From the NCBI RefSeq assembly GCF_039851975.1, contig NZ_CP156660.1, forward strand, positions 3,353,035 to 3,417,034: DNA of 64,000 bases, read 5' to 3'. Position numbers and translations under genes: made by a program. Shown here piece after piece: positions 1 through 64,000 of this stretch. This DNA is from Desulfoscipio sp. XC116 (GTDB taxonomy: Bacteria; Bacillota; Desulfotomaculia; Desulfotomaculales; Desulfallaceae). Within the stretch, counting starts at the first letter, position 1; each line of letters begins with the position of its first letter. The notes under the pieces were generated by a model. It was not told the origin of the DNA. It saw only the letters and a list, made by a program, of their open reading frames with translations, and made no database searches.

Positions 1-667
1 AATACCTCGTTTCACCAGAGACATCAACAGTTAACCGAAAATTTTTGTCACTTGTTTTTAAACTACTAAAAAAAGTTTTTCGAACACCATCAATGTTATC
101 ATATTCACTTATTCCAAGTATCCTTTTCAAATTATCGTTAATATATAATATGTTATTTTTTTTCGTAACCATTACATTTTTATCTATTAAATTGATAATG
201 CATTGAATAGATTTTCTACAATCAATTACATCTTTATCATCTAGTGCCCGCCATTCTTTTTCAATTTGTTTACTGAAAAAATCCACTAAATGTAAATATA
301 AAGAGGTATTATTTAACAACTCCTTTTTGTAATGGTCCTTTACAGCAGTAAATGATAATGACATTATATTATGTTTTTTAACTTTGAAAGGAACGGCAAG
401 ATGAACCAACCCAGAACAATTATGCAGATACTCACAACTGCTGCAAACCTTATCTTCACGGGGCTTTACCAGTAAATATTTTACCCTGCTTTGAAATAAT
501 CTATTGTAAAGCGATTTTTCCATTACTTTTTCATTTATTAATCCCGAATATCTGCCAGTACCAATTATTCGCACCAAATTAGAGTTAACTACACATACAT
601 CCATTTCCACTATTGATGACAATTCGATAATCTTTTGAGAAAACAGCTTTAAACTTTCTTGCTGCAA
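1..667 (-). CDS. N-terminal part of a sigma-54-type transcriptional activator (runs off the window)
   Basis: An open frame of 222 codons runs from a TTG at 667 to the window edge. The start follows a purine-rich GGGAAGGGGGG site about nine bases upstream. The product has a sensor-like region with VVNSNLVRIIGTGRYSG near residue 30, then a cysteine pair CSSCEYLHNC near residue 75. This layout is typical of the N-terminal ligand/redox domain of Firmicute activators that go on to PAS, AAA+ and Fis-type helix-turn-helix domains. None of those later domains lies in the window, so the sigma-54 call rests on resemblance of the N-terminus. The target genes are unknown. Confidence 0.6.
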   Translation of the reverse strand, partial: MQQESLKLFSQKIIELSSIVEMDVCVVNSNLVRIIGTGRYSGLINEKVMEKSLYNRLFQSRVKYLLVKPREDKVCSSCEYLHNCSGLVHLAVPFKVKKHNIMSLSFTAVKDHYKKELLNNTSLYLHLVDFFSKQIEKEWRALDDKDVIDCRKSIQCIINLIDKNVMVTKKNNILYINDNLKRILGISEYDNIDGVRKTFFSSLKTSDKNFRLTVDVSGETRY

Positions 668-1208
668 ATATCGCACCCCCCTTCCCAAGCGCTTATTTCG
701 TAGTTTAATTCGTATATCATTCTGAATATTTTAAGTATCAAAATGAGAATTGAAAGCCATACTAATCCCCGCGCTCAGTAAAATTTATAATTTTCCTTAT
801 ATATTTACTGCCGCAATACTGTCGGAACCATATCAGTTCATCAACGGCGCCATTGACCATGGCAAAATTAATGGGTTAAATTTGCCAATCATGGAGTGCT
901 GGTTGGCCAAAAAATAATTCATACGCTATTAGTCCTGCCGATTTAATAATTTACAATTATATCCCACTGCCATCATAACATATTTTACTCCCGATGTTCA
1001 CCATTTTTTCAGACTGCTTTGTAGTGTTATTAACTCTCTATTATATTTCGACCGGCCAGCAGATTACCTTTTATATAGTATTGGGAATTTGCACTGCTCG
1101 ATCCGGCCCAAAACCCCAAGGGTGAGCTAATTAAAAACCCCCCGGCATAAAAGGCGGGTAGTCACAAGGACAAATTGTGAACCTACCCCAAAGGTGAACC
1201 GAATACGA
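668..1208. other. Intergenic stretch without a recognisable gene
   Basis: About 540 AT-rich bases separate the divergently oriented ends of the sensor gene and the ABC cassette. No frame with a start, ribosome site and coding look was found on either strand. A 17-base segment at 1136-1152 is repeated at 10750-10766 beside the 5S rRNA gene. The promoter of the partial activator gene should lie near 690-760, but no clear -35/-10 pair stands out. Confidence 0.5.
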
Positions 1209-1240
1209 ACCGGGAGCAGCACTTAAGTGCTACTCCCGGT
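1209..1240 (-). terminator. Hairpin behind the ABC transporter operon
   Basis: The arms ACCGGGAG and CTCCCGGT continue inward, after one mismatch, as AGCACTT/AAGTGCT. This makes an almost perfect 32-base palindrome starting seven bases after the permease stop codon. There is no T-run, so it may act as a 3' stabiliser or a weak or bidirectional terminator. Confidence 0.55.
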
Positions 1241-1246
1241 ATTGGT

Positions 1247-2464
1247 TTATACAATTTGATGCTTTTTGAAGGAACGGTAGGCAAACGGCGTAAGCAGAAT
1301 GCTTATTACCGCCGCAAATACCGGCAGAAACACGCAGGGCTTTATGACCAATCCGAACAGCTCGTATTGAATTTCGGCGGCCGCTCCCCAGATGGCCATC
1401 ATATTTGTCGGAAGAAGATGAAACAGATTGTACAGCGTAATGTTTGTTTCTGGGACAAAGAGGAACATTGGCACAATCAGCAGCAGGCCCACAAGAATAA
1501 TCACGCCAAACGGTGATTTCAGCCGCGCGGACAGCAGCATGGTGATTGCCGCCGTCATCAGGCAGGCAAAAAAAGCGCAGGTAGCAAGGATCAGCGCCGT
1601 TTGTTTCATAGTCAGGGGATAGGGCGACATCGGCATATAAAGCTGCAGCGGAACATCCGCGCCGTCAAAGCCGAAGAGGAACAGGGAAAGAAAATAACCA
1701 ACTGTGGTAAGTACCAGGGAAATCGCCGCCGCCAGCGAAAATCCGGTAAACAGCTTGGCCCCGATGAGCTTGTTTTTCCCATGCTTTGAAGCCAGAATGA
1801 GTTGATCGGCGCCGGAAGCGTACTCGCCGGAAAACAGCGGAGCAATGCAGATAGCCATGACAAAGGCGGCTGTCAGGCCGAATGTGTATATGGCAACAAA
1901 AAAACGCGCATAGCCGTCCGTATAGGCAATCGTAAAGGGTGTTTCGATCTGCGCGTCCAAAGCCAGCACGCTATCCTTTGCTTGTTCGCTCATATTCGTC
2001 GCTTCCACAAGCTTAACCTGCTTATCGCGCCGCGCCTCGTAAAGCTGATCGGCCCGCTCTTCAGTCAAAGTCTGAAAATCTGTCATGCCGAAAGGAGCGG
2101 ACTCCATGTTGTAAATTGCGCGGACAAGGGAATAAACTGCGCTGTATGGACGCGCAAACGTCTGATATTCCACGGTGTCCGAATACCTGTCGCTGTCTGG
2201 AATTTTTGCGTAGGCGTTTACCGCCTCCGCGATCAGCTTCTCATCAAGCTTACGTCCGGCAAGCGCGCGTTCATAAGCCCTGTCCCTGACCATGGCCTCG
2301 TAATTGGATTCGTATACTTCACCATTGACATAGTAATTGCCGAGCAGCGTGCCGCAGACGCTGAAAGCGGTAACGAGCACCGCCAAAAGAAGTGCGGCCT
2401 GCACGCTCCTTTTGCGCAATATCTTTTTATATTCAAAGCCCACCAAACTCCAGAAATTACTCAT
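1247..2464 (-). CDS. ABC-2 type transporter permease
   Basis: The product is about 405 residues from the ATG at 2464, which overlaps the stop codon of the ATPase gene by one base (TAATG). A longer in-frame start exists upstream but lies inside the ATPase gene. There is one N-terminal membrane segment, a large extracytoplasmic domain of about 170 residues, then five hydrophobic segments. This is the shape of ABC-2 permeases such as those of Firmicute export and stress-response cassettes. It should pair with the adjacent ATPase. The substrate cannot be told. It is the last gene of a sigma factor-membrane protein-ATPase-permease operon. Confidence 0.8.
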   Translation of the reverse strand: MSNFWSLVGFEYKKILRKRSVQAALLLAVLVTAFSVCGTLLGNYYVNGEVYESNYEAMVRDRAYERALAGRKLDEKLIAEAVNAYAKIPDSDRYSDTVEYQTFARPYSAVYSLVRAIYNMESAPFGMTDFQTLTEERADQLYEARRDKQVKLVEATNMSEQAKDSVLALDAQIETPFTIAYTDGYARFFVAIYTFGLTAAFVMAICIAPLFSGEYASGADQLILASKHGKNKLIGAKLFTGFSLAAAISLVLTTVGYFLSLFLFGFDGADVPLQLYMPMSPYPLTMKQTALILATCAFFACLMTAAITMLLSARLKSPFGVIILVGLLLIVPMFLFVPETNITLYNLFHLLPTNMMAIWGAAAEIQYELFGLVIKPCVFLPVFAAVISILLTPFAYRSFKKHQIV

Positions 2465-3330
2465 TATCCGCTCACCCCACTGAAATAATACAGGTAAAGA
2501 TCCTCCAAAGAAGCCTGCACATTTACCGCCGAATCGCATGGCTTATGCTCGCAGATCAGGCGCAAAGATACATCTTGGTTCTCTTGCCGCAAATTGATCA
2601 CGGGGTACTTTTCACACAATGCATCCGCCTCCGTCTGCAGCACAACGCACTCCCAAACCTTGCCCGTTATGGTTTGGATGATTCCCTCCAGCGTCCCCTG
2701 GTGAATCATCTGGCCGTCCTTCATCACCAAAATCGTATCGGCAATATGCTCCACGTCCGAAACGATATGGGTGGAAAGCAGCACAATCCGGTCGGCGCCG
2801 AGGCGGGAAATCAGATTGCGAAAGCGTATCCGTTCCTTGGGATCAAGTCCGGCTGTCGGTTCATCCAAGATCAGGATCTTCGGGTCGTTCAGCATCGACT
2901 GTGCGACGCCAAGCCGCTGCTTCATGCCGCCTGAAAAGGTCTTGATCTTCTTTTTCGCTTCCTTTTCGAGAGAAACCAGTTCCAGCAGCTCCCGTGATTT
3001 TTCCAATGCCCTGACTTTTGGCAACCCTTTAAGCGTGGCAATGTACAGCATAAAGTCCAGTGCGGTAAACTCTGGATAGTATCCAAATTCCTGCGGAAGA
3101 TACCCCAGTGCTTCCCGATAATCCTCGTGATTCACATCAATCCCGTTAAAAGTAATCGTCCCCAATGTCGGAACCAGCACACCGCACATCATCCGCATCA
3201 GGGTGGTCTTCCCCGCGCCGTTCGCTCCAAGCAGACCGTACACGCCTTGATGAAGATCCAGAGAAATACGGTCGCAGGCAATTTTACTGCCATAGTGTTT
3301 TGTCACTCGGTCAAGAGTAAGCTGTTCCAT
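2464..3330 (-). CDS. ABC transporter ATP-binding protein
   Basis: This 288-residue nucleotide-binding subunit has a Walker A motif GANGAGKTT near residue 35, the ABC signature FSGGMKQRLGVAQ near residue 130, and Walker B ILILDEPTAGLDP followed by a switch histidine (LLSTHIVSD). The family powers ABC-2 exporters. Its start overlaps the upstream membrane protein gene by 28 bases and its stop overlaps the permease start, so the three genes are probably translationally coupled. The C-terminal 70 residues are variable, as is common in this subgroup. Confidence 0.88.
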   Translation of the reverse strand: MEQLTLDRVTKHYGSKIACDRISLDLHQGVYGLLGANGAGKTTLMRMMCGVLVPTLGTITFNGIDVNHEDYREALGYLPQEFGYYPEFTALDFMLYIATLKGLPKVRALEKSRELLELVSLEKEAKKKIKTFSGGMKQRLGVAQSMLNDPKILILDEPTAGLDPKERIRFRNLISRLGADRIVLLSTHIVSDVEHIADTILVMKDGQMIHQGTLEGIIQTITGKVWECVVLQTEADALCEKYPVINLRQENQDVSLRLICEHKPCDSAVNVQASLEDLYLYYFSGVSG

Positions 3331-4055
3331 GTTCTATCCTCCGTTTGTTTAAGAAGACGCCGTATCTGAATGCCGACGAGCAAAGCGCCGGCGGCAAATA
3401 CAAGCATCCAGTAAATCAGGAATGTGTTCGAATAGAGAACCTGCATCGTCGTGCTGAATATAACATTCGTCATGCTGACAAGGCAGGCCGCCGCGGCACA
3501 GCCGTATATGCTTTCTCTGCCGTAAATTTTGTTCAGTATCAGCAGGCAAACACCGCAGGTGATGAGATAAGGCGCAAGCAGGTACGTTGCGGCCTGCAGC
3601 AGCCCGTATGGCGATACCCGGCTGATAAAGGCCAGCAGCATAGCCAGAACAAGAAAATTTCCTCCGCCTAAAATGGCCGCGCGTGCTATAATAATTTGCT
3701 GCAAGCTGAACCGGCAGCTTATTTCCAGTTCCGCCATGCGGTAAGCGGCAGAGCGGTAAATTTCCGTAGCTGTCAACAGTGCCAGAAAAGGCAGAAGTGC
3801 GGAAATGATCCATATCTTTTCCATTTCAATATGCCAGTTTGCAGACAGTGGGGACAAGAATGCAACTGCCCAGCCGGCGAGTACAATCAATACGGAAAGC
3901 GCCCAGATCCGTTTGCGGATATAGCCGAGCTGGCTGAGAAAGAAATCCCGGCGGGTGATTTCGGGATAGCGCAGCGACGCCAAAAACCGCTTTTTATCCA
4001 CAGGCTCCGGTGCTTCAAAGGATAACCGCAGAGCGTTTTTCAGTTTTTTATTCAT
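3303..4055 (-). CDS. Six-helix membrane protein of a sigma factor/ABC cassette
   Basis: This 250-residue protein has a soluble N-terminal segment of about 45 residues, then roughly six hydrophobic helices. It shows no enzyme motif. Its start overlaps the end of the ECF sigma factor gene by eight bases and its end overlaps the ABC ATPase gene. The position directly after an ECF sigma factor is where anti-sigma factors usually sit, so the N-terminal segment could bind the sigma factor. That is an inference from context; it could equally be a third transporter subunit. No zinc-finger anti-sigma motif (HxxxCxxC) is present. Confidence 0.6.
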   Translation of the reverse strand: MNKKLKNALRLSFEAPEPVDKKRFLASLRYPEITRRDFFLSQLGYIRKRIWALSVLIVLAGWAVAFLSPLSANWHIEMEKIWIISALLPFLALLTATEIYRSAAYRMAELEISCRFSLQQIIIARAAILGGGNFLVLAMLLAFISRVSPYGLLQAATYLLAPYLITCGVCLLILNKIYGRESIYGCAAAACLVSMTNVIFSTTMQVLYSNTFLIYWMLVFAAGALLVGIQIRRLLKQTEDRTWNSLLLTE

Positions 4056-4509
4056 TGGAATCCCCCTCTCTGAGCAATGCTTTCAGGGCCGCCAGTGCGG
4101 AACTTATCCTGCGGTAAACAGTGAAGCGGGACATGCCCATGATCACCGAAATCTCACCGACGGAAAGCTCGTTTGCGTACCGCAGGAGCAGCAACTCCCG
4201 TTCCTTTTCCGGCAGTGTTTTCAGCGCCTGCCGCACCGCGATTTTAAGTTCCAGCCTTTCCATAGAATCGTAATCGGGCAATTCATCGGGAAAACCCCCA
4301 GGCTGTTTTTTACGGAAAGCGTCCATGCAGAGATTTCGCGCGATGGTATAAAGGTATGCAAGCAACTTGCCGCGTTCTATGTAGGAGCTCTGCGCAAAGT
4401 ATTTGAGGAAGGTTTCCTGGGCCAGGTCTTCCGCTAAAGAGGGATCGCCAACCTTATAATAGCAATAGCGATAGATTTTATCGTATTGTTCTTTGATATC
4501 GATTGACAC
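4048..4509 (-). CDS. ECF-family RNA polymerase sigma factor
   Basis: This 153-residue protein has a region 2 (DLAQETFLKYF, then YLYTIARNLCMDAFRK) and a region 4 helix-turn-helix (LPEKERELLLLRYANELSVG followed by EISVIMGMSRFTVYRRI). It is the normal size for an ECF sigma factor. The GTG start at 4509 is chosen because AGGAGG lies seven bases upstream; a longer frame to 4548 lacks such a site. It heads a four-gene overlapping operon and probably autoregulates it, which would make the transporter its target. The inducing signal is unknown. Confidence 0.85.
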   Translation of the reverse strand: MSIDIKEQYDKIYRYCYYKVGDPSLAEDLAQETFLKYFAQSSYIERGKLLAYLYTIARNLCMDAFRKKQPGGFPDELPDYDSMERLELKIAVRQALKTLPEKERELLLLRYANELSVGEISVIMGMSRFTVYRRISSALAALKALLREGDSNE

Positions 4510-4623
4510 CTCAAAACCTCCTCTCAATTGTTTAACGGTGGATTGCACTCAAATGTGCGGGTTGAATAAGAAATATTTCATTGATGCCAAGAAACAGGTA
4601 TTCTTAATGATCAAATCAAGGAG

Positions 4624-5712
4624 TCAATCCAATCTTACCCTCGCCAGCATCTCCTCGCCGGAGATTTTGCCCTCCACATAATCCCGCCGGGACTGACTGG
4701 CGGCGGCGGACCAGGCTTTGAACTGCTCCTCGGTCAAATCCCTGCCACTGTGCTCCCCGGCATATTTCCCCGCCGCTCGGTACCGGCGGGAATAGACCTT
4801 GTTGTACTCGGTGAGGTATTGCTGTAAATATGTGTCGGCTTCAATCCCTTTTTCAAAGAACAACTTGGCGCCCACCTGCTTGCAGGTTCGCTTGCCCTTG
4901 TACGGCCTGTCGCAGAAATCCCGCTTGCGCTTATCGGCCAGCACGAAATACCTTCCGCAGAGCTTGCACCGCTTCACATACTGCCCGTTTTTCAGCATCT
5001 CGGTAAATTCGAAGAACAGCATCTCATCAAGATACTCGATCAGGTAGTAGGGCATCAGGCTCACGCCCTCAACCCCCTGGTGCATGATTTCCGGCAGGTC
5101 ATCCTGTTCGGTCAGCTTCCAGTCATGGATATCCCGAAGCGTATCGATATCCACCTTACCTTTCTTTTTTGGCAGTAGCGCATACTGCATTTTCACCGCG
5201 GCGTCCCCGAACTCGGGGTGCCCCTTCATAAACTCACACAGCCGCTCGGACATGATTTTGTCCGGGCGGTTTTCTCTGTCCAGGCACACGTCGACCGCTT
5301 CCCGGAAAACCTTCTGAAGCTCGATGACACGCTCCAATTCCTCCAAACAGACAGCAAGCTGTTTGAGCTGTTCGGCGTCGATATCGTCCTTGTAGTAGAT
5401 AGGCGTTTTCAAAATGTTGTTGAGCAGCCCTACAAGAAAGAAGAACGCATAGCTGTGCTTATGCTTCAGTGTTTCGGCCACATTGTAAACGGCGTTTCGG
5501 ATTTCCTGATAGTGCTCTATTGTGAGCGGAATACCTTTCGCCGCGTCCAACCGCAGCCGGTACTCGCTCAAATCCAGTTCTGCAAAGTCAATTAATCCCT
5601 GCCCGATGTGCTTTTCCGCATACTGCCCGTTATGGACCGCGTCAGTAAAGGGCATGAAATGCACCAAGCCATCGCTGCCGTAAAAGACCCGGACGTGCGG
5701 ATACTGCGCCAT
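4624..5712 (-). CDS. DUF6076-type protein with a C-terminal zinc-ribbon-like motif
   Basis: This 362-residue soluble protein is mostly helical at the N-terminus. Near residue 245 it carries a cysteine cluster reading CKLCGRYFVLADKRKRDFCD followed by a further cysteine in KRTCKQVG, which looks like a zinc ribbon. Proteins of this build are common cargo of clostridial conjugative and mobilizable elements, where their function is not known. The position beside a mobilization gene fragment fits this. No integrase or nuclease active site is visible. The DUF6076 assignment is from memory of the family and was not searched. Confidence 0.55.
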   Translation of the reverse strand: MAQYPHVRVFYGSDGLVHFMPFTDAVHNGQYAEKHIGQGLIDFAELDLSEYRLRLDAAKGIPLTIEHYQEIRNAVYNVAETLKHKHSYAFFFLVGLLNNILKTPIYYKDDIDAEQLKQLAVCLEELERVIELQKVFREAVDVCLDRENRPDKIMSERLCEFMKGHPEFGDAAVKMQYALLPKKKGKVDIDTLRDIHDWKLTEQDDLPEIMHQGVEGVSLMPYYLIEYLDEMLFFEFTEMLKNGQYVKRCKLCGRYFVLADKRKRDFCDRPYKGKRTCKQVGAKLFFEKGIEADTYLQQYLTEYNKVYSRRYRAAGKYAGEHSGRDLTEEQFKAWSAAASQSRRDYVEGKISGEEMLARVRLD

Positions 5713-5983
5713 GCTTTTCTCCTTTCTGCAAATAATCGAATTCCGTTAAAATCCGTCATTTGCGCTTCCCTGTGTACTCCGGATTTTGTCTGTACGATAA
5801 TGATAACACAAAGAATGAATAATTTTAATTTACGATTCATTATCATGCAGGAGGTGAGTTCGATGCACAGTATGAAAACCCTCCCGTTGGGAGGGGCAAG
5901 CATAGCGTTCGGCTGTACGCCTAACGCATAAAAGGCGGGGCGCTGCCCCACACCCCGTAATGACGAAAGGAGCGAATGCGTAT

Positions 5984-6197
5984 ATGAAAAGCGAACGGTT
6001 CGACATCCGAATGACAACCCAGGAAAAGGCATCAATCATCGGCAGGGCAAAACGGACGGGCCGGACAACCTCGGAATTTATGATCGACACTGCTCTGAAC
6101 CGGAAGATTATCGTCATCGACAGTCTTCCGGAAATGGTCAGTCAGCTGAAAGCTCTCGGCAGAAACCTCAACCAGCTGACGGTGCTTTGCAAATCGA
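5984..6197 (+). pseudogene. 5' part of a MobC-like mobilization gene, cut by a group II intron
   Basis: The frame encodes a ribbon-helix-helix/MobC-like N-terminus with MKSERFDIRMTTQEKASI and LGRNLNQLTVLCKS near its end, a layout known from relaxosome accessory proteins of mobilizable elements. AAGGAG precedes the ATG at 5984. After codon 71 the frame enters the intron at 6198. The intron lies in the opposite orientation, so splicing of a mobC transcript cannot restore the gene. If the flanks are joined, the frame continues only 12 codons to a stop at 8146, shorter than usual for the family. No relaxase gene follows. Confidence 0.6.
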
Positions 6198-8108
6198 GTA
6201 GGAGGCTACCCATTAGTTGAGTAGCCGACCTCCCACACCACCGTGCGTACCGTTCGGTACACGGCGATTCCTTAGTTTACGCTGTGACTTGTCGATACTC
6301 TGAAAAGAATAGGAACCCAAACCCTTTGAGTACATCATTACTGAGGGATTTGGATAGGATTGGGCTATTGGAGGTTCTCCAGTAGCCTTTCCTCGTGTTT
6401 GCGTACTCCCAGGCTTTCTGCTTTTGGACCCCGAGCGATTTGAGCATTTTAAATCTTGTTCTCACCCGTTTCCACTGTTTCCAGAAAATCATGCGAATAC
6501 GTCTTCTCATCCATTCATCCGTTTGTGACAACAATCTCTTCATATCGGCTATCTTGAAGTAGTTAACCCACCCCATAATATAGCGTCTGAGCTTCATTAC
6601 TCTAAGTTCGCTGCCCATTCCGTTACTTCTGGAGGTGAGCTCTTTCACTCTACTTTCCATTTTTGCAGCCGATTTCGGATGGATTCTAACTCTTGCCTTG
6701 CCTTTTGCTCGGTAGAACGCAAACCCAAGAAATTTCACTTTTCCTACGTAGTCGACCACCGTTTTCTCTCTATTCACTTTGAGGAATAGCTTCTTCTCGA
6801 TAAGAGGAAGTATGCTCTCAAATGTGCGGTTTGCACTTCTTCTGCTTCTACAAAAGATTAGCAGGTCGTCCGCATAGCGGACGAACCTGTGCCCCCTTAT
6901 TTCAAGTTCTTTGTCCAGTTCGTTTAGCATGATGTTACTAAGAATCGGACTTAGTGGTCCGCCCTGTGGTACGCCGATTTCCGTTTCTTCGAAGCTGTGC
7001 TTGATTACTACTCCCGCTCTCAGGTATTTGTGAATTAGGGATATTACTCGCCCGTCTTTTATGGTTCTGGATAGCACTTCTATCAGTTTACTTTGGTTGA
7101 CTGTATCGAAGTATTTCTCCAAATCCATGTCTATAACATAATCATATCCTTCGTCTATGTTCTCTTGGCATTTCCTGATGGCTTGGTGAGCACTTCGCCC
7201 AGGTCGAAACCCGTAGCTGTTGTCCAAAAATTGCTTCTCATATATCGGTGTTAGTACTTGAGCTATTGCCTGTTGTACTACTCGGTCTACCACCGTAGGT
7301 ATTCCCAGTTTTCTTTTCTTCTTCCCGTCTTCTTTTGGTATCTCTACCCTTCTAACAGGGTTAGGACGGTATTTTCCGTCCTAGATTGATTGCCTGAGTT
7401 GGCATCCGGTTTCTTTGAGATATTGCAGAAGTTCATCTACTCCCATCCCATCGATTCCGTGAGCACCTTTGTTTGATTTGACTCTTTTGTACGCTCTGTT
7501 CATGTTGTTTCTATCTACGATTTCCTCAAGCAGTCTCTCCTTCGACATGTCTGCGTTGGTAATGTTGTTTTCAGTTATCCTCAGAGGATTACGCACTCCC
7601 GCATATCCTTCGTGTTCCGCACTATTCTTTTGCGGTGAGCCTTCCATATGACTATTGTCTGCTGGAAGTTGGCTGCACTTCGTTCCTTCTTTGGTAACAT
7701 TCATTTACTATCACCTCCTAAGGTTCAGCCCTTCCCCAATGGCGTCGACTGCATTGGGTAGTATGGCATCTGCTGACTTCTCATGACAAATCTTGTTTTA
7801 ACCGTGATTTGAAGTTTATCTCCTCACGTCCATGAGATCTCCCCGGGTAAGAGCGCAGTCTTTCCTTCCATCTATCTGTCACATTTACACCGTAGGCTTC
7901 CGGATAGTCTAGGGCTTCAGTTTGTTTTGCAACCTTACCCAGCCTACATATGCCTGATGTGATTCCTGTTCGTCAGACCAGAAGTTTGCCTCCGGCTTCC
8001 TTCAGATTCCACCTCGCGGTGAACACCCTTGCCTTTAGCTATGTGCTTAGCACTATCAATCCGCACTCGGGACTTGCACCCGTTAGACTACACCCATGCC
8101 GGGCGCAC
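6198..8108 (-). mobile_element. Group II intron (about 1.9 kb) with an encoded maturase
   Basis: On the minus strand the element opens at 8108 with GTGCGCCCGGCATGGGTG and soon has the typical CGGGTGCAAGTCCCG of domain I. It carries a reverse transcriptase frame, then a domain V-like hairpin near 6215-6262 (CCGTGTACCGAACGGTACGCACGG). A domain VI-like hairpin ends in CCTAC at 6198. These are hallmark ends (GUGYG...AY). The flanking exon on the 5' side ends in a run of Ts. The right-hand limits are set by eye to within a few bases. Confidence 0.85.
6277..7704 (-). pseudogene. ltrA: Group II intron reverse transcriptase/maturase with an in-frame amber codon
   Basis: Two frames, 7704-7381 (107 codons) and the remainder down to 6277, are the same reading frame separated by one TAG at 7381-7383. 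Reading through gives about 475 residues with the join QLRQSI-stop-DGKYRPNPVRR, exactly where family members run on. The RT catalytic motif is intact (FVRYADDLLIF), as is the first RT block with GAHGIDGM. A maturase (X) region follows. No HNH endonuclease domain is visible. The amber codon either inactivates the enzyme or needs readthrough. An internal Met near 7293 would give only a truncated RT. Confidence 0.85.
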
Positions 8109-8146
8109 AAAAAGCAGAGCGGACAGCCGAAACTGTTCGTCATTAA
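8109..8146 (+). pseudogene. 3' remnant of the interrupted MobC-like gene
   Basis: This is the exon on the far side of the intron. Joined to the 5' part it adds about 12 codons and stops at TAA 8144-8146. The family would normally continue for longer, so the gene was probably already decayed or was truncated on insertion. Confidence 0.35.
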
Positions 8147-8205
8147 GAAGTCACGCAGAATATCCATCTGTTCACATCGCAGCCCAATGTTGTGGATAAA
8201 ATAAT

Positions 8206-8394
8206 TTAGGAAGAAATCCCATCCAAAAACAGAAATGTCAGCGCAATGTAAATGATAAGCGCAAGCAATATTGCGCCTAATATGCAGAACCCGACAATAA
8301 AGCGTGTTTTCTTCTCACGGCAGGAATAGAACAGGAGCGCCGAAAAAATGCCTGCGAATACGATCAATAATAGTACCGCCAACCAGAGCTCCAT
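8206..8394 (-). CDS. Small two-helix membrane protein
   Basis: This protein of about 62 residues has two hydrophobic segments (residues 3-23 and 34-55) separated by a short basic loop SCREKKTR. The ATG at 8394 is favoured because GAGGAGGGA sits eight bases before it; an ATG two codons upstream is too close to that site. It lies in the decayed mobile-element region and could be element cargo. No function can be assigned. Confidence 0.55.
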   Translation of the reverse strand: MELWLAVLLLIVFAGIFSALLFYSCREKKTRFIVGFCILGAILLALIIYIALTFLFLDGISS

Positions 8395-8409
8395 AAACAT
8401 TCCCTCCTC

Positions 8410-8583
8410 GATAGCAATTCATTTTCAGCGCCCGTGCGTTTGCTCTCAGCTGTTTCTCCCATAGGGTTGGCCGCTTTGGAAAAACACTGCTGATTTCATC
8501 ATTTCGATATTTTGCCGACTTCATATTCTTCAAACCGATAACAAACACAGCTCCGCCGCTTCTTTTACACTGACATATTCCAT
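8410..8583 (-). pseudogene. Remnant of a small helix-turn-helix (excisionase-like) gene
   Basis: From the ATG at 8583 the frame reads MEYVSVKEAAELCLLSV and then meets a TGA at 8530-8532. This opening matches the N-terminus of short HTH/excisionase-like proteins of clostridial mobile elements (MEYVSVKEAAE...). After the stop only scattered, frame-shifted resemblance remains. It supports the view that 4.6-8.9 kb is a degraded mobile element. Confidence 0.4.
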
Positions 8584-8716
8584 ATTGGGCTCCTCTCAAA
8601 TCAAAGAAATGCCTTAGAGCTTATTATGTTTCCTTCTGAGGAAGTTTTCAAGAAATAAAAGGCTGTTTCTTGTTCACAGGCTTTTATTTGATATTGTATC
8701 GGAGCACCGATATGAC

Positions 8717-8848
8717 ATGGTCGAGGTGACCGGAATGAACTTGGAGCAGCTTTTGAAGGAAAGGGAATTTACCGACCCACATCATAATAAAATCCATCTT
8801 TCCGAATATCCCTATTTTTGCATTGAACACTGGATAGTCCTATGTTAA
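8717..8848 (+). other. Short open frame, probably a gene fragment
   Basis: An open frame of 43 codons from the ATG at 8717, itself open upstream to a TAG near 8620, reads like protein (LEQLLKEREFTDPHHNKIHL, then PYFCIEHWIVL). There is no ribosome site at the ATG and no Met near the start of the open stretch. It is probably the C-terminal remnant of a larger gene. I do not recognise the family. Confidence 0.3.
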
Positions 8849-9060
8849 ATTAAAATGGGTGATACAAGATGTCATTCCAGATCATCTCCCTACTCCGGCA
8901 AGAAAAAAGAGAAGATGTTGAGAGAAGGGGAGTTGTCTGCGATGTTGTTCGAAACAAAAGAGTACACAGAGGCTTATTACGTCATGACAACTCGTAACGG
9001 GTTAACATACTATAAAGCTTCATCCGCCATAGTGACGAAGTATGAGGAGGATTTTATACT

Positions 9061-10659
9061 TTGGACAATGTCGATATCATTAATCTGCTATTGGTTTTAT
9101 CCACATTGGTTATATTATATTTCTTATTATTAGTCGCGAAAAGAACGTCCAAAAAACAAATCCATTATGCTGTTTTAAGCATAACAGCCAGCATGCTCCT
9201 ATGGAATGTCGCAGTGTTATTGTATTCGACTTTTGACAATGCCCGATCGATAATGGCAATTTGTGAGCGACTGTACTTTTTGGGTACGATTCTCGTATCA
9301 ATTTCAATATTATTTACCGGGCTAATATTTGCGCAAACCAAAATAAAATTTACATGGAAGCATGCACTACTGTTTGTCGTTCCCAGCATCTCTATTGTGG
9401 TGCTGCTTACGAATCAAAGTCATCACTTGTTTTATGCTGTCTTTAGCTTGATACCCTCCAAGCAAAATTTTGGCATCTATTTTACTGTACATACGATATA
9501 TTCCTATTTGTGTATAGGGATTGGTTTGGCTTTCCTGGCGGTTTTCTCCATAAAAAATTATGGCGTTTTCTCCAAACAATCCTCATTAATATTTATCGGT
9601 ATTATGATTTCACTGATCATTGATACAATCAGCACATTTAAGATCTTTGATTGGTCAACGGCAATCGAAAATATCGCCTTTGCCGTGACCATTAGCTTTT
9701 TTATAATAGCCACGGTAAAGTTCGATTTCCTGAACGTAATCCCCATCGCCTTGCAAACAGTTGTTGATTTGATTTCTGACAGCTATGTGGTGATTGATGA
9801 GGATTTTGAGATCATTGATTACAACAAAGCTTTTATAAGCAGTTTTACCGGGGTATCTAGAAAAGTCAGCATTGCGGCAATAATTAAAAAGAATTATGAC
9901 GATCTCAATGTTAAGAGGTTCATGGAATTCCTGGACGAAGCAGTTTGTGAGCAAAAAAAGGTGAGCTTTGAAATGCCCAAATCCCTGGGCGAAGCCATCG
10001 TCTATTATATGGTGAAAATCACACCCATTTATGACAGCGGCAATCATATAGGAACGATAATTTTAAAACAGGATATTACCGAGCATAAAAATAATTTGCA
10101 GGAGGTTATGCAGCTCAATGAGAGACTGCAGAGTCTGGCAACCCAAGATTGGCTGACGCAGTCTTATAATAGGTATTTCTTTGATGAAAGATTACAGCAG
10201 GAGATTGACCTGGTAAACAGACTGCAGGTATACGGTCAGGAATCAGGCAATAGCATCAATAATTTTGGGTTAATCATGTTTGATATAGACTATTTTAAAA
10301 TCTATAACGATAACAATGGGCATCTGGCCGGAGATGAGCTTTTACAAACAATCGTTACGGTTGTTAAAAAGGCATTATATTCAACGGATATATTATGCAG
10401 ATACGGCGGAGAAGAGTTTGCCGTTATTTGCTGCCATACCTCAGAGAAGGGAATTAAAATAGCTGCGGAAAAGATCAGAAAAACTGTAGAAGATTATAAG
10501 TTCAGGTTTCAGGATAAACAGCCGGGTGGTATCTTGACAGTCAGCGTTGGTGCGGCATACTACTCAACGGCTAACGTGAAAAGAGAGGATTTAATAAAAA
10601 GAGCGGATAATTATCTGTATTTAGCCAAAAAAAGCGGAAGAAATAAGGCTGTTTTTTAG
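9061..10659 (+). CDS. Membrane diguanylate cyclase (7TM-PAS-GGDEF)
   Basis: This 532-residue protein has about seven N-terminal membrane helices (residues 1-225, like the 7TM input region of histidine kinases), a PAS domain (about 240-350), and a GGDEF domain. The catalytic motif is intact (CRYGGEEFAV near residue 448), with MFDIDYFKIYND as the metal-binding block. It should make cyclic di-GMP from two GTP in response to a membrane or PAS signal. The inhibitory RxxD site just before the motif reads YSTD, so product feedback may be lost. The TTG start follows GAGGAGG by ten bases. Confidence 0.9.
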   Translation: MDNVDIINLLLVLSTLVILYFLLLVAKRTSKKQIHYAVLSITASMLLWNVAVLLYSTFDNARSIMAICERLYFLGTILVSISILFTGLIFAQTKIKFTWKHALLFVVPSISIVVLLTNQSHHLFYAVFSLIPSKQNFGIYFTVHTIYSYLCIGIGLAFLAVFSIKNYGVFSKQSSLIFIGIMISLIIDTISTFKIFDWSTAIENIAFAVTISFFIIATVKFDFLNVIPIALQTVVDLISDSYVVIDEDFEIIDYNKAFISSFTGVSRKVSIAAIIKKNYDDLNVKRFMEFLDEAVCEQKKVSFEMPKSLGEAIVYYMVKITPIYDSGNHIGTIILKQDITEHKNNLQEVMQLNERLQSLATQDWLTQSYNRYFFDERLQQEIDLVNRLQVYGQESGNSINNFGLIMFDIDYFKIYNDNNGHLAGDELLQTIVTVVKKALYSTDILCRYGGEEFAVICCHTSEKGIKIAAEKIRKTVEDYKFRFQDKQPGGILTVSVGAAYYSTANVKREDLIKRADNYLYLAKKSGRNKAVF

Positions 10660-10749
10660 TGCATAAGCATACATATGGATGCCGAGCCCAAGCCAAACCA
10701 TAATCAGTTTGTGCTGCATGGTCGAATTTTACCCAACACTGAATCAGGT

Positions 10750-10776
10750 AACCCCCCGGCATAAAACCGAGGGGTT
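10750..10776 (-). terminator. Hairpin behind the rRNA operon
   Basis: The sequence is AACCCC, then CCGG, a loop, CCGA and GGGGTT, giving an inverted repeat just downstream of the 5S gene on the minus strand. There is no long T-run. Its left half is identical over 17 bases to 1136-1152. Confidence 0.5.
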
Positions 10777-10791
10777 CACTTAAAATTAATT

Positions 10792-10904
<113 letters not shown>

Positions 10905-11116
10905 AAACTTTATAAACTTGTCAGGGATATAAAGTTAATATCTCAAGTGCCAAGCACCCAACCTATTAACTTATTGTTCACTCAAAAATGCACAGCTGAG
11001 CAAGTTTTATTTCAACAAGGTAAAATACATCTTGTATCCGGCAGCAGTATGGTTGGTTTATCGCCTAGCGGCAACCAACCGCCAACTTCCGATTAACAAA
11101 ATCAGAGCACCGAATT

Positions 11117-14066
<2,950 letters not shown>

Positions 14067-14147
14067 TTTTGGTCTTCGGCGTCTTGTGCTTTTTACCTGT
14101 GCTTTACTTATACTTGCTTGCTTTCGCTGTGCAGTTTTCAAGGAACA

Positions 14148-14225
<78 letters not shown>

Positions 14226-14333
14226 AATTGAGGGGATTTAGTCCCTCAAAACCAAACAGTGCGTTTTATATAGATGTCCGACCTAGGATTTAGGTGGTGG
14301 GTTATGGCTATACCAGTAACCACCACATAATCT

Positions 14334-15872
<1,539 letters not shown>

Positions 15873-16185
15873 AAGTTTATGCTAAGCGGGTTTGGTCTGC
15901 TTTAGGCTGCCCAGCCTTATTGGGCTGGATGACTTTATAGCAGCTTGTGCCCGTTTGCTTTTTAAGTGAGTTTAATCTGCTCGTTTTATGATTTACTCGT
16001 TTATTCGTTTGCTAAAAACCGCTGCTGTTTGGCTTTGGCTTTTAGCTTCGTTTGACGAGGTTTGATTGGCCGCCGTCGCTTGGCTCGGTTATTAATAACC
16101 AACCACGTCCGGCGTCCGTTTCCATCTCTTTGCACTGTTTAGTTTTCAAGGATCACGCAGTGTCTTTCTTACACCGACAAAATAG

Positions 16186-16215
16186 ATTATATCACTTTAT
16201 GCCGAGCGGTGTCAA
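16186..16215 (-). promoter_or_regulatory. rRNA operon promoter
   Basis: On the minus strand a perfect TTGACA (16210-16215) and TATAAT (16186-16191) are separated by 18 bases. They sit about 310 bases upstream of the 16S 5' end, as expected for a strong sigma-A rRNA promoter with a processed leader. Confidence 0.85.
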
Positions 16216-16597
16216 TGGCAATTCCTAGTTTATTTAGTGGTTTATCTGCTATTTGCCAGCACTGCTCTGCGATTCCTTTTTTCGTCGCTATGATAACGGC
16301 GACATTTGATAATATAGCACATTTTTTTTTACTTGGCAATAGGTATTGTGTAGTTTTATTTTCCGGACAGCGCTTTTTATATACATTCGGCGCGGTTAGA
16401 TCTGCAATACAGCTGTTGTGCTTCTTCCCCGGTCATTCAGCACATGAGTGGCGCAAAATATACGGGGATCAAAAGATCAAATTGTATGACCCGGAATACT
16501 AACCGGCTACTCGCTATTAGCCACAGGAGTACCCACCGTAGCATTTCCCACCGAACTAAGCCCTCCTAATTAATCCTCGGGAGAGAAATACTGCATC
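16216..16597. other. Gene-free spacer upstream of the rRNA promoter
   Basis: No start-RBS-frame combination with coding character is visible on either strand. The stretch lies between the rRNA promoter and repeat copy 1. The first part could contain UP-element or Fis-like activating AT tracts (16316-16330 is T-rich). Confidence 0.4.
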
Positions 16598-16739
16598 GGG
16601 GAGTGTCGCAAAACTACTTTCTTAGAGTAGTGAGCGACGCTCCCCTTTCCGGATACAGCCAATTATTTCGATAATAATCCGGTATCTTTACAAAAGGCTG
16701 CCGCACTATGAACTATTTAGTCCGTTGTGCAACAGCCCC
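16598..16739 (-). repeat. MITE-like repeat R1, copy 1
   Basis: This copy of about 142 bases is the reverse complement of the copy at 62551-62691, with only scattered differences. Its termini are imperfect inverted repeats (GGGGCTGTTGC... and GGGAGTGTCGC...), resembling the ends of some IS families. One end forms a hairpin with arms GGGAGTGTCGC and GCGACGCTCCC. Confidence 0.85.
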
Positions 16740-16836
16740 TTCCGCCTTTATGCGAACGCTGTGTATAAAAAACATCCCGTATGCTATCCGTAATAACCTG
16801 TCGCCTCTCGCAAAAGCTGTGCTGGAGTTTACCTCC

Positions 16837-16866
16837 AAAAAAAAAAGAACGGCGGTTGTTCCGCCG
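16837..16866 (-). terminator. Rho-independent terminator 2 below the cobalamin riboswitch
   Basis: On the minus strand CGGCGG-AACAA-CCGCCG is followed by TTC and a run of ten Ts. This is a textbook intrinsic terminator with no gene between it and the terminator at 16914-16954. Confidence 0.85.
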
Positions 16867-16913
16867 AATTAATAGGGTATATAATTAACCCCCAGAGTAT
16901 GGAGTGGGTTTAA

Positions 16914-16954
16914 CAAAAAAGGTCATAGTTTCCTCCCCGAAGAAACTATGACCT
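16914..16954 (-). terminator. Rho-independent terminator 1 (expression platform of the cobalamin riboswitch)
   Basis: A 13-base-pair stem AGGTCATAGTTTC/GAAACTATGACCT is followed on the minus strand by six Ts. It starts about 65 bases after the aptamer, the usual place for the switching terminator. Confidence 0.85.
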
Positions 16955-17017
16955 GCGCAAATACCATACTTAACGGTAGCACATTCCTCTCCGCGGAAGG
17001 TTAATGCATACAAACTA

Positions 17018-17180
17018 CCCGGGCAGGTTTCCTGACTTATGGATCATCACCTGTTTTCGCCTTCCCGGAAATATACATTCCGGTGGCTTATGAAAACGGC
17101 TTCCCATTTACAGTGGCCGGACCGTCCAGGAATTACACCTGGTTCCCTTTTACCCCTATTGCAAGGCACCCTGAGTATTA
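17018..17180 (-). ncRNA. Cobalamin riboswitch aptamer with no downstream gene
   Basis: The minus strand carries the conserved B12-box architecture in order: AAAAGGGAACCAGGTGTAA, TCCTGGACGGTCCGGCCACT, GGGAAGCC, GCCACCGG, GGGAAGGCG, GATGATCCATAAGTCAGGA and ACCTGCCCGGG. The last block contains the GTCAGGA-ACCTGCC core. Cobalamin riboswitches normally precede B12 transport or synthesis genes. Here a terminator follows, then about 50 bases and a second terminator, and there is no reading frame before the R1 repeat and the rRNA operon. It is either a relic whose gene was lost or a B12-sensing non-coding RNA. Confidence 0.9.
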
Positions 17181-17202
17181 TTCAATTAACTTGCTTTACA
17201 GG

Positions 17203-17231
17203 ATTATATCAGTATTTATAGGTATTGTCCA
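17203..17231 (-). promoter_or_regulatory. Promoter of the orphan riboswitch transcript
   Basis: On the minus strand TGGACA (17226-17231) and TATAAT (17203-17208) are separated by exactly 17 bases. It lies about 25 bases upstream of the aptamer. The good match suggests that the riboswitch RNA is still made. Confidence 0.7.
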
Positions 17232-17318
17232 CAAAAAGTTATCAATCAGCCGACAAAATTACCTTATCATAAGGGATAACCGTTTTTCAAAAGCATCTCC
17301 ATATATCGCTTAACAGTA

Positions 17319-17352
17319 AGAAGCCTTCCATCCACAAGGAAGGAAGGCTTCT
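17319..17352. terminator. Hairpin between the acyl-CoA synthetase operon and the riboswitch
   Basis: The arms AGAAGCCTTCC and GGAAGGCTTCT are separated by a loop of 12 bases. There is no clean T-run. It may stop transcripts arriving from the acyl-CoA synthetase genes before the riboswitch unit. Confidence 0.5.
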
Positions 17353-17872
17353 ATGTTATAAGCCCGTAATGACCTGCGCTACAACCACCATGAACATCTA
17401 TGCGGCCCATAACAGCCTCTTAAGCTGCCACAAGCCATTTCGACACTCATATGATCTTTGCTCAACCACTATGGATACCTAATAAGCTTGCAGCAATCTC
17501 TCGACTACTACAAACCCAAACAATTAACATGCGGGTAAGATAATTGTTTTTTCGACATCCATAATAATCTTAACTCGATCGATAAACATCCCTTAGACTA
17601 TATGATAATCAATATAGACTGCCATACAGCCTACCGGAACGTTATCAATCCGCCCGCCGGCTAATATCGAGCCGACCAGACCCGGTATTAACCTTTAGTC
17701 GACTGTTACAGAGCCTTTAAGTCCTGCAGCAATCTTGTCCCGGCCATTACGGACCTTACGCTAGTATTATGGCTGTTTTGTAAAAAAATATAGGTGGAAT
17801 CTTGTACCATCAACTTATTCAGCATCGGGCACTCCGAGAACCCCAACTATTTACTGCAACCAGCCAATGACC
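17353..17872. other. Gene-free stretch downstream of the acyl-CoA synthetase gene
   Basis: About 520 bases carry no convincing frame on either strand. One weak hairpin lies at 17518-17551 (AAACAATTA...TAATTGTTT followed by Ts on the plus strand). I see no repeat or RNA family here. Confidence 0.4.
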
Positions 17873-19525
17873 TTACAGCTTGCTTTGGTAAAAATTTTTA
17901 TATTCCTGCCTCAAATCCCTTTTTAAAATTTTACCGCTGGGGGTTTTAGGCAATTGTTTAATAAATATAACCCCTTTGGGTACTTTAAAGCCAGCCAGGT
18001 TTTTCTTGCACAAATCAATGATTTCCTCTTTTGCGATAGTCTCGCCTTCTTTAGGCACCACGATAGCGGTAACTCCTTCCACCCATATGTCATGGGATAG
18101 GCCCACCACCGCCACCTCAGATACGCGAGGATCTAAATATATGACTTCTTCAACTTCACGGGTGGGAACATTCTCACCCCCGGTTTTGATCATATCCTTC
18201 TTACGGTCGATAACCGACACAAAATTATCATCATCTAAAATACCGATATCACCACTATGGAACCAACCGTTGGCCAAAGTGGCATCTGTCTTTTCAGCCT
18301 CCTTCAAATAAAACAACATAGTATGTGGCCCCCGACCGCAAATCTCGCCGGGTACATTAGAAACTGCAATATGCCGGTGCTCGTCATCTTGAATACGGGT
18401 TTCCATATTTAAACCGCCCTGCCCTGCCGAACCGGCCTTAGACATTTGGTAGCGGGGTTTTAATACGGTATGATAGGGGCTTAGCTCCGTTTGCCCATAG
18501 TAGTTGTAAAAATCCCGGCAGTTGGGCAGTCTTCTCTGAATTTCTTTCAGCACTTCCACCGGCATTATGGAAGCGCCGTAATATCCTTTGGTAATGCTAT
18601 CGAGGTTGTATTTTTCAAAATCGGGATGTCTAAGCAATCCGATCCATACGGTAGGTGGCGCAAAGAACATGGTTACTTTATAATTCTCAATATACTCCAT
18701 TATTTGCCTGGGATCCGCTTGCAGCAAAAGTAGGTTGGTTGCCCCGAGCATAAGACAGGGGTTAAGGAAGCAATCCCGCTGAGCACAGTGAAAAATAGGC
18801 AATGCATTGAGGTTAACATCATCGGTATGATACTGCCCGTCAATAATACAGCCTGTATATTCCGCAATAAGTGATTGGTTGGTAAGTATAACCCCCTTGG
18901 GCAAAGTCTCTGTACCGCTTGTGTAAGTCATTTGCACCGGGTCCTCAATATTTAATTCTACATCAGGCTCACTGGCCGGGTATTGGCTGTACCAGCTATC
19001 ATAATCGGCAAAACCAACGGGAGCGATCTCCCCTTTCCCCTGATTTGACCATATAAAAGTTTTGACAGCAGGCATATCGTCAATAACGTCCTTTACTAAA
19101 TCATATAAAGCATCCTCTACAATAAAAACTTTACTTTCCGAGTGATTAATACAAAAGCTGATGTCTTTATCTCTTAACAGATAATTAACTGCCAAATAGA
19201 TGCCCCCTGCTTTGGCGGTACCTAGCCAGGTGATTACGTGATGAATGGTATTATGCGCTAATATAGCCACCCGATCATACTTTTGCAATCCCAAATGCAG
19301 CAGGGCATTGGCAAACCGATTGCACTCTTCTTCCAGTTGGGTATAGGTTAGGGTTTTATCATTGAAGATCAAGGCCGGCTTATTGGGATAACGATAGGCA
19401 CTGCGACAAACCATATCGGCAATTACCCAGCGATTAACCTTATTATAACGACTGCGGATGAAATCCAGGTTTTCCTTATTAATCACGTTAAACTTTTCTT
19501 TCTCCCGGTCAGTTAATAAAAACAT
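17873..19525 (-). CDS. AMP-dependent fatty-acid/acyl-CoA synthetase
   Basis: This 550-residue member of the adenylate-forming superfamily activates a carboxylic acid with ATP and CoA. The P-loop TYTSGTETLPKGV lies near residue 205, the A5 motif YYGQTELSP near 345, the A7 motif GWFHSGDIG near 420, and the C-terminal catalytic lysine is in PSGKILKRDL near 533. The P-loop variant is that of FadD-like fatty acid ligases rather than acetyl-CoA synthetase, but the exact acid cannot be told. GAGGGGGAT precedes the ATG. It is the second synthetase of an operon probably driven by the sigma-54 promoter at 21392-21407. Confidence 0.85.
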   Translation of the reverse strand: MFLLTDREKEKFNVINKENLDFIRSRYNKVNRWVIADMVCRSAYRYPNKPALIFNDKTLTYTQLEEECNRFANALLHLGLQKYDRVAILAHNTIHHVITWLGTAKAGGIYLAVNYLLRDKDISFCINHSESKVFIVEDALYDLVKDVIDDMPAVKTFIWSNQGKGEIAPVGFADYDSWYSQYPASEPDVELNIEDPVQMTYTSGTETLPKGVILTNQSLIAEYTGCIIDGQYHTDDVNLNALPIFHCAQRDCFLNPCLMLGATNLLLLQADPRQIMEYIENYKVTMFFAPPTVWIGLLRHPDFEKYNLDSITKGYYGASIMPVEVLKEIQRRLPNCRDFYNYYGQTELSPYHTVLKPRYQMSKAGSAGQGGLNMETRIQDDEHRHIAVSNVPGEICGRGPHTMLFYLKEAEKTDATLANGWFHSGDIGILDDDNFVSVIDRKKDMIKTGGENVPTREVEEVIYLDPRVSEVAVVGLSHDIWVEGVTAIVVPKEGETIAKEEIIDLCKKNLAGFKVPKGVIFIKQLPKTPSGKILKRDLRQEYKNFYQSKL

Positions 19526-19604
19526 AAATGGATCCCCCTCAATATGTGCAATATTTTATATATATGAAATTTTTAAAATATTCACCACGTAGAAACAAAT
19601 TCAA

Positions 19605-21155
19605 TCAGCGAATTGTTTTTTTAATACGTTTAGCCAACAAACGTCTTTGAACTTTGCCGGTTGTTCCTCTGGGCAGTTCACTGACAAACTTATATGCTCC
19701 GGGAATTTTAAAGTGTGCAAGCTTATCACTTTCTCTAAGAAAAACTTCAATATCCCCCGCGGTAAGAGATATATTATTACTCACAATAAATGCTGTGATT
19801 TCAATTCCCCGCCAGCTGTCCACCCCGACCACAGCCGCTTCCTGAATATCCGGATGTTCAATCAACACCTCTTCAATTTCCCGGGGATAAATATTATCCA
19901 CTCCCCAAAAAATGCAATCATCATAACGGTCAACCAGCCACAAATAACCTTCCCTGTCAATGTACCCGATATCTCCTGTGTGGTACCAACCTCCATACAA
20001 CACTCGGGCAGTCATTTCCGGCCGGTTATAGTATCCCTGCATCATGCCCGTGCCTCGAACAATAATCTCCCCCTTATGACCGGCTTCCACAATGTCCTCC
20101 GGCTGAGAGGGGTAAACATCATCCATGCGCACTACTCTAATATCGTGATTAATAAGCGGCTTACCGACCGATCCAAGCTTATCGGCTTGTTCATGGGGAA
20201 GCAGAACGGATATGACCGGTCCCATCTCAGTCATGCCGTAATAATGAATCATTTTAGTTTGCAGGGATTGCTGACACTGCACCGTTAAATCCGGAGGCAT
20301 TGGGGCACCGCCGCTCATTAAAAGGCGAAACCACGGCAAGCGGCGCTGGCCGACCTGTTCCACAAGAGCTTTCCACCTGGACGGATCGGCATACATAACC
20401 GTAATTTTTTCTATCTCTAAAACTTGGAACACACTCTGAGTGCTGAAGGTTTTATGAATAATGTTGGCGGCACCCGCATGCACCCGCGGCATAAAAAAGC
20501 AATGCAGTTCGGCTGAGTGATACAGCGGTGCCACGGATAAACCACGGTCTTGATAAGTCAGCTGCTGAGTGGCGATCATGCACATACTGTGCTCGACAAT
20601 ATCCCGATGCCTGTGGATAACCCCTTTATGTTTGCCTGTTGTGCCGCTGGTATAGATTATAGAATACCAGTCATTTTCAAGCACCTGTGCTTGCGGGCGA
20701 TAATCCGGCTGTTCCTGAAGCAGCTGATAATAAGGCACGGTATAATCCGGCGGCTGTTCATCCACATATATAAAATGTTCCACCGTTTTTATTTTGGCGC
20801 GAGCCTTAAGCACCCTTTCCCGCTCATCCGCGCCATAGACCAATGCCCGTGACTCGGCATCGTTTAAAATAAAAGCCAGTTCAGCGGGACTCAACTGACA
20901 GTTAATGGGATTTGCAACCGCACCCACTCTGGCTGTCGCAAATAGAGTACTTACCAATTCGCCGGTATTGCCTAAAAACGTCGATACCCGGTCCCCCTTA
21001 GCAATGCCCAGCTTCAACAGACCGTTGGCCATACGATTAACCTGATCGTTCCATTCCCGATAAGTAAACCGCTGGTACTTAGCCGGATAAATTAAAGCCG
21101 GCCGATCCGGGTATTTTGCTGCAGACAACTCCAGAATGCTGCTAATAGTTAACAT
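19605..21155 (-). CDS. AMP-dependent acyl-CoA synthetase/ligase
   Basis: This 516-residue adenylate-forming enzyme has P-loop IYTSGTTGKHKGV near residue 170, YYGMTEMGP near 305, GWYHTGDIGY near 388, and the catalytic lysine in TTGKVQRRLL near 504. It is complete. Its relation to the neighbouring synthetase is at superfamily level only, so the two probably activate different acids. A substrate such as a medium-chain or aromatic acid is possible. The ATG at 21155 has no strong ribosome site. A sigma-54 type promoter lies about 237 bases upstream, and the activator gene lies beyond it. Confidence 0.83.
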   Translation of the reverse strand: MLTISSILELSAAKYPDRPALIYPAKYQRFTYREWNDQVNRMANGLLKLGIAKGDRVSTFLGNTGELVSTLFATARVGAVANPINCQLSPAELAFILNDAESRALVYGADERERVLKARAKIKTVEHFIYVDEQPPDYTVPYYQLLQEQPDYRPQAQVLENDWYSIIYTSGTTGKHKGVIHRHRDIVEHSMCMIATQQLTYQDRGLSVAPLYHSAELHCFFMPRVHAGAANIIHKTFSTQSVFQVLEIEKITVMYADPSRWKALVEQVGQRRLPWFRLLMSGGAPMPPDLTVQCQQSLQTKMIHYYGMTEMGPVISVLLPHEQADKLGSVGKPLINHDIRVVRMDDVYPSQPEDIVEAGHKGEIIVRGTGMMQGYYNRPEMTARVLYGGWYHTGDIGYIDREGYLWLVDRYDDCIFWGVDNIYPREIEEVLIEHPDIQEAAVVGVDSWRGIEITAFIVSNNISLTAGDIEVFLRESDKLAHFKIPGAYKFVSELPRGTTGKVQRRLLAKRIKKTIR

Positions 21156-21391
21156 TGGTGACAGTTACACAGCCCACACCTGGATTCCGATCCGAGTGCC
21201 CGGCGTGCCCTCCTGCAAAAACAGTCTTATATGTCATAGAAAATAATACGCCCCTTTTTATTTTTTAACTATGCATCATACGCATCGCTGCCGCATCTGA
21301 TCTTTAAATATTAAGCAGTAACTAATCAATAGCAAATTGCGCAAACAGTAAGTCAAGTACAAAAAGACTATAAATTGCTAATATTTTAATT

Positions 21392-21407
21392 AGCAAAACT
21401 TTAGCCA
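21392..21407 (-). promoter_or_regulatory. Sigma-54 (-24/-12) type promoter upstream of the acyl-CoA synthetases
   Basis: The minus strand reads TGGCTAAAGTTTTGCT. It has TGGC and TTGC at the correct spacing (seven bases between, GG to GC ten bases), matching the sigma-54 consensus TGGCACG-N4-TTGC at the key positions. It lies between the sigma-54 activator gene and the synthetases, which supports the call. The A and C of the -24 block are not conserved. Confidence 0.55.
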
Positions 21408-21415
21408 TTAGAATA

Positions 21416-21446
21416 ACTAACGTTAAAGCCTTACTTTTCAGTTAGT
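21416..21446. promoter_or_regulatory. Possible activator-binding dyad near the sigma-54 promoter
   Basis: The inverted repeat ACTAAC (21416-21421) and GTTAGT (21441-21446) lies just upstream of the -24 element. Its centre is only about 25 bases away, which is close for an enhancer site, so this is tentative. Related AT-rich half-sites follow up to about 21480. Confidence 0.3.
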
Positions 21447-21547
21447 AAATATTGATTGATCATCATATGAGCCTTTGTCAACAATTAATTGCATCACTTT
21501 CGCATCAATACACATCGCATCACTTAAACAAAGCTCTAACGCACAGT

Positions 21548-23584
21548 TTATCTTGTAATCGGCTTAATGTTATACTTCTTCATTTTTCTAACTACCGTGG
21601 ATTGATTTATACCCAGTGTCTCCGCCACTTTTCGCGTACTTTGCAATCTCTGGTACAACTCCTCAAGCAATTCCTTTTCGGTGCCCAATCCAACACCCAG
21701 GGTTTGCCTATCGTGGCTTGGTTTCAGAAATGCGGTGGGTAAACTTTTGGCATCAATTATGTCCGATGCGTTTATTACCATAAGCCGCTCAATGAGATTC
21801 TCGAGTTCGCGCACATTGCCGGGCCAGAAATAGCGCGTTAAATATTCCATTGCATCGGGAGAGATGCTCTTATTGAAATGATATTTTTCATTAAACTTTC
21901 TTAAAAAATGAATTATCAGCGCGGGTATATCGCCCTGCCGCTCACGCAGCGGCGGTATATTAATGGGCACTACATTAAGACGATAATACAGATCTTCACG
22001 AAACCGGCCTTTTTTCAACATTTCAACCAGATTCTTATTAGTAGCCGCAATCAAGCGAATATCCACAGATATGGGTTTTACACCGCCCAGCCTGCTAACC
22101 TCGCGCTCTTGAATCACATTTAGCAATTTGACCTGCAGCGCCAGGGGCAACTCGGCAATCTCATCAAGAAACAATGTGCCTTTATGGGCCAATTCCATCA
22201 TACCGGGTTTACCCTCCCGCTTGGCCCCGGTAAAAGCGCCGGATTCATAGCCAAACAGCTCGGATTCTAAAAGGTTCTCAGGGATAGCTCCGCAATTAAT
22301 TCTGATAAATGGTTCACCGGCCCGCTTGCTGGCCTTGTGAATCAGCCTGGTAACCACATCTTTGCCCACCCCGGACTCACCCGTGATTAAGATAGTGGAA
22401 TCCACCCGGGCAACCCTAACCGCCAAATCAAGCACATTGCGCATCGCCTGACTCTCACATACTATGGTGTGACCCAGGTATTTAGTCTTTAATGTCTCCA
22501 GCTCCAAATGGTATACTTCCGATAGTTCCTGACTGGCCTGTACCTGGCGGCGCAAGTTATTTAACTCGGTAATGTCCCTACAGTTAATAGCCAGTGAAGT
22601 TATGTTTGAATCATCAATACGGCATACCGGGTTTGCCGTGAGCAGCAATTCCCGCCCGTCCGTCAAACGGTGCGCCAGCGTAACGGGCTTATTCTGTTCT
22701 ACAGCCTGCTTGCTTAGATTATTTATTATACTTTCAATTTGCAAACCCATTTTTGCAAAGGCCTGATTCTGCTTGATAATATTTCCGTTTTTATCCACCA
22801 CAATGATACCGTCAAAAGATGAATTGACAATAGCATCCAATTCCTCATATAATTCCGTTGTTTCACTAAGCTCACGGGATACCGAGGTCAGCTCCGATAT
22901 ATCCTGCAATACAGCCACCGCTCCCACAACTGACGGCCCTGATAATATGGGCGTCCGGTTGGCTACCACCAACCGGTCATTAATGCGCATTTTAGGACTA
23001 AACTGCGGCTTCCCAGCCTTTAACACCTCTAAAATCTGAGCATCAAAATTAAACTCCCTAATATTTTTACCCAGCACAACATCCGACTTAATGCCTGTCA
23101 GACGCTCGGCTGCCTTATTATAGACTGCAATTATACCGTCGTGGTCTATAGCATAAATACCATTGGGAGCCGAATCCAGTATGGCGTTCAACCAGTTAAT
23201 CGTTTCCAGCATCTTATGCTCAAAAGCTTGCACAATGTTGGTTCTGGTCATCATAGCCACCAGTTTGCCTTGATTATCCAGCACCGGCAGCCTGCCCACC
23301 CGTTTTTTTTGGGCAATCCGCCAAGCCTCATCCGCCAGACTGTCCGCATTAATAGTATATACTTTTTCTTTCATCAGCAGTTTCACCGGTGTCGCAAGAT
23401 CATAACCGCCAACCAGAGCCCGGTATAAATGGGTTTTGGTAAAAATGCCTTTTACACCGCCTTTTTCATCAACCACCGGTGCCCCATCTATGGAATGTCC
23501 GATAAACATTTCAGCGGCCTGTTTTATAGTTGAGTTCTCTTGTAAAGTAATTACATTATGGGTCATAAATTGCGACACTCGCAC
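21548..23584 (-). CDS. Sigma-54-dependent transcriptional activator with CBS and PAS sensor domains
   Basis: This 678-residue regulator has a pair of CBS domains (residues 1-118), two PAS domains (about 130-225 and 245-350), an AAA+ domain with Walker A GESGVGKD, the sigma-54 contact loop GAFTGA and the block GTLFLDEIAELP, and a C-terminal Fis-type helix-turn-helix (VAETLGINQSTVVRKMKKY). CBS pairs often bind adenosine ligands, so AMP or CoA-related sensing is plausible but unproven. The GTG start has a weak site. It probably activates the adjacent acyl-CoA synthetase genes. Confidence 0.9.
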   Translation of the reverse strand: MRVSQFMTHNVITLQENSTIKQAAEMFIGHSIDGAPVVDEKGGVKGIFTKTHLYRALVGGYDLATPVKLLMKEKVYTINADSLADEAWRIAQKKRVGRLPVLDNQGKLVAMMTRTNIVQAFEHKMLETINWLNAILDSAPNGIYAIDHDGIIAVYNKAAERLTGIKSDVVLGKNIREFNFDAQILEVLKAGKPQFSPKMRINDRLVVANRTPILSGPSVVGAVAVLQDISELTSVSRELSETTELYEELDAIVNSSFDGIIVVDKNGNIIKQNQAFAKMGLQIESIINNLSKQAVEQNKPVTLAHRLTDGRELLLTANPVCRIDDSNITSLAINCRDITELNNLRRQVQASQELSEVYHLELETLKTKYLGHTIVCESQAMRNVLDLAVRVARVDSTILITGESGVGKDVVTRLIHKASKRAGEPFIRINCGAIPENLLESELFGYESGAFTGAKREGKPGMMELAHKGTLFLDEIAELPLALQVKLLNVIQEREVSRLGGVKPISVDIRLIAATNKNLVEMLKKGRFREDLYYRLNVVPINIPPLRERQGDIPALIIHFLRKFNEKYHFNKSISPDAMEYLTRYFWPGNVRELENLIERLMVINASDIIDAKSLPTAFLKPSHDRQTLGVGLGTEKELLEELYQRLQSTRKVAETLGINQSTVVRKMKKYNIKPITR

Positions 23585-23767
23585 TTAACCACATCCCCGT
23601 TGAAAAGATAGCAGTAATATTTATATATTAGTCATCGTTTACCGATACCCTTTATTGAGCCTGATCTACAATTCCGGTTTCCATAGCTAATAGGATAATA
23701 AGAACTGATTAGTTTTATTAAGCAAAAGCAATTATACCTCTCGCACAAAACGCACGAAATCGGGTGG

Positions 23768-23796
23768 TTGACATTTGAGCATAAAACCAGTATTAT
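23768..23796 (+). promoter_or_regulatory. Promoter of tRNA-Thr
   Basis: TTGACA (23768-23773) and TATTAT (23791-23796) are separated by 17 bases. They are placed 21 bases before the tRNA 5' end. Confidence 0.8.
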
Positions 23797-23817
23797 AAAC
23801 TTTGCATTGATCAGTTT

Positions 23818-23892
23818 GCCGACGTGGCTCAGAGGTAGAGCAGCGCACTCGTAATGCGCAGGTCGTCGGTTCAAATCCGACCGTCGGCTCCA
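23818..23892 (+). tRNA. tRNA-Thr (CGT)
   Basis: The cloverleaf is complete, with acceptor GCCGACG/CGTCGGC, anticodon loop CTCGTAA (anticodon CGT), T-loop GGTTCAAATCC and an encoded CCA. It reads ACG codons. It is monocistronic. Confidence 0.95.
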
Positions 23893-23895
23893 GAA

Positions 23896-23935
23896 AAACA
23901 GATAAATTCCGATAGGAAATTTGTCTGTTTATTTT
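23896..23935 (+). terminator. Terminator of tRNA-Thr
   Basis: A stem of AACAGATAAATT and AAATTTGTCTGTT is followed by a T-rich run directly after the tRNA. Confidence 0.75.
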
Positions 23936-24027
23936 TTACTTCTCTACAAGTTATAATGGAAGTAAGATAATTGATGTAACATAATAGGAAAACAAAAATT
24001 TGAATGGGATGCTCTCTGGAGATACCT

Positions 24028-24714
24028 ATGTCAAAAGTAAATAACGGGCTTACAGCTTGGGAAACCAACGCGGCATTTTGGGATGAGCGCATGGGGGATG
24101 AATCCAACGATTTCCATCGTGACCTGGTTAGGCCGCATACGGAAGAATTGCTTGATATTCGTCAAGGAGATTTGGTATTGGATATTGCCTGCGGAAACGG
24201 TAATTTTTCCCAAAGGCTTGCTGAATGCGGAACGCGGGTGATCGCCTTTGATTATAGCGCCAAAATGATTGAGCTGGCGAAAAAACGTCGGGCAAATGTA
24301 CTGGATAAAGTGGATTTCCATGTATGCGATGCAACAAATTATGATGAATTTCTGACACTCAAACAAGATGAGCCTTTCGATAAAGCCGTCGCAAACATGG
24401 CTATTATGGATATCTCAGATATTGAGCCTCTGTTTAAAGCAGTATCTTTGATGATGAGAACTGGCGGCATATTTGTTTTTGCAACACATCACCCCTGCTT
24501 TACCTATCCAAGTGATGATTACTTCACAAGTCAAATCCATCAGGGAGAGGCAATTGTAGGGCAACCCGTCTTGCAGAATTATTACCATCGTCCAATTCAG
24601 CAAATACTGAACACCGCATTTCGACACGATTTTGTTCTTAGTGGATTTTACGAGATTCCTTTTCCAGAGCAAAAAACACCGATTATCATGATTGTAAGGC
24701 TGGATAAAAAATAA
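24028..24714 (+). CDS. Class I SAM-dependent methyltransferase
   Basis: This protein of about 228 residues has the SAM-binding motif I VLDIACGNGNFS near residue 50, the acidic motif II VIAFDYSAKMIELAK, and a later hydrophobic strand GGIFVFATHHPC. The ATG at 24028 is preceded by TGGAG at six bases; an upstream in-frame start at 24004 is less likely. The methyl acceptor is unknown. It stands alone between the tRNA gene and a protein fragment. Confidence 0.8.
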   Translation: MSKVNNGLTAWETNAAFWDERMGDESNDFHRDLVRPHTEELLDIRQGDLVLDIACGNGNFSQRLAECGTRVIAFDYSAKMIELAKKRRANVLDKVDFHVCDATNYDEFLTLKQDEPFDKAVANMAIMDISDIEPLFKAVSLMMRTGGIFVFATHHPCFTYPSDDYFTSQIHQGEAIVGQPVLQNYYHRPIQQILNTAFRHDFVLSGFYEIPFPEQKTPIIMIVRLDKK

Positions 24715-24791
24715 ATATCCCGCGAAGCAGGCTGATTTCCATTTGCTGACTCGATGTCGTGTGACGCTTACTTAACACAGAAATTTATGAT

Positions 24792-25079
24792 GTGATTGTA
24801 ATATCGGGAAATCCGAATAATTATGTAAGTCGCGGTTTTAGGAGTTGCAAAAAGTACAATATCTGTCCTGGAAATGGGACATATCCGGCGGCAATGATGG
24901 TAAAAGAACTCAAACCAGATGTCTTGGACGGAAGAAAATGGGTTTATTATCAAAGTCCTGTATCTGAGATAGATGAACAAGAAGCTGGACGCTTTGATGA
25001 AGGTTTGGAAAGCCTGGAGAAAAAATACCAGCCAAGTCAGGAAGAATTTTATATTCACAGCCGTTCTATTATACAGTGA
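24792..25079 (+). pseudogene. C-terminal-looking fragment of an unrecognised protein
   Basis: An open frame of 95 codons reads as real protein (DVIVISGNPNNYVSRG, then GNGTYPAAMMVKELKPDVL). It is open only a few codons upstream of the given GTG and lacks a ribosome site. The central CKKYNICPG pair of cysteines and the isolated position suggest the tail of a larger redox or flavin protein whose 5' part was lost. I could not name the family. It could also be a small intact gene starting at GTG 24792. Confidence 0.35.
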
Positions 25080-25190
25080 GTTTTCTTTAGTGGTATAAGG
25101 ATGAGCTACAACTTCCGATTTATTGTTCGGTCGGTGGCGAGTTTCCTTAGGCATTGCCCCCGCTTTTTTTGTTTTAACAGGAAAAACAAA

Positions 25191-25210
25191 ACCCGGCACA
25201 TTGCCGGGTG
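25191..25210 (-). terminator. Terminator of the coiled-coil gene
   Basis: On the minus strand ACCCGGC-AATGT-GCCGGGT is followed by TTTGTTTTT. It begins immediately after the stop codon at 25212. Confidence 0.8.
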
Positions 25211-25211
25211 C

Positions 25212-25655
25212 TTATCGGACTACTTCTTCCTCTTGTTTATCCTGAACATCAAGCCGTTTTTCAATTAGTTTAACATTATCCCAAATGGCATCAAGATGGG
25301 TAAATATTTTCTTGTGCGTTGCACGGTTGATAGCCCTTAAATCGTTGACGGCGACCTCAATGGCAGTTTGGCCTTTTTTTAATTCCTGCTGGCCGGTTTC
25401 AAGGGCGACAAGGCGCTTATTGGTTTCGCGCTGACCGGTTTCAAGGGCGACAAGGCGCTTATTGGTTTCGCGCTGACCGGTTTCAAGGGCGACAAGACGC
25501 TCATTGGTTTCGTGCTGACCGGTTTCAAGGGCGACAAGGCGCTCATTGGTTTCGTGCTGGCCCTGCTCTACACGCTTAAGCCGTTCATTTATTGGCTTTA
25601 ATTCCTCTTGAATAACGGCACGCATCATATTGACCAGTTCAATGTTATCCGGCAT
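25212..25655 (-). CDS. Coiled-coil protein with 14-residue repeats
   Basis: This 147-residue protein has at its centre about four near-identical copies of a 14-residue unit (ETNxRLVALETGQx), flanked by helical segments. The unit is two heptads long, so it should form a long uninterrupted coiled coil. Similar short proteins with variable unit number are widespread in Peptococcaceae and in phage-like contexts, with no known function. No membrane anchor or enzymatic motif is seen. It has its own terminator and is monocistronic. Confidence 0.75.
   Translation of the reverse strand: MPDNIELVNMMRAVIQEELKPINERLKRVEQGQHETNERLVALETGQHETNERLVALETGQRETNKRLVALETGQRETNKRLVALETGQQELKKGQTAIEVAVNDLRAINRATHKKIFTHLDAIWDNVKLIEKRLDVQDKQEEEVVR
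25388..25562. repeat. 42-bp tandem repeat inside the coiled-coil gene
   Basis: About four units of 42 bp are almost identical (a few base changes, including CTT/CTC in the KRL/ERL codons). This makes the locus prone to slippage in multiples of 14 codons without a frameshift. Confidence 0.9.
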
Positions 25656-26083
25656 GATTACCCTCCCCTCTGCATAATATCAATTCGGCTCTTGCGGTGG
25701 ATCTCCTGCCCTTGGAAAGAGAATAAATTATGTTTAAGTCATAAGTCCATCTCCTGGACTAAAGAGGGGGTCCTACCCCTCTTATTCTTATATTGCAATG
25801 TTTCGACGCCTCGGGACCGAAACATTGCAGGTATTCTCCCTCATTCTCCCTTGATAGAGGTAGGACAAAATGTACTATCCCAGAACAGGCTTTAAGCCTT
25901 GGTATATAAGAGTTTTTGGTGAAAACTAGGATGAACCCCCCGGGGAGCTTATGCTTCTTGGCCGCTGATAGATAATGAACACACTCATTATGTCGAATGT
26001 ACTTGTAAGAATGTATTGACAGGAAATATAAGATACTTTAGAATTAAGTAAACCAATAGTTTACTTAATAACACACAGGTGAA
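25656..26083. other. Spacer with a hairpin upstream of the TetR gene
   Basis: About 430 bases hold no coding frame that convinces. The arms TGCAATGTTTCG (25794-25805) and CGAAACATTGCA (25818-25829) form a perfect 12-bp stem with a 12-base loop. The sequence AAGTAAACCAATAGTTTACTT at 26046-26066 is an imperfect dyad just before the TetR gene and is a candidate operator for it. Confidence 0.5.
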
Positions 26084-26770
26084 ATGAAAGCGGTGGATCT
26101 TTTGGGAATCAATGAGCGCAAGGAAAAAGAAAAAGAAATCCGCAGAAAGGATATTATTGATGCTGCGGAAAGAATCTTTTTTACTAAAGGATATGATAAT
26201 GCCACGATGAATGATGTGGCAAAAGAGGCGGAGTTCAGCAAGAGAACGGTATATGTCTATTTCAGTAGCAAGGAGCAGATCTATTTTGAAATTATGATCA
26301 GGGGATATAAGCTGTTAATCGGTATGCTGAAGGATGATTTACAAAAGGAAAAAGCCTGTAATGCGATAGAGGAAATAAGACAGATTGCTTTGACACTCTA
26401 CCGGTTCAGCAAGGATTATCCGGAATATTTTAAAGCAATTATGGAATATGAAAATGGTGAACTTGATTTTCAAAAAAGGGTTCCGGATCAATCAAGAGAG
26501 GAGTGCTATGCCCTTGGGGAGGAGATACTGGGGCATTTGATCAATGTGTTGGAAAAAGGCATGAAAGATGATTCCATCCGCAGTGATTTGGATGTTGTAA
26601 AAACAGCTCTTGTTTTATGGGCCTGTATGATAGGTGTGTTTAATATCGCAAAGAGAAAAGCAAATTATATTAAAAACTATCACATGACAACACCTGAGGA
26701 ACTGGAATCAGCAGCTTTTCAACTTATCATCAGATCAATACAAACTGAAAATAGGGGAAATGAAAGATGA
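26084..26770 (+). CDS. TetR-family transcriptional regulator
   Basis: This 228-residue protein has an N-terminal TetR helix-turn-helix (AAERIFFTKGYDNATMNDVA, then FSKRTVYVYFSSKEQIY at residues 30-72) and a helical C-terminal ligand domain. AGGTG precedes the ATG. Its stop overlaps the start of the nitroreductase-like gene (ATGA), so it most likely controls its own operon from the dyad at 26046-26066. The ligand is unknown. Confidence 0.88.
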   Translation: MKAVDLLGINERKEKEKEIRRKDIIDAAERIFFTKGYDNATMNDVAKEAEFSKRTVYVYFSSKEQIYFEIMIRGYKLLIGMLKDDLQKEKACNAIEEIRQIALTLYRFSKDYPEYFKAIMEYENGELDFQKRVPDQSREECYALGEEILGHLINVLEKGMKDDSIRSDLDVVKTALVLWACMIGVFNIAKRKANYIKNYHMTTPEELESAAFQLIIRSIQTENRGNER

Positions 26771-27966
26771 GCAAGAGGACGGTGAAAAAAACTATGATCA
26801 TTATTCTTTCAAGCATTGGCACTGTATTAATCATAGCTTTGGCATCCCTATTGATCATAAGCGGGATTTTTGAGTCGGCAAAGTATTTGGAACCCTGGCA
26901 AAAAACTTATTCGCAAAAATTTGATGATCCAAGGATCCAACTCATGGCTCACGGGCTGTTAGCTGCAAACGGCCATAACATGCAACCCTGGAAAATCCGG
27001 CTCGCCAAGGATGATCACATGGTATTTTACTTATACGCCGATAGTGACCGCCTAACAAATGAGGCAGACCCATTCGCTCGGCAAATGATGATTACGCAAG
27101 GTGCATTTTTGGAGTATGTCAAAATCGCTGGAGATGAACTAGGATACAAAGCTGCAGTGGAATTATTTCCAAATGGCGGCTATGATGAACAAAAACTGCA
27201 GGCAAGCATGAAAACCAAACCGGTGGCCAAAATCAGGCTTACGAAAGACAAACCTCAAAACAGCCCTCTCTATGATCCCCTGTTCTTGCCTGATACTAAC
27301 AGAGCGGCATATCAGTCAAACAAGTTAACTTCTGAACAGATAGATCAACTGGAAACCATAAATACTGATGTCAATATGTCGATAAACATTTTTCAGGACA
27401 AAGAAAACATAGAAAGACTGGGAAGTTATGCAATGAAGAGCGCCAGCATCGAAGCTGGCGTGAATCGAGTGATGCAGGAAACAGATACTATTTTTCGCGC
27501 CAACGAGTACCAAAAAAACAAATATCGTTACGGTTTTTCTGTCGAGGGACAGGGTACTTCAGGCATCATGCAGCATGTCTTGCAGGGCTTGGTCACGGTT
27601 CTTCCTTCGCTGAACAGCGGGAAAGCGGCATCGGATATGTTTATTCAGTCTACCCGGACATCAGTGGTCAATACACCGGCCTATGCCATGATTATAACGA
27701 ATGATAATAATCGTTCAAGCCAGGTTGAAAGCGGTATGCTTTACAGCAGATTGATACTGACAGCGCATCGTTTGGGTTTAGTTATGCAGCCCCTTAGCCA
27801 GGTTTTGGAAGAATACCCCGAAATGAAAGAGCCATACACCAGCATTCACCGCGACTACGCTTCAAATGGAGCTACCATTCAAATGCTCGTTCGTTTGGGG
27901 AAGCCCACAAAAGAAGTCCCACAGAGCATGCGACGTGATGTGATGGATTTGATAATCAGAGAATAA
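26767..27966 (+). CDS. Membrane-anchored Acg-type nitroreductase-like protein
   Basis: This 399-residue protein has one N-terminal membrane helix (residues 10-32), then a soluble domain with AHGLLAANGHNMQPWKI near residue 60. That is the hallmark of the Acg/nitroreductase-like FMN-binding group. The usual C-terminal block with LILTAHRLGLVMQPLSQ is present. Known relatives bind FMN and may sequester or reduce flavin substrates. The helix suggests that the domain faces outside. It is co-translated with a TetR regulator, implying induction by a small molecule. Confidence 0.7.
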   Translation: MSKRTVKKTMIIILSSIGTVLIIALASLLIISGIFESAKYLEPWQKTYSQKFDDPRIQLMAHGLLAANGHNMQPWKIRLAKDDHMVFYLYADSDRLTNEADPFARQMMITQGAFLEYVKIAGDELGYKAAVELFPNGGYDEQKLQASMKTKPVAKIRLTKDKPQNSPLYDPLFLPDTNRAAYQSNKLTSEQIDQLETINTDVNMSINIFQDKENIERLGSYAMKSASIEAGVNRVMQETDTIFRANEYQKNKYRYGFSVEGQGTSGIMQHVLQGLVTVLPSLNSGKAASDMFIQSTRTSVVNTPAYAMIITNDNNRSSQVESGMLYSRLILTAHRLGLVMQPLSQVLEEYPEMKEPYTSIHRDYASNGATIQMLVRLGKPTKEVPQSMRRDVMDLIIRE

Positions 27967-28091
27967 AAATCAAGAAATAAGTCTTACCGCCAAAGAACTA
28001 CCACGCCTTGACGGCATCATTTTTGACGCTATAAGACATATCGAAACGTGTGCGCTGATAACGAAGAAATAAGTAGTGCAGAATTTAGAAA

Positions 28092-29897
28092 CTACACCTC
28101 AATGCCAATAATCTTCATCAGTGCCAGTGCATTGGTCGATCTGGAAACTCCGGGCTTGAGGCGGTAATCAAAAGTAATCTCCCGGCCATTTATCTTATCT
28201 GTAAAATGATAATTCCGTATTAAAGGCGTCTCATTTTCCAGGCTGCTTAGTTCCAGGTCGTGGGTAGATACCAATCCAATAGCTCCCAGTTCATACAAAG
28301 TTTTTATAACTGCCCGGGCACCCAATATTCTGTCCCTGGAATTAGTTCCTTTAAAAATCTCATCAATCAGGAAAATTATTGGCTTACCGGATCCGGCAGC
28401 TTCCACTATCAGCTTGATTCTTTGCAGTTCCGCATAAAAAGTAGAAATGTTTTTTTCCAGATTATCATTGATATGAATGCTTGAATAAACATCCGTCAGG
28501 GCACATCTGAACCGCCCGGCACATACGGGAGCCCCGGCATAGGCCAGCACCAGATTAATTCCCAATGTTCTAAGCAGAGTGCTTTTGCCGGACATATTGG
28601 AACCGGTAATGATTAAAACCATGCCGGGCTCGGACAGTTCAACGTCGTTACACACGCGCATCTCATCTTTAATTAAAGGATGTCCCAGCGCAACAGCCTG
28701 AAGTGCAGGCTTAGATTCAATTATTTCAGGCATCGTCCAATCCGGGTGGTCATGGGCCAGGCCGGCCAGACTGGATAATGCTTCGAACTCGGCAGCCACC
28801 TCGATCCAGGCCCTTAGTGAACGACCCGAGCTGTTTCTCCATTTTTCCAGCTTAATCAGCGTTTGCAAGTCCCACAAAACACCGATATTGACAATGGGAT
28901 GCAGACTGGAATTGCGCATACCGATTCTGTCGACTATTTTAAAAAGCTGTTTAATCTGCCGGGATGGGGCATCACCGCCCCCGACCAGCTTTCTTTTTAA
29001 ACTCTTCAGCAGTGGCCCCGTAAAATTCTCCGGTTCAATACAGGCCAAAAGGGCCGAGTAACGTTTTATCTCATTTGCAGCATTACCGGTTTTAACAAAG
29101 ATCTGATGGGCGGCTTTTTCTGTTAAGACCACTATGACTATTTGAAGCGCAAGGGGGAAAGCCCAAATATACCTCGGCAAATAATGAAAGTACCCGAGAA
29201 CGGCCAGAACCAAAGTTATAACCGGACAGAGCAGAAGTAGTGCTGTATATTTATTAATGAGCCATAGCGTCCCTTCCGCCCAGGACAGCAGTCTTTCCAT
29301 ATCAGCGTTTTTTTTGATACCACCAGCCATGCCTGTTGCCTGAAAATGCTGACGCCAATCCAGGCGCGGCCTTAATTCTTCGATGGCCTGCTGGCGATAT
29401 TCAATTTCTTTTAAACCGGTTGAAGCACACAGCAATTGAGCCAACCTGTTTTCACCGGCAAAAAAGGTGGCAGCATTTAGATACTGGAACAATGATCCCC
29501 GTCCGAATATATTTAAGTCAGCTGAATACCGATGTTCAGCGTTTATAAAACGCTCCCCGGTATTTGAAAAATCGACCCATTTGCCCTCCAGGCGCCGCAT
29601 GGCATTAACATTAATTTGCACCAGCAATTCCAGGTATTTAATGCGTGCCTTAATTCGATTATGCTTAACTATCATCACAATAAAGGCTAAAGCCAGCAAA
29701 CCCGTGCAAAGCAGGTAAACAGGCCTAGCTGATAACAAAGAGTAAGCCATGGAACAAGCTACCGCGGCTAAAAAAACCAGCGGGCGCAGGAAAACAAATA
29801 AGTTGCTTTGCTTTGTCACAACGGATAGTTCCTCTAAAAAACCAGCTTTTTTAACTTGGTAGATCTCGTAAATGGATTCATTCAAATTTATCACCAT
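28092..29897 (-). CDS. Membrane-anchored MutS-like ATPase
   Basis: This 601-residue protein has two hydrophobic hairpins (about residues 31-75 and 215-262), a helical lever region, and a C-terminal MutS domain V ATPase. It carries Walker A ITGSNMSGKSTLLRT, Walker B IIFLIDEIFKGTN and the motif VSTHDLEL. The DNA mismatch-reading domain I of true MutS is absent, so this is a MutS-related family protein. Such proteins are common in Firmicutes and Bacteroidetes, with unknown function. Whether it touches DNA is open. It stands alone. Confidence 0.8.
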   Translation of the reverse strand: MVINLNESIYEIYQVKKAGFLEELSVVTKQSNLFVFLRPLVFLAAVACSMAYSLLSARPVYLLCTGLLALAFIVMIVKHNRIKARIKYLELLVQINVNAMRRLEGKWVDFSNTGERFINAEHRYSADLNIFGRGSLFQYLNAATFFAGENRLAQLLCASTGLKEIEYRQQAIEELRPRLDWRQHFQATGMAGGIKKNADMERLLSWAEGTLWLINKYTALLLLCPVITLVLAVLGYFHYLPRYIWAFPLALQIVIVVLTEKAAHQIFVKTGNAANEIKRYSALLACIEPENFTGPLLKSLKRKLVGGGDAPSRQIKQLFKIVDRIGMRNSSLHPIVNIGVLWDLQTLIKLEKWRNSSGRSLRAWIEVAAEFEALSSLAGLAHDHPDWTMPEIIESKPALQAVALGHPLIKDEMRVCNDVELSEPGMVLIITGSNMSGKSTLLRTLGINLVLAYAGAPVCAGRFRCALTDVYSSIHINDNLEKNISTFYAELQRIKLIVEAAGSGKPIIFLIDEIFKGTNSRDRILGARAVIKTLYELGAIGLVSTHDLELSSLENETPLIRNYHFTDKINGREITFDYRLKPGVSRSTNALALMKIIGIEV

Positions 29898-29934
29898 TAT
29901 TTCAAAGTTTTGTGCGATTTATCAAATTTCAAAA

Positions 29935-30081
29935 GGGAGTGCCGCGAAACTATTTTCTTAAAGCAGTGAGCAACGCTCCTTTTCCTTTATAAATTAAATT
30001 CAGTGAATTATTTCGATAATAGGCTGATATCTTTATAAAAAGCTGCTGTACTACGAATTATTAGCTCTTGGGCAACAGCCA
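29935..30081 (-). repeat. MITE-like repeat R1, copy 2 (diverged)
   Basis: It has the same order of blocks as copy 1: GGGAGTGCCGCGAAACTA, a hairpin arm, AATTATTTCGATAATA, TATCTTTATAAAA and GGGCAACAGCC. It has accumulated more changes than the other copies. It lies about 40 bases upstream of the MutS-like gene and is followed within 14 bases by R2 copy 1. Confidence 0.75.
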
Positions 30082-30094
30082 CTTCCTATTTTAC

Positions 30095-30158
30095 CCCAGG
30101 TGGAGCAGAACCCCCATCTGAAGCCCCGATGTTCAACTTTAGCCGAACGAATTCACTC
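30095..30158. repeat. Double-hairpin repeat R2, copy 1
   Basis: The unit contains CCCATCTGAAGCCCCGATGT followed by TTCAACTTTAGCCGAACGAA. The first stem is decayed here, and the second (GTTC...GAAC) is kept. It closely matches 32433-32497 and 36245-36310. Confidence 0.75.
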
Positions 30159-30234
30159 TTTATTTTAACACTAAATTACTGATCGAGATAACTGGTTTCA
30201 CCCAAGAATGTATAAAACTTATACGGCAAGTGAT

Positions 30235-30771
30235 TTATTGGAACAAGCGGATAAGAAATCCGTTTTCCTCAACATTCGGAACCAGAAAAGCTGACCCGTA
30301 ACTAGCCGCGGCGACGGAAATAATCGTCCACAATCCCAAGCTAAAAAGCATCCAACCGAAAACCAGGCGTCTTTTAGAACCAAAGCTCATTCCCATAAAG
30401 GCGGTAATATGGGAACCTACGATAATCGGACCTAAAATCGCTAATCCAGGCAAACCATATTTGTTAAAAAGAACCCTGGCCCTTTTTTCTTTTTTTGAAT
30501 CTTGTTCTACAATCACTTCTGCACTATTTTGAAACTCTTCTCCAACTTGCTCTTTCACACCAATACGCTTCTTTTTTCTTGCCCTTATCCATCCCTTTAC
30601 TTTATCAACAAAAACAATTAACAGCAGAACTGTTAATGCATTTCCCAAGAACCCCAGTATGCCTACAGGCGCCGGCGACAATCCCCCAAGTATCGCCAGC
30701 GGCACAACAGTAACCAGTTCAAGCAACGGAATGCTTGCTAATACAAAAACCAATAAATATGATATAAACAT
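30235..30771 (-). CDS. Small multidrug-export-type membrane protein
   Basis: This 178-residue protein has hydrophobic segments at residues 5-30 and 38-60, a charged cytoplasmic stretch rich in Lys/Glu (62-105), and two more helices (108-130 and 140-165). The opening LELVTVVPLAILGGL is typical of the small multidrug export family (PF06695 type). The transported compound is not established even for the family. It is the last gene of a three-gene minus-strand unit with an HTH regulator and a 32-residue peptide. Confidence 0.7.
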   Translation of the reverse strand: MFISYLLVFVLASIPLLELVTVVPLAILGGLSPAPVGILGFLGNALTVLLLIVFVDKVKGWIRARKKKRIGVKEQVGEEFQNSAEVIVEQDSKKEKRARVLFNKYGLPGLAILGPIIVGSHITAFMGMSFGSKRRLVFGWMLFSLGLWTIISVAAASYGSAFLVPNVEENGFLIRLFQ

Positions 30772-30809
30772 TTTATCACCTTTTTGTATTTATTTAATCT
30801 TGCAGCTTT

Positions 30810-30908
30810 TTAATCTCCGACCAGTAAGTAAAATATTGGCCCAGTCCCAATGCCACTAATAAAAAATAAACACATCGTAAATGGCAAACGCAAAAATCGT
30901 TCAATCAT
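30810..30908 (-). CDS. 32-residue single-helix membrane peptide
   Basis: From the ATG at 30908 (GAGG six bases upstream) the frame encodes 32 residues starting MIERFLRLPFTM, with one hydrophobic helix containing GIGTGPIFYLLVG. It overlaps the end of the HTH regulator gene by eight bases, a sign of translational coupling. It may be a small subunit or the remnant of a longer membrane protein that often follows such regulators. Confidence 0.45.
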   Translation of the reverse strand: MIERFLRLPFTMCLFFISGIGTGPIFYLLVGD

Positions 30909-31113
30909 CATTTTCCTCCTCTTTCAGCCAAAAAACTTCTTCTAAAGGCACTCTAAATGCTTTCGAGATTTTGAGAGCCAAAGCGACAGAAGGTGCATAG
31001 TCTCCTTTTTCAATCATGCCAATTGTCTGGCGGGTCGCCCCTACCAATTTTCCTAATTCGGACTGGTTAAAATTATGTCTTGCTCTTAATTCTTTTACCC
31101 GGTTATGTAGCAT
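30901..31113 (-). CDS. Small XRE-type helix-turn-helix regulator
   Basis: This 70-residue protein consists almost entirely of a Cro/C1-type helix-turn-helix (SELGKLVGATRQTIGMIEKG, then YAPSVALALKIS). It resembles the YozG/RipR-like mini-regulators that precede small membrane proteins. It heads the unit with the 32-residue peptide and the exporter-like protein. The divergent spacer to msrAB (31114-31297) is AT-rich and may hold its operator, including AAGATATCATTAACATCTTG near 31156. Confidence 0.8.
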   Translation of the reverse strand: MLHNRVKELRARHNFNQSELGKLVGATRQTIGMIEKGDYAPSVALALKISKAFRVPLEEVFWLKEEENDD

Positions 31114-31297
31114 ATAAAGAAAACCTCTCTTGGCGTATTAACTATTTATAATGTAAGATATCATTAACATCTTGTCAATAATATTTGTCACAATGTTAAT
31201 GATTATTTCCATAAGAATCCAGATCACTATTAATAGGCATAAAATATCTCAAATCGTTGCAATATTATGTTAAGAAAAGTAAGGTGGTGAGCTTATT

Positions 31298-32272
31298 TTG
31301 GTCAATGCGGAAAACAAAAAACAACGTTTGGAACTGGCTACCTTCGCAGGCGGCTGCTTTTGGTGTCTGGTTGCTCCTTTTCTGCAATTGCCGGGAGTTG
31401 TAAAGGTAGTCTCCGGTTATACCGGCGGACACAAAGAATCCCCCACATATGAGGAAGTCTGCTCAAATAAAACAGGACATCATGAAGCCGTACAAATAAC
31501 CTTTAATCCCGACCTGTGCTCATATGAAAAATTGCTTGATACTTACTGGCGTCAAATTGATCCAACTGATCCGGGAGGTCAGTTCGCTGACCGTGGACCA
31601 TCTTACCAAACCGCGATTTTCTATCATAACCGGACCCAGAAGCAACAGGCCGAGGCATCTAAAAAAGCAATTGAAGAAAGCGGTCGTTTTGACCTGCCAA
31701 TAGCCACGCAAATAATCGAGGCCTCCGAGTTCTACTCCGCCGAAGAGTATCATCAAAGCTACCATCAAAAAAATCCCGTGCACTACGGTGTTTACCGTCG
31801 GGGCTCAGGACGTGAGAGCTTTATAAAGAAGTACTGGGGAAAAAATAAAGACGAGGAACTAATTAATAGCAAACTAAGCAAAATTCAGTATGAGGTAGCC
31901 CGAAATAACGGTACCGAGCCACCTTTCAAAAATGAATACTGGGATAATAAGCGGGACGGCATATATGTGGATGTCGTTTCCGGCGAGCCACTGTTCAGTT
32001 CCCTTGACAAATACGATTCCGGGTCCGGGTGGCCCAGTTTCACCAGACCGCTCCACTCGGACAATATAAAAGAGCATGCAGACAGCAGCCACAACATGCT
32101 CCGCACAGAGGTCAGAAGCAAAAGTGCCGACTCTCACCTGGGCCATGTATTTGACGACGGCCCGGCCCCAACGCGTTTGCGTTATTGCATCAACTCGGCG
32201 TCATTACGATTCATTCCTGCAGAGGATCTTGAGAAAGAAGGTTATAAAGAGTATCTGCGTCTGTTTAAATAG
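31298..32272 (+). CDS. msrAB: Peptide methionine sulfoxide reductase MsrA/MsrB fusion
   Basis: This 324-residue fusion repairs oxidised methionine. MsrA is N-terminal (residues 14-170, nucleophile in GGCFWC) and MsrB is C-terminal (residues 190-320, nucleophile in [11 protein letters not shown]). The two structural CxxC pairs that bind zinc in many MsrB proteins are absent, so this is the zinc-free form. The TTG start has AAGGTGG seven bases before it. It is monocistronic and followed by repeat R1 copy 3, which may supply its terminator. In an anaerobe it serves oxygen tolerance. Confidence 0.93.
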
Positions 32273-32319
32273 ACGTAATATTACGCTTTATACGGCTTAT
32301 TGGCAAGCCGGTAATGGAC

Positions 32320-32422
32320 GTCCCCTTTTGTAAAGATACCGGATTATTATCGGAATAATTAGCTGCATCTGGGAAAAAGAGCATCGCTCACTACTCCAAG
32401 AAAGTAGTTTTGCGACACTCCC
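32320..32422 (+). repeat. MITE-like repeat R1, copy 3 (5'-truncated)
   Basis: It is in the same orientation as the 62.5-kb copy. It retains TTTTGTAAAGATACCGGATT, ATTATCGGAATAAT, and the terminal hairpin ending GCGACACTCCC. The first 40 or so bases, including one terminal repeat, are missing or unrecognisable. It begins about 50 bases after the msrAB stop. Confidence 0.8.
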
Positions 32423-32432
32423 TTCATTTTTA

Positions 32433-32497
32433 CTTCAGGTGGGGTGAATCCCCATCTGAAGCCCCGATGTTCAGTTTTAGCCGAACGAGTTCACTTG
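32433..32497. repeat. Double-hairpin repeat R2, copy 2
   Basis: A CTTCAGGTGGGG/CCCCATCTGAAG stem is followed by GCCCCGATGT and a second stem GTTCAG/CCGAAC. It starts 11 bases after R1 copy 3, the same arrangement as at 30.1 kb. Confidence 0.8.
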
Positions 32498-32520
32498 GCC
32501 CCTGTTCACTGGCTGCATTT

Positions 32521-33471
32521 TTATGTACCCTTTGATACAGCGGCTAACTTTTCAGAATGGAGAGGCTTAACAGGCACTTTCGTCCTTGACACCTGGACCA
32601 GCAGTACACCACCCAGAATTACCGCCGCAGATATGATAGTCCTTACCGTAATCTCTTCTTTTAAAATAAGATAGCCCAGCAATACCGCCACCACGGGATT
32701 TATGTAAGCATAGGTAGACGCCTTGGCCGGCGGCATTGCTTTTAATATGTATATATAAGCACTATAGCCTGCCATGGTGCCTATAAAGATCAGGTACAAC
32801 ATAGCGCCAATTCCGGCCGCTGTCGGGTGAAATCGGGACAATTCACCGGCGAATAAACCCGTCGCGCTTAAGGCAATACCACCAGCCAGGGCCTGCACCG
32901 CTATAGCATAAATAATCGAACCACCGACAGGCCTGCGGGCCGAAAAAACAGAACCCAACGCCCAAAGAAAAGCCGCCATAATTAAACCAGCCATTCCGGA
33001 AAGCTGATTGCCCCCTAGTTCAAAACCCGGTGCCAGAAGCAGCGCCACACCGGAAAAACCGGTAAGCAAGCCAACCCAGCCAAGCCATCCTATAGGAGTG
33101 CCGCCCGGTACTATTGTGTCAATTAGTGCAACAAAAAGAGGTACCGTAGCTATAAGCAATGCAGCTAAACCCGAGGCCAGCCATTGTTCCGACCAAACCA
33201 CCAAACCATTGCCGCCATAAAGCAGAAACAACCCTACGATTGCGGAATTCACTATATCGCGACGGTTAGCTGGCATTTTATAGCCCCTAATTCTGGCAAA
33301 GAACAACAAAACAAGCCCGGCTACAACAAATCTAAAACCTGCAAATAAAGCCGGGGGTAAATCCCTAACCCCCACCCTTATGGCTAAATAGGTAGACCCC
33401 CAAACTATGCAGACGGTTACATAAGCAAGTAATACTCGAGGGTCACTAAAGGTCGAATTTCCAGTTTTCAT
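32521..33471 (-). CDS. EamA/DMT-family transporter
   Basis: This protein of about 316 residues has ten hydrophobic helices in two EamA repeats. The typical WGSTYLAIRVGVRDLPP lies at the start of the first repeat and YINPVVAVLLGYLILKE near the end of the second. Members export metabolites or amino acids, and the substrate is unknown. The ATG at 33471 is chosen because AGGAAGG lies seven bases upstream; the frame is open further to a TTG. It converges on R2 copy 2. Confidence 0.85.
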   Translation of the reverse strand: MKTGNSTFSDPRVLLAYVTVCIVWGSTYLAIRVGVRDLPPALFAGFRFVVAGLVLLFFARIRGYKMPANRRDIVNSAIVGLFLLYGGNGLVVWSEQWLASGLAALLIATVPLFVALIDTIVPGGTPIGWLGWVGLLTGFSGVALLLAPGFELGGNQLSGMAGLIMAAFLWALGSVFSARRPVGGSIIYAIAVQALAGGIALSATGLFAGELSRFHPTAAGIGAMLYLIFIGTMAGYSAYIYILKAMPPAKASTYAYINPVVAVLLGYLILKEEITVRTIISAAVILGGVLLVQVSRTKVPVKPLHSEKLAAVSKGT

Positions 33472-33577
33472 ATTTAAACCTTCCTGTTCAATAAAATATT
33501 TATATTGCAACTAATTTATCGTTCCTCTGGTTGCACATTGTTTAATTATATAATGTTAGGTGAAAAAGTACCAGATT

Positions 33578-33712
33578 ATGATCGGCCTCGTTCAAGATAT
33601 GTTCATTTTAGCGGTTATATTGTTGCCCTATACGCCCATTTTAGCCGCAGGCGGTTTCCTCATCCACCGGTTATATAAAATAAGAAAAATTGGCAATAAC
33701 GAGAACGGCTAG
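33578..33712 (+). CDS. Small 44-residue single-helix membrane protein
   Basis: The frame from the ATG at 33578 encodes a hydrophobic helix (MFILAVILLPYTPILAAGGF) followed by a basic tail (HRLYKIRKIGNNENG), a sensible topology for a tiny membrane protein. The ribosome site is poor. A different frame over the same bases is also open for 42 codons but looks less protein-like. It lies in the spacer between the divergent transporter and ferritin-like genes. Confidence 0.4.
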   Translation: MIGLVQDMFILAVILLPYTPILAAGGFLIHRLYKIRKIGNNENG

Positions 33713-33779
33713 CACGTAAGCAGGAACCCTCCTGCCTTTATTTTCATATTATAAGTAAAATTAAAAGGAGTGTTCCCCT

Positions 33780-34370
33780 GTGACTAATGATACCAATAAA
33801 GATATTAATAAAAAGGAAAAAGAGACTATCAAAACCGGCGCGGCAAATAGCAGTTGTCCACCGAGCGGCTCAGTTCCCGTTTACCAAACATTGTATCCGG
33901 GATTTCCGTACACTACTTGCAGGTATTATCCAACATACGAGTATGTACCCGTTTACGCTTTACCGGAAGCTCTTAATTTAATAGTAGATTCTGTCGGAGA
34001 TGAAAGAGAGGACGAGTTATTTTACGATTATTTGCTCAGCGTGGCGCCCCCCGCTCAAAGAGAAATTATCGTCCCCATTCGAAACGATGAAAGAAAGCAT
34101 GCCAGATTATTCAGGGAAATATATTGGCAGGTTACGGGTAGGGACATTCCCGCAGCGCCTGAGGTAACCTTTGAGAGACCCAGAAACTACTGTGAGGGAA
34201 TCACCAGGGCGCTCTTTGGCGAACTGGCCGCTGTGGAAAGATACCGCAGGATATTATTCGGCTTTGAGTTTTTGCCTTACCGAAACATCATTACAGAGAT
34301 TTATACCGATGAGTTAAAGCACGCATCCAAATGGAATTACTTGTTTACATTAAATTGCGCCTGTAGATAA
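33780..34370 (+). CDS. Ferritin-like (rubrerythrin-type) protein
   Basis: This 196-residue protein has a disordered, proline/tyrosine-rich N-terminus of about 60 residues, then a four-helix ferritin-like domain. The metal-ligand motifs are DEREDELFYDY, NDERKHARLF, GELAAVERYRR and TDELKHASKW, which fit a di-iron site. The N-terminus (YPGFPYTTCRYYPTYEY) recalls spore-coat-associated ferritin-like proteins, so a coat or peroxide role is possible. The GTG start follows AAGGAG by nine bases. Confidence 0.75.
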   Translation: MTNDTNKDINKKEKETIKTGAANSSCPPSGSVPVYQTLYPGFPYTTCRYYPTYEYVPVYALPEALNLIVDSVGDEREDELFYDYLLSVAPPAQREIIVPIRNDERKHARLFREIYWQVTGRDIPAAPEVTFERPRNYCEGITRALFGELAAVERYRRILFGFEFLPYRNIITEIYTDELKHASKWNYLFTLNCACR

Positions 34371-34597
34371 AATAACCCGCACCGCAACCGGTTATAAAAT
34401 GCGGGTACTGTTTTATCCATCAGCGTCCCTGCAAAAAGTGCTATAATTAAATAACGTTTATAATTGAAATGCCAAACTATGGATATTAAATATCAACCCA
34501 AGGAACTGTCCGCAGTAAGCATAAGACACCCCAGGCGTTCCCATTCAAGCTTCCTTGGCCGGGAACGCTATTTTCATCAAACCGAAAGGCAAAACAA

Positions 34598-35506
34598 ATG
34601 AAAAATCAGCCTAAAAGGATCAACCGGCAGGTATGGTGGCGGCTGTTACGGCCCCATACCCTGACAGCAGCCTTTGTTCCTGTCTCAGTAGGTACGGCAC
34701 TGGCTCTTGAAGCCGGACAAGTTAACATTCCACTGTTTTTGGTCATGCTGTTGGCGGCACTGCTCATTCAGTCAGCTACTAATATGTTTAATGAATACTA
34801 TGATTATGTAAAGGGATTGGATACTTCGGAATCGGTGGGCATAGGCGGTACCATTGTCCGTGACGGCGTTCAAGCGCCCACGGTATTGTATATTGCGATA
34901 GTCTTTTATGTCCTGGCCATCGTCGCCGGGATCTACATTTGCGCCGCAAGCAGTTGGTGGCTTGCAGCCGTGGGTCTTGTTTGCATGGCGGCCGGTTATC
35001 TTTATACCGGCGGGCCTTACCCCATCGCCTACTCTCCGCTGGGGGAAATTTTATCCGGAGTTTTAATGGGCACGACCATCATACTTATTTCTTTCTTTAT
35101 CCAAACCAATACGATAAGTTTGGAGAGTGTGCTGGTCTCTGTGCCCATTACCGTACTTATCGGAAGCATTCTGCTATCCAACAATATCCGGGACCTTGAC
35201 GGCGACCGGGCCAAAGGCCGCCGCACTGTGCCCATACTGCTTGGCAGAAGCAATGCAATTACTCTTCTCGCGGCTTTATTTACTTTCTCCTACCTTTGGG
35301 TTACCGGGCTGGTGCTAATGAGCATAATTTCACCGTGGGCTTTACTGGCTCTTGTCAGTATTACCAAAGCCCGACAAGCCGTTGGCGGCTTCCGTGGCAA
35401 AAGCCGCGCGGCGGAAATGATGCCGGCCATGCAAGCGACCGCCCAGACCAATACTATTTTCGGGCTTTTATTGGCGGTTGGCGTAACCATAAGCTGCCGG
35501 TTTTAA
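34598..35506 (+). CDS. menA: UbiA-family prenyltransferase, probably 1,4-dihydroxy-2-naphthoate polyprenyltransferase
   Basis: This 302-residue integral membrane enzyme has about nine helices. The first Asp-rich site is NMFNEYYDYVKGLDT near residue 63 and the second is IRDLDGDRAKGRRTVP near residue 196, as in MenA. MenA attaches a polyprenyl tail to DHNA in menaquinone synthesis, which fits an anaerobic respirer. Other men genes are not in the window, so the exact acceptor is inferred. GAAAGG precedes the ATG. Confidence 0.83.
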   Translation: MKNQPKRINRQVWWRLLRPHTLTAAFVPVSVGTALALEAGQVNIPLFLVMLLAALLIQSATNMFNEYYDYVKGLDTSESVGIGGTIVRDGVQAPTVLYIAIVFYVLAIVAGIYICAASSWWLAAVGLVCMAAGYLYTGGPYPIAYSPLGEILSGVLMGTTIILISFFIQTNTISLESVLVSVPITVLIGSILLSNNIRDLDGDRAKGRRTVPILLGRSNAITLLAALFTFSYLWVTGLVLMSIISPWALLALVSITKARQAVGGFRGKSRAAEMMPAMQATAQTNTIFGLLLAVGVTISCRF

Positions 35507-35656
35507 CGCCCGCTATTTAAGATCCGTAATGTTTAAACGGAACACCGCCAATAGATCCGCTTATAAGTAAGCCAATGTCTTAACACACATTGAACTGGTT
35601 CATCATTATCGGTTATGATAAATAGAGAAATATGTTTACCAAGGGGGCGATTGATT

Positions 35657-35944
35657 ATGGAATGGACAACTTTACAGTCTTTATTTGATACTAAAGAAAA
35701 AGCGTTAAGAACAGCCAATATTGTAGCTACTACAGAATCCAGATTAGCCAGTGATCCACGCGGTCCTCAATATGAAGTAGAAACCAGGATTGAGCAAGTG
35801 GAGGACAAGTGGCAGGTATCCTGGCGCAAGGTATTTGTCGGCTTCAAATCAGGCTGTAACGGCGGCTGTCAATCCTGTCCAACAAAAGCACCCAGGTCCA
35901 CCAATGGCGGCAAGGTTATACCTTTTAGAAAACCCACAGTTTAA
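35657..35944 (+). CDS. Conserved-looking small protein with a C-terminal cysteine motif
   Basis: This 95-residue protein has a helical N-terminus (TLQSLFDTKEKALRTANIVA), a central strand-rich part and, near residue 72, CNGGCQSC, then a basic tail. The close-set cysteines could bind a metal or iron-sulfur cluster or act in thiol chemistry. The ATG at 35657 follows AAGGGGGCG by seven bases; an upstream in-frame start is less likely. I do not recognise the family. Confidence 0.6.
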   Translation: MEWTTLQSLFDTKEKALRTANIVATTESRLASDPRGPQYEVETRIEQVEDKWQVSWRKVFVGFKSGCNGGCQSCPTKAPRSTNGGKVIPFRKPTV

Positions 35945-36209
35945 GACAGCAATTAGGCCATAACCCGTATAAGAAAGACTACTACACCGATAATATTCAA
36001 AAGTCACCGGCACTACAACGAAAAGTATAGTTTATCGAACTTTAAAATGGGCTGGTCGTTTCTCAGCGCAGTAGAGTACACCACCCCAACGCCCGGCTCC
36101 GACCAAGCTAGCGAAAGCTTTGCTCAAAAAGCAATTTGCGCTGCAGTACTGGAAATACCGACAACTTGCCCAAGGTGATTTCAATAGCAGATATTTACCA
36201 AATTCCAAG
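35945..36209. other. Spacer, possible insertion-sequence relic
   Basis: No coding frame is supported. The last part (36090-36200) leads into two sets of hairpins that look like the right end of an IS200/IS605-type element, so a decayed 3' part of such an element may lie here. No recognisable TnpB protein remnant could be read. Confidence 0.3.
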
Positions 36210-36233
36210 ACTTCCACTTCTGTAAGTGGGAGT
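36210..36233. repeat. Short hairpin resembling IS200/IS605 element ends
   Basis: ACT-CCACTT-ctgt-AAGTGG-AGT forms a compact hairpin. A related one (CCCACTTCTGTAAGCGTGGG on the minus strand) occurs at 45759-45778. Hairpins of this type mark the ends of IS200/IS605 elements, but no transposase is near either copy. Confidence 0.4.
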
Positions 36234-36244
36234 TCCTATTTTAA

Positions 36245-36310
36245 CTTCAGGTGGGGGTGGAATCCCCATCTGAAGCCCCGACGTTCAGCTTTAGCTGAAC
36301 GAGTTCACTT
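36245..36310. repeat. Double-hairpin repeat R2, copy 3
   Basis: This is the best-preserved copy. The stem CTTCAG-G-TGGGG/CCCCA-T-CTGAAG is followed by CCCCGAC and a perfect second stem GTTCAGCT/AGCTGAAC. It lies about 95 bases before the ABC-F gene and has no R1 partner. Confidence 0.8.
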
Positions 36311-36405
36311 AGCTTGTCTGTTTAAAGTTCATAATTCGGACAGGCTATAATAATCGGCGCCGCGTTGAGCCTTATTAAGCAATAATCAACAGGAAAGGAT
36401 GCAAG

Positions 36406-38307
36406 ATGAGTTTATTAACCGCTGAAAATATCTCCAAAAGCTATAGTGATAAAAAACTGCTCAATCGTATTAATCTTAGTATCAGCGAAGGTGACAAGTT
36501 GGGTTTAATCGGTATTAACGGCACCGGTAAATCCACGCTGCTTAAGATTATTGCCGGGACGGAGATGGCAGACGAGGGACAAGTGACCAAGGGAAGTGAG
36601 ATGCGAATAGCTTACCTATCCCAAAATCCCGATTTTGATGCCCGGGCCACAGTGCTGGAGCAAGTCTTTAAAGGTGACAGCCCGTTAATGAAGTTAATTA
36701 GGGAATACACAGCGGCCCTGGGGAACCCGGGCACTTCAGATGAGCAAGTTTTAAAATTAACCCGCGACATGGATACTTTAAACGCCTGGAACCTGGAAAG
36801 TGAAGCGCAGTCCATCCTAACCAGGCTGGGTATAAGTGATTATAATGCTCCCATGGGAACCTTATCCGGCGGCCGGAAAAAAAGAGTTGCGCTGGCGGCA
36901 GCGCTGTTAAACCCTGCGGATTTACTTGTCTTAGATGAACCGACCAACCACCTGGACAATGAGGCCATCAATTGGCTGGAACAATATCTGAATAAAAGAA
37001 AAGGCTCCCTGCTGATGATTACCCATGACCGGTATTTCCTGGACCGGGTGGTAAACCAGATTATTGAACTGGACAAAGGCAGCCTGTATCTGTATAAAGG
37101 CAACTACAGCTATTATCTGGAGAAGAAAATTGAACGGGAAGAAATGGAGCAGGCTACCGAGCGCAAAAGACAGCGGTTGCTGAAAAAAGAGCTGGCCTGG
37201 CTCAAAAAGGGAGCTAAAGCCAGAACCACCAAGCAAAAGGCCAGAATAGAACGCTACCACAAATTAAACGCCCAGGCTGCCGGCCAAAGAGATGAAAAGC
37301 TGCAAATATCCGTGGCTTCCAGCCGCCTGGGCAAAAAAACTATTGAGCTGGAGCAGGTTTGCAAATCCTTCGCCGGCACCAGAGTAATAGATAATTTCAG
37401 TTTTAAGCCGGCTAGGAATGACCGGGTCGGTATCATTGGTCCCAATGGCAGCGGCAAGTCAACTTTATTAAATATTATTTACGGCATCTTACAGCCGGAC
37501 AGCGGCACAGTGGATATAGGGGAGACGGTTAAAATGGGGCTGTACTCCCAGGAAATTCAGCATATCGACGGCAGTTTGAGAGTTATCGAATATATTAAAG
37601 GAGGAGCGGAGTTTTTAAGCACAAGCGAAGGGCATAAAATAAGCGCATCACAAATGCTGGAAAGGTTTTTATTTCCTCCGGCCCTGCAATGGAGCCTGAT
37701 TGAAAAGCTTTCCGGCGGGGAAAAAAGAAGGCTGCATTTACTCAGAGTACTAATGGAAGCGCCCAATATACTGCTTTTGGACGAACCCACCAATGACCTG
37801 GATATAGCAACGCTCGCTATTTTAGAAGATTACCTGGATGACTTTAACGGAGCGGTGATAGCTGTTTCCCACGACAGATATTTTTTAGATCGCATAGCGG
37901 AAAAGATTTTATCCTTTGAGGGAGACGGACATATTGGACAGTACACCGGCAACTACTCGGATTACCGGGCTAAATACGTCGACCGGTCTGTAGAGCAAGC
38001 GAAAAATACTGTTGCAGATAGCGTTGTTCCCCCAAAACAGCGAAGGAACCGGCGGGATAATCAAACTGAAAGAAAGAAAACTAAACCACTTAAGCTTACT
38101 TATCATGAACAAAAGGAATATGCTGAAATAGATGATATTATCGCCGGACTGGAAGACAAAATAAAGCTGATACAGATCCAAATTAACGAGGCCGCTACCG
38201 ATTACGTTCTTTTACAGCAGTTGGTGGCCGAAAAGGATGAATTGGAAGGACAGCTCAAAGAGAAATTAGAAAGATGGGTTTACTTAAGTGAGCGGGGTCA
38301 GACTTAA
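36406..38307 (+). CDS. ABC-F family ATPase (Uup/YdiF type)
   Basis: This 633-residue soluble protein has two ABC cassettes and no membrane part. Cassette 1 has GINGTGKST (36-44), LSGGRKKRVALA and LLVLDEPTNHLD. Cassette 2 has GPNGSGKST, LSGGEKRRLHLL and ILLLDEPTNDLD. A charged linker of about 80 residues lies between them, and a C-terminal coiled coil (about 560-633) is like that of Uup. ABC-F proteins act on ribosomes in translation or antibiotic protection. The coiled-coil tail favours Uup/YdiF over a resistance factor. AGGAAAGG precedes the ATG. Confidence 0.9.
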   Translation: MSLLTAENISKSYSDKKLLNRINLSISEGDKLGLIGINGTGKSTLLKIIAGTEMADEGQVTKGSEMRIAYLSQNPDFDARATVLEQVFKGDSPLMKLIREYTAALGNPGTSDEQVLKLTRDMDTLNAWNLESEAQSILTRLGISDYNAPMGTLSGGRKKRVALAAALLNPADLLVLDEPTNHLDNEAINWLEQYLNKRKGSLLMITHDRYFLDRVVNQIIELDKGSLYLYKGNYSYYLEKKIEREEMEQATERKRQRLLKKELAWLKKGAKARTTKQKARIERYHKLNAQAAGQRDEKLQISVASSRLGKKTIELEQVCKSFAGTRVIDNFSFKPARNDRVGIIGPNGSGKSTLLNIIYGILQPDSGTVDIGETVKMGLYSQEIQHIDGSLRVIEYIKGGAEFLSTSEGHKISASQMLERFLFPPALQWSLIEKLSGGEKRRLHLLRVLMEAPNILLLDEPTNDLDIATLAILEDYLDDFNGAVIAVSHDRYFLDRIAEKILSFEGDGHIGQYTGNYSDYRAKYVDRSVEQAKNTVADSVVPPKQRRNRRDNQTERKKTKPLKLTYHEQKEYAEIDDIIAGLEDKIKLIQIQINEAATDYVLLQQLVAEKDELEGQLKEKLERWVYLSERGQT

Positions 38308-38387
38308 ACTTACTTAAACTAACTTACTTATCGGCATATACAAATAACAAAGCGCCTTCATGCCAAGTGAATTATTATGCCGCCTAA

Positions 38388-39992
38388 CTAACCCCGTCCT
38401 ATTTTTTTTAAAAAAGCGGCTATTCGCCCACCGCCGGGCAGACGGCGCACATCCTCAACCCGCACACCGCCCAGCACCAAAAGAGCCGCGGGGTAGAGCA
38501 CCGCACCGGCTGTTACGGCCAGCAATGTAGGCCAGGTATTGCCGCCTACTTCCAGCTCAGCCACCCGAAAAACGGCCAGCACGCCAGCGGCCATAATCAG
38601 CGTAGCGGGCACGGACCGGGACAGCGTCTCCCACAGGTTAAACCGCATGCCCGCCAAACGCGACAGCACTATTACGTTGAGCAGCGAGGAAACCAAAAAT
38701 ATAACCACGGTGCCATAAGCGGCGGCTCGGATACCCAAGGTGGGGGTTAGGTAGTAGGTAATAGCAATTTTAAATATAATGCCCAACACTAAGTTGCGCA
38801 CGGGCAATATGGCTTTGCCCATGCCCTGCAGCGCCCCCGCCGTAACCAAATGCACCGACCAGAATACTACCACGGCGGACAGAGCGGCCAAAGGTACCCC
38901 GGCTTCCGCTTCGGCAAACAGCAACTGGGTTAATTGCGGGGCCAGCAAATATAAGCCGATCGCCGACGGCAGAGCGAATAGTACGGCCAACCGCACCGCC
39001 TGGGCCAGTTGGGAACGGATGCGCTCCATATTTTGCTTGGCAAAGGCTTCCGCCACTGCGGGCACCAGGCTGGCACCCAGTGAAACGGCCAGAGCGATGG
39101 AAATATTGACAAAAGCCATAGCCATCTGGTTAAATTGCCCGAAAAAGGCAATAGACTGCTGGTGGCTGAATCCCGCCAGCTGCAACCGGTCGATGATCAG
39201 CCATTGGTCAATGAGGTGGGTAATGGACATGGCCACCGCAGCAAATGATACCGGTATCGCCACGCTAAATATGCGCCTGAGCAGGGACAGCGTTTCCTCT
39301 CTGGCCCCGGATATATCCCGTCCGGCCAACTCCAGCATTTCCCGGCGCTGCCGGCGGTATATAAAAATCAGCATTATTGTAGCCCCCACCGCCCCGGGCA
39401 CAGCACCCAGGTTGGCCCCGGCAGCGGCGACAGACAAGCCCCGGGGCAGCAGCAGGTAACTGAACAGTAAAGTAGCCCCCACCAGCATTACCTGATCGGC
39501 CAATTGCGAGTAAGCCACCGCCCGCATATTTTGCAGTCCCTGAAAAAGGCCCCGGTAAGCGGCGGTAACAGCGGCAAAAAATATCACCGGGGCGATGGCC
39601 CGCATGCCCAGATACGCCTCGGGTATGCGCACCAGGCCTTGTTCAATCAACCAGCCCGCGCCGAAAAACAGCAGCAGCGAAGAAGTAACGCCCAGCACCA
39701 GCATGGAGGCCCGGGCCACCCGAAAGGTACGCAGCGCGTCACGGTAGTGACCCAATGCCATTTTTTCGGATACTACACTGGCTACGGCCACCGGTATGCC
39801 TGCCGACGAAAGGGTAAAAAAAAGCAGGTAAATTTGATTGGGCACAGCGTAGATACCTAACCCCTCGTCCCCCAGCAAACGCCCCAGAGGGATGCGGTAA
39901 ATTGCGCCTAAAATCCTAATAATCAGCCATGAAACGGTCAGAGTCAGAGCACCCTGCAGTACTGTTTGCCTATTTAAAAAATTTTTGGCCAT
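38388..39992 (-). CDS. Polysaccharide/lipid flippase of the MOP superfamily (SpoVB-like)
   Basis: This 534-residue protein has about 14 hydrophobic helices. The N-terminus LIIRILGAIYRIPLGRLLGD is typical of SpoVB/MurJ-like Wzx proteins of spore-formers, which move lipid-linked peptidoglycan or polysaccharide precursors across the membrane. Which of the Firmicute paralogues (spoVB, ytgP, murJ) it is cannot be settled here. Codon use is GC-rich, like the following genes. It has no operon partner within 150 bases. Confidence 0.82.
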   Translation of the reverse strand: MAKNFLNRQTVLQGALTLTVSWLIIRILGAIYRIPLGRLLGDEGLGIYAVPNQIYLLFFTLSSAGIPVAVASVVSEKMALGHYRDALRTFRVARASMLVLGVTSSLLLFFGAGWLIEQGLVRIPEAYLGMRAIAPVIFFAAVTAAYRGLFQGLQNMRAVAYSQLADQVMLVGATLLFSYLLLPRGLSVAAAGANLGAVPGAVGATIMLIFIYRRQRREMLELAGRDISGAREETLSLLRRIFSVAIPVSFAAVAMSITHLIDQWLIIDRLQLAGFSHQQSIAFFGQFNQMAMAFVNISIALAVSLGASLVPAVAEAFAKQNMERIRSQLAQAVRLAVLFALPSAIGLYLLAPQLTQLLFAEAEAGVPLAALSAVVVFWSVHLVTAGALQGMGKAILPVRNLVLGIIFKIAITYYLTPTLGIRAAAYGTVVIFLVSSLLNVIVLSRLAGMRFNLWETLSRSVPATLIMAAGVLAVFRVAELEVGGNTWPTLLAVTAGAVLYPAALLVLGGVRVEDVRRLPGGGRIAAFLKKIGRG

Positions 39993-40144
39993 TATTTTTT
40001 CTCCCGCAATGCATCACATCAAATCAAAACGTAAGAAGTCAGCGCATTTGAACTTGTGTGCACCAGCTTATGCTTGCTTTTATAATATTATTAGAACATC
40101 GTTCAATAATCTTCTCGCAATGCTTGATTTAAAATAGCCGGTAT

Positions 40145-40738
40145 CTAATCACCGGAGCCGAAATTAATCCCCTCAATAGCCAGCAAGCGCACCTTCCACG
40201 CGAGACCGCTGCCAAAACCGCCAAGAGTACCATCACTGCGGATCACCCGGTGACAGGGGACAACCAGCGAAACACGGTTGGCCCCCAGAGCACCGCCCAC
40301 CGCCCGGCTTGCTCGTGGACAATCGATCATAGCGGCCACCTGTCCATAAAACAGTAATTCCCCCCGCCGGATACCCCGCACTACCTGCAATACCCGTTGC
40401 TGAAAGGGCGTAAAAACTGCCCAGTCCACAGGAAAATCAAGCCGCTCCGGCTCCCCGCTGAAATACCGATTCAGCGCTTGGGCCAGCCCGGCCAACACAT
40501 GACCGGACTCCGGCGGCACCACCGAACACCCCTCCTTCACCCCCAACTGAGTCAGACTGCGCACGCACTCCTCCGCGCCGGCTTGCGGCAGCGTTAACGC
40601 CACCAATCCGGCTTCGCTGCGAGCGGCCCCAACCCAACCGGCTGCCGTAGCAATTGTCCAAATCAAAGGATTGGGCTTTAACCTTCTCAGACTAACCTTT
40701 TTATCTATATATGCCAATATATTCACGCCTTCATACAT
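40145..40738 (-). CDS. ogt: Methylated-DNA--protein-cysteine methyltransferase
   Basis: This 197-residue DNA repair protein has the active-site motif PCHRVI (Cys near 157), preceded by FTPFQQRVLQVVRGI and RASRAVGGALGANR, the helix-turn-helix and arginine finger. It removes O6-alkyl groups from guanine by suicidal transfer to the cysteine. The N-terminal 90 residues are variable, as usual. Its start lies one base after the stop of the EamA transporter gene upstream, suggesting co-transcription. Confidence 0.92.
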   Translation of the reverse strand: MYEGVNILAYIDKKVSLRRLKPNPLIWTIATAAGWVGAARSEAGLVALTLPQAGAEECVRSLTQLGVKEGCSVVPPESGHVLAGLAQALNRYFSGEPERLDFPVDWAVFTPFQQRVLQVVRGIRRGELLFYGQVAAMIDCPRASRAVGGALGANRVSLVVPCHRVIRSDGTLGGFGSGLAWKVRLLAIEGINFGSGD

Positions 40739-40739
40739 A

Positions 40740-41621
40740 CTAATTATCTGACTGAGCAGTTGACCTAATAAATACCATTAAACCGGTAATAATAATCAGC
40801 CCGCCCGTAACCTGCAGCAAGGTGGGCACCTGATGGAATATAAAATAGGCCAGTATAGTGGCCCCAACCGATTCACCCAGTATACTTACCGATACCACCG
40901 CCGCCTTAACATAACGCAACGCCCAATTAAAGACAGTATGTCCCATAACAGTAGGCACTGCGGCCAGCAGCACAAACATCAGCCAAGTACCGGGCGGATA
41001 GGGAACCAAGGGCAATTGAAGCATAACTGCAGCCAGGAAGAGGGTAAGCATAGAAGATCCGTAAACCATAGTTATGTAAGGCAGCAAAGATAATCGCTCT
41101 CTGATCCCCCGGCCCACCAGCATATAGCCCGCCACAAAAAACGCCCCCGAGAAGGCCAAAAAATCACCCCACAGTGCCTGTCCCCCCACCCGAAAATCGC
41201 TGATTCCCACCAGTACACTGCCGGAAAGCGCTATAGCCGCACCCAGCAATCCCCGGCGGGTTATTTTTTCTTTATAAAACAGGTAGCCGCCCGTAATAAC
41301 AAAAAGAGGCTGCATAGTCACCAATACAGTGGAACTGGCTATGGAAGTGTAGTTAAGCGACGTTACCCACGTTGCAAAGTGCAGAGTCAGCATAATACCC
41401 GCGCCACAGGCCGGCAGCACGTCCCGTCGGGTCAAGGCTCGCAGCTCACGCCGTCCGGTGGCCAAGGTCACCGGTGCCAGCAGCAGCACAGTGAACGCCA
41501 TCCGATAAAGAGCGATAATCAGCGGCGGCGCCTCGGCCGCTTTAGTAAATATGGAAGAAAAAGCTGCGGCAAGCACGCCCAGCAATACAGCCAGGTATGG
41601 GTTAATAATCGGTTGTGACAT
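40740..41621 (-). CDS. EamA/DMT-family transporter
   Basis: This 293-residue protein has ten helices in two EamA repeats. Block EAPPLIIALYRMAFTVLLL lies in the first repeat, and GESVGATILAYFIFHQVPT in the second is the usual end-of-repeat signature. The substrate is unknown. It is only distantly similar to the EamA protein at 32.5 kb, so not a recent duplicate. It is transcribed with ogt downstream. Confidence 0.85.
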   Translation of the reverse strand: MSQPIINPYLAVLLGVLAAAFSSIFTKAAEAPPLIIALYRMAFTVLLLAPVTLATGRRELRALTRRDVLPACGAGIMLTLHFATWVTSLNYTSIASSTVLVTMQPLFVITGGYLFYKEKITRRGLLGAAIALSGSVLVGISDFRVGGQALWGDFLAFSGAFFVAGYMLVGRGIRERLSLLPYITMVYGSSMLTLFLAAVMLQLPLVPYPPGTWLMFVLLAAVPTVMGHTVFNWALRYVKAAVVSVSILGESVGATILAYFIFHQVPTLLQVTGGLIIITGLMVFIRSTAQSDN

Positions 41622-41701
41622 TTGTCATGTCCTCACTTCCTGCTGTCAAACCAGCTAGGGCAGAACAATGCAATATCGTTAATGTCTTACAAATCGCCCG
41701 T

Positions 41702-42670
41702 TTAAAACAGCTCCGTGGACAAATACCGTTCCCCGGTATCCGGGAAAATTACCACCACGGTGCAATTCCGGTTCCGTTCCCGCCCGGCCAATTGTCTAGC
41801 CGCGTAAGCTGCGGCCCCGGAGGAAATGCCCACCAACAACCCCTCTTCCCGGGCCAGGCAGCGAACAGCCTCCATAGCCTGATCACCGGTCACCTTGATT
41901 ATTTCATTCAATATAGCTACATTGAGCACCCGTGGCACAAAACCGGCTCCAATACCCTGGATTTTATGGGGACCGGGCTTGCCGCCCGATAGTACGGGCG
42001 ATTCGGCGGGCTCTACCGCCGCCACCTGCAAAGCGGGATTTCTCTCCCTGAGCGTCTCACCGATACCCGTTATAGTACCCCCGGTTCCTACCGCGGACAC
42101 CAGCACATCCACATGCCCGGCAGTATCTCGCCAGATCTCCTCCGCTGTAGTGGCACGGTGCGCGGCAGGATTGGCCGGGTTATCAAATTGGGCAGGCATA
42201 AAAGCACCGGGGATTTGCCGCGTCAGGTCGGCAGCCTTGGCAATGGCGCCGGACATACCCTCGCCCCCGGGAGTCAGCACAACCTCGGCGCCCAGCGCCC
42301 GGAGCAGTTTTTGCCGCTCCACACTCATGGTCTCAGGCATACAAAGGATACAGCGGTAGCCGCGGGCGGAACACACCATCGCCAAACCAATTCCGGTATT
42401 GCCGCTGGTAGGCTCGATTACCACGCTGCCGGTGCCGGCACAGGTATTGCTGTCATTAGCAGTACCGCTCCCCAGCAAACCGTTTTTTTCAGCCTGTTCA
42501 ATCATAGCCAGAGCGACCCGGTCTTTAATACTGCCACCGGGATTAAAGTATTCCAATTTGGCAAGTATCCGGCCGGGCAAGCCGCTGCCATAGCGGCTTA
42601 ATTCGTAAAGAGGCGTATTACCGATTAAATGATTTATATCATAAGCAAACGACAATATAATCACATCCAT
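41702..42670 (-). CDS. cysK: Cysteine synthase (O-acetylserine sulfhydrylase)
   Basis: This PLP enzyme of about 322 residues makes cysteine from O-acetylserine and sulfide. It shows [10 protein letters not shown] at the N-terminus, the PLP lysine in [14 protein letters not shown], the substrate loop [12 protein letters not shown], the phosphate-binding GTGGTITG and the C-terminal [11 protein letters not shown]. An inserted stretch ([19 protein letters not shown]) sits between the first two motifs and lengthens a loop. The ATG at 42670 is favoured; an in-frame TTG lies 15 codons upstream. Both have weak sites. Confidence 0.9.
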
Positions 42671-42952
42671 AGCCTTAATTTTACAAATACTATATAACTT
42701 TATCACTGCCGGCAAGCCTTGTCAATTAAGGCATTAAGCTATATTAATCTATTTATGCAATGTATGAATTCCGAGCATCCTTCCCGCAAGGGCCGGTTGT
42801 TTGAGTTCAATATATGACGAGGCAGCTATGGAAAATGAATTATCGGTTCGGGTAACGTGGGTAAATTTTCCTGATACAAGTAACACATTCCTCCACACTC
42901 ACATAATATATCACTGGTATTGCTTAAAAAATTTATCTAAGGAGGATGTATT

Positions 42953-43087
42953 ATGGGTTTTGGAGCAGGATGCGGACCAGGTTGTGGCGGCGGTGCACCT
43001 TTCTTTGACGGGAGTTTCATTCTGTTTCTGATTCTGATCTTACTGGTGTTTGGAATGGGATTCATCGGTTGCGGCGGAATCTGCTAA
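42953..43087 (+). CDS. Small glycine/cysteine-rich membrane protein (YjcZ-like)
   Basis: This 44-residue protein has a strong AAGGAGGATGTATT ribosome site. The N-terminus is rich in Gly and Cys (GFGAGCGPGCGGG), followed by one hydrophobic helix (FILFLILILLVFGMGFIG) and a short CGGIC tail. This is the shape of the YjcZ-type sporulation-associated mini-proteins of Firmicutes. The two cysteine clusters are unusual and could crosslink or bind metal. It has its own terminator. Confidence 0.7.
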   Translation: MGFGAGCGPGCGGGAPFFDGSFILFLILILLVFGMGFIGCGGIC

Positions 43088-43099
43088 AAGACAGCACCG

Positions 43100-43127
43100 G
43101 CAAAACGCCCTGCAAAGGGCGTTTTGC
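43100..43127 (+). terminator. Terminator of the YjcZ-like gene
   Basis: GCAAAACGCCCT and AGGGCGTTTTGC form a perfect 12-bp stem with a four-base loop, 12 bases after the stop codon. There is no T-run beyond the stem. Confidence 0.75.
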
Positions 43128-43416
43128 TATTACATGCTCAGCTGGCGCGTTCTACATGTTCCAGGAGCTCCTGGCGGATCAACATAGGATTAGCTCACAA
43201 AAATTGGTCCGCCCAATAATATACCGGCCATAATAACAAGCCTAAAAGCCCGGCCGCCCATTAACCACCCGGTATCACCCAGTATATCTATCTGCGTGTT
43301 ACAAAGCCAATAAAGAGAAAGACTTCCCAAAAACTCAGCGAGCTAATGGGAAGCCTTTGACCAAAACAATTCCTATGTTACCTTCTTGTTACCCTTGCGA
43401 CTTCATAAACCACATA
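43128..43416. other. Spacer between the YjcZ-like gene and groEL
   Basis: No gene is supported. A second hairpin at 43324-43364 (AAGACTTCCCA...TGGGAAGCCTT) could back up groEL termination on the minus strand. Confidence 0.4.
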
Positions 43417-43438
43417 AACCCCTGTTTTTTCAGGGGTT
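43417..43438 (-). terminator. Terminator of groESL
   Basis: On the minus strand AACCCCTG-AAAAAA-CAGGGGTT forms an 8-bp stem just after the groEL stop. There is no strong T-run. Confidence 0.65.
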
Positions 43439-43449
43439 CATGGCACTTA

Positions 43450-45096
<1,647 letters not shown>

Positions 45097-45143
45097 TTAC
45101 CTCCTTCAATTAGGTATATATAGTCTTTTAAAAAACTTGCCTG

Positions 45144-45428
45144 CTACCCGATTACGCCGAGAACATCCATTTCCCGTAAAATCAAATACTCAACTTCGTC
45201 GATTTTAACTTCGTTGCCGGAATACTTGGAAAACAACACCTTGTCCCCTGCTTTCAGGTCGATGGCCACGCGCTGTCCGTTATCCAACAGACGGCCGGAG
45301 CCCACTGCCACTACTTCGCCTTGCTGCGGCTTTTCCTTAGCCGTATCCGGCAGCACAATACCGCTTTTGGTAACTTCTTCGTTGGGCAGAGGCTTAACAA
45401 CTACCCGATCGCCTAAAGGTCTTATCAC
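45144..45428 (-). CDS. groES: Co-chaperonin GroES
   Basis: This 94-residue protein starts [20 protein letters not shown] and has the mobile loop ([18 protein letters not shown]) and [20 protein letters not shown]. It caps the GroEL ring. The GTG start lies after GGAGGGG. A CIRCE element and a good promoter lie upstream. Confidence 0.96.
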
Positions 45429-45481
45429 AAAAACCCCTCCTTAATATTATTTGATAAAGTATTGAGCGGTTTTATTTATTG

Positions 45482-45508
45482 TTAGCACTCATTAAAGCCG
45501 AGTGCTAA
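45482..45508 (-). promoter_or_regulatory. CIRCE operator of groESL
   Basis: A perfect TTAGCACTC-N9-GAGTGCTAA, the binding site of the heat-shock repressor HrcA. It lies between the promoter and groES, so repression is relieved when HrcA is titrated from GroEL. Confidence 0.97.
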
Positions 45509-45520
45509 TACCCAAGTAAT

Positions 45521-45549
45521 ATAATATAGAACGAGCCAACTAAAAGCAA
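45521..45549 (-). promoter_or_regulatory. groESL promoter
   Basis: On the minus strand TTGCTT (45544-45549) and TATTAT (45521-45526) are separated by 17 bases, directly upstream of CIRCE. Confidence 0.65.
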
Positions 45550-45679
45550 GTATTTTTTAGCAAGAAATTACCCTTATTTTTTATAAAAAGGACAATTTAT
45601 TTAATATTGCTCAGGCTCTCTCCCTCTGGTGTTATTAGAGTTTATTTTTACACCTGCTGTCTGACAAGCTATTAAGGCA

Positions 45680-45730
45680 AGTTCTAAAGTTCAGGGGGAG
45701 GAAATTCAGCTCCCCCTGAACTTTAGAACT
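45680..45730. repeat. Perfect 21-bp inverted repeat (51-base palindrome)
   Basis: The arms AGTTCTAAAGTTCAGGGGGAG and its exact complement are separated by nine bases (gaaattcag). Such a long perfect stem is not needed for termination and suggests a recent palindromic element or an IS end. It lies in the 490-base gap between groESL and mogA, where no gene is seen. Confidence 0.8.
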
Positions 45731-45745
45731 GCAAATGCATGTTTT

Positions 45746-45793
45746 GGTTGGCATAAGTCCCACGCTTACAGAAGTGGGAAACTTACGCCAACC
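45746..45793. repeat. Nested hairpin with an IS200/IS605-like core
   Basis: The outer arms GGTTGGCATAAGT and ACTTACGCCAACC surround an inner CCCAC/GTGGG. The core resembles the hairpin at 36210-36233. Together with the 51-base palindrome it may be the left-over end of a transposable element. The rest of 45794-45999 shows nothing. Confidence 0.5.
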
Positions 45794-45999
45794 AAGTCAA
45801 GTTAAGCTTTGTTCGCTCAAAAACACAACACCCAAAAAATCCGGGCACATATATTCCTGAACCAAAGTGGTGCAAACACCAATGTCTGATTTAAGGGCAA
45901 ACGGCTTTCCGAACTCCTAGAAATATTTTCCCACAATTAATTTGGTTTTATACGGTAAATCACTAAAAAACTTGAAACGCAACTTATTATAGGCAGCAA

Positions 46000-46494
46000 C
46001 TACCCCGCGTTGCCGCAATCTTTAGCCTGACCCGTGAGTATTTCCAGACCGTGGGGCAGCGCAGGCAAAATTGCCTCCAGACATTCCCGCACCCCTTTGG
46101 GACTGCCCGGCAAATTAACAATGAGAGTAGCGTGTCTGATGCCCGCCACTGCCCGGGATAGCATGGCCCGGTTGGTTTTCTTCAGGCTTTCCAGGCGCAT
46201 GGCCTCAGCCAGACCCGGCGCTTCCCGGTGGATAACAGCCCGCGTGGCCTCGGGGGTATTGTCCCGCGGGCTGAAACCCGTACCTCCCGTAGTTATAATA
46301 AGATCATGCCGGCCACGGTCAACTAAATCAATTAGTGTTTCCACAATAGTATCGTAATCATCTGGAATAACCCGGTATTCCGCTACCGTCCAGCCCTGCT
46401 GTATCATCAACTCTTTAATTACTTCGGCGCTGCGATCCTCACGCTCACCCCGCGAACCCTTATCGCTCATAGTTAAAATCGCCACTTTAAACAA
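46000..46494 (-). CDS. mogA: Molybdopterin adenylyltransferase, MogA/MoaB family
   Basis: This 164-residue protein has the conserved ITTGGTGFSPRDNTPEATRA block and NLPGSPKGVRECLEAI near the end. These form the molybdopterin-binding fold shared by MogA and MoaB. It adenylylates molybdopterin before molybdenum insertion by MoeA. The window also holds moeA and fdhD nearby, consistent with a molybdo- or tungsto-enzyme such as formate dehydrogenase. MogA and MoaB cannot be told apart with certainty. Confidence 0.88.
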   Translation of the reverse strand: MFKVAILTMSDKGSRGEREDRSAEVIKELMIQQGWTVAEYRVIPDDYDTIVETLIDLVDRGRHDLIITTGGTGFSPRDNTPEATRAVIHREAPGLAEAMRLESLKKTNRAMLSRAVAGIRHATLIVNLPGSPKGVRECLEAILPALPHGLEILTGQAKDCGNAG

Positions 46495-46679
46495 TTATCC
46501 AAGCCTCCCTAAATTTATATCAAAACACCATTGTATATGCCTGTACTTTGATTATGGAAATAATGAATTTGTTTAATAGTACACACTTGTTCGGCTGCCT
46601 TGTCTTAATATAAACATATTGCACTGCTTTTCTATAAACGTGTACAATTAAATCATCAAGCAGCACCGGAGGGATTCTT

Positions 46680-47456
46680 TTGACTATGCAAAAGCCCGTA
46701 CTTATTGAAAAAGTACACGGCTCATCCCGTACCCGCGCAGAAGACGTGGTTGTCCGGGAAACAGCCATCACGCTGTATTTAAACAGCACTGAATTGGTTA
46801 CATTAATTTGCTCTCCCATGCATTTGCGTGAGTTATGTTACGGATTTCTTTTTGCCGAGGGCATGATTGCCGGCGCCTCGGACGTAGCCGGTTTTTCCTT
46901 TAATGATGTTGACGGCCTGGTCTGGGTGGAAACCCACCGCCCGGTGCAGGCCGAAAAAAAATTTCTCAAGCGCCATGTGGCCTCCTGCTGCGGGCGGGGA
47001 AGAGCTTCCTTTTATTTTGTCAATGACACCGGGATCACTCCCGTGTCCACCGGCTTAAGCATTTCCAGTTCCGCTGTCAGCGCCCTGCGCGAAAAAGTGG
47101 AGGGCCTCTCCGATCTATTTGTCGCCACGGGGGGAGTCCACGGAGCCGCTCTCAGTGACGGCGAACAAATCCTTTGTTTTTTTGAAGACGTGGGCCGCCA
47201 TAATGCACTGGATAAAATAACCGGCTGGTGCTTACTGCAAGGAGTACCGGCCCAAGATAAGATACTCCTTTTTTCCGGGCGTATATCCTCGGAAATACTG
47301 ATTAAATCCGCCCGCCTGGGCATACCCGTAATCGTATCCCGCTCCGCCTCCACAGACCTGGCCATTGAGCTTGCCGGGCAGTTGGGAATTACGTTGGTGG
47401 GCTTTGCCCGGGGCAACCGAATGAATATTTACTCCCACGGCGAACGGATTGTGTAA
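46680..47456 (+). CDS. fdhD: Formate dehydrogenase accessory sulfurtransferase FdhD
   Basis: This 258-residue protein passes sulfur from a cysteine desulfurase to the Mo/W-bis-MGD cofactor of formate dehydrogenase. The double-cysteine motif SCCGRGR (near residue 105) is the catalytic site. FATGGVHGAAL and FEDVGRHNALDKITGW are typical blocks. The TTG start at 46680 sits seven bases after GGAGG; an ATG two codons later is possible. No formate dehydrogenase gene is in the window. Divergent from mogA. Confidence 0.93.
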   Translation: MTMQKPVLIEKVHGSSRTRAEDVVVRETAITLYLNSTELVTLICSPMHLRELCYGFLFAEGMIAGASDVAGFSFNDVDGLVWVETHRPVQAEKKFLKRHVASCCGRGRASFYFVNDTGITPVSTGLSISSSAVSALREKVEGLSDLFVATGGVHGAALSDGEQILCFFEDVGRHNALDKITGWCLLQGVPAQDKILLFSGRISSEILIKSARLGIPVIVSRSASTDLAIELAGQLGITLVGFARGNRMNIYSHGERIV

Positions 47457-47604
47457 GCACAGCCTGCCGATCCCCAACCCCGGCTGTCGCACATGATCAT
47501 GCCCAGTCCCGCAGGTCCATGCCGCCAACGCAACACTAGCGGAAGAATGGAAATACAGCTTAGCCTGTCATTGCTATGAACGCAACCTGCGACGTTGGCC
47601 ATCC

Positions 47605-47710
47605 GTCATTGCGAAGAGCGAAGCGACGAAGCAACCTTCGTTTTACAGCCCACATTTCGTTGGGAACCTGCTTCGGTGTCTGGGATTGCTTCGCTTGCAC
47701 TCGCAATGAC
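47605..47710. repeat. GCGAAGC-type palindromic repeat (MITE-like)
   Basis: This element of 106 bp has ends GTCATTGCGAagagcgAAGCG and the inverse TTGCTTCGCTTGCACTCGCA-ATGAC. This is the well-known family of intergenic palindromes with GTCATTGCGA ends found in many bacteria. It lies between the converging fdhD and moeA genes, just beyond the moeA stop. Confidence 0.85.
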
Positions 47711-47724
47711 AATTGCAAGCCTCG

Positions 47725-48960
47725 CTAGAACAGTTTTACTTCAATGTATTCGCCGGCTTCGACACCTTCCTTCCCGGCGGGTATGCGAGCCAGGCCTCCG
47801 GCCTGCACCATTGTGCTGATAAGGCCCGATTTACCAAGCACGGGTTCAGCGATAAGCACACCGTTCTCTTGATACAGGCGAACCCGCAGATAGTCCTCCC
47901 GGCCGGCGGCCGAGCGCATATTGCGGTTCAGCCGGGCACGGACGGGAAATTCCAGCGGGTCTTGTAAATAAGCGCCGTGCCTTAAAAGGGGCGTAACCAG
48001 CAAGTCAAACACAACCATTGCGGATACCGGATGGCCGGGCAGCCCGAATACAGGCTTTCCATCCACCACCGCCCCCACAGTGGGCTTGCCGGGCTTTATG
48101 GAAATACCATGGAACAACACCCCCGGTGAGCCCAAGGCATCCAATACCCGAGCGGCCACGTCCCTGGTGCCCACCGAACTGCCGCCGGAAAGCAGCACCA
48201 GGTCACATTCCGCCAGCGCCTGCCTTAGCCGATCCAGCAGCAGCTTATAATTATCCCGCACAATACCATAAATGCGGGGCCGGGCACCGGTGACCGCCGC
48301 CTGGCCATATAAGGCATAAGAATTAATATCCCGTACCTGACCCGGCCCGGGCTGTTCATAAGTTTCCACCAATTCGTCACCGGTAGATATTATACCCACC
48401 CGGGTTGGCACGAACACCGGCACCTCAGATACGCCTGCCGCCGCCAGCAGACCCAGATCCTGAGCTCTGAGCACATGTCCGCGGGACAGCACACCGTCCC
48501 CCGATGCAATATCCTCGCCTATGCGTACAATATGGTCTCCCGTCGCTGCCGGCCTGGTTATTCCAATGGTCCGCTCATCCAGCTCCGCGGTATATTCCAC
48601 CATTAATACCGCATCCGCCCCGGGTGGCAGCATACCCCCCGTGGGTATGCGCCAGGCCTGACCTGCCCCGAGTCCTCCAGAAACCGCGGTATTTTGCCCC
48701 ATGCGCACTTCACCGGTTATATCAAGGTAAGCAGGCAGGCTTTCCGTTGCCCCAAGGGTATCCCGGGCCCGCACGGCAAAGCCGTCCATAGTAGCCCGGT
48801 CAAAACCGGGCACCGCATCCACGGCCGTCAGGTCCCGTGCCAAACGTCGGCCCAGTGCTTTCAGCAATGGCACTTGCTCAGTAACATAAGCCGCCTTGAT
48901 ATGTTCCCCTAATAATTCCCGGGCTTCCCGCATTGTCCGAGCCTGAAACAGCTCACCCAT
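47725..48960 (-). CDS. moeA: Molybdopterin molybdenumtransferase MoeA
   Basis: This 411-residue enzyme inserts molybdate into adenylylated molybdopterin. It has DAVPGFDRATMDGFAVRA near residue 55, the GTGGM-like RIPTGGMLPPGADAVLMVEYT, LLSGGSSVGTRD near 260, and KPGKPTVGAVVDGKPVFGLP with PGHPVSA. These are in the standard MoeA order, with the C-terminal domain IV. Length is normal. It stands near mogA and fdhD but in a separate transcription unit. Confidence 0.94.
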   Translation of the reverse strand: MGELFQARTMREARELLGEHIKAAYVTEQVPLLKALGRRLARDLTAVDAVPGFDRATMDGFAVRARDTLGATESLPAYLDITGEVRMGQNTAVSGGLGAGQAWRIPTGGMLPPGADAVLMVEYTAELDERTIGITRPAATGDHIVRIGEDIASGDGVLSRGHVLRAQDLGLLAAAGVSEVPVFVPTRVGIISTGDELVETYEQPGPGQVRDINSYALYGQAAVTGARPRIYGIVRDNYKLLLDRLRQALAECDLVLLSGGSSVGTRDVAARVLDALGSPGVLFHGISIKPGKPTVGAVVDGKPVFGLPGHPVSAMVVFDLLVTPLLRHGAYLQDPLEFPVRARLNRNMRSAAGREDYLRVRLYQENGVLIAEPVLGKSGLISTMVQAGGLARIPAGKEGVEAGEYIEVKLF

Positions 48961-49162
48961 AGCAATTTACCTCCCCATGATCATCGCACCTGATAAGCGG
49001 TCCCACACATAACCTGTTTTAACCACCCCGGGTGCAGGTTAAAAGATAAACGCTCATATATTACGGCAAACTTAAAGCCTGTGCTTTAAAATCATATTTC
49101 ATTATAAAGATACCCTTTGTAACCATATTGTGCAACAGATCAAGTTAATTTATCGACAAAAA

Positions 49163-49196
49163 AATCCTGTCGGCGATAAATTACCGCCGCAGGATT
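49163..49196. terminator. Hairpin in the spacer between moeA and the CBS gene
   Basis: Arms AATCCTG...CAGGATT with inner GGCG/CGCC. The minus strand continues in TTTTTTT. The plus strand has a weaker AATGTTTTT. The flanking gap 48961-49399 has no gene. On the plus strand it would lie in the leader of the CBS gene and could be an attenuator. Confidence 0.5.
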
Positions 49197-49399
49197 AATG
49201 TTTTTCAATTCTCAAAACCCGGCACCGAACATAAACGAGTACATACGGAGCAAAACTATATGGAATGTTAAAACACTTGCTAACGCTGTTTCCGCAAACA
49301 CGATCACAAGTACAGCAGATAAACCGGAAGCATGTCAGGCATACAAAAAGCAGCGGCAGATAAAAATAGATAAAAATGCAATGAGAGGAATAGGTTCAT

Positions 49400-49879
49400 A
49401 TGACCACAAAAAAGATAGCTATGGATATTATGGTACCGGTCAGCGACTATTCCGCGGTGCACACCACGGACACACTGGCCCAGGCTATTAAGGTATTAAA
49501 GGACAGCTTTACTATGGTTAACCGGGTGATTAACGGCCACCGCTCCGTGCTCGTGTTGGATGACAGTGAACACCTGGTAGGCATAGTAACCATTCGGTCC
49601 ATTTTGAAATCCTTGGAAATTAAGTCTCAAATCGGCTCATCGCTGGCGCGTATTTTTGTCAGAGATATTATTGAGAACAACGCCATGACGATCAACGTCA
49701 TGGAAGTAATGCGTCCGGTCAAGGAAAACTACGTTAAAGCCACGGATAACATCACGGTAGCGGCCAAAGCAATACTTACAGGCCGGATCAATATTGTCCC
49801 GGTAGTACATGAAAATCAGGTGGTTGGCATTATCCGGTCCATCGACCTGTTCAACGTCATCGGCGAGCTGCTCGATTAA
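49400..49879 (+). CDS. Two-CBS-domain protein
   Basis: This 159-residue stand-alone CBS pair has MDIMVPVSDYSAVHTTDTLA opening the first domain and VMEVMRPVKENYVKATDNIT opening the second. Each is followed by the usual strand-helix (SVLVLDDSEHLVGIVTIRS; NIVPVVHENQVVGIIRS). CBS pairs bind AMP, ATP or SAM and regulate partner proteins. A linker insert of about 30 residues separates the domains. GAGAGGAAT precedes the ATG. The partner is unknown; AcuB-like proteins have a similar architecture. Confidence 0.85.
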   Translation: MTTKKIAMDIMVPVSDYSAVHTTDTLAQAIKVLKDSFTMVNRVINGHRSVLVLDDSEHLVGIVTIRSILKSLEIKSQIGSSLARIFVRDIIENNAMTINVMEVMRPVKENYVKATDNITVAAKAILTGRINIVPVVHENQVVGIIRSIDLFNVIGELLD

Positions 49880-49941
49880 GGGGACAACAGTACCAATGGT
49901 TCCATTATTGTGTGAACTCAAAGAAATTTACCGTTCATTCA

Positions 49942-50730
49942 TTAGCCCCGCTGTTCGATCCCGAAAACCTCGTCCCTTACTTCCATCGACTTGCGCAGAT
50001 CAAAGTTTCGGGCCAACCAGTGAAAGCCGAATTGCAACAGCGCCGGATCATCATCTTTGATTTGGCGCGCCGTGTCCTTATCCACTCCAAAGATGCTTAG
50101 AAAGCTGCCTTCAAATACATAACGGCGGAACCTGTCCAGATCATAGCAGGCCATGTAAAACATTTCCCCAATATGCTCGTCAAGAGCCGACAACCCGGTA
50201 AATTTAAGCGTTTGCGGAATCTTATCAAACTCCGGCTCCAACTCGCCGTATTTATCGTTGCCCTGGTTTTGCATCCACTCCTCCACTGTCCACTCCCTGT
50301 CCTCCAGCAAGCCGCGACAGTGATCGCTGTCAAAGGCAAATCCGTACTTGTTTTCACCTCGTATTTCCACCGGGGCCATCCGACAGGACCAGGGTCTTTC
50401 ATCGTAAACCGAACAGCCCCGCTTCGTAACAAAAGGGCAAACCAGGTCGGCATCTTCCCGCATCTTAATAATCACCACACAAAACCCCCGCTCCCCAGGC
50501 CGCAGCCTGGTGGTGTGGCAGCGCAAGAAATCACCTGTGGTAAGCCCCAGCTTCCTGCTCATGCGCAAAACGTCATAGGGCGATAAAAATATATTAATAT
50601 CCCGGCAGCAACGATTAAAACACTCCAAGTGCTCATGGCACGAAAACCGAAACTTATCGTCTCCCGTAAATTCAGTGTGCCTGCCCTGCACCGTTACTTG
50701 TTGATCGTCTCCAGGCAGTTTATTCGACAT
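49942..50730 (-). CDS. YkgJ-type cysteine-cluster protein
   Basis: This protein of about 262 residues has an N-terminal cysteine cluster (CHEHLECFNRCCRDINIFLS), then CPFVTKRGCSVYDERPWSCR, the Zn/Fe-chelating pattern of the YkgJ family. The function of the family is uncertain; metal binding is inferred from the cysteines. The C-terminal half is helical and acidic. The ATG at 50730 has GAGGTG six bases upstream. It converges with the CBS gene. Confidence 0.8.
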   Translation of the reverse strand: MSNKLPGDDQQVTVQGRHTEFTGDDKFRFSCHEHLECFNRCCRDINIFLSPYDVLRMSRKLGLTTGDFLRCHTTRLRPGERGFCVVIIKMREDADLVCPFVTKRGCSVYDERPWSCRMAPVEIRGENKYGFAFDSDHCRGLLEDREWTVEEWMQNQGNDKYGELEPEFDKIPQTLKFTGLSALDEHIGEMFYMACYDLDRFRRYVFEGSFLSIFGVDKDTARQIKDDDPALLQFGFHWLARNFDLRKSMEVRDEVFGIEQRG

Positions 50731-50798
50731 ATGACACACCTCGCAATAAATAATACTTAAACACTGTCTACATGTGATTGATTAGCAAACATAAGAAA

Positions 50799-50843
50799 TA
50801 AGGATAACCGGCATCACTGGCTGGTAATTCCGGCATTATCCTT
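50799..50843 (-). terminator. Hairpin downstream of the 51-kb hypothetical gene
   Basis: AAGGATAA and TTATCCTT arms with inner CCGG pairing give a long stem-loop. A second stem at 50963-51000 (CTGTATG...CATACAG, inner GGCC) lies nearer the stop codon. The rest of the 50731-51022 gap shows no gene. Confidence 0.5.
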
Positions 50844-51022
50844 CTGTAATCAACCACTGTTAATTGTCTCTTAACATTATACATCCTACATCCCGCACCC
50901 ACAAATCATAAACCATGAACAATAAGCGGGCTGTGCGCAACACGATTGTAAAAACCCCGCCTCTGTATGCTTGGCCGCTCCTTGCACAGGCCCATACAGA
51001 AGCAGACAAAGCAATTATTGAG

Positions 51023-51487
51023 CTAGCTTGGCAAAATACTCACGCTCGCCTGATCCTTGCCCACCAAATCGCATAATTGGCGAATTAAACCCAATGTCCC
51101 CTCCATGTGCAAGAAGTCTTTCGCCATTGGCTCGCTCGCCGGGAAAAAAGCCGCCACCTCCCGGTTATTCATAATAAGTGCCCGATCCGGCTGTACATGG
51201 TAGAACATAGTGTCCGCAATATCAATAAACAGGCGAGTATAAGCAGGCTTACCCCGGGATGATTTAATTACTGACTGCATATACAGATAATCGCCCCAGG
51301 GCACCTGACTTTCCCTGGTTACCCCGGAAAAATTACCTTGCCCGGCCCGTCCGGCCACAACGCCGGCCAGTACCGCCGGAAAATCCAACACATTCCCGCT
51401 TCGTCCCAGATGTACCATCCGTACCACCCGCCAGCACCACTGCCGGTTAAAGGAATCTAAGAACCGCTCTTCACTTAACTGCGTCAC
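51023..51487 (-). CDS. Hypothetical protein, 154 residues
   Basis: This is a soluble, mixed alpha/beta protein with no cysteine motif or membrane helix. Blocks such as FNRQWCWRVVRMVHLGRSGN near the start and VQPDRALIMNNREVAAFFPA look like ordinary folded sequence. Codon use matches neighbouring genes, so I take it as real. No family is recognised. It has hairpins downstream and stands alone. Confidence 0.6.
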   Translation of the reverse strand: MTQLSEERFLDSFNRQWCWRVVRMVHLGRSGNVLDFPAVLAGVVAGRAGQGNFSGVTRESQVPWGDYLYMQSVIKSSRGKPAYTRLFIDIADTMFYHVQPDRALIMNNREVAAFFPASEPMAKDFLHMEGTLGLIRQLCDLVGKDQASVSILPS

Positions 51488-51868
51488 TATTAAGCCCCTT
51501 CCTTACAATAGACATGTCCGTATATCAGTTTTAAGCAAGATTTCCCGCAGTCTTAAAAGCAAGCGTATACAATTTTGATTTAATCTTTATCACTAAATTT
51601 TTACCAAAACATACACAGAATATTTATAAGCTTTTTATAGTATTTGAAAGCCAATTAAAGCACTGCCAGGCAGCGCATTAATACCACCATATCCCGTTTT
51701 TCGTCCAATTTTTCATTAAATTGCTTTCACAGTTGTCCCCTCCTTGATATAATTGACTAAGTGATGTCAGTTTTATCTTATCAAGGCAGAAAAGTCCTTC
51801 ACAATATAAAATCATTATAGCGCAAACTTTCTCCAATAGTTTTTCGTTGAAAGGAACGGTGCTCCGCA
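51488..51868. other. Spacer with candidate promoter of the alcohol dehydrogenase gene
   Basis: No gene is seen. On the plus strand TTGACT (51753-51758) and TCTTAT (51776-51781) are 17 bases apart, and an isolated TATAAT lies at 51748-51753. Either could serve the dehydrogenase gene starting at 51869. Confidence 0.35.
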
Positions 51869-52915
51869 ATGAAAGCTTTATTTTTAAGAGAAAACAATCA
51901 ACTTTCTTTAGAAGAAACACCAAAACCGGTTTTACAAAATGATGATGATGTCATACTAAAGGTAACCGCATCATCAATCTGCGGCAGCGATATTCATTTC
52001 TGGCAGGGTGACTTTCCGCTTTACCCCAATTTTATTATTGGTCATGAATTTGTAGGTATTGTTGAACAAACGGGCAAAAATGTCAGAAAGTTTGGCGCGG
52101 GCGACCGCGTGGCAGCGGCGGCTAATCCATACTGTGGTGTTTGCACTCACTGTAAAGAGGGGAAAGTATACGCTTGTCTCACAAACGGCATGTTCGGGGG
52201 CGGCAAATTAATGGGTGATCTGCCCGGTGCCCAGGCCGAGTACGTGCGGGTGCCGGCCGCAGATTCCTGTTTGGTTCCCATACCCGACCACGTTAGCGAT
52301 AAAGCGGCACTTTTAGTGGGCGACGTGTTATCCACCGGCTATTTTGCAGTTACCAACGGCTGTCCCCAGCCGGGTGACGACATAGCTATTTTCGGGGCGG
52401 GCCCTGTGGGACTCTGTGCGCTAGCCTCGGCCAAGCTGTTTAGCCCGGCCCGCATTTTCCTGGTGGATGTGGAGGACTATCGCCTTGAACTGGGCCGCAG
52501 CATGGGTGCGACACATATCATTAATCCAAATAATGGCCGGGCCGCCAAGGCCATAAAGAAGATCACCGGCGGTCGTGGAGTAAAACTGGCAGTGGATGCC
52601 GTGGGACTGCGGACTACTATTAGCGAATGCATATCCTGTGCAACCGAAGGCGGAGTAGTGTCTCTGGTGGGTATTGGGCCAGCCCGGATGGATGATTTCC
52701 CTATTGGCAAGTTATTTTATAAAAACCTAACTTTAAAGGCCGGGTTGGTACCTCTTAACAATATGGACCGGCTGATGAAATTAATTGCAGAAGGCAGGCT
52801 GAATGTTGCGCCGCTAATTACCCATGAAATAAAACTGGATGATATTCTGGAAGGTTACCGTATCTTTAAAGACCGTAAAGACAATTGTATTAAGGTAATG
52901 ATTACCGCCGACTAG
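51869..52915 (+). CDS. Zinc-dependent medium-chain alcohol/sorbitol dehydrogenase
   Basis: This 348-residue MDR enzyme has catalytic-zinc ligands in SSICGSDIHFW and GHEFVGIVEQTG. The structural-zinc cysteines are CGVCTHCKEGKVYAC, and the NAD(P)-binding Rossmann motif is FGAGPVGLCA near residue 178. It should oxidise an alcohol or polyol, or run in reverse. An acidic residue VDVEDYR at the end of the second strand favours NAD. The substrate is not evident. It is followed by a hypothetical gene and acuA in the same direction. Confidence 0.88.
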   Translation: MKALFLRENNQLSLEETPKPVLQNDDDVILKVTASSICGSDIHFWQGDFPLYPNFIIGHEFVGIVEQTGKNVRKFGAGDRVAAAANPYCGVCTHCKEGKVYACLTNGMFGGGKLMGDLPGAQAEYVRVPAADSCLVPIPDHVSDKAALLVGDVLSTGYFAVTNGCPQPGDDIAIFGAGPVGLCALASAKLFSPARIFLVDVEDYRLELGRSMGATHIINPNNGRAAKAIKKITGGRGVKLAVDAVGLRTTISECISCATEGGVVSLVGIGPARMDDFPIGKLFYKNLTLKAGLVPLNNMDRLMKLIAEGRLNVAPLITHEIKLDDILEGYRIFKDRKDNCIKVMITAD

Positions 52916-52993
52916 CAGGCAAAATAAGCAAAAAATAATTAGCATCAATAATTATATTATGATATCAATTATTCTTTAGGAAGGCGGATTAAA

Positions 52994-53371
52994 ATGATTG
53001 GCATGGTAAGACATTTCGGCATTGGCCTCTTAATATATGAAGACATCATAGACTGGGACAATTATGAATTAAAAGTTGACCCTGTGATGAAAATGGAGTT
53101 TATATTCGACGGTGTGCGTAAAAAAGTATACGAGGTGATTATTGTTCCTGTTGACCGGCCTTACATCGGTGTTATACTGCCAAGTCTGTGGGGCAAAATC
53201 CGCTCAGCCGGGTTGGGCGGTCATGAAATCAACCTGGATGATGTGGATCCCCGGGGTATCGGGGTAAGCGTATACGCCCTGGATACCGCCGCCACAATAT
53301 TAAACAAAATATCTACCCGGAAAATCAGCCTCAAGGAATTACAACTGCGCTTTTACGAGTATTGGGTGTAG
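52994..53371 (+). CDS. Hypothetical protein, 125 residues
   Basis: This compact strand-rich protein is without cysteines or membrane helices (VRKKVYEVIIVPVDRPYIGV, LKELQLRFYEYWV at the end). AGGAAGG precedes the ATG. It lies between the alcohol dehydrogenase and the AcuA-like gene on the same strand, so a role in the same process is possible. No family is recognised. Confidence 0.65.
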   Translation: MIGMVRHFGIGLLIYEDIIDWDNYELKVDPVMKMEFIFDGVRKKVYEVIIVPVDRPYIGVILPSLWGKIRSAGLGGHEINLDDVDPRGIGVSVYALDTAATILNKISTRKISLKELQLRFYEYWV

Positions 53372-53544
53372 AGCCGGGTAAATATATTAGACAAAGGTAA
53401 CGTAAACAGAAAATTTTTAATATAGGCACTTAATTTCCATGTATTGCAAACATGCTTTAACAGCATTTATAATATGTTAAGCGTTTAAGCACTAAAGCTA
53501 AGCGATTTGAAATATATTTACGGTATGGTCAAGGAGGTTTTTAC

Positions 53545-54171
53545 ATGATCCAACAGGTTATCCACGAAACACCAAAGGGTACCGTATTTATTGAAGGCCC
53601 CTGCCCGGGATCCTACTTGGCTGAATTGACCATGAACGATAAACTAACCAATTTTCGCCCTCCCGATAAACAAAAAGATGCGCTGATCATGATAACTGAA
53701 ATGCCCCACGGCATGATTTATATAGCCAGGCACGATAAAGAGATAGTAGGCTATATTACTTTTCACCGACCCGATGAAAGCTCCCGCTGGATCAAACACT
53801 CCCATGTTTTGGAATTGGGCGGCATTGAAATAAGCTCGGACTGGCGCCGCTGCAAAATAGCGGAAAACATTTTACAGACAGGCTTTGCCAATCCCGCAAT
53901 GGAGAATTTTATTGTTATTACTATGGAAATGTGCTGGCATTGGGATACCCGTAACACAAAATTGGATATTTGGGCTTACCAAAGAGTCCTGTGCAACTTG
54001 TTTGGCAGTGTGGGTATGAAACGAACCCCAACGGACGATCCCGATATAATAGAACACCCGGCCAATGTACTAATGGCTCGTACAGGGCATAATGTTACCA
54101 ACAACGATGTAGTTTTATTTGAAAGCATGCGCTTTCAAAACAAATACGGCGATGCGGTAAACCTATTATAA
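53545..54171 (+). CDS. acuA: AcuA-like GNAT acetyltransferase
   Basis: This 208-residue protein resembles Bacillus AcuA, with its N-terminal VFIEGPCPGSYLAELTMND and FRPPDKQKDALIMITEMP, then the GNAT core GYITFHRPDESSRWIK and LELGGIEISSDWRRCKIAEN. AcuA acetylates and switches off AMP-forming acetyl-CoA synthetase in Bacillus. Here that would link to the acetyl-CoA economy of a CODH/ACS organism. The basic GxG-type acetyl-CoA loop is weak (RRCKIAEN). No acuC deacetylase is adjacent. AAGGAGG precedes the ATG. Confidence 0.72.
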   Translation: MIQQVIHETPKGTVFIEGPCPGSYLAELTMNDKLTNFRPPDKQKDALIMITEMPHGMIYIARHDKEIVGYITFHRPDESSRWIKHSHVLELGGIEISSDWRRCKIAENILQTGFANPAMENFIVITMEMCWHWDTRNTKLDIWAYQRVLCNLFGSVGMKRTPTDDPDIIEHPANVLMARTGHNVTNNDVVLFESMRFQNKYGDAVNLL

Positions 54172-54230
54172 ATATTAATGGTAACTTTTAATAATATTTA
54201 GCTTAAAGTCAGCATTATTGCAGATTAAAG

Positions 54231-54263
54231 AAGCCACTTATTGATTAATATCAGTAGGTGGCT
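54231..54263. terminator. Bidirectional terminator between acuA and a GNAT gene
   Basis: Arms AAGCCACTTA and AGTAGGTGGCTT lie between converging genes. Confidence 0.6.
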
Positions 54264-54336
54264 TTACATTATTAAGGCGGCGTACTACTTTACACCAAGT
54301 TTCCGCCGGCGCCTCGTGCTTTTTGCCGGCATCATT

Positions 54337-54825
54337 TTAATAGACCGGTGGCAGCCTGTTACCGCCTTTTAACACCTTAATTAAATCAACGTCCTTGTAA
54401 AAACCACAGCTTTTAAAAAACTTGCTGCCCGCAAAGGTAGTATTCTCCACAAAAAAGGCTGTGCCGTCAGGAAAGCTTTGTTCCAGGTAGCTGTATAACA
54501 TCCGTCCCAGCCCCATTCTCCTTAAATCCCGCCGCACCACAAGGAGATCAATTTCCACCAGATCCACTTTATGCAGTCTGAACACGCAAAAGCTTACAGG
54601 TATACCGGCTTTCTCGACCAGGAATAATATATAATTATCCTGCAGCTTTTTTAAACCCGCATAATGGGGATTAATTTCACCCATATCTTCAAACTGTATA
54701 AAAAAGCTAACAAATTGCCAATAATTTATACGAACCGCGGCACCGGTAACAGGCAATGCTTTTATGCCGCGGTGGGCTTTTCCCTCAGGGTAATACAGAT
54801 AGAAAGATACCGCCGCAGGATTCAT
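54337..54825 (-). CDS. GNAT-family N-acetyltransferase
   Basis: This protein of about 162 residues has the acetyl-CoA-binding block LLVVRRDLRRMGLGRMLYSY (R/Q-x-x-G-x-G/A) near residue 110 and the C-terminal GSKFFKSCGFYKD typical of GNAT enzymes. The ATG at 54825 is used because GGGGAGG sits seven bases before it; the open frame extends further upstream without a ribosome site. The acceptor substrate is unknown. Confidence 0.75.
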   Translation of the reverse strand: MNPAAVSFYLYYPEGKAHRGIKALPVTGAAVRINYWQFVSFFIQFEDMGEINPHYAGLKKLQDNYILFLVEKAGIPVSFCVFRLHKVDLVEIDLLVVRRDLRRMGLGRMLYSYLEQSFPDGTAFFVENTTFAGSKFFKSCGFYKDVDLIKVLKGGNRLPPVY

Positions 54826-54974
54826 ACGTTCGCCTCCCCGACAGTTACAACCAGTTACTAAACGACATATTATGCAATTTATCCGCCAAGCCCGGACTCC
54901 GCACGCCTTGGTTGCCGCTTCCATACACGGCATTCTCCCCGGCAAATCATCAGGAGTCGGTACTAAAACATTTC

Positions 54975-55256
54975 CTAAAGCAGTTCCCTTTCCATGCCAA
55001 TAACTTCCACACCGTTATGACTCTCCACAAAACGAACCACCGAGTCCAGTACCTTTTGCGTATGTGCCATTTCGCCGCTAACAGCGCTAATGCCCACCGT
55101 AGAATAATTCCAGCTGTCCTGCCGGCCGACCTCCGCTACTGATATATTAAAACGGTGCTTCAACCTTTCCAGCAAGCTTTTTAACACTTTTCTTTTTTCT
55201 TTTAGAGAATCCGCCCCAGCCAGTAATAATTCCAAGGTTAATATTCCCACCACCAT
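54975..55256 (-). CDS. DUF503 family (YlxP-like) protein
   Basis: This 93-residue protein has the characteristic opening GILTLELLLAGADSLKEKRK and RLKHRFNISVAEVG. The family is small, ferredoxin-like in fold, often encoded near ribosome-maturation genes in Firmicutes and without a proven biochemical role. Here it stands apart from those genes. Complete and well spaced. Confidence 0.85.
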   Translation of the reverse strand: MVVGILTLELLLAGADSLKEKRKVLKSLLERLKHRFNISVAEVGRQDSWNYSTVGISAVSGEMAHTQKVLDSVVRFVESHNGVEVIGMERELL

Positions 55257-55444
55257 ACGATTCCCTCCCCATGTACTCTCTTAATACACCGCGCGCCAAC
55301 GACCACATAGCTATATTTACGGACTTCCCGGCAAGCTATCCGGTTCTATCAAAAAAAATAGCCCGTAAGGGCAAACGGTTAACAACAAATTGTTTATGTT
55401 ATTACAAAAACGCCACTGGGAGGGTTAAGCTTTTGGCCGGGCGA

Positions 55445-55485
55445 TGTGAAAGTTTTCTCGCCCTGCAATAATAAGAAGACTTTCA
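55445..55485 (-). terminator. Hairpin behind the 55.5-kb hypothetical gene
   Basis: GTGAAAG and CTTTCAC with inner TTCT/AGAA pairing form a stem-loop a few bases after the stop codon. There is no T-run. Confidence 0.5.
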
Positions 55486-55491
55486 CGCACA

Positions 55492-55836
55492 TCAATAATC
55501 AAGATTTTTCATAAATTCATTATACTCATCCTCAGAAACCGTACGCCAGCTCAGCTTACCAGATCGCGTTACCCCAATAAGCTGGTGAATAATCTCCGTA
55601 TCTTCAATATGCGGCGTCAAATCAATTTTTTGCGTACCCTGCGGCGTTCCATTAAATAATATTACAGGTTCCTCCACACTGCCTTCCACCCATTTACCTT
55701 CATAGCTTTCGTACTCCTCCATCCCAAAGGGCGGCTCTTTCAGCCAGTAAATATACGTTATCCTGGCTTCTCCGCCAGCCACCAGCAACGTTAGCCGGAG
55801 GTGATCTTTATACATAATACACACTTTATTCAACAC
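55492..55836 (-). CDS. Hypothetical protein, 114 residues
   Basis: This is a small acidic protein with alternating strands (LRLTLLVAGGEARITYIYWL) and a C-terminal helix (SEDEYNEFMKNLDY). No recognised motif. The TTG at 55836 follows AGGTGG by nine bases; an ATG seven codons in is an alternative. Codon use is like its neighbours, so I take it to be real. Confidence 0.6.
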   Translation of the reverse strand: MLNKVCIMYKDHLRLTLLVAGGEARITYIYWLKEPPFGMEEYESYEGKWVEGSVEEPVILFNGTPQGTQKIDLTPHIEDTEIIHQLIGVTRSGKLSWRTVSEDEYNEFMKNLDY

Positions 55837-55979
55837 TTGAATCCACCTACAGTATATGTGATTTTTATCACTATTTTACAATTATTCATATTAAAAGTCA
55901 ATAACTTATTGGCGATGATTTCTATCCAATATTACCACAATTATAATTGCCCAGTCTATGTTTTTAAACAAAAGATAGC
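55837..55979. other. AT-rich spacer
   Basis: No gene is seen. The promoter of the 55.5-kb gene should lie here. Between the acsB terminator and the acsB stop (56021-56211) the open plus-strand frames overlap antisense to acsB and look like shadows. Confidence 0.4.
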
Positions 55980-56020
55980 AAAAAAAATCCCTGGTCGGGG
56001 GGAGTTTTTCCGGCCAGGGG
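55980..56020 (-). terminator. Rho-independent terminator of acsAB
   Basis: On the minus strand CCCTGGCCGG pairs with CCGACCAGGG around a 10-11-base loop and is followed by ATTTTTTT. It ends the CODH/ACS operon about 190 bases after the acsB stop, so no further acs genes are in this unit. Confidence 0.85.
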
Positions 56021-56211
56021 GAGGCTAAAGTATGCCAAGATTTATAAATTTATATAAACCAGCAGTTTACCCGGCTTGCTCAGTATTGCCGGAATTATAC
56101 CAACATTACCTACTCGCCGAAGGTAATCTGCCGGTTACTATCAACAAAACCGCCATGGCTGTACACAGCTGTAAGCAGCTGCATATCAGGTTCAGCAGTA
56201 ATTATTCCACA

Positions 56212-58407
56212 TTACATCAACGGATCCATAGTCAGTGCGGGGTGCCCCTTCTCTTCCAGGAAGGACATAATTTCCTCGCCGCTGGTACCTACGGTTTCGT
56301 CGGCAATCTTATCCACAAAGTCTTTGCCCAAACCGGCGTTTTCCGCTGCTTCTTCCAAGGCGGGCCGCAGCTCTTCCTTCAGTGCCTTGGGTATCCACAC
56401 CAGCCTGCCCAAGCCGCCGTCGGCGGGCACAAACTTGGGTGAGCCCAGGTATGATTTGCCGATGCCCATAAAGCCGGGCATCTGAGCGCCGCCGCCGATG
56501 GTGCCGGCCAGCGTGGAGAAGGTCATACCGGACGGGGTCATGCCGCCGTGCTCCCGGTTTACGACCATAAAGCCGTTGCATTCGGGCACCATGGCCAGGA
56601 TGCACTCAAAGCAGCCGCAGGAGGTCATCGGGTATTCCATAATGGTATAGAAGTTAACGGCCTCAACAGTGCGCTGAGAGTTAACAAATGTGAATTCGTT
56701 AAAGGACTTCCACTGGCCCTTGACTTCGTCTATTACGCCTTCCTTGGGAACGGGCTGATTGGCGCCGTGCGGGTTAATTTCATAAGCCGCTTTGGCATCC
56801 AGCCAGCTCACCGCGCCGCACAGACCGACTCGCTCGGGGGCGATCACGCACACGTGGGTGGGCGCAAAGCTCTGGCACAGGGTGCAGGAGTAAAAGGTGT
56901 CCACTTTCTCGTCCCGCAGTTCTTTAAGGCGGTCGTCACGCTTCTTGTAATATTCGCGGGCCAATTCGCGCATTTCCAGCACTTTTTGCTCGTCACTGTA
57001 AATGGTAACCGCAATGCGGTCCACGATAGCGGAGAATTCGGATTTAAACTTGGCGTACAGTATTTCGCCGATATGCTTTAAGCGGAAGCCCTTGGCATAG
57101 GCTTCTTTACTGATCCGAATCCAGTTGATATCCCGCTGGGCCGTGTGCCACAAACCTTCGCCGTAGTTGGAGAAGTAGTGGATGCGGCGCTCCAGCACGG
57201 GTTCAAAGTCTTCTTCCATCTTGCGGCCGTATACGTCCACGACGATACCGATGGGCATCCGGCTGCCTTCGGGTACGGTGTCGACGTCCGGGCCGACAAG
57301 CTCGATTTTACCGTCTTCAATGGTGTCGTCACCCATGCGCACCAGCTCAAAGCCGGGGGTCTTGGTGCCGCCGAATTCAACGTACATATCCTTCTTGCGG
57401 ATGGACTCGCCTTCGAAGGCGGGACCCACGGTAATGGGCACGTCGATATCCACGGAGGTAATTTTAATGCCCCGTACTTCCAGGCAGGTCTGTACGATCT
57501 TCTCATAGTCGGGCTCGCTGACGAACCAGTCTTTAATTTGCTTGTCCGCGGGCAGCTCCTGGTCGGTGATGACCGGGAAGCCTATGTTGATGGCGCCCAT
57601 GGCGGCGGCGGTCTTGACCATGTCGTGTTCGCCCAGATACATGATGAAAGCCAGTACGCGGCGGTGCTGGTAGTCGCGTTGGGCATTGTAATCGCCCGGC
57701 TTGATACCGCCGAACGCCATGCCGGCCCGCAACGCATAGCTGCCGGCGTGGACCACCTGGGTAAAGTTGCCCAGCGGGAAAGCAGCTAAATCCACACCCA
57801 GCTTAACGCCTTCTTCCAGCAGTTGTTCAATTATTTCATCGCACAGGAACAGCATCAGGCCTTTGGCCATAAGGCTGTCCACAATCTTCTTGGCGGATTT
57901 GCTATCTTTGGCGCGGCCCAGAATAACCGCTTCGCCGGGGATGGTCCAGTCCACCAGTTTGGTGCCGTATTGGCGCACTCCGGGGTCACCGATGAACCCG
58001 GTCCAGGGAGCTACGTGCAGCGGATTTTCGGGGGTGTTTTTAATATACCTGACGGCCTCGATAATATCGGCGGCGTACCAGGTAGCTTCGCCCCACTTGC
58101 GGGCGTTGGCAAAAGTTTTTTCTTCTTTAACGGCGGCCCGCATACGGTTGAGCACCGGTACACAGTCGCCCAGAGTTTTAATTTCCTCGCCGCTTAAGCA
58201 GCGGATGACCGGCAGAAAGTAAGCAGTATCGGGATACCCCACGGAATGATCCTTGCCGTAGGTGCGGATAGCCTGATTAAGCAGTATCTCCGCGTAGCTG
58301 AGGGCGGTAATGGTGCCCTCGTAGGCTTCCTTGAACAGCTTTTTGGGCTCCTTGCCCGCTTCGATGGCGCCTTCGAAAATTTGATCAAAGTTAATGGCTT
58401 CGCTCAC
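56212..58407 (-). CDS. acsB: Acetyl-CoA synthase (CODH/ACS complex, AcsB)
   Basis: This 731-residue enzyme joins CO, a methyl group from the corrinoid protein and CoA into acetyl-CoA. The A-cluster ligands are all visible: CTLCQSFAPTHVC and the cysteine of RVGLCGA for the [4Fe-4S] cluster and bridging nickel, and CGC in MTSCGCFEC for the distal nickel. Length matches the known enzyme (about 730). The GTG start lies behind GGGAGGG. It follows acsA by 27 bases. The N-terminal domain that docks to CODH and forms the CO tunnel is present. Confidence 0.97.
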   Translation of the reverse strand: MSEAINFDQIFEGAIEAGKEPKKLFKEAYEGTITALSYAEILLNQAIRTYGKDHSVGYPDTAYFLPVIRCLSGEEIKTLGDCVPVLNRMRAAVKEEKTFANARKWGEATWYAADIIEAVRYIKNTPENPLHVAPWTGFIGDPGVRQYGTKLVDWTIPGEAVILGRAKDSKSAKKIVDSLMAKGLMLFLCDEIIEQLLEEGVKLGVDLAAFPLGNFTQVVHAGSYALRAGMAFGGIKPGDYNAQRDYQHRRVLAFIMYLGEHDMVKTAAAMGAINIGFPVITDQELPADKQIKDWFVSEPDYEKIVQTCLEVRGIKITSVDIDVPITVGPAFEGESIRKKDMYVEFGGTKTPGFELVRMGDDTIEDGKIELVGPDVDTVPEGSRMPIGIVVDVYGRKMEEDFEPVLERRIHYFSNYGEGLWHTAQRDINWIRISKEAYAKGFRLKHIGEILYAKFKSEFSAIVDRIAVTIYSDEQKVLEMRELAREYYKKRDDRLKELRDEKVDTFYSCTLCQSFAPTHVCVIAPERVGLCGAVSWLDAKAAYEINPHGANQPVPKEGVIDEVKGQWKSFNEFTFVNSQRTVEAVNFYTIMEYPMTSCGCFECILAMVPECNGFMVVNREHGGMTPSGMTFSTLAGTIGGGAQMPGFMGIGKSYLGSPKFVPADGGLGRLVWIPKALKEELRPALEEAAENAGLGKDFVDKIADETVGTSGEEIMSFLEEKGHPALTMDPLM

Positions 58408-58434
58408 TTCTATTTCCCTCCCTTTCGTGGTATT

Positions 58435-60456
58435 TTACCAGTTTTGGCACAGACTGGTCTCCAGATCCTCGGCTACCTGGCGGTGTACGCCCAGTTTCCA
58501 GGTTCTGTATTCCAGAGCGTTAAGCAGTTTTTCAATGGATGTTTCGATATCGGGTTCGAGAATGAAATAACCGCCAAACACGTCGCCGGCTATTTGGGTA
58601 AGGATGCTGTAAATAAGATCGCAGCCTTCCACCGGCGGCATGGTACCTACATGAGTAGGCATACCGATATCCAAGCACCAGGTACCAATACTGGTAGCTT
58701 TACCACTCATGGCTTCAGGGGCAGAAGCTACAAACGGTACTTTCGGGGTGTCTACACCGAGATCTTCGGCCATCAGCATCAAGAGCTCGGCGCCGCGAGA
58801 GTTGTCCACACAAGAGCCAATATGGAATACCGGAGGCAGACCTACACTGAGGCCTGATTTTTCATTGAGGCGCTTGAGGAAACTTTTCAGTCCTTCGCCG
58901 CAGTATTCATCGACTTTATCCGGGTCCATCATGCCGACCTTGGCACAGGCCTGGGCATGGCAACCGGTTGAGATAACAAATACGTCATTTTTCAGCATGC
59001 CTTTGGCAATTTCAATATGGGCCTGATCCTGGAAGGTTTTCAGGTTGGAGCAGCCTACCATAAAGGCTACGCCTTTTAATTCCCCGCTGGTGATGGCTTC
59101 GTTAAGTACCCGGATGGGATTTTCAGAATTAACTTTGCCAAACAGAGCAAGGAGTGCTTCAATGCTCCAGCCGGCTACTACTTTGTTCTTGATGTTGGGG
59201 ATGTGTACCGGCCGGTTGCCGCGCTCTTGGAAAGCTTCGATGCCGTAACGGATTACTTCTTTGGCGTTTTCCATGGCCGTGGCTTCCTGATAGTCGATGT
59301 GCATGGTGCCGGGGTTTTTGACGAGATCCGAAGTCGTGATCAGTTTGGTGCCGAAGCACTGGGCTACGGTGTTTAAACCGGGCATGATGCACTGTACGTC
59401 AACTACCATGCAGTCTACGGCGCCGGTGCAAATGGCCAGTTCCTGGGATGAGAAGGAGGTAACCAGGGGTACCCCTTGGCGCATAAGCACTTCGTTACCG
59501 GTGCAGCAGATACCGGAGAGCTGGATTCCTTCAGCCCCGGCCGCTTTGGCTTCGTCTTCCAATTCACGGGCCGCGGCAACGATCATTTCGCTGAGCAGCG
59601 GGTTATGACCGTGCAGTATGATATTAACCTTCCTGGGTTCGAGTACTCCCATATTAGCTTCGCTGATAACGGGCTGAGGGGTACCGAAGATAATATCGGA
59701 AAGGTCGGTGGCAATCCATTTGCCGGCCAGGTCGGCCAAACCAACGCGCACCGCACTGAATACTATGTTGACGGGGTCGTTGTCCATGCCAACGTGAGCC
59801 TGGGTGACCAGATCGGAAATCACCGCGTGCAAACCATGCGGCATTACATTGCGTTCACGGTAATTTTCAAGTCTTTTGTCAATAAGCATCTTGGTTGTCC
59901 AAGTGGCTTCGCCTTCACCTTTAAGCCGTTTGAAGTCATCCAGTGCTTTCTCAGCCAGTTCTTTGGCCAGAGTGTTATTGTCTTTGCCTTCGGTTTCAAT
60001 GTCTACTTTTTTACATATTCTAATCAGCTTTTCCGGGTCTTTAATCGAGTAATCCGGCGCTTGACCTTCAGCGATCATGTGCAGTACGTGGGCAATGTGA
60101 TTACCGTGCTGAGCGTGGGACGCGCAGCCCGTGAGGATCATCAGGCCAACACTGCGGGCTACGATGGTCCAGGCATTGGCGCCACAGATACCTCTGCTGG
60201 CGGGGCCTTCGTCCGCTTTAATACGGCAGGGACCCATCATGCAGAAACGGCAGCAGATACCTTTATAACCGAACTGACATTGCGGCTGTTGGGCCAGTAC
60301 CCGATCAAAAGCTGTAATTACACCTTTTTCTTTGGCCACATCGATCATTTCCAACACCGCAGGGTCAACGGACCGCTTAGCGTTTTTGGGATCTATTACC
60401 CGCGGTGACTTGTTCGAGGGCCGGCTGGTCAGGCTTGGATCTCTAAACCTTGGCAT
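58435..60456 (-). CDS. acsA: Carbon monoxide dehydrogenase catalytic subunit (AcsA/CooS)
   Basis: This 673-residue Ni-Fe enzyme interconverts CO2 and CO. The N-terminal cysteines QCQFGYKGICCRFCMMGPCR (near residue 60) bind the B and D clusters. The C-cluster ligands occur in ELSGICCTGNE-type, MVVDVQCIMPGL, FMVGCSNLK, ISTGCHAQA and VFHIGSCVDN blocks. Length matches the acetogen enzyme. TAAGGAGG precedes the ATG. Together with acsB it makes a CODH/ACS pair; a second cooS or cooC maturation gene is not in the window. Confidence 0.97.
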   Translation of the reverse strand: MPRFRDPSLTSRPSNKSPRVIDPKNAKRSVDPAVLEMIDVAKEKGVITAFDRVLAQQPQCQFGYKGICCRFCMMGPCRIKADEGPASRGICGANAWTIVARSVGLMILTGCASHAQHGNHIAHVLHMIAEGQAPDYSIKDPEKLIRICKKVDIETEGKDNNTLAKELAEKALDDFKRLKGEGEATWTTKMLIDKRLENYRERNVMPHGLHAVISDLVTQAHVGMDNDPVNIVFSAVRVGLADLAGKWIATDLSDIIFGTPQPVISEANMGVLEPRKVNIILHGHNPLLSEMIVAAARELEDEAKAAGAEGIQLSGICCTGNEVLMRQGVPLVTSFSSQELAICTGAVDCMVVDVQCIMPGLNTVAQCFGTKLITTSDLVKNPGTMHIDYQEATAMENAKEVIRYGIEAFQERGNRPVHIPNIKNKVVAGWSIEALLALFGKVNSENPIRVLNEAITSGELKGVAFMVGCSNLKTFQDQAHIEIAKGMLKNDVFVISTGCHAQACAKVGMMDPDKVDEYCGEGLKSFLKRLNEKSGLSVGLPPVFHIGSCVDNSRGAELLMLMAEDLGVDTPKVPFVASAPEAMSGKATSIGTWCLDIGMPTHVGTMPPVEGCDLIYSILTQIAGDVFGGYFILEPDIETSIEKLLNALEYRTWKLGVHRQVAEDLETSLCQNW

Positions 60457-60649
60457 TTATTCGACCTCCTTAGTTGTTTTAACATCGGTTATCTAAATAG
60501 TCTAATAATATTTTTTTTGCATCACCCCTTAATTTTAAATATTACGAAAATGCAGACAGGCATCTTCATACAATTTCAATGCAAACAATTTATAAACGAA
60601 GCAAATGGAAGAAGACAGAAAAATGTTAGAGTAAATATTATTTAATTCT

Positions 60650-60679
60650 ACTATACTAAATTGTTCCTGTTTTGATCAA
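60650..60679 (-). promoter_or_regulatory. Candidate acsAB promoter
   Basis: On the minus strand TTGATC (60674-60679) and TATAGT (60650-60655) are separated by 18 bases. They lie about 190 bases upstream of acsA, implying a long leader. The surrounding gap 60457-60865 holds no gene. Confidence 0.45.
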
Positions 60680-60688
60680 ACGTCAAAA
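60670..60688. promoter_or_regulatory. Dyad TTTTGA-N7-TCAAAA over the acsAB -35 region
   Basis: The half-sites TTTTGA and TCAAAA are symmetric and cover the -35 element. They resemble Crp/Fnr-family operators (TTGAT-type half-sites), though the spacing differs by a base or so from the Fnr consensus. A binding protein is a guess. Confidence 0.35.
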
Positions 60689-60865
60689 ACAATGTAAAAG
60701 AAAGCAATTTCACAAATATTTATAGACAATCGTTCTGTTTGTCCTTTTTAAGCATAATTTCATAACTTTATTTTTAAGTTCCATATCTAAACAGGATTTA
60801 TAAAATCGGCAGAGAAAATAATGAATAAATTTTATAAGTAATTAATTAAAAAAGGAGAGATTGGC

Positions 60866-61210
60866 GTGAAAGTATTAATTGTTGCCTGCGGTTCTTATGC
60901 GTCCCAAGGATACGGCTGTCCCGGTGAGTGGAAATGCTTGAAAGCTGCCAACGAGAAGGAAGGGGAATTTGCCAATTACGCTGACCCGGTTCAAGTAGTG
61001 GGTCTTTTGGAATGCGAATGCAACGGTCGCCAGTTGATACCCAATATTGGCTGTGTGAAAAAGAATGTCGATTTTGACGCTGTGCATTTTTCCACCTGTA
61101 TGACCAAGTCCTGGCCAAGCTGTCCGTATATGGACATGGATGAACTGGCTAAAAAGATCGAGGATAAATTTGGGGTTAAGGTAGTTAAAGGAACTCATAA
61201 CTACGGCTAA
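60866..61210 (+). CDS. CGGC-domain protein
   Basis: This 114-residue protein has several cysteines: VACGSYASQGYGCPGEWKC at the start, ECECNG in the middle and FSTCMTKSWPSCPYM near the end. This is the CGGC-domain pattern, named for a CGGC motif and found in anaerobes as a presumed metal-binding or redox protein. Here the first motif is degenerate (CPGEWKC). GTG start behind AAAGGAGAG. Divergent from acsAB and sharing its upstream region; converges with the TauE-type gene, six bases apart. Confidence 0.72.
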   Translation: MKVLIVACGSYASQGYGCPGEWKCLKAANEKEGEFANYADPVQVVGLLECECNGRQLIPNIGCVKKNVDFDAVHFSTCMTKSWPSCPYMDMDELAKKIEDKFGVKVVKGTHNYG

Positions 61211-61215
61211 ATATT

Positions 61216-62184
61216 CTAAAGGAAAAACTGGATGATATACTGCAAAGCCAAAAACAATATCAAGGCCGCCATGATTACTTTGACTGTTTTTTCCTTTAAA
61301 TACTTCTGCATATATGCACCGCAGTATGTCCCAAGCAGGCCACCGACCCCGAACAGCGCGCCCAGCGACCAGTCCGGGGCCGCGTTGGTGGCCGCGCCCG
61401 CCGCTGTCATTGCTAAAATAGAATAAAATACTACTCCCGCCATGGATGTGAGGAAGGTACCGGCCAGCGCCGCACCGGCTACTGTGTAAACAGGCAGGCC
61501 CAGAATAGACACGCAAAAGGGAGCAATAATAGCGCCGCCGCCAATGCCATAAATACCGCCAATTAATCCCACCGCCAGCGCCAGGATAAAAATGGCCGTA
61601 GTGCTGAAAGAATAATTTTCGCCCCAAAATTCATATTCAATCCTGACAAGTGAAAAGCTCTTGGTTTTCACCACAGCATCGGCCGGCAGCCCGGCAGCTA
61701 TTTTGGAGTTTCTTTCCGCCCTTATCCCGGACACCCGTTCCTTAAACTTTTGTTCCAACGCCTTATTTTGCGTCTTTTGCTTTTGGGAACCACCGGTAAA
61801 CTCAGTGACAATTTTAATTCCCAAGTAAAGCAATACGCCACCTATGAATAACTTAAACGAACGCGGGTCGGGCAAATATGCTATCCTCACCCAAGACCCC
61901 AAGAAAACTCCCGGCAGCGTGCCGATAGATACCACCCAGGCAAGCGGCCAGGCCATGCGCCCCTCTTTAATGAATCTGTATAGGCCACCCGGAATGGCTA
62001 CGATGTTATAAATCAGGTTAGTCGGACTAACCGAAGGGCTGGTATAATGGAGCACGCTTACTTGAAAAGGCAGCAGTAAAAACGCGCCGGATACTCCGGC
62101 GGAGGCAGTTAACGACGAGACAATAAATGCCACCAGCGGAGGGATCAGCGGGTTAATTTCCACACCGGAAACAGGAAAAAACAT
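61216..62184 (-). CDS. TauE/SafE-family anion exporter
   Basis: This protein of about 322 residues has eight hydrophobic helices in two repeats. The first repeat ends ASAGVSGAFLLLPFQV and the second GLIGGIYGIGGGAIIAPFCV, the family signature. A cytoplasmic basic loop of about 60 residues separates them. Relatives export sulfite, sulfoacetate or other organosulfur anions. In a sulfur-metabolising anaerobe sulfite is plausible. Two ATGs (62190, 62184) lie after GAGGAG; the second has better spacing. Confidence 0.82.
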   Translation of the reverse strand: MFFPVSGVEINPLIPPLVAFIVSSLTASAGVSGAFLLLPFQVSVLHYTSPSVSPTNLIYNIVAIPGGLYRFIKEGRMAWPLAWVVSIGTLPGVFLGSWVRIAYLPDPRSFKLFIGGVLLYLGIKIVTEFTGGSQKQKTQNKALEQKFKERVSGIRAERNSKIAAGLPADAVVKTKSFSLVRIEYEFWGENYSFSTTAIFILALAVGLIGGIYGIGGGAIIAPFCVSILGLPVYTVAGAALAGTFLTSMAGVVFYSILAMTAAGAATNAAPDWSLGALFGVGGLLGTYCGAYMQKYLKEKTVKVIMAALILFLALQYIIQFFL

Positions 62185-62387
62185 TAACATACACTCCTCT
62201 TGAAACAACTGAACAAATCCTTTATACGCAAGGTTTCCTGCAACCTATACTTTGCTCAAAATTTCCAGGCTATGACACTAATCAGATTAACAATATTTAA
62301 TTATCCCATTAATATTGAAAGTAAGACCTCTTTGCATGTAAAATAAAGATTAAGAGATATATAAAATATTTTCGGGGAGGGGTATTT

Positions 62388-62531
62388 ATGGATCCGCATG
62401 CGGCACATGCACATGCCGAACCGGCTCAAGAAGAGTTTAAATCAGATTATTCACAATGGCAGAACGTTAACATTATCCCGGCAATCATATTTCTTGGATT
62501 TTTGATTGGCGTAACTACTATCTTTATATAA
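62388..62531 (+). CDS. 47-residue membrane protein with a His/Ala-rich N-terminus
   Basis: The ATG follows GGGGAGGGG closely. The product starts MDPHAAHAHAEPAQEEFK, with four histidines in the first nine residues or so, then a spacer with two Trp/Tyr and one C-terminal helix (IIPAIIFLGFLIGVTTIFI). It diverges from the TauE-type gene. The His cluster could bind metal. I do not recognise the family; similar tiny proteins accompany anaerobic respiratory complexes. Confidence 0.6.
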   Translation: MDPHAAHAHAEPAQEEFKSDYSQWQNVNIIPAIIFLGFLIGVTTIFI

Positions 62532-62550
62532 CAATAGCCAAGCAACTAAA

Positions 62551-62691
62551 GGGGCTGTTGCGCAACGGGCTAAATAGTTTATAGTGCGGCAGTTTTTGGT
62601 AAAGATACCGGATTATTATCGGAATAACCGGCTGAATCCGGGAAAGGGAGCGTCGCTCACTACTCCAAGAAAGTAATTTTGCGACACTCCC
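62551..62691 (+). repeat. MITE-like repeat R1, copy 4 (reference copy)
   Basis: It runs from GGGGCTGTTGCGCAAC to GCGACACTCCC. The terminal hairpin GGGAGCGTCGC/GCGACACTCCC is followed by TTTTTT, a usable terminator for the 47-residue protein gene. It is near-identical to copy 1 in inverse orientation. Confidence 0.88.
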
Positions 62692-62724
62692 TTTTTTCCT
62701 GGTTTTTATTAGCCCACCGTAACG

Positions 62725-63543
62725 CTAGCTATCTTTAATAATTGACCTGATAATATGCTCTGAAGCCCACTCCTTACCTGATATGTAGGTAAGCGGTACT
62801 GTTTTGGGATATATTTTTTTGTTTATGGCGCCAATGCTCATTCCCCGGCGGTGCATTTCCAGCACGTCTTCTTTTAACGCTTCCAGATGATCAAGTTTTT
62901 GGGCCAGCAGGTCCCTGCCGTTTTCCACTACCCCGGCGTGACCGCAGTACACAGTGCTAAAATCGTACTGCAACAATAGCCGCAGCGAGCGAATAATCTG
63001 GTGTATATTTTCCGGCCGCATAATAATTTTGGTTTTGGGGGTAACGAAAAGATCACCGGTATATAAGGCCCCCGCACCGGCATCATACAGTGCAATATGG
63101 TCAAAAGAATGTCCGGGCGCCTCCAACACATGCCAATTTTTATGGGATGTCTGCAGCACAGCACCTAGCGGATGAGCTTTAAAAGGCTCCCGCTTGCCCC
63201 AAAAAAAGCGGCGGTAAAGCGGCAAATGGGCTTTTTCCAGGCACACGGATTCTGAAGCGGGATGAATATACACCGGAATACCCTGCTTAACCAGCCAGGG
63301 CGCATTGCCGCTGTGGTCCTCGTGAAAATGAGTCAGAACCACTTGTTCAATAAGCTGCGAACGGAAAAAATTAATGTAGTCCACAGCAAATCGGCTTGGG
63401 CCGGTATCAACCAACAAACCGTCTACTAAGTACACGTAAATATTAAGCCGGGAACCTAACAGTTTAACCGTACCGCCGGCATAAGTTACCCCCTGGTGTT
63501 TATCTATCCTCAAATTACCCAATACGTACAACACCTCTTGCAC
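62725..63543 (-). CDS. Metallo-beta-lactamase-fold hydrolase
   Basis: This 272-residue protein has the metal motif LTHFHEDHSG near residue 76, a second ligand in LEAPGHSFDH near 140, the aspartate in YTGDLFV near 162, and the last histidine in YCGHAGV near 200. This is the full MBL set for a two-metal hydrolase, of the group of glyoxalase II-like proteins. The C-terminal helices are those of the MBL C-terminal helix domain. Substrate unknown. Alone on the minus strand. Confidence 0.88.
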   Translation of the reverse strand: MQEVLYVLGNLRIDKHQGVTYAGGTVKLLGSRLNIYVYLVDGLLVDTGPSRFAVDYINFFRSQLIEQVVLTHFHEDHSGNAPWLVKQGIPVYIHPASESVCLEKAHLPLYRRFFWGKREPFKAHPLGAVLQTSHKNWHVLEAPGHSFDHIALYDAGAGALYTGDLFVTPKTKIIMRPENIHQIIRSLRLLLQYDFSTVYCGHAGVVENGRDLLAQKLDHLEALKEDVLEMHRRGMSIGAINKKIYPKTVPLTYISGKEWASEHIIRSIIKDS

Positions 63544-63652
63544 TGCCGTAAAACATGGTTTTGGGTTAATACAGCAATTTGTCTTTATACCCTTCTTTAT
63601 GGATTCTTTTTATTACCAGGTAAATCCTTCTTCGTATTACCTTAGCCGGAAC

Positions 63653-64000
63653 TTAAGAGACCGTAAAATTAAGCAGCTTGCTTTGCCCATTTTCTTCGTA
63701 CAAATACCTGCGGGACACACCTGTGCTTTGGGCCGCTTGCCGCACCGCCCGGGCCACCGCCGGGCAAACGTCTTCGTTAAAAACCGATGGGATAATATAC
63801 TCCGGCGAAAGCTGCCCGGGGGCAACCATGTCGGCCAGCACGTGGGCCGCAGCCAGGCACATTTCGTCGTTAATCATGCGGGCATGACAGTCCAGCGCCC
63901 CACGGAAAATGCCTGGAAAAGCCAGCACATTATTGATCTGATTGGGGAAATCGGAACGCCCGGTAGCGATAACTCCGGCAATATCCAGTATCTCTATGGG
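63653..64000 (-). CDS. NAD-dependent malic enzyme, C-terminal part
   Basis: The frame is open to the window edge and encodes 115 residues of the NAD-binding domain of malic enzyme (VIATGRSDFPNQINNVLAFP, then GIFRGALDCHARMINDEM). The enzyme oxidatively decarboxylates malate to pyruvate. The last 30 residues (QSTGVSRRYLYEEN...) form a helical tail. The N-terminal two-thirds lie outside the window. Coenzyme preference is inferred from bacterial homologues. Confidence 0.85.
   Translation of the reverse strand, partial: PIEILDIAGVIATGRSDFPNQINNVLAFPGIFRGALDCHARMINDEMCLAAAHVLADMVAPGQLSPEYIIPSVFNEDVCPAVARAVRQAAQSTGVSRRYLYEENGQSKLLNFTVS

Follow-up and report, generated by a model that had tools for sequence, protein, structure and literature searches.

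Only a small number of riboswitches have been found to govern a noncoding RNA. In EutX of Enterococcus and Rli55 of Listeria, a longer RNA is made in the absence of B12, and the ANTAR hairpins of this RNA titrate EutV (PMC5821096, PMC8079631). AspocR of Listeria, a noncoding read-through product of a B12 riboswitch that is antisense to pocR, has been reported to act in trans (PMC8079631). The reviewed B12 examples of riboswitch-controlled noncoding RNA act on ethanolamine or propanediol use (PMC5821096, PMC8079631).

We analyzed a 64,000-nucleotide stretch of the genome of Desulfoscipio sp. XC116 (the window, to which all coordinates refer), in which a cobalamin riboswitch on the minus strand lies near an rRNA operon. 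In common with EutX and Rli55, this locus is predicted from its sequence to combine a B12 aptamer, a terminator deciding on a noncoding 3' part and a promoter of its own, with no coding gene; in common with AspocR, the predicted read-through product of the B12 riboswitch is a noncoding RNA. We surmise that the locus is probably an independent noncoding unit, with an OFF riboswitch gating a 3' extension of ~75 nt and thereby producing a B12-repressed small RNA that acts in trans. If true, this kind of control would be extended to a sulfate-reducing anaerobe, rich in B12 riboswitches, in which B12 represses a small RNA.

The riboswitch unit and its surroundings

The unit starts with a sigma-A type promoter at 17203..17231 (-), reading TGGACA-17-TATAAT with an extended -10 and agreeing with the consensus at 11 of 12 positions. 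The aptamer at 17005..17188 (-) matches the RF00174 covariance model at 117.4 bits (vs. a gathering score of 31.5) from model position 1 to 189; like other cobalamin riboswitches of this family, it thus covers the whole model, but it differs from them in having no gene downstream. Just 3' of the aptamer, a hairpin (17004-16974) contains the putative antiterminator strand GGAGAGG (16986..16992, (-)), and this is followed by terminator 1 (16914..16954, (-)), the predicted switching terminator, with a 16-pair stem at 16954-16920 and a T run. Between terminators 1 and 2 lies a 47-nt segment (16867..16913, (-)), which we propose to be the functional part of the read-through RNA and which has the conserved core GTTAAmCCyACTCCATACTCyGG...TATTAATT. 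Terminator 2 (16837..16866, (-)), the predicted end of the read-through RNA, has a stem at 16866-16850 with 6 G-C pairs, again with a T run. Terminator-like sites in the region numbered 8 vs. 1.9 expected by shuffling. The aptamer, the promoter of its own and both terminators had been proposed in the initial annotation of this DNA, and all of them were confirmed at the coordinates given there, the aptamer by the Rfam model check.

That annotation had also stated that no reading frame follows the riboswitch. This is correct insofar as the stretch from terminator 2 to the rRNA promoters carries no minus-strand ORF above 54 aa. Some gene remains are nevertheless present, which the letters alone could not reveal: at 16426..16587 (-) lies the decayed C-terminus of a NiFe-hydrogenase large subunit, detected with Pfam PF00374 (E 8e-5, under the curated cut-off) and, with 43% identity and in-frame stops over 54 aa, by a tblastn search of 2 kb with a protein of the congener G006 (E 7e-10). 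Between the fragment and terminator 2 is the R1 repeat of ~143 bp (16599..16743, (-)), found in ~40 places of the genome in copies 74-97% identical to that of the window. Because a second congener, G001, has neither the repeat nor the fragment at the corresponding place, both look, from this sequence comparison, like later arrivals rather than remains of an ancestral gene served by the riboswitch. At the corresponding locus of G006, an intact hydrogenase end is situated upstream of the tRNA. Further downstream in the window, two rRNA operon promoters (16186..16339, (-)) are positioned at 16339 and 16215, with the sequences TTGCCA-17-TATATT and TTGACA-18-TATAAT. On the opposite (plus) strand, the ORFs within 16209-17313 are all short (<100 aa).

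The source genome (4.26 Mb) contains 19 cobalamin riboswitches, 18 of which have a same-strand ORF within ~660 nt, with the orphan riboswitch as the sole exception. Several of the others (loci L044-L051) precede genes of large proteins with signal-peptide-like starts, which would be unusual targets of B12 control.

Conservation in congeners and the proposed switch

In G001, a single contig carries, in this order, the tRNA, the upstream RNA, the aptamer (114.8 bits with RF00174), terminator 1, the conserved segment, terminator 2 (with a longer stem), the rRNA promoters and the 16S start; the aptamer-to-16S gap is 602 bp with no gene inside. Conservation of the unit in relatives without a gene, a point raised in the initial annotation, is thus found in G001, which keeps the aptamer and both terminators. 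The order in G006 is tRNA, upstream RNA, aptamer (113.4 bits), exactly 5000 N and 5S rRNA, and from this spacing we infer an aptamer-to-16S gap of ~540 bp if the operon is as long as in the window. A TGGACA..TATAAT similar to the riboswitch promoter is also present in G006, and the promoter site in G001 is weaker. The aptamer scores of the three species (117, 115 and 113 bits) are near-equal, with no sign of decay. In another congener, G003, the upstream RNA is directly followed by the rRNA promoters and leader; since the riboswitch is absent from this same site, the sequence comparison implies that one branch of the genus acquired the unit or that another branch lost it.

Identity figures refer to the source genome (G000) vs. 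G001, the sole pair readable throughout, with G006 masked by N past the aptamer. The aptamer is 84% and the hairpin 3' of it 81% identical; unconstrained sequence between the two genomes is saturated, with the linker at 42% and the promoter region at 48%. Terminator 1 is 40% identical, yet every aligned stem position pairs in both species. The inter-terminator segment, interrupted by a single 8-nt indel, shows 85% identity across its 39 aligned positions; past terminator 2, similarity is not seen again until the rRNA promoters are reached. A whole-genome search of G001 with the segment alone returned a match at the collinear place (E 3.4e-4). The pattern search of the remaining genomes of the order yielded only one extra match, L114, which we rejected as chance, a riboswitch being absent nearby, and when the named genome collection was scanned once with the pattern, only three unrelated chance matches came up. 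The comparison between species shows the aptamer, the terminators and the synteny, as well as a pattern of selection on the pairing of terminator 1 and on the inter-terminator segment. The strongest argument comes from this pattern in two sequences: because the segment equals the aptamer in its level of conservation and similarity stops at terminator 2, the read-through product would be a real RNA ending at that terminator.

From these features we infer transcription, a B12 response, an antiterminator switch, action in trans and the type of target. Upon binding of B12 (adenosylcobalamin or another corrinoid), the hairpin just 3' of the aptamer would retain the GGAGAGG strand, allowing terminator 1 to form and yielding a short RNA of ~280 nt; without B12, GGAGAGG would engage the 5' arm of terminator 1, and the polymerase would read through until terminator 2, lengthening the RNA by ~75 nt in which the conserved segment is included. 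We postulate this OFF-switch logic because folding of the G000 and G001 sequences shows that, in each of the two species, the conserved GGAGAGG strand is able to base-pair with this 5' arm. The longer RNA may then act in trans, most simply by base pairing via the conserved core ACUCCAUACUC, which is C-rich and resembles an anti-Shine-Dalgarno sequence. The seed regions of many Gram-positive small RNAs are C-rich and bind Shine-Dalgarno sequences. In a target search of the genome for sites complementary to the core, the only exact match was the locus itself; matches with 3 mismatches included a repeated site, and no convincing target emerged among them.

Alternative readings of the locus

The initial annotation had also allowed for a relic of a lost gene. 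A riboswitch that once controlled a gene, or a stray copy of such a riboswitch, functionless by now, would be in keeping with the lack of a gene 3' of the riboswitch, the presence of a riboswitch at this site in three species only, its absence from the congener G003 and the decayed hydrogenase fragment downstream in G000. However, that fragment is not found in G001, the aptamers score alike in the three species, and the inter-terminator segment has been conserved as much as the aptamer; in addition, terminator 1 is fully paired through compensating changes despite a sequence divergence equal to that of the linker, and the aptamer-to-16S gaps of G001 and G006 (the latter by inferred spacing) are too short for a gene plus an rRNA leader. 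Given the compensating changes and the short gaps in particular, we consider a relic rather unlikely, albeit a possibility of some weight. That the riboswitch is found, in three species, upstream of one rRNA operon and in the same orientation as that operon may also raise the prospect of control of the operon by read-through into it. We rejected this reading as improbable because terminator 2 lies in between and because the operon has two promoters of its own, which are also found in G003 where the riboswitch is absent from the site; moreover, the riboswitch is located beside only one of the five rRNA operons of the source genome, and the ~143-bp repeat is tolerated in the intervening sequence.

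The initial annotation had likened the locus, as a possible B12-sensing small RNA, to Rli55 and EutX, which titrate an ANTAR regulator. The layout, comprising a B12 aptamer, a terminator and a further noncoding segment, is indeed alike (PMC5821096, PMC8079631), but when the sequence downstream of the aptamer was scanned for ANTAR dual hairpins (6-nt loops with A1 and G4), none was found in G000 or G001, whereas the same scan, as a positive control, did detect a dual hairpin upstream of glnA. In addition, the source genome has a single ANTAR protein, with its gene between glutamate dehydrogenase and glnA and not linked to eut. On the basis of motif and protein content, we dismissed an ANTAR-protein sponge as very improbable; what endures of the earlier proposal is a B12-sensing small RNA, supported by synteny in three species and, in the readable pair, by conservation of the aptamer and the segment as far as terminator 2, while the ANTAR parallel was given up. 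The dual hairpin lying between the sole ANTAR gene and glnA (L084, around 1882697 on C1 of G000) likely forms, together with this regulator, a nitrogen antitermination switch, as judged from sequence. Finally, the segment might encode a short B12-regulated peptide, as there is a TTG-started frame of ~15 codons in G000. The 8-nt indel shifts this frame in G001, the stop is not common to both species and inspection by eye revealed no Shine-Dalgarno sequence; with a reading frame that is not conserved, we rejected the peptide as scarcely credible. A B12-repressed small RNA acting in trans is the reading that we retain.

The large upstream RNA and comparison with known systems

Directly upstream of the riboswitch, at 17315..17756 (-), is a structured noncoding RNA of ~440 nt with a terminator of its own (~17319-17353), which is 84% identical in G006 and 82% in G001. 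Of 113 genomes from the order, 76 yielded BLASTN matches to this large RNA, at one to four copies each, with absences uncertain as many of the genomes sampled are drafts. Because the copies sit in unrelated intergenic places, we regard it as an independent gene. Of 398 genomes sampled from the phylum, 140 (100 of 266 genera) were matched by a covariance model built on its 5'-most 109 positions, with E-values that are rough owing to a short calibration; outside the order, the search covered this domain in place of the full-length RNA.

The consensus from 64 copies (alignment A2; loci L118-L187) has 147 pairs, of which 98 display compensatory changes, and takes the form of several branches enclosed by a long closing stem. 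Altogether, 98.6% of the cells pair, vs. ~34-41% when the partners are displaced by one to three columns; there were 908 double-change cells vs. 234 in shuffles; the alignment was built without reference to structure, and the structure was derived from this same alignment. A triplet of G.U, pair and U.G recurs, nearly invariant, at seven places (alignment A2 columns 11/453, 44/61, 95/110, 141/196, 151/186, 351/431 and 375/410), in one orientation only and never in the other, and might be a site for protein binding that is present in repeated form. At L124 (G005 C8), the large RNA occurs in full-length copies in tandem. In genomes of other families (G293, G123, G207, G317, G188 and G193), two matches of the 5'-domain model fall within ~300 nt of each other, perhaps representing a variant with a repeated domain.

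Among 4227 models of Rfam 15, none reached its gathering score on the window copy, and at a permissive E<=10 there were only chance matches, none covering the body of the RNA; for 13 further loci with copies of the large RNA, searched at E<=0.05, the only match was to an adjacent c-di-GMP riboswitch and none to the RNA itself. We also rejected the idea of 6S RNA in disguise, since RF00013 did not match at the large RNA locus and nearly all genomes of the order (108 of 113) have separate 6S genes, with two in G000. We found no earlier description of the large RNA in the open-access literature, which is weak evidence of absence.

A conserved promoter-like site precedes the large RNA in the window (17765..17791, (-); ATA, ~17 nt, CATAATA), and most of the 64 copies have ATA, ~17 nt and (GG)NCATAATA directly upstream, the end of this strongly conserved motif being given as GGNCATAATA. 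By general consensus, the site resembles forespore sigma-G (CATNNTA) or sigma-F promoters. This likeness to a forespore promoter suggests that the large RNA may be expressed in the developing spore. Some copies adjoin spoVT- or spoIVA-like genes. Taken together, we think it quite likely that the island upstream of the rRNA operon joins a B12-switched small RNA to a large structured RNA of a class that is as yet undescribed and spread across the phylum, and that this large RNA is spore-associated, has a forespore-type promoter and is perhaps a multi-site protein binder. If so, the large RNA would be a new class among big bacterial RNAs, with its promoter pointing to the forespore. Similar to OLE, GOLLD, ROOL and raiA/ModT, it is long, ornate, standalone and structured; in contrast to these, it is unmatched by Rfam models, and its promoter, its arms and the repeated G.U motif are its own.

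As for the riboswitch unit, it differs from EutX and Rli55 in that there is no ANTAR dual hairpin at the locus and no EutV-type regulator was found, and also in that its 3' part of ~75 nt ends at a second terminator and adjoins an rRNA operon. It differs from AspocR in having no plausible gene on the opposite strand. The locus is therefore a member of neither group, although it resembles both EutX/Rli55 and AspocR in layout.
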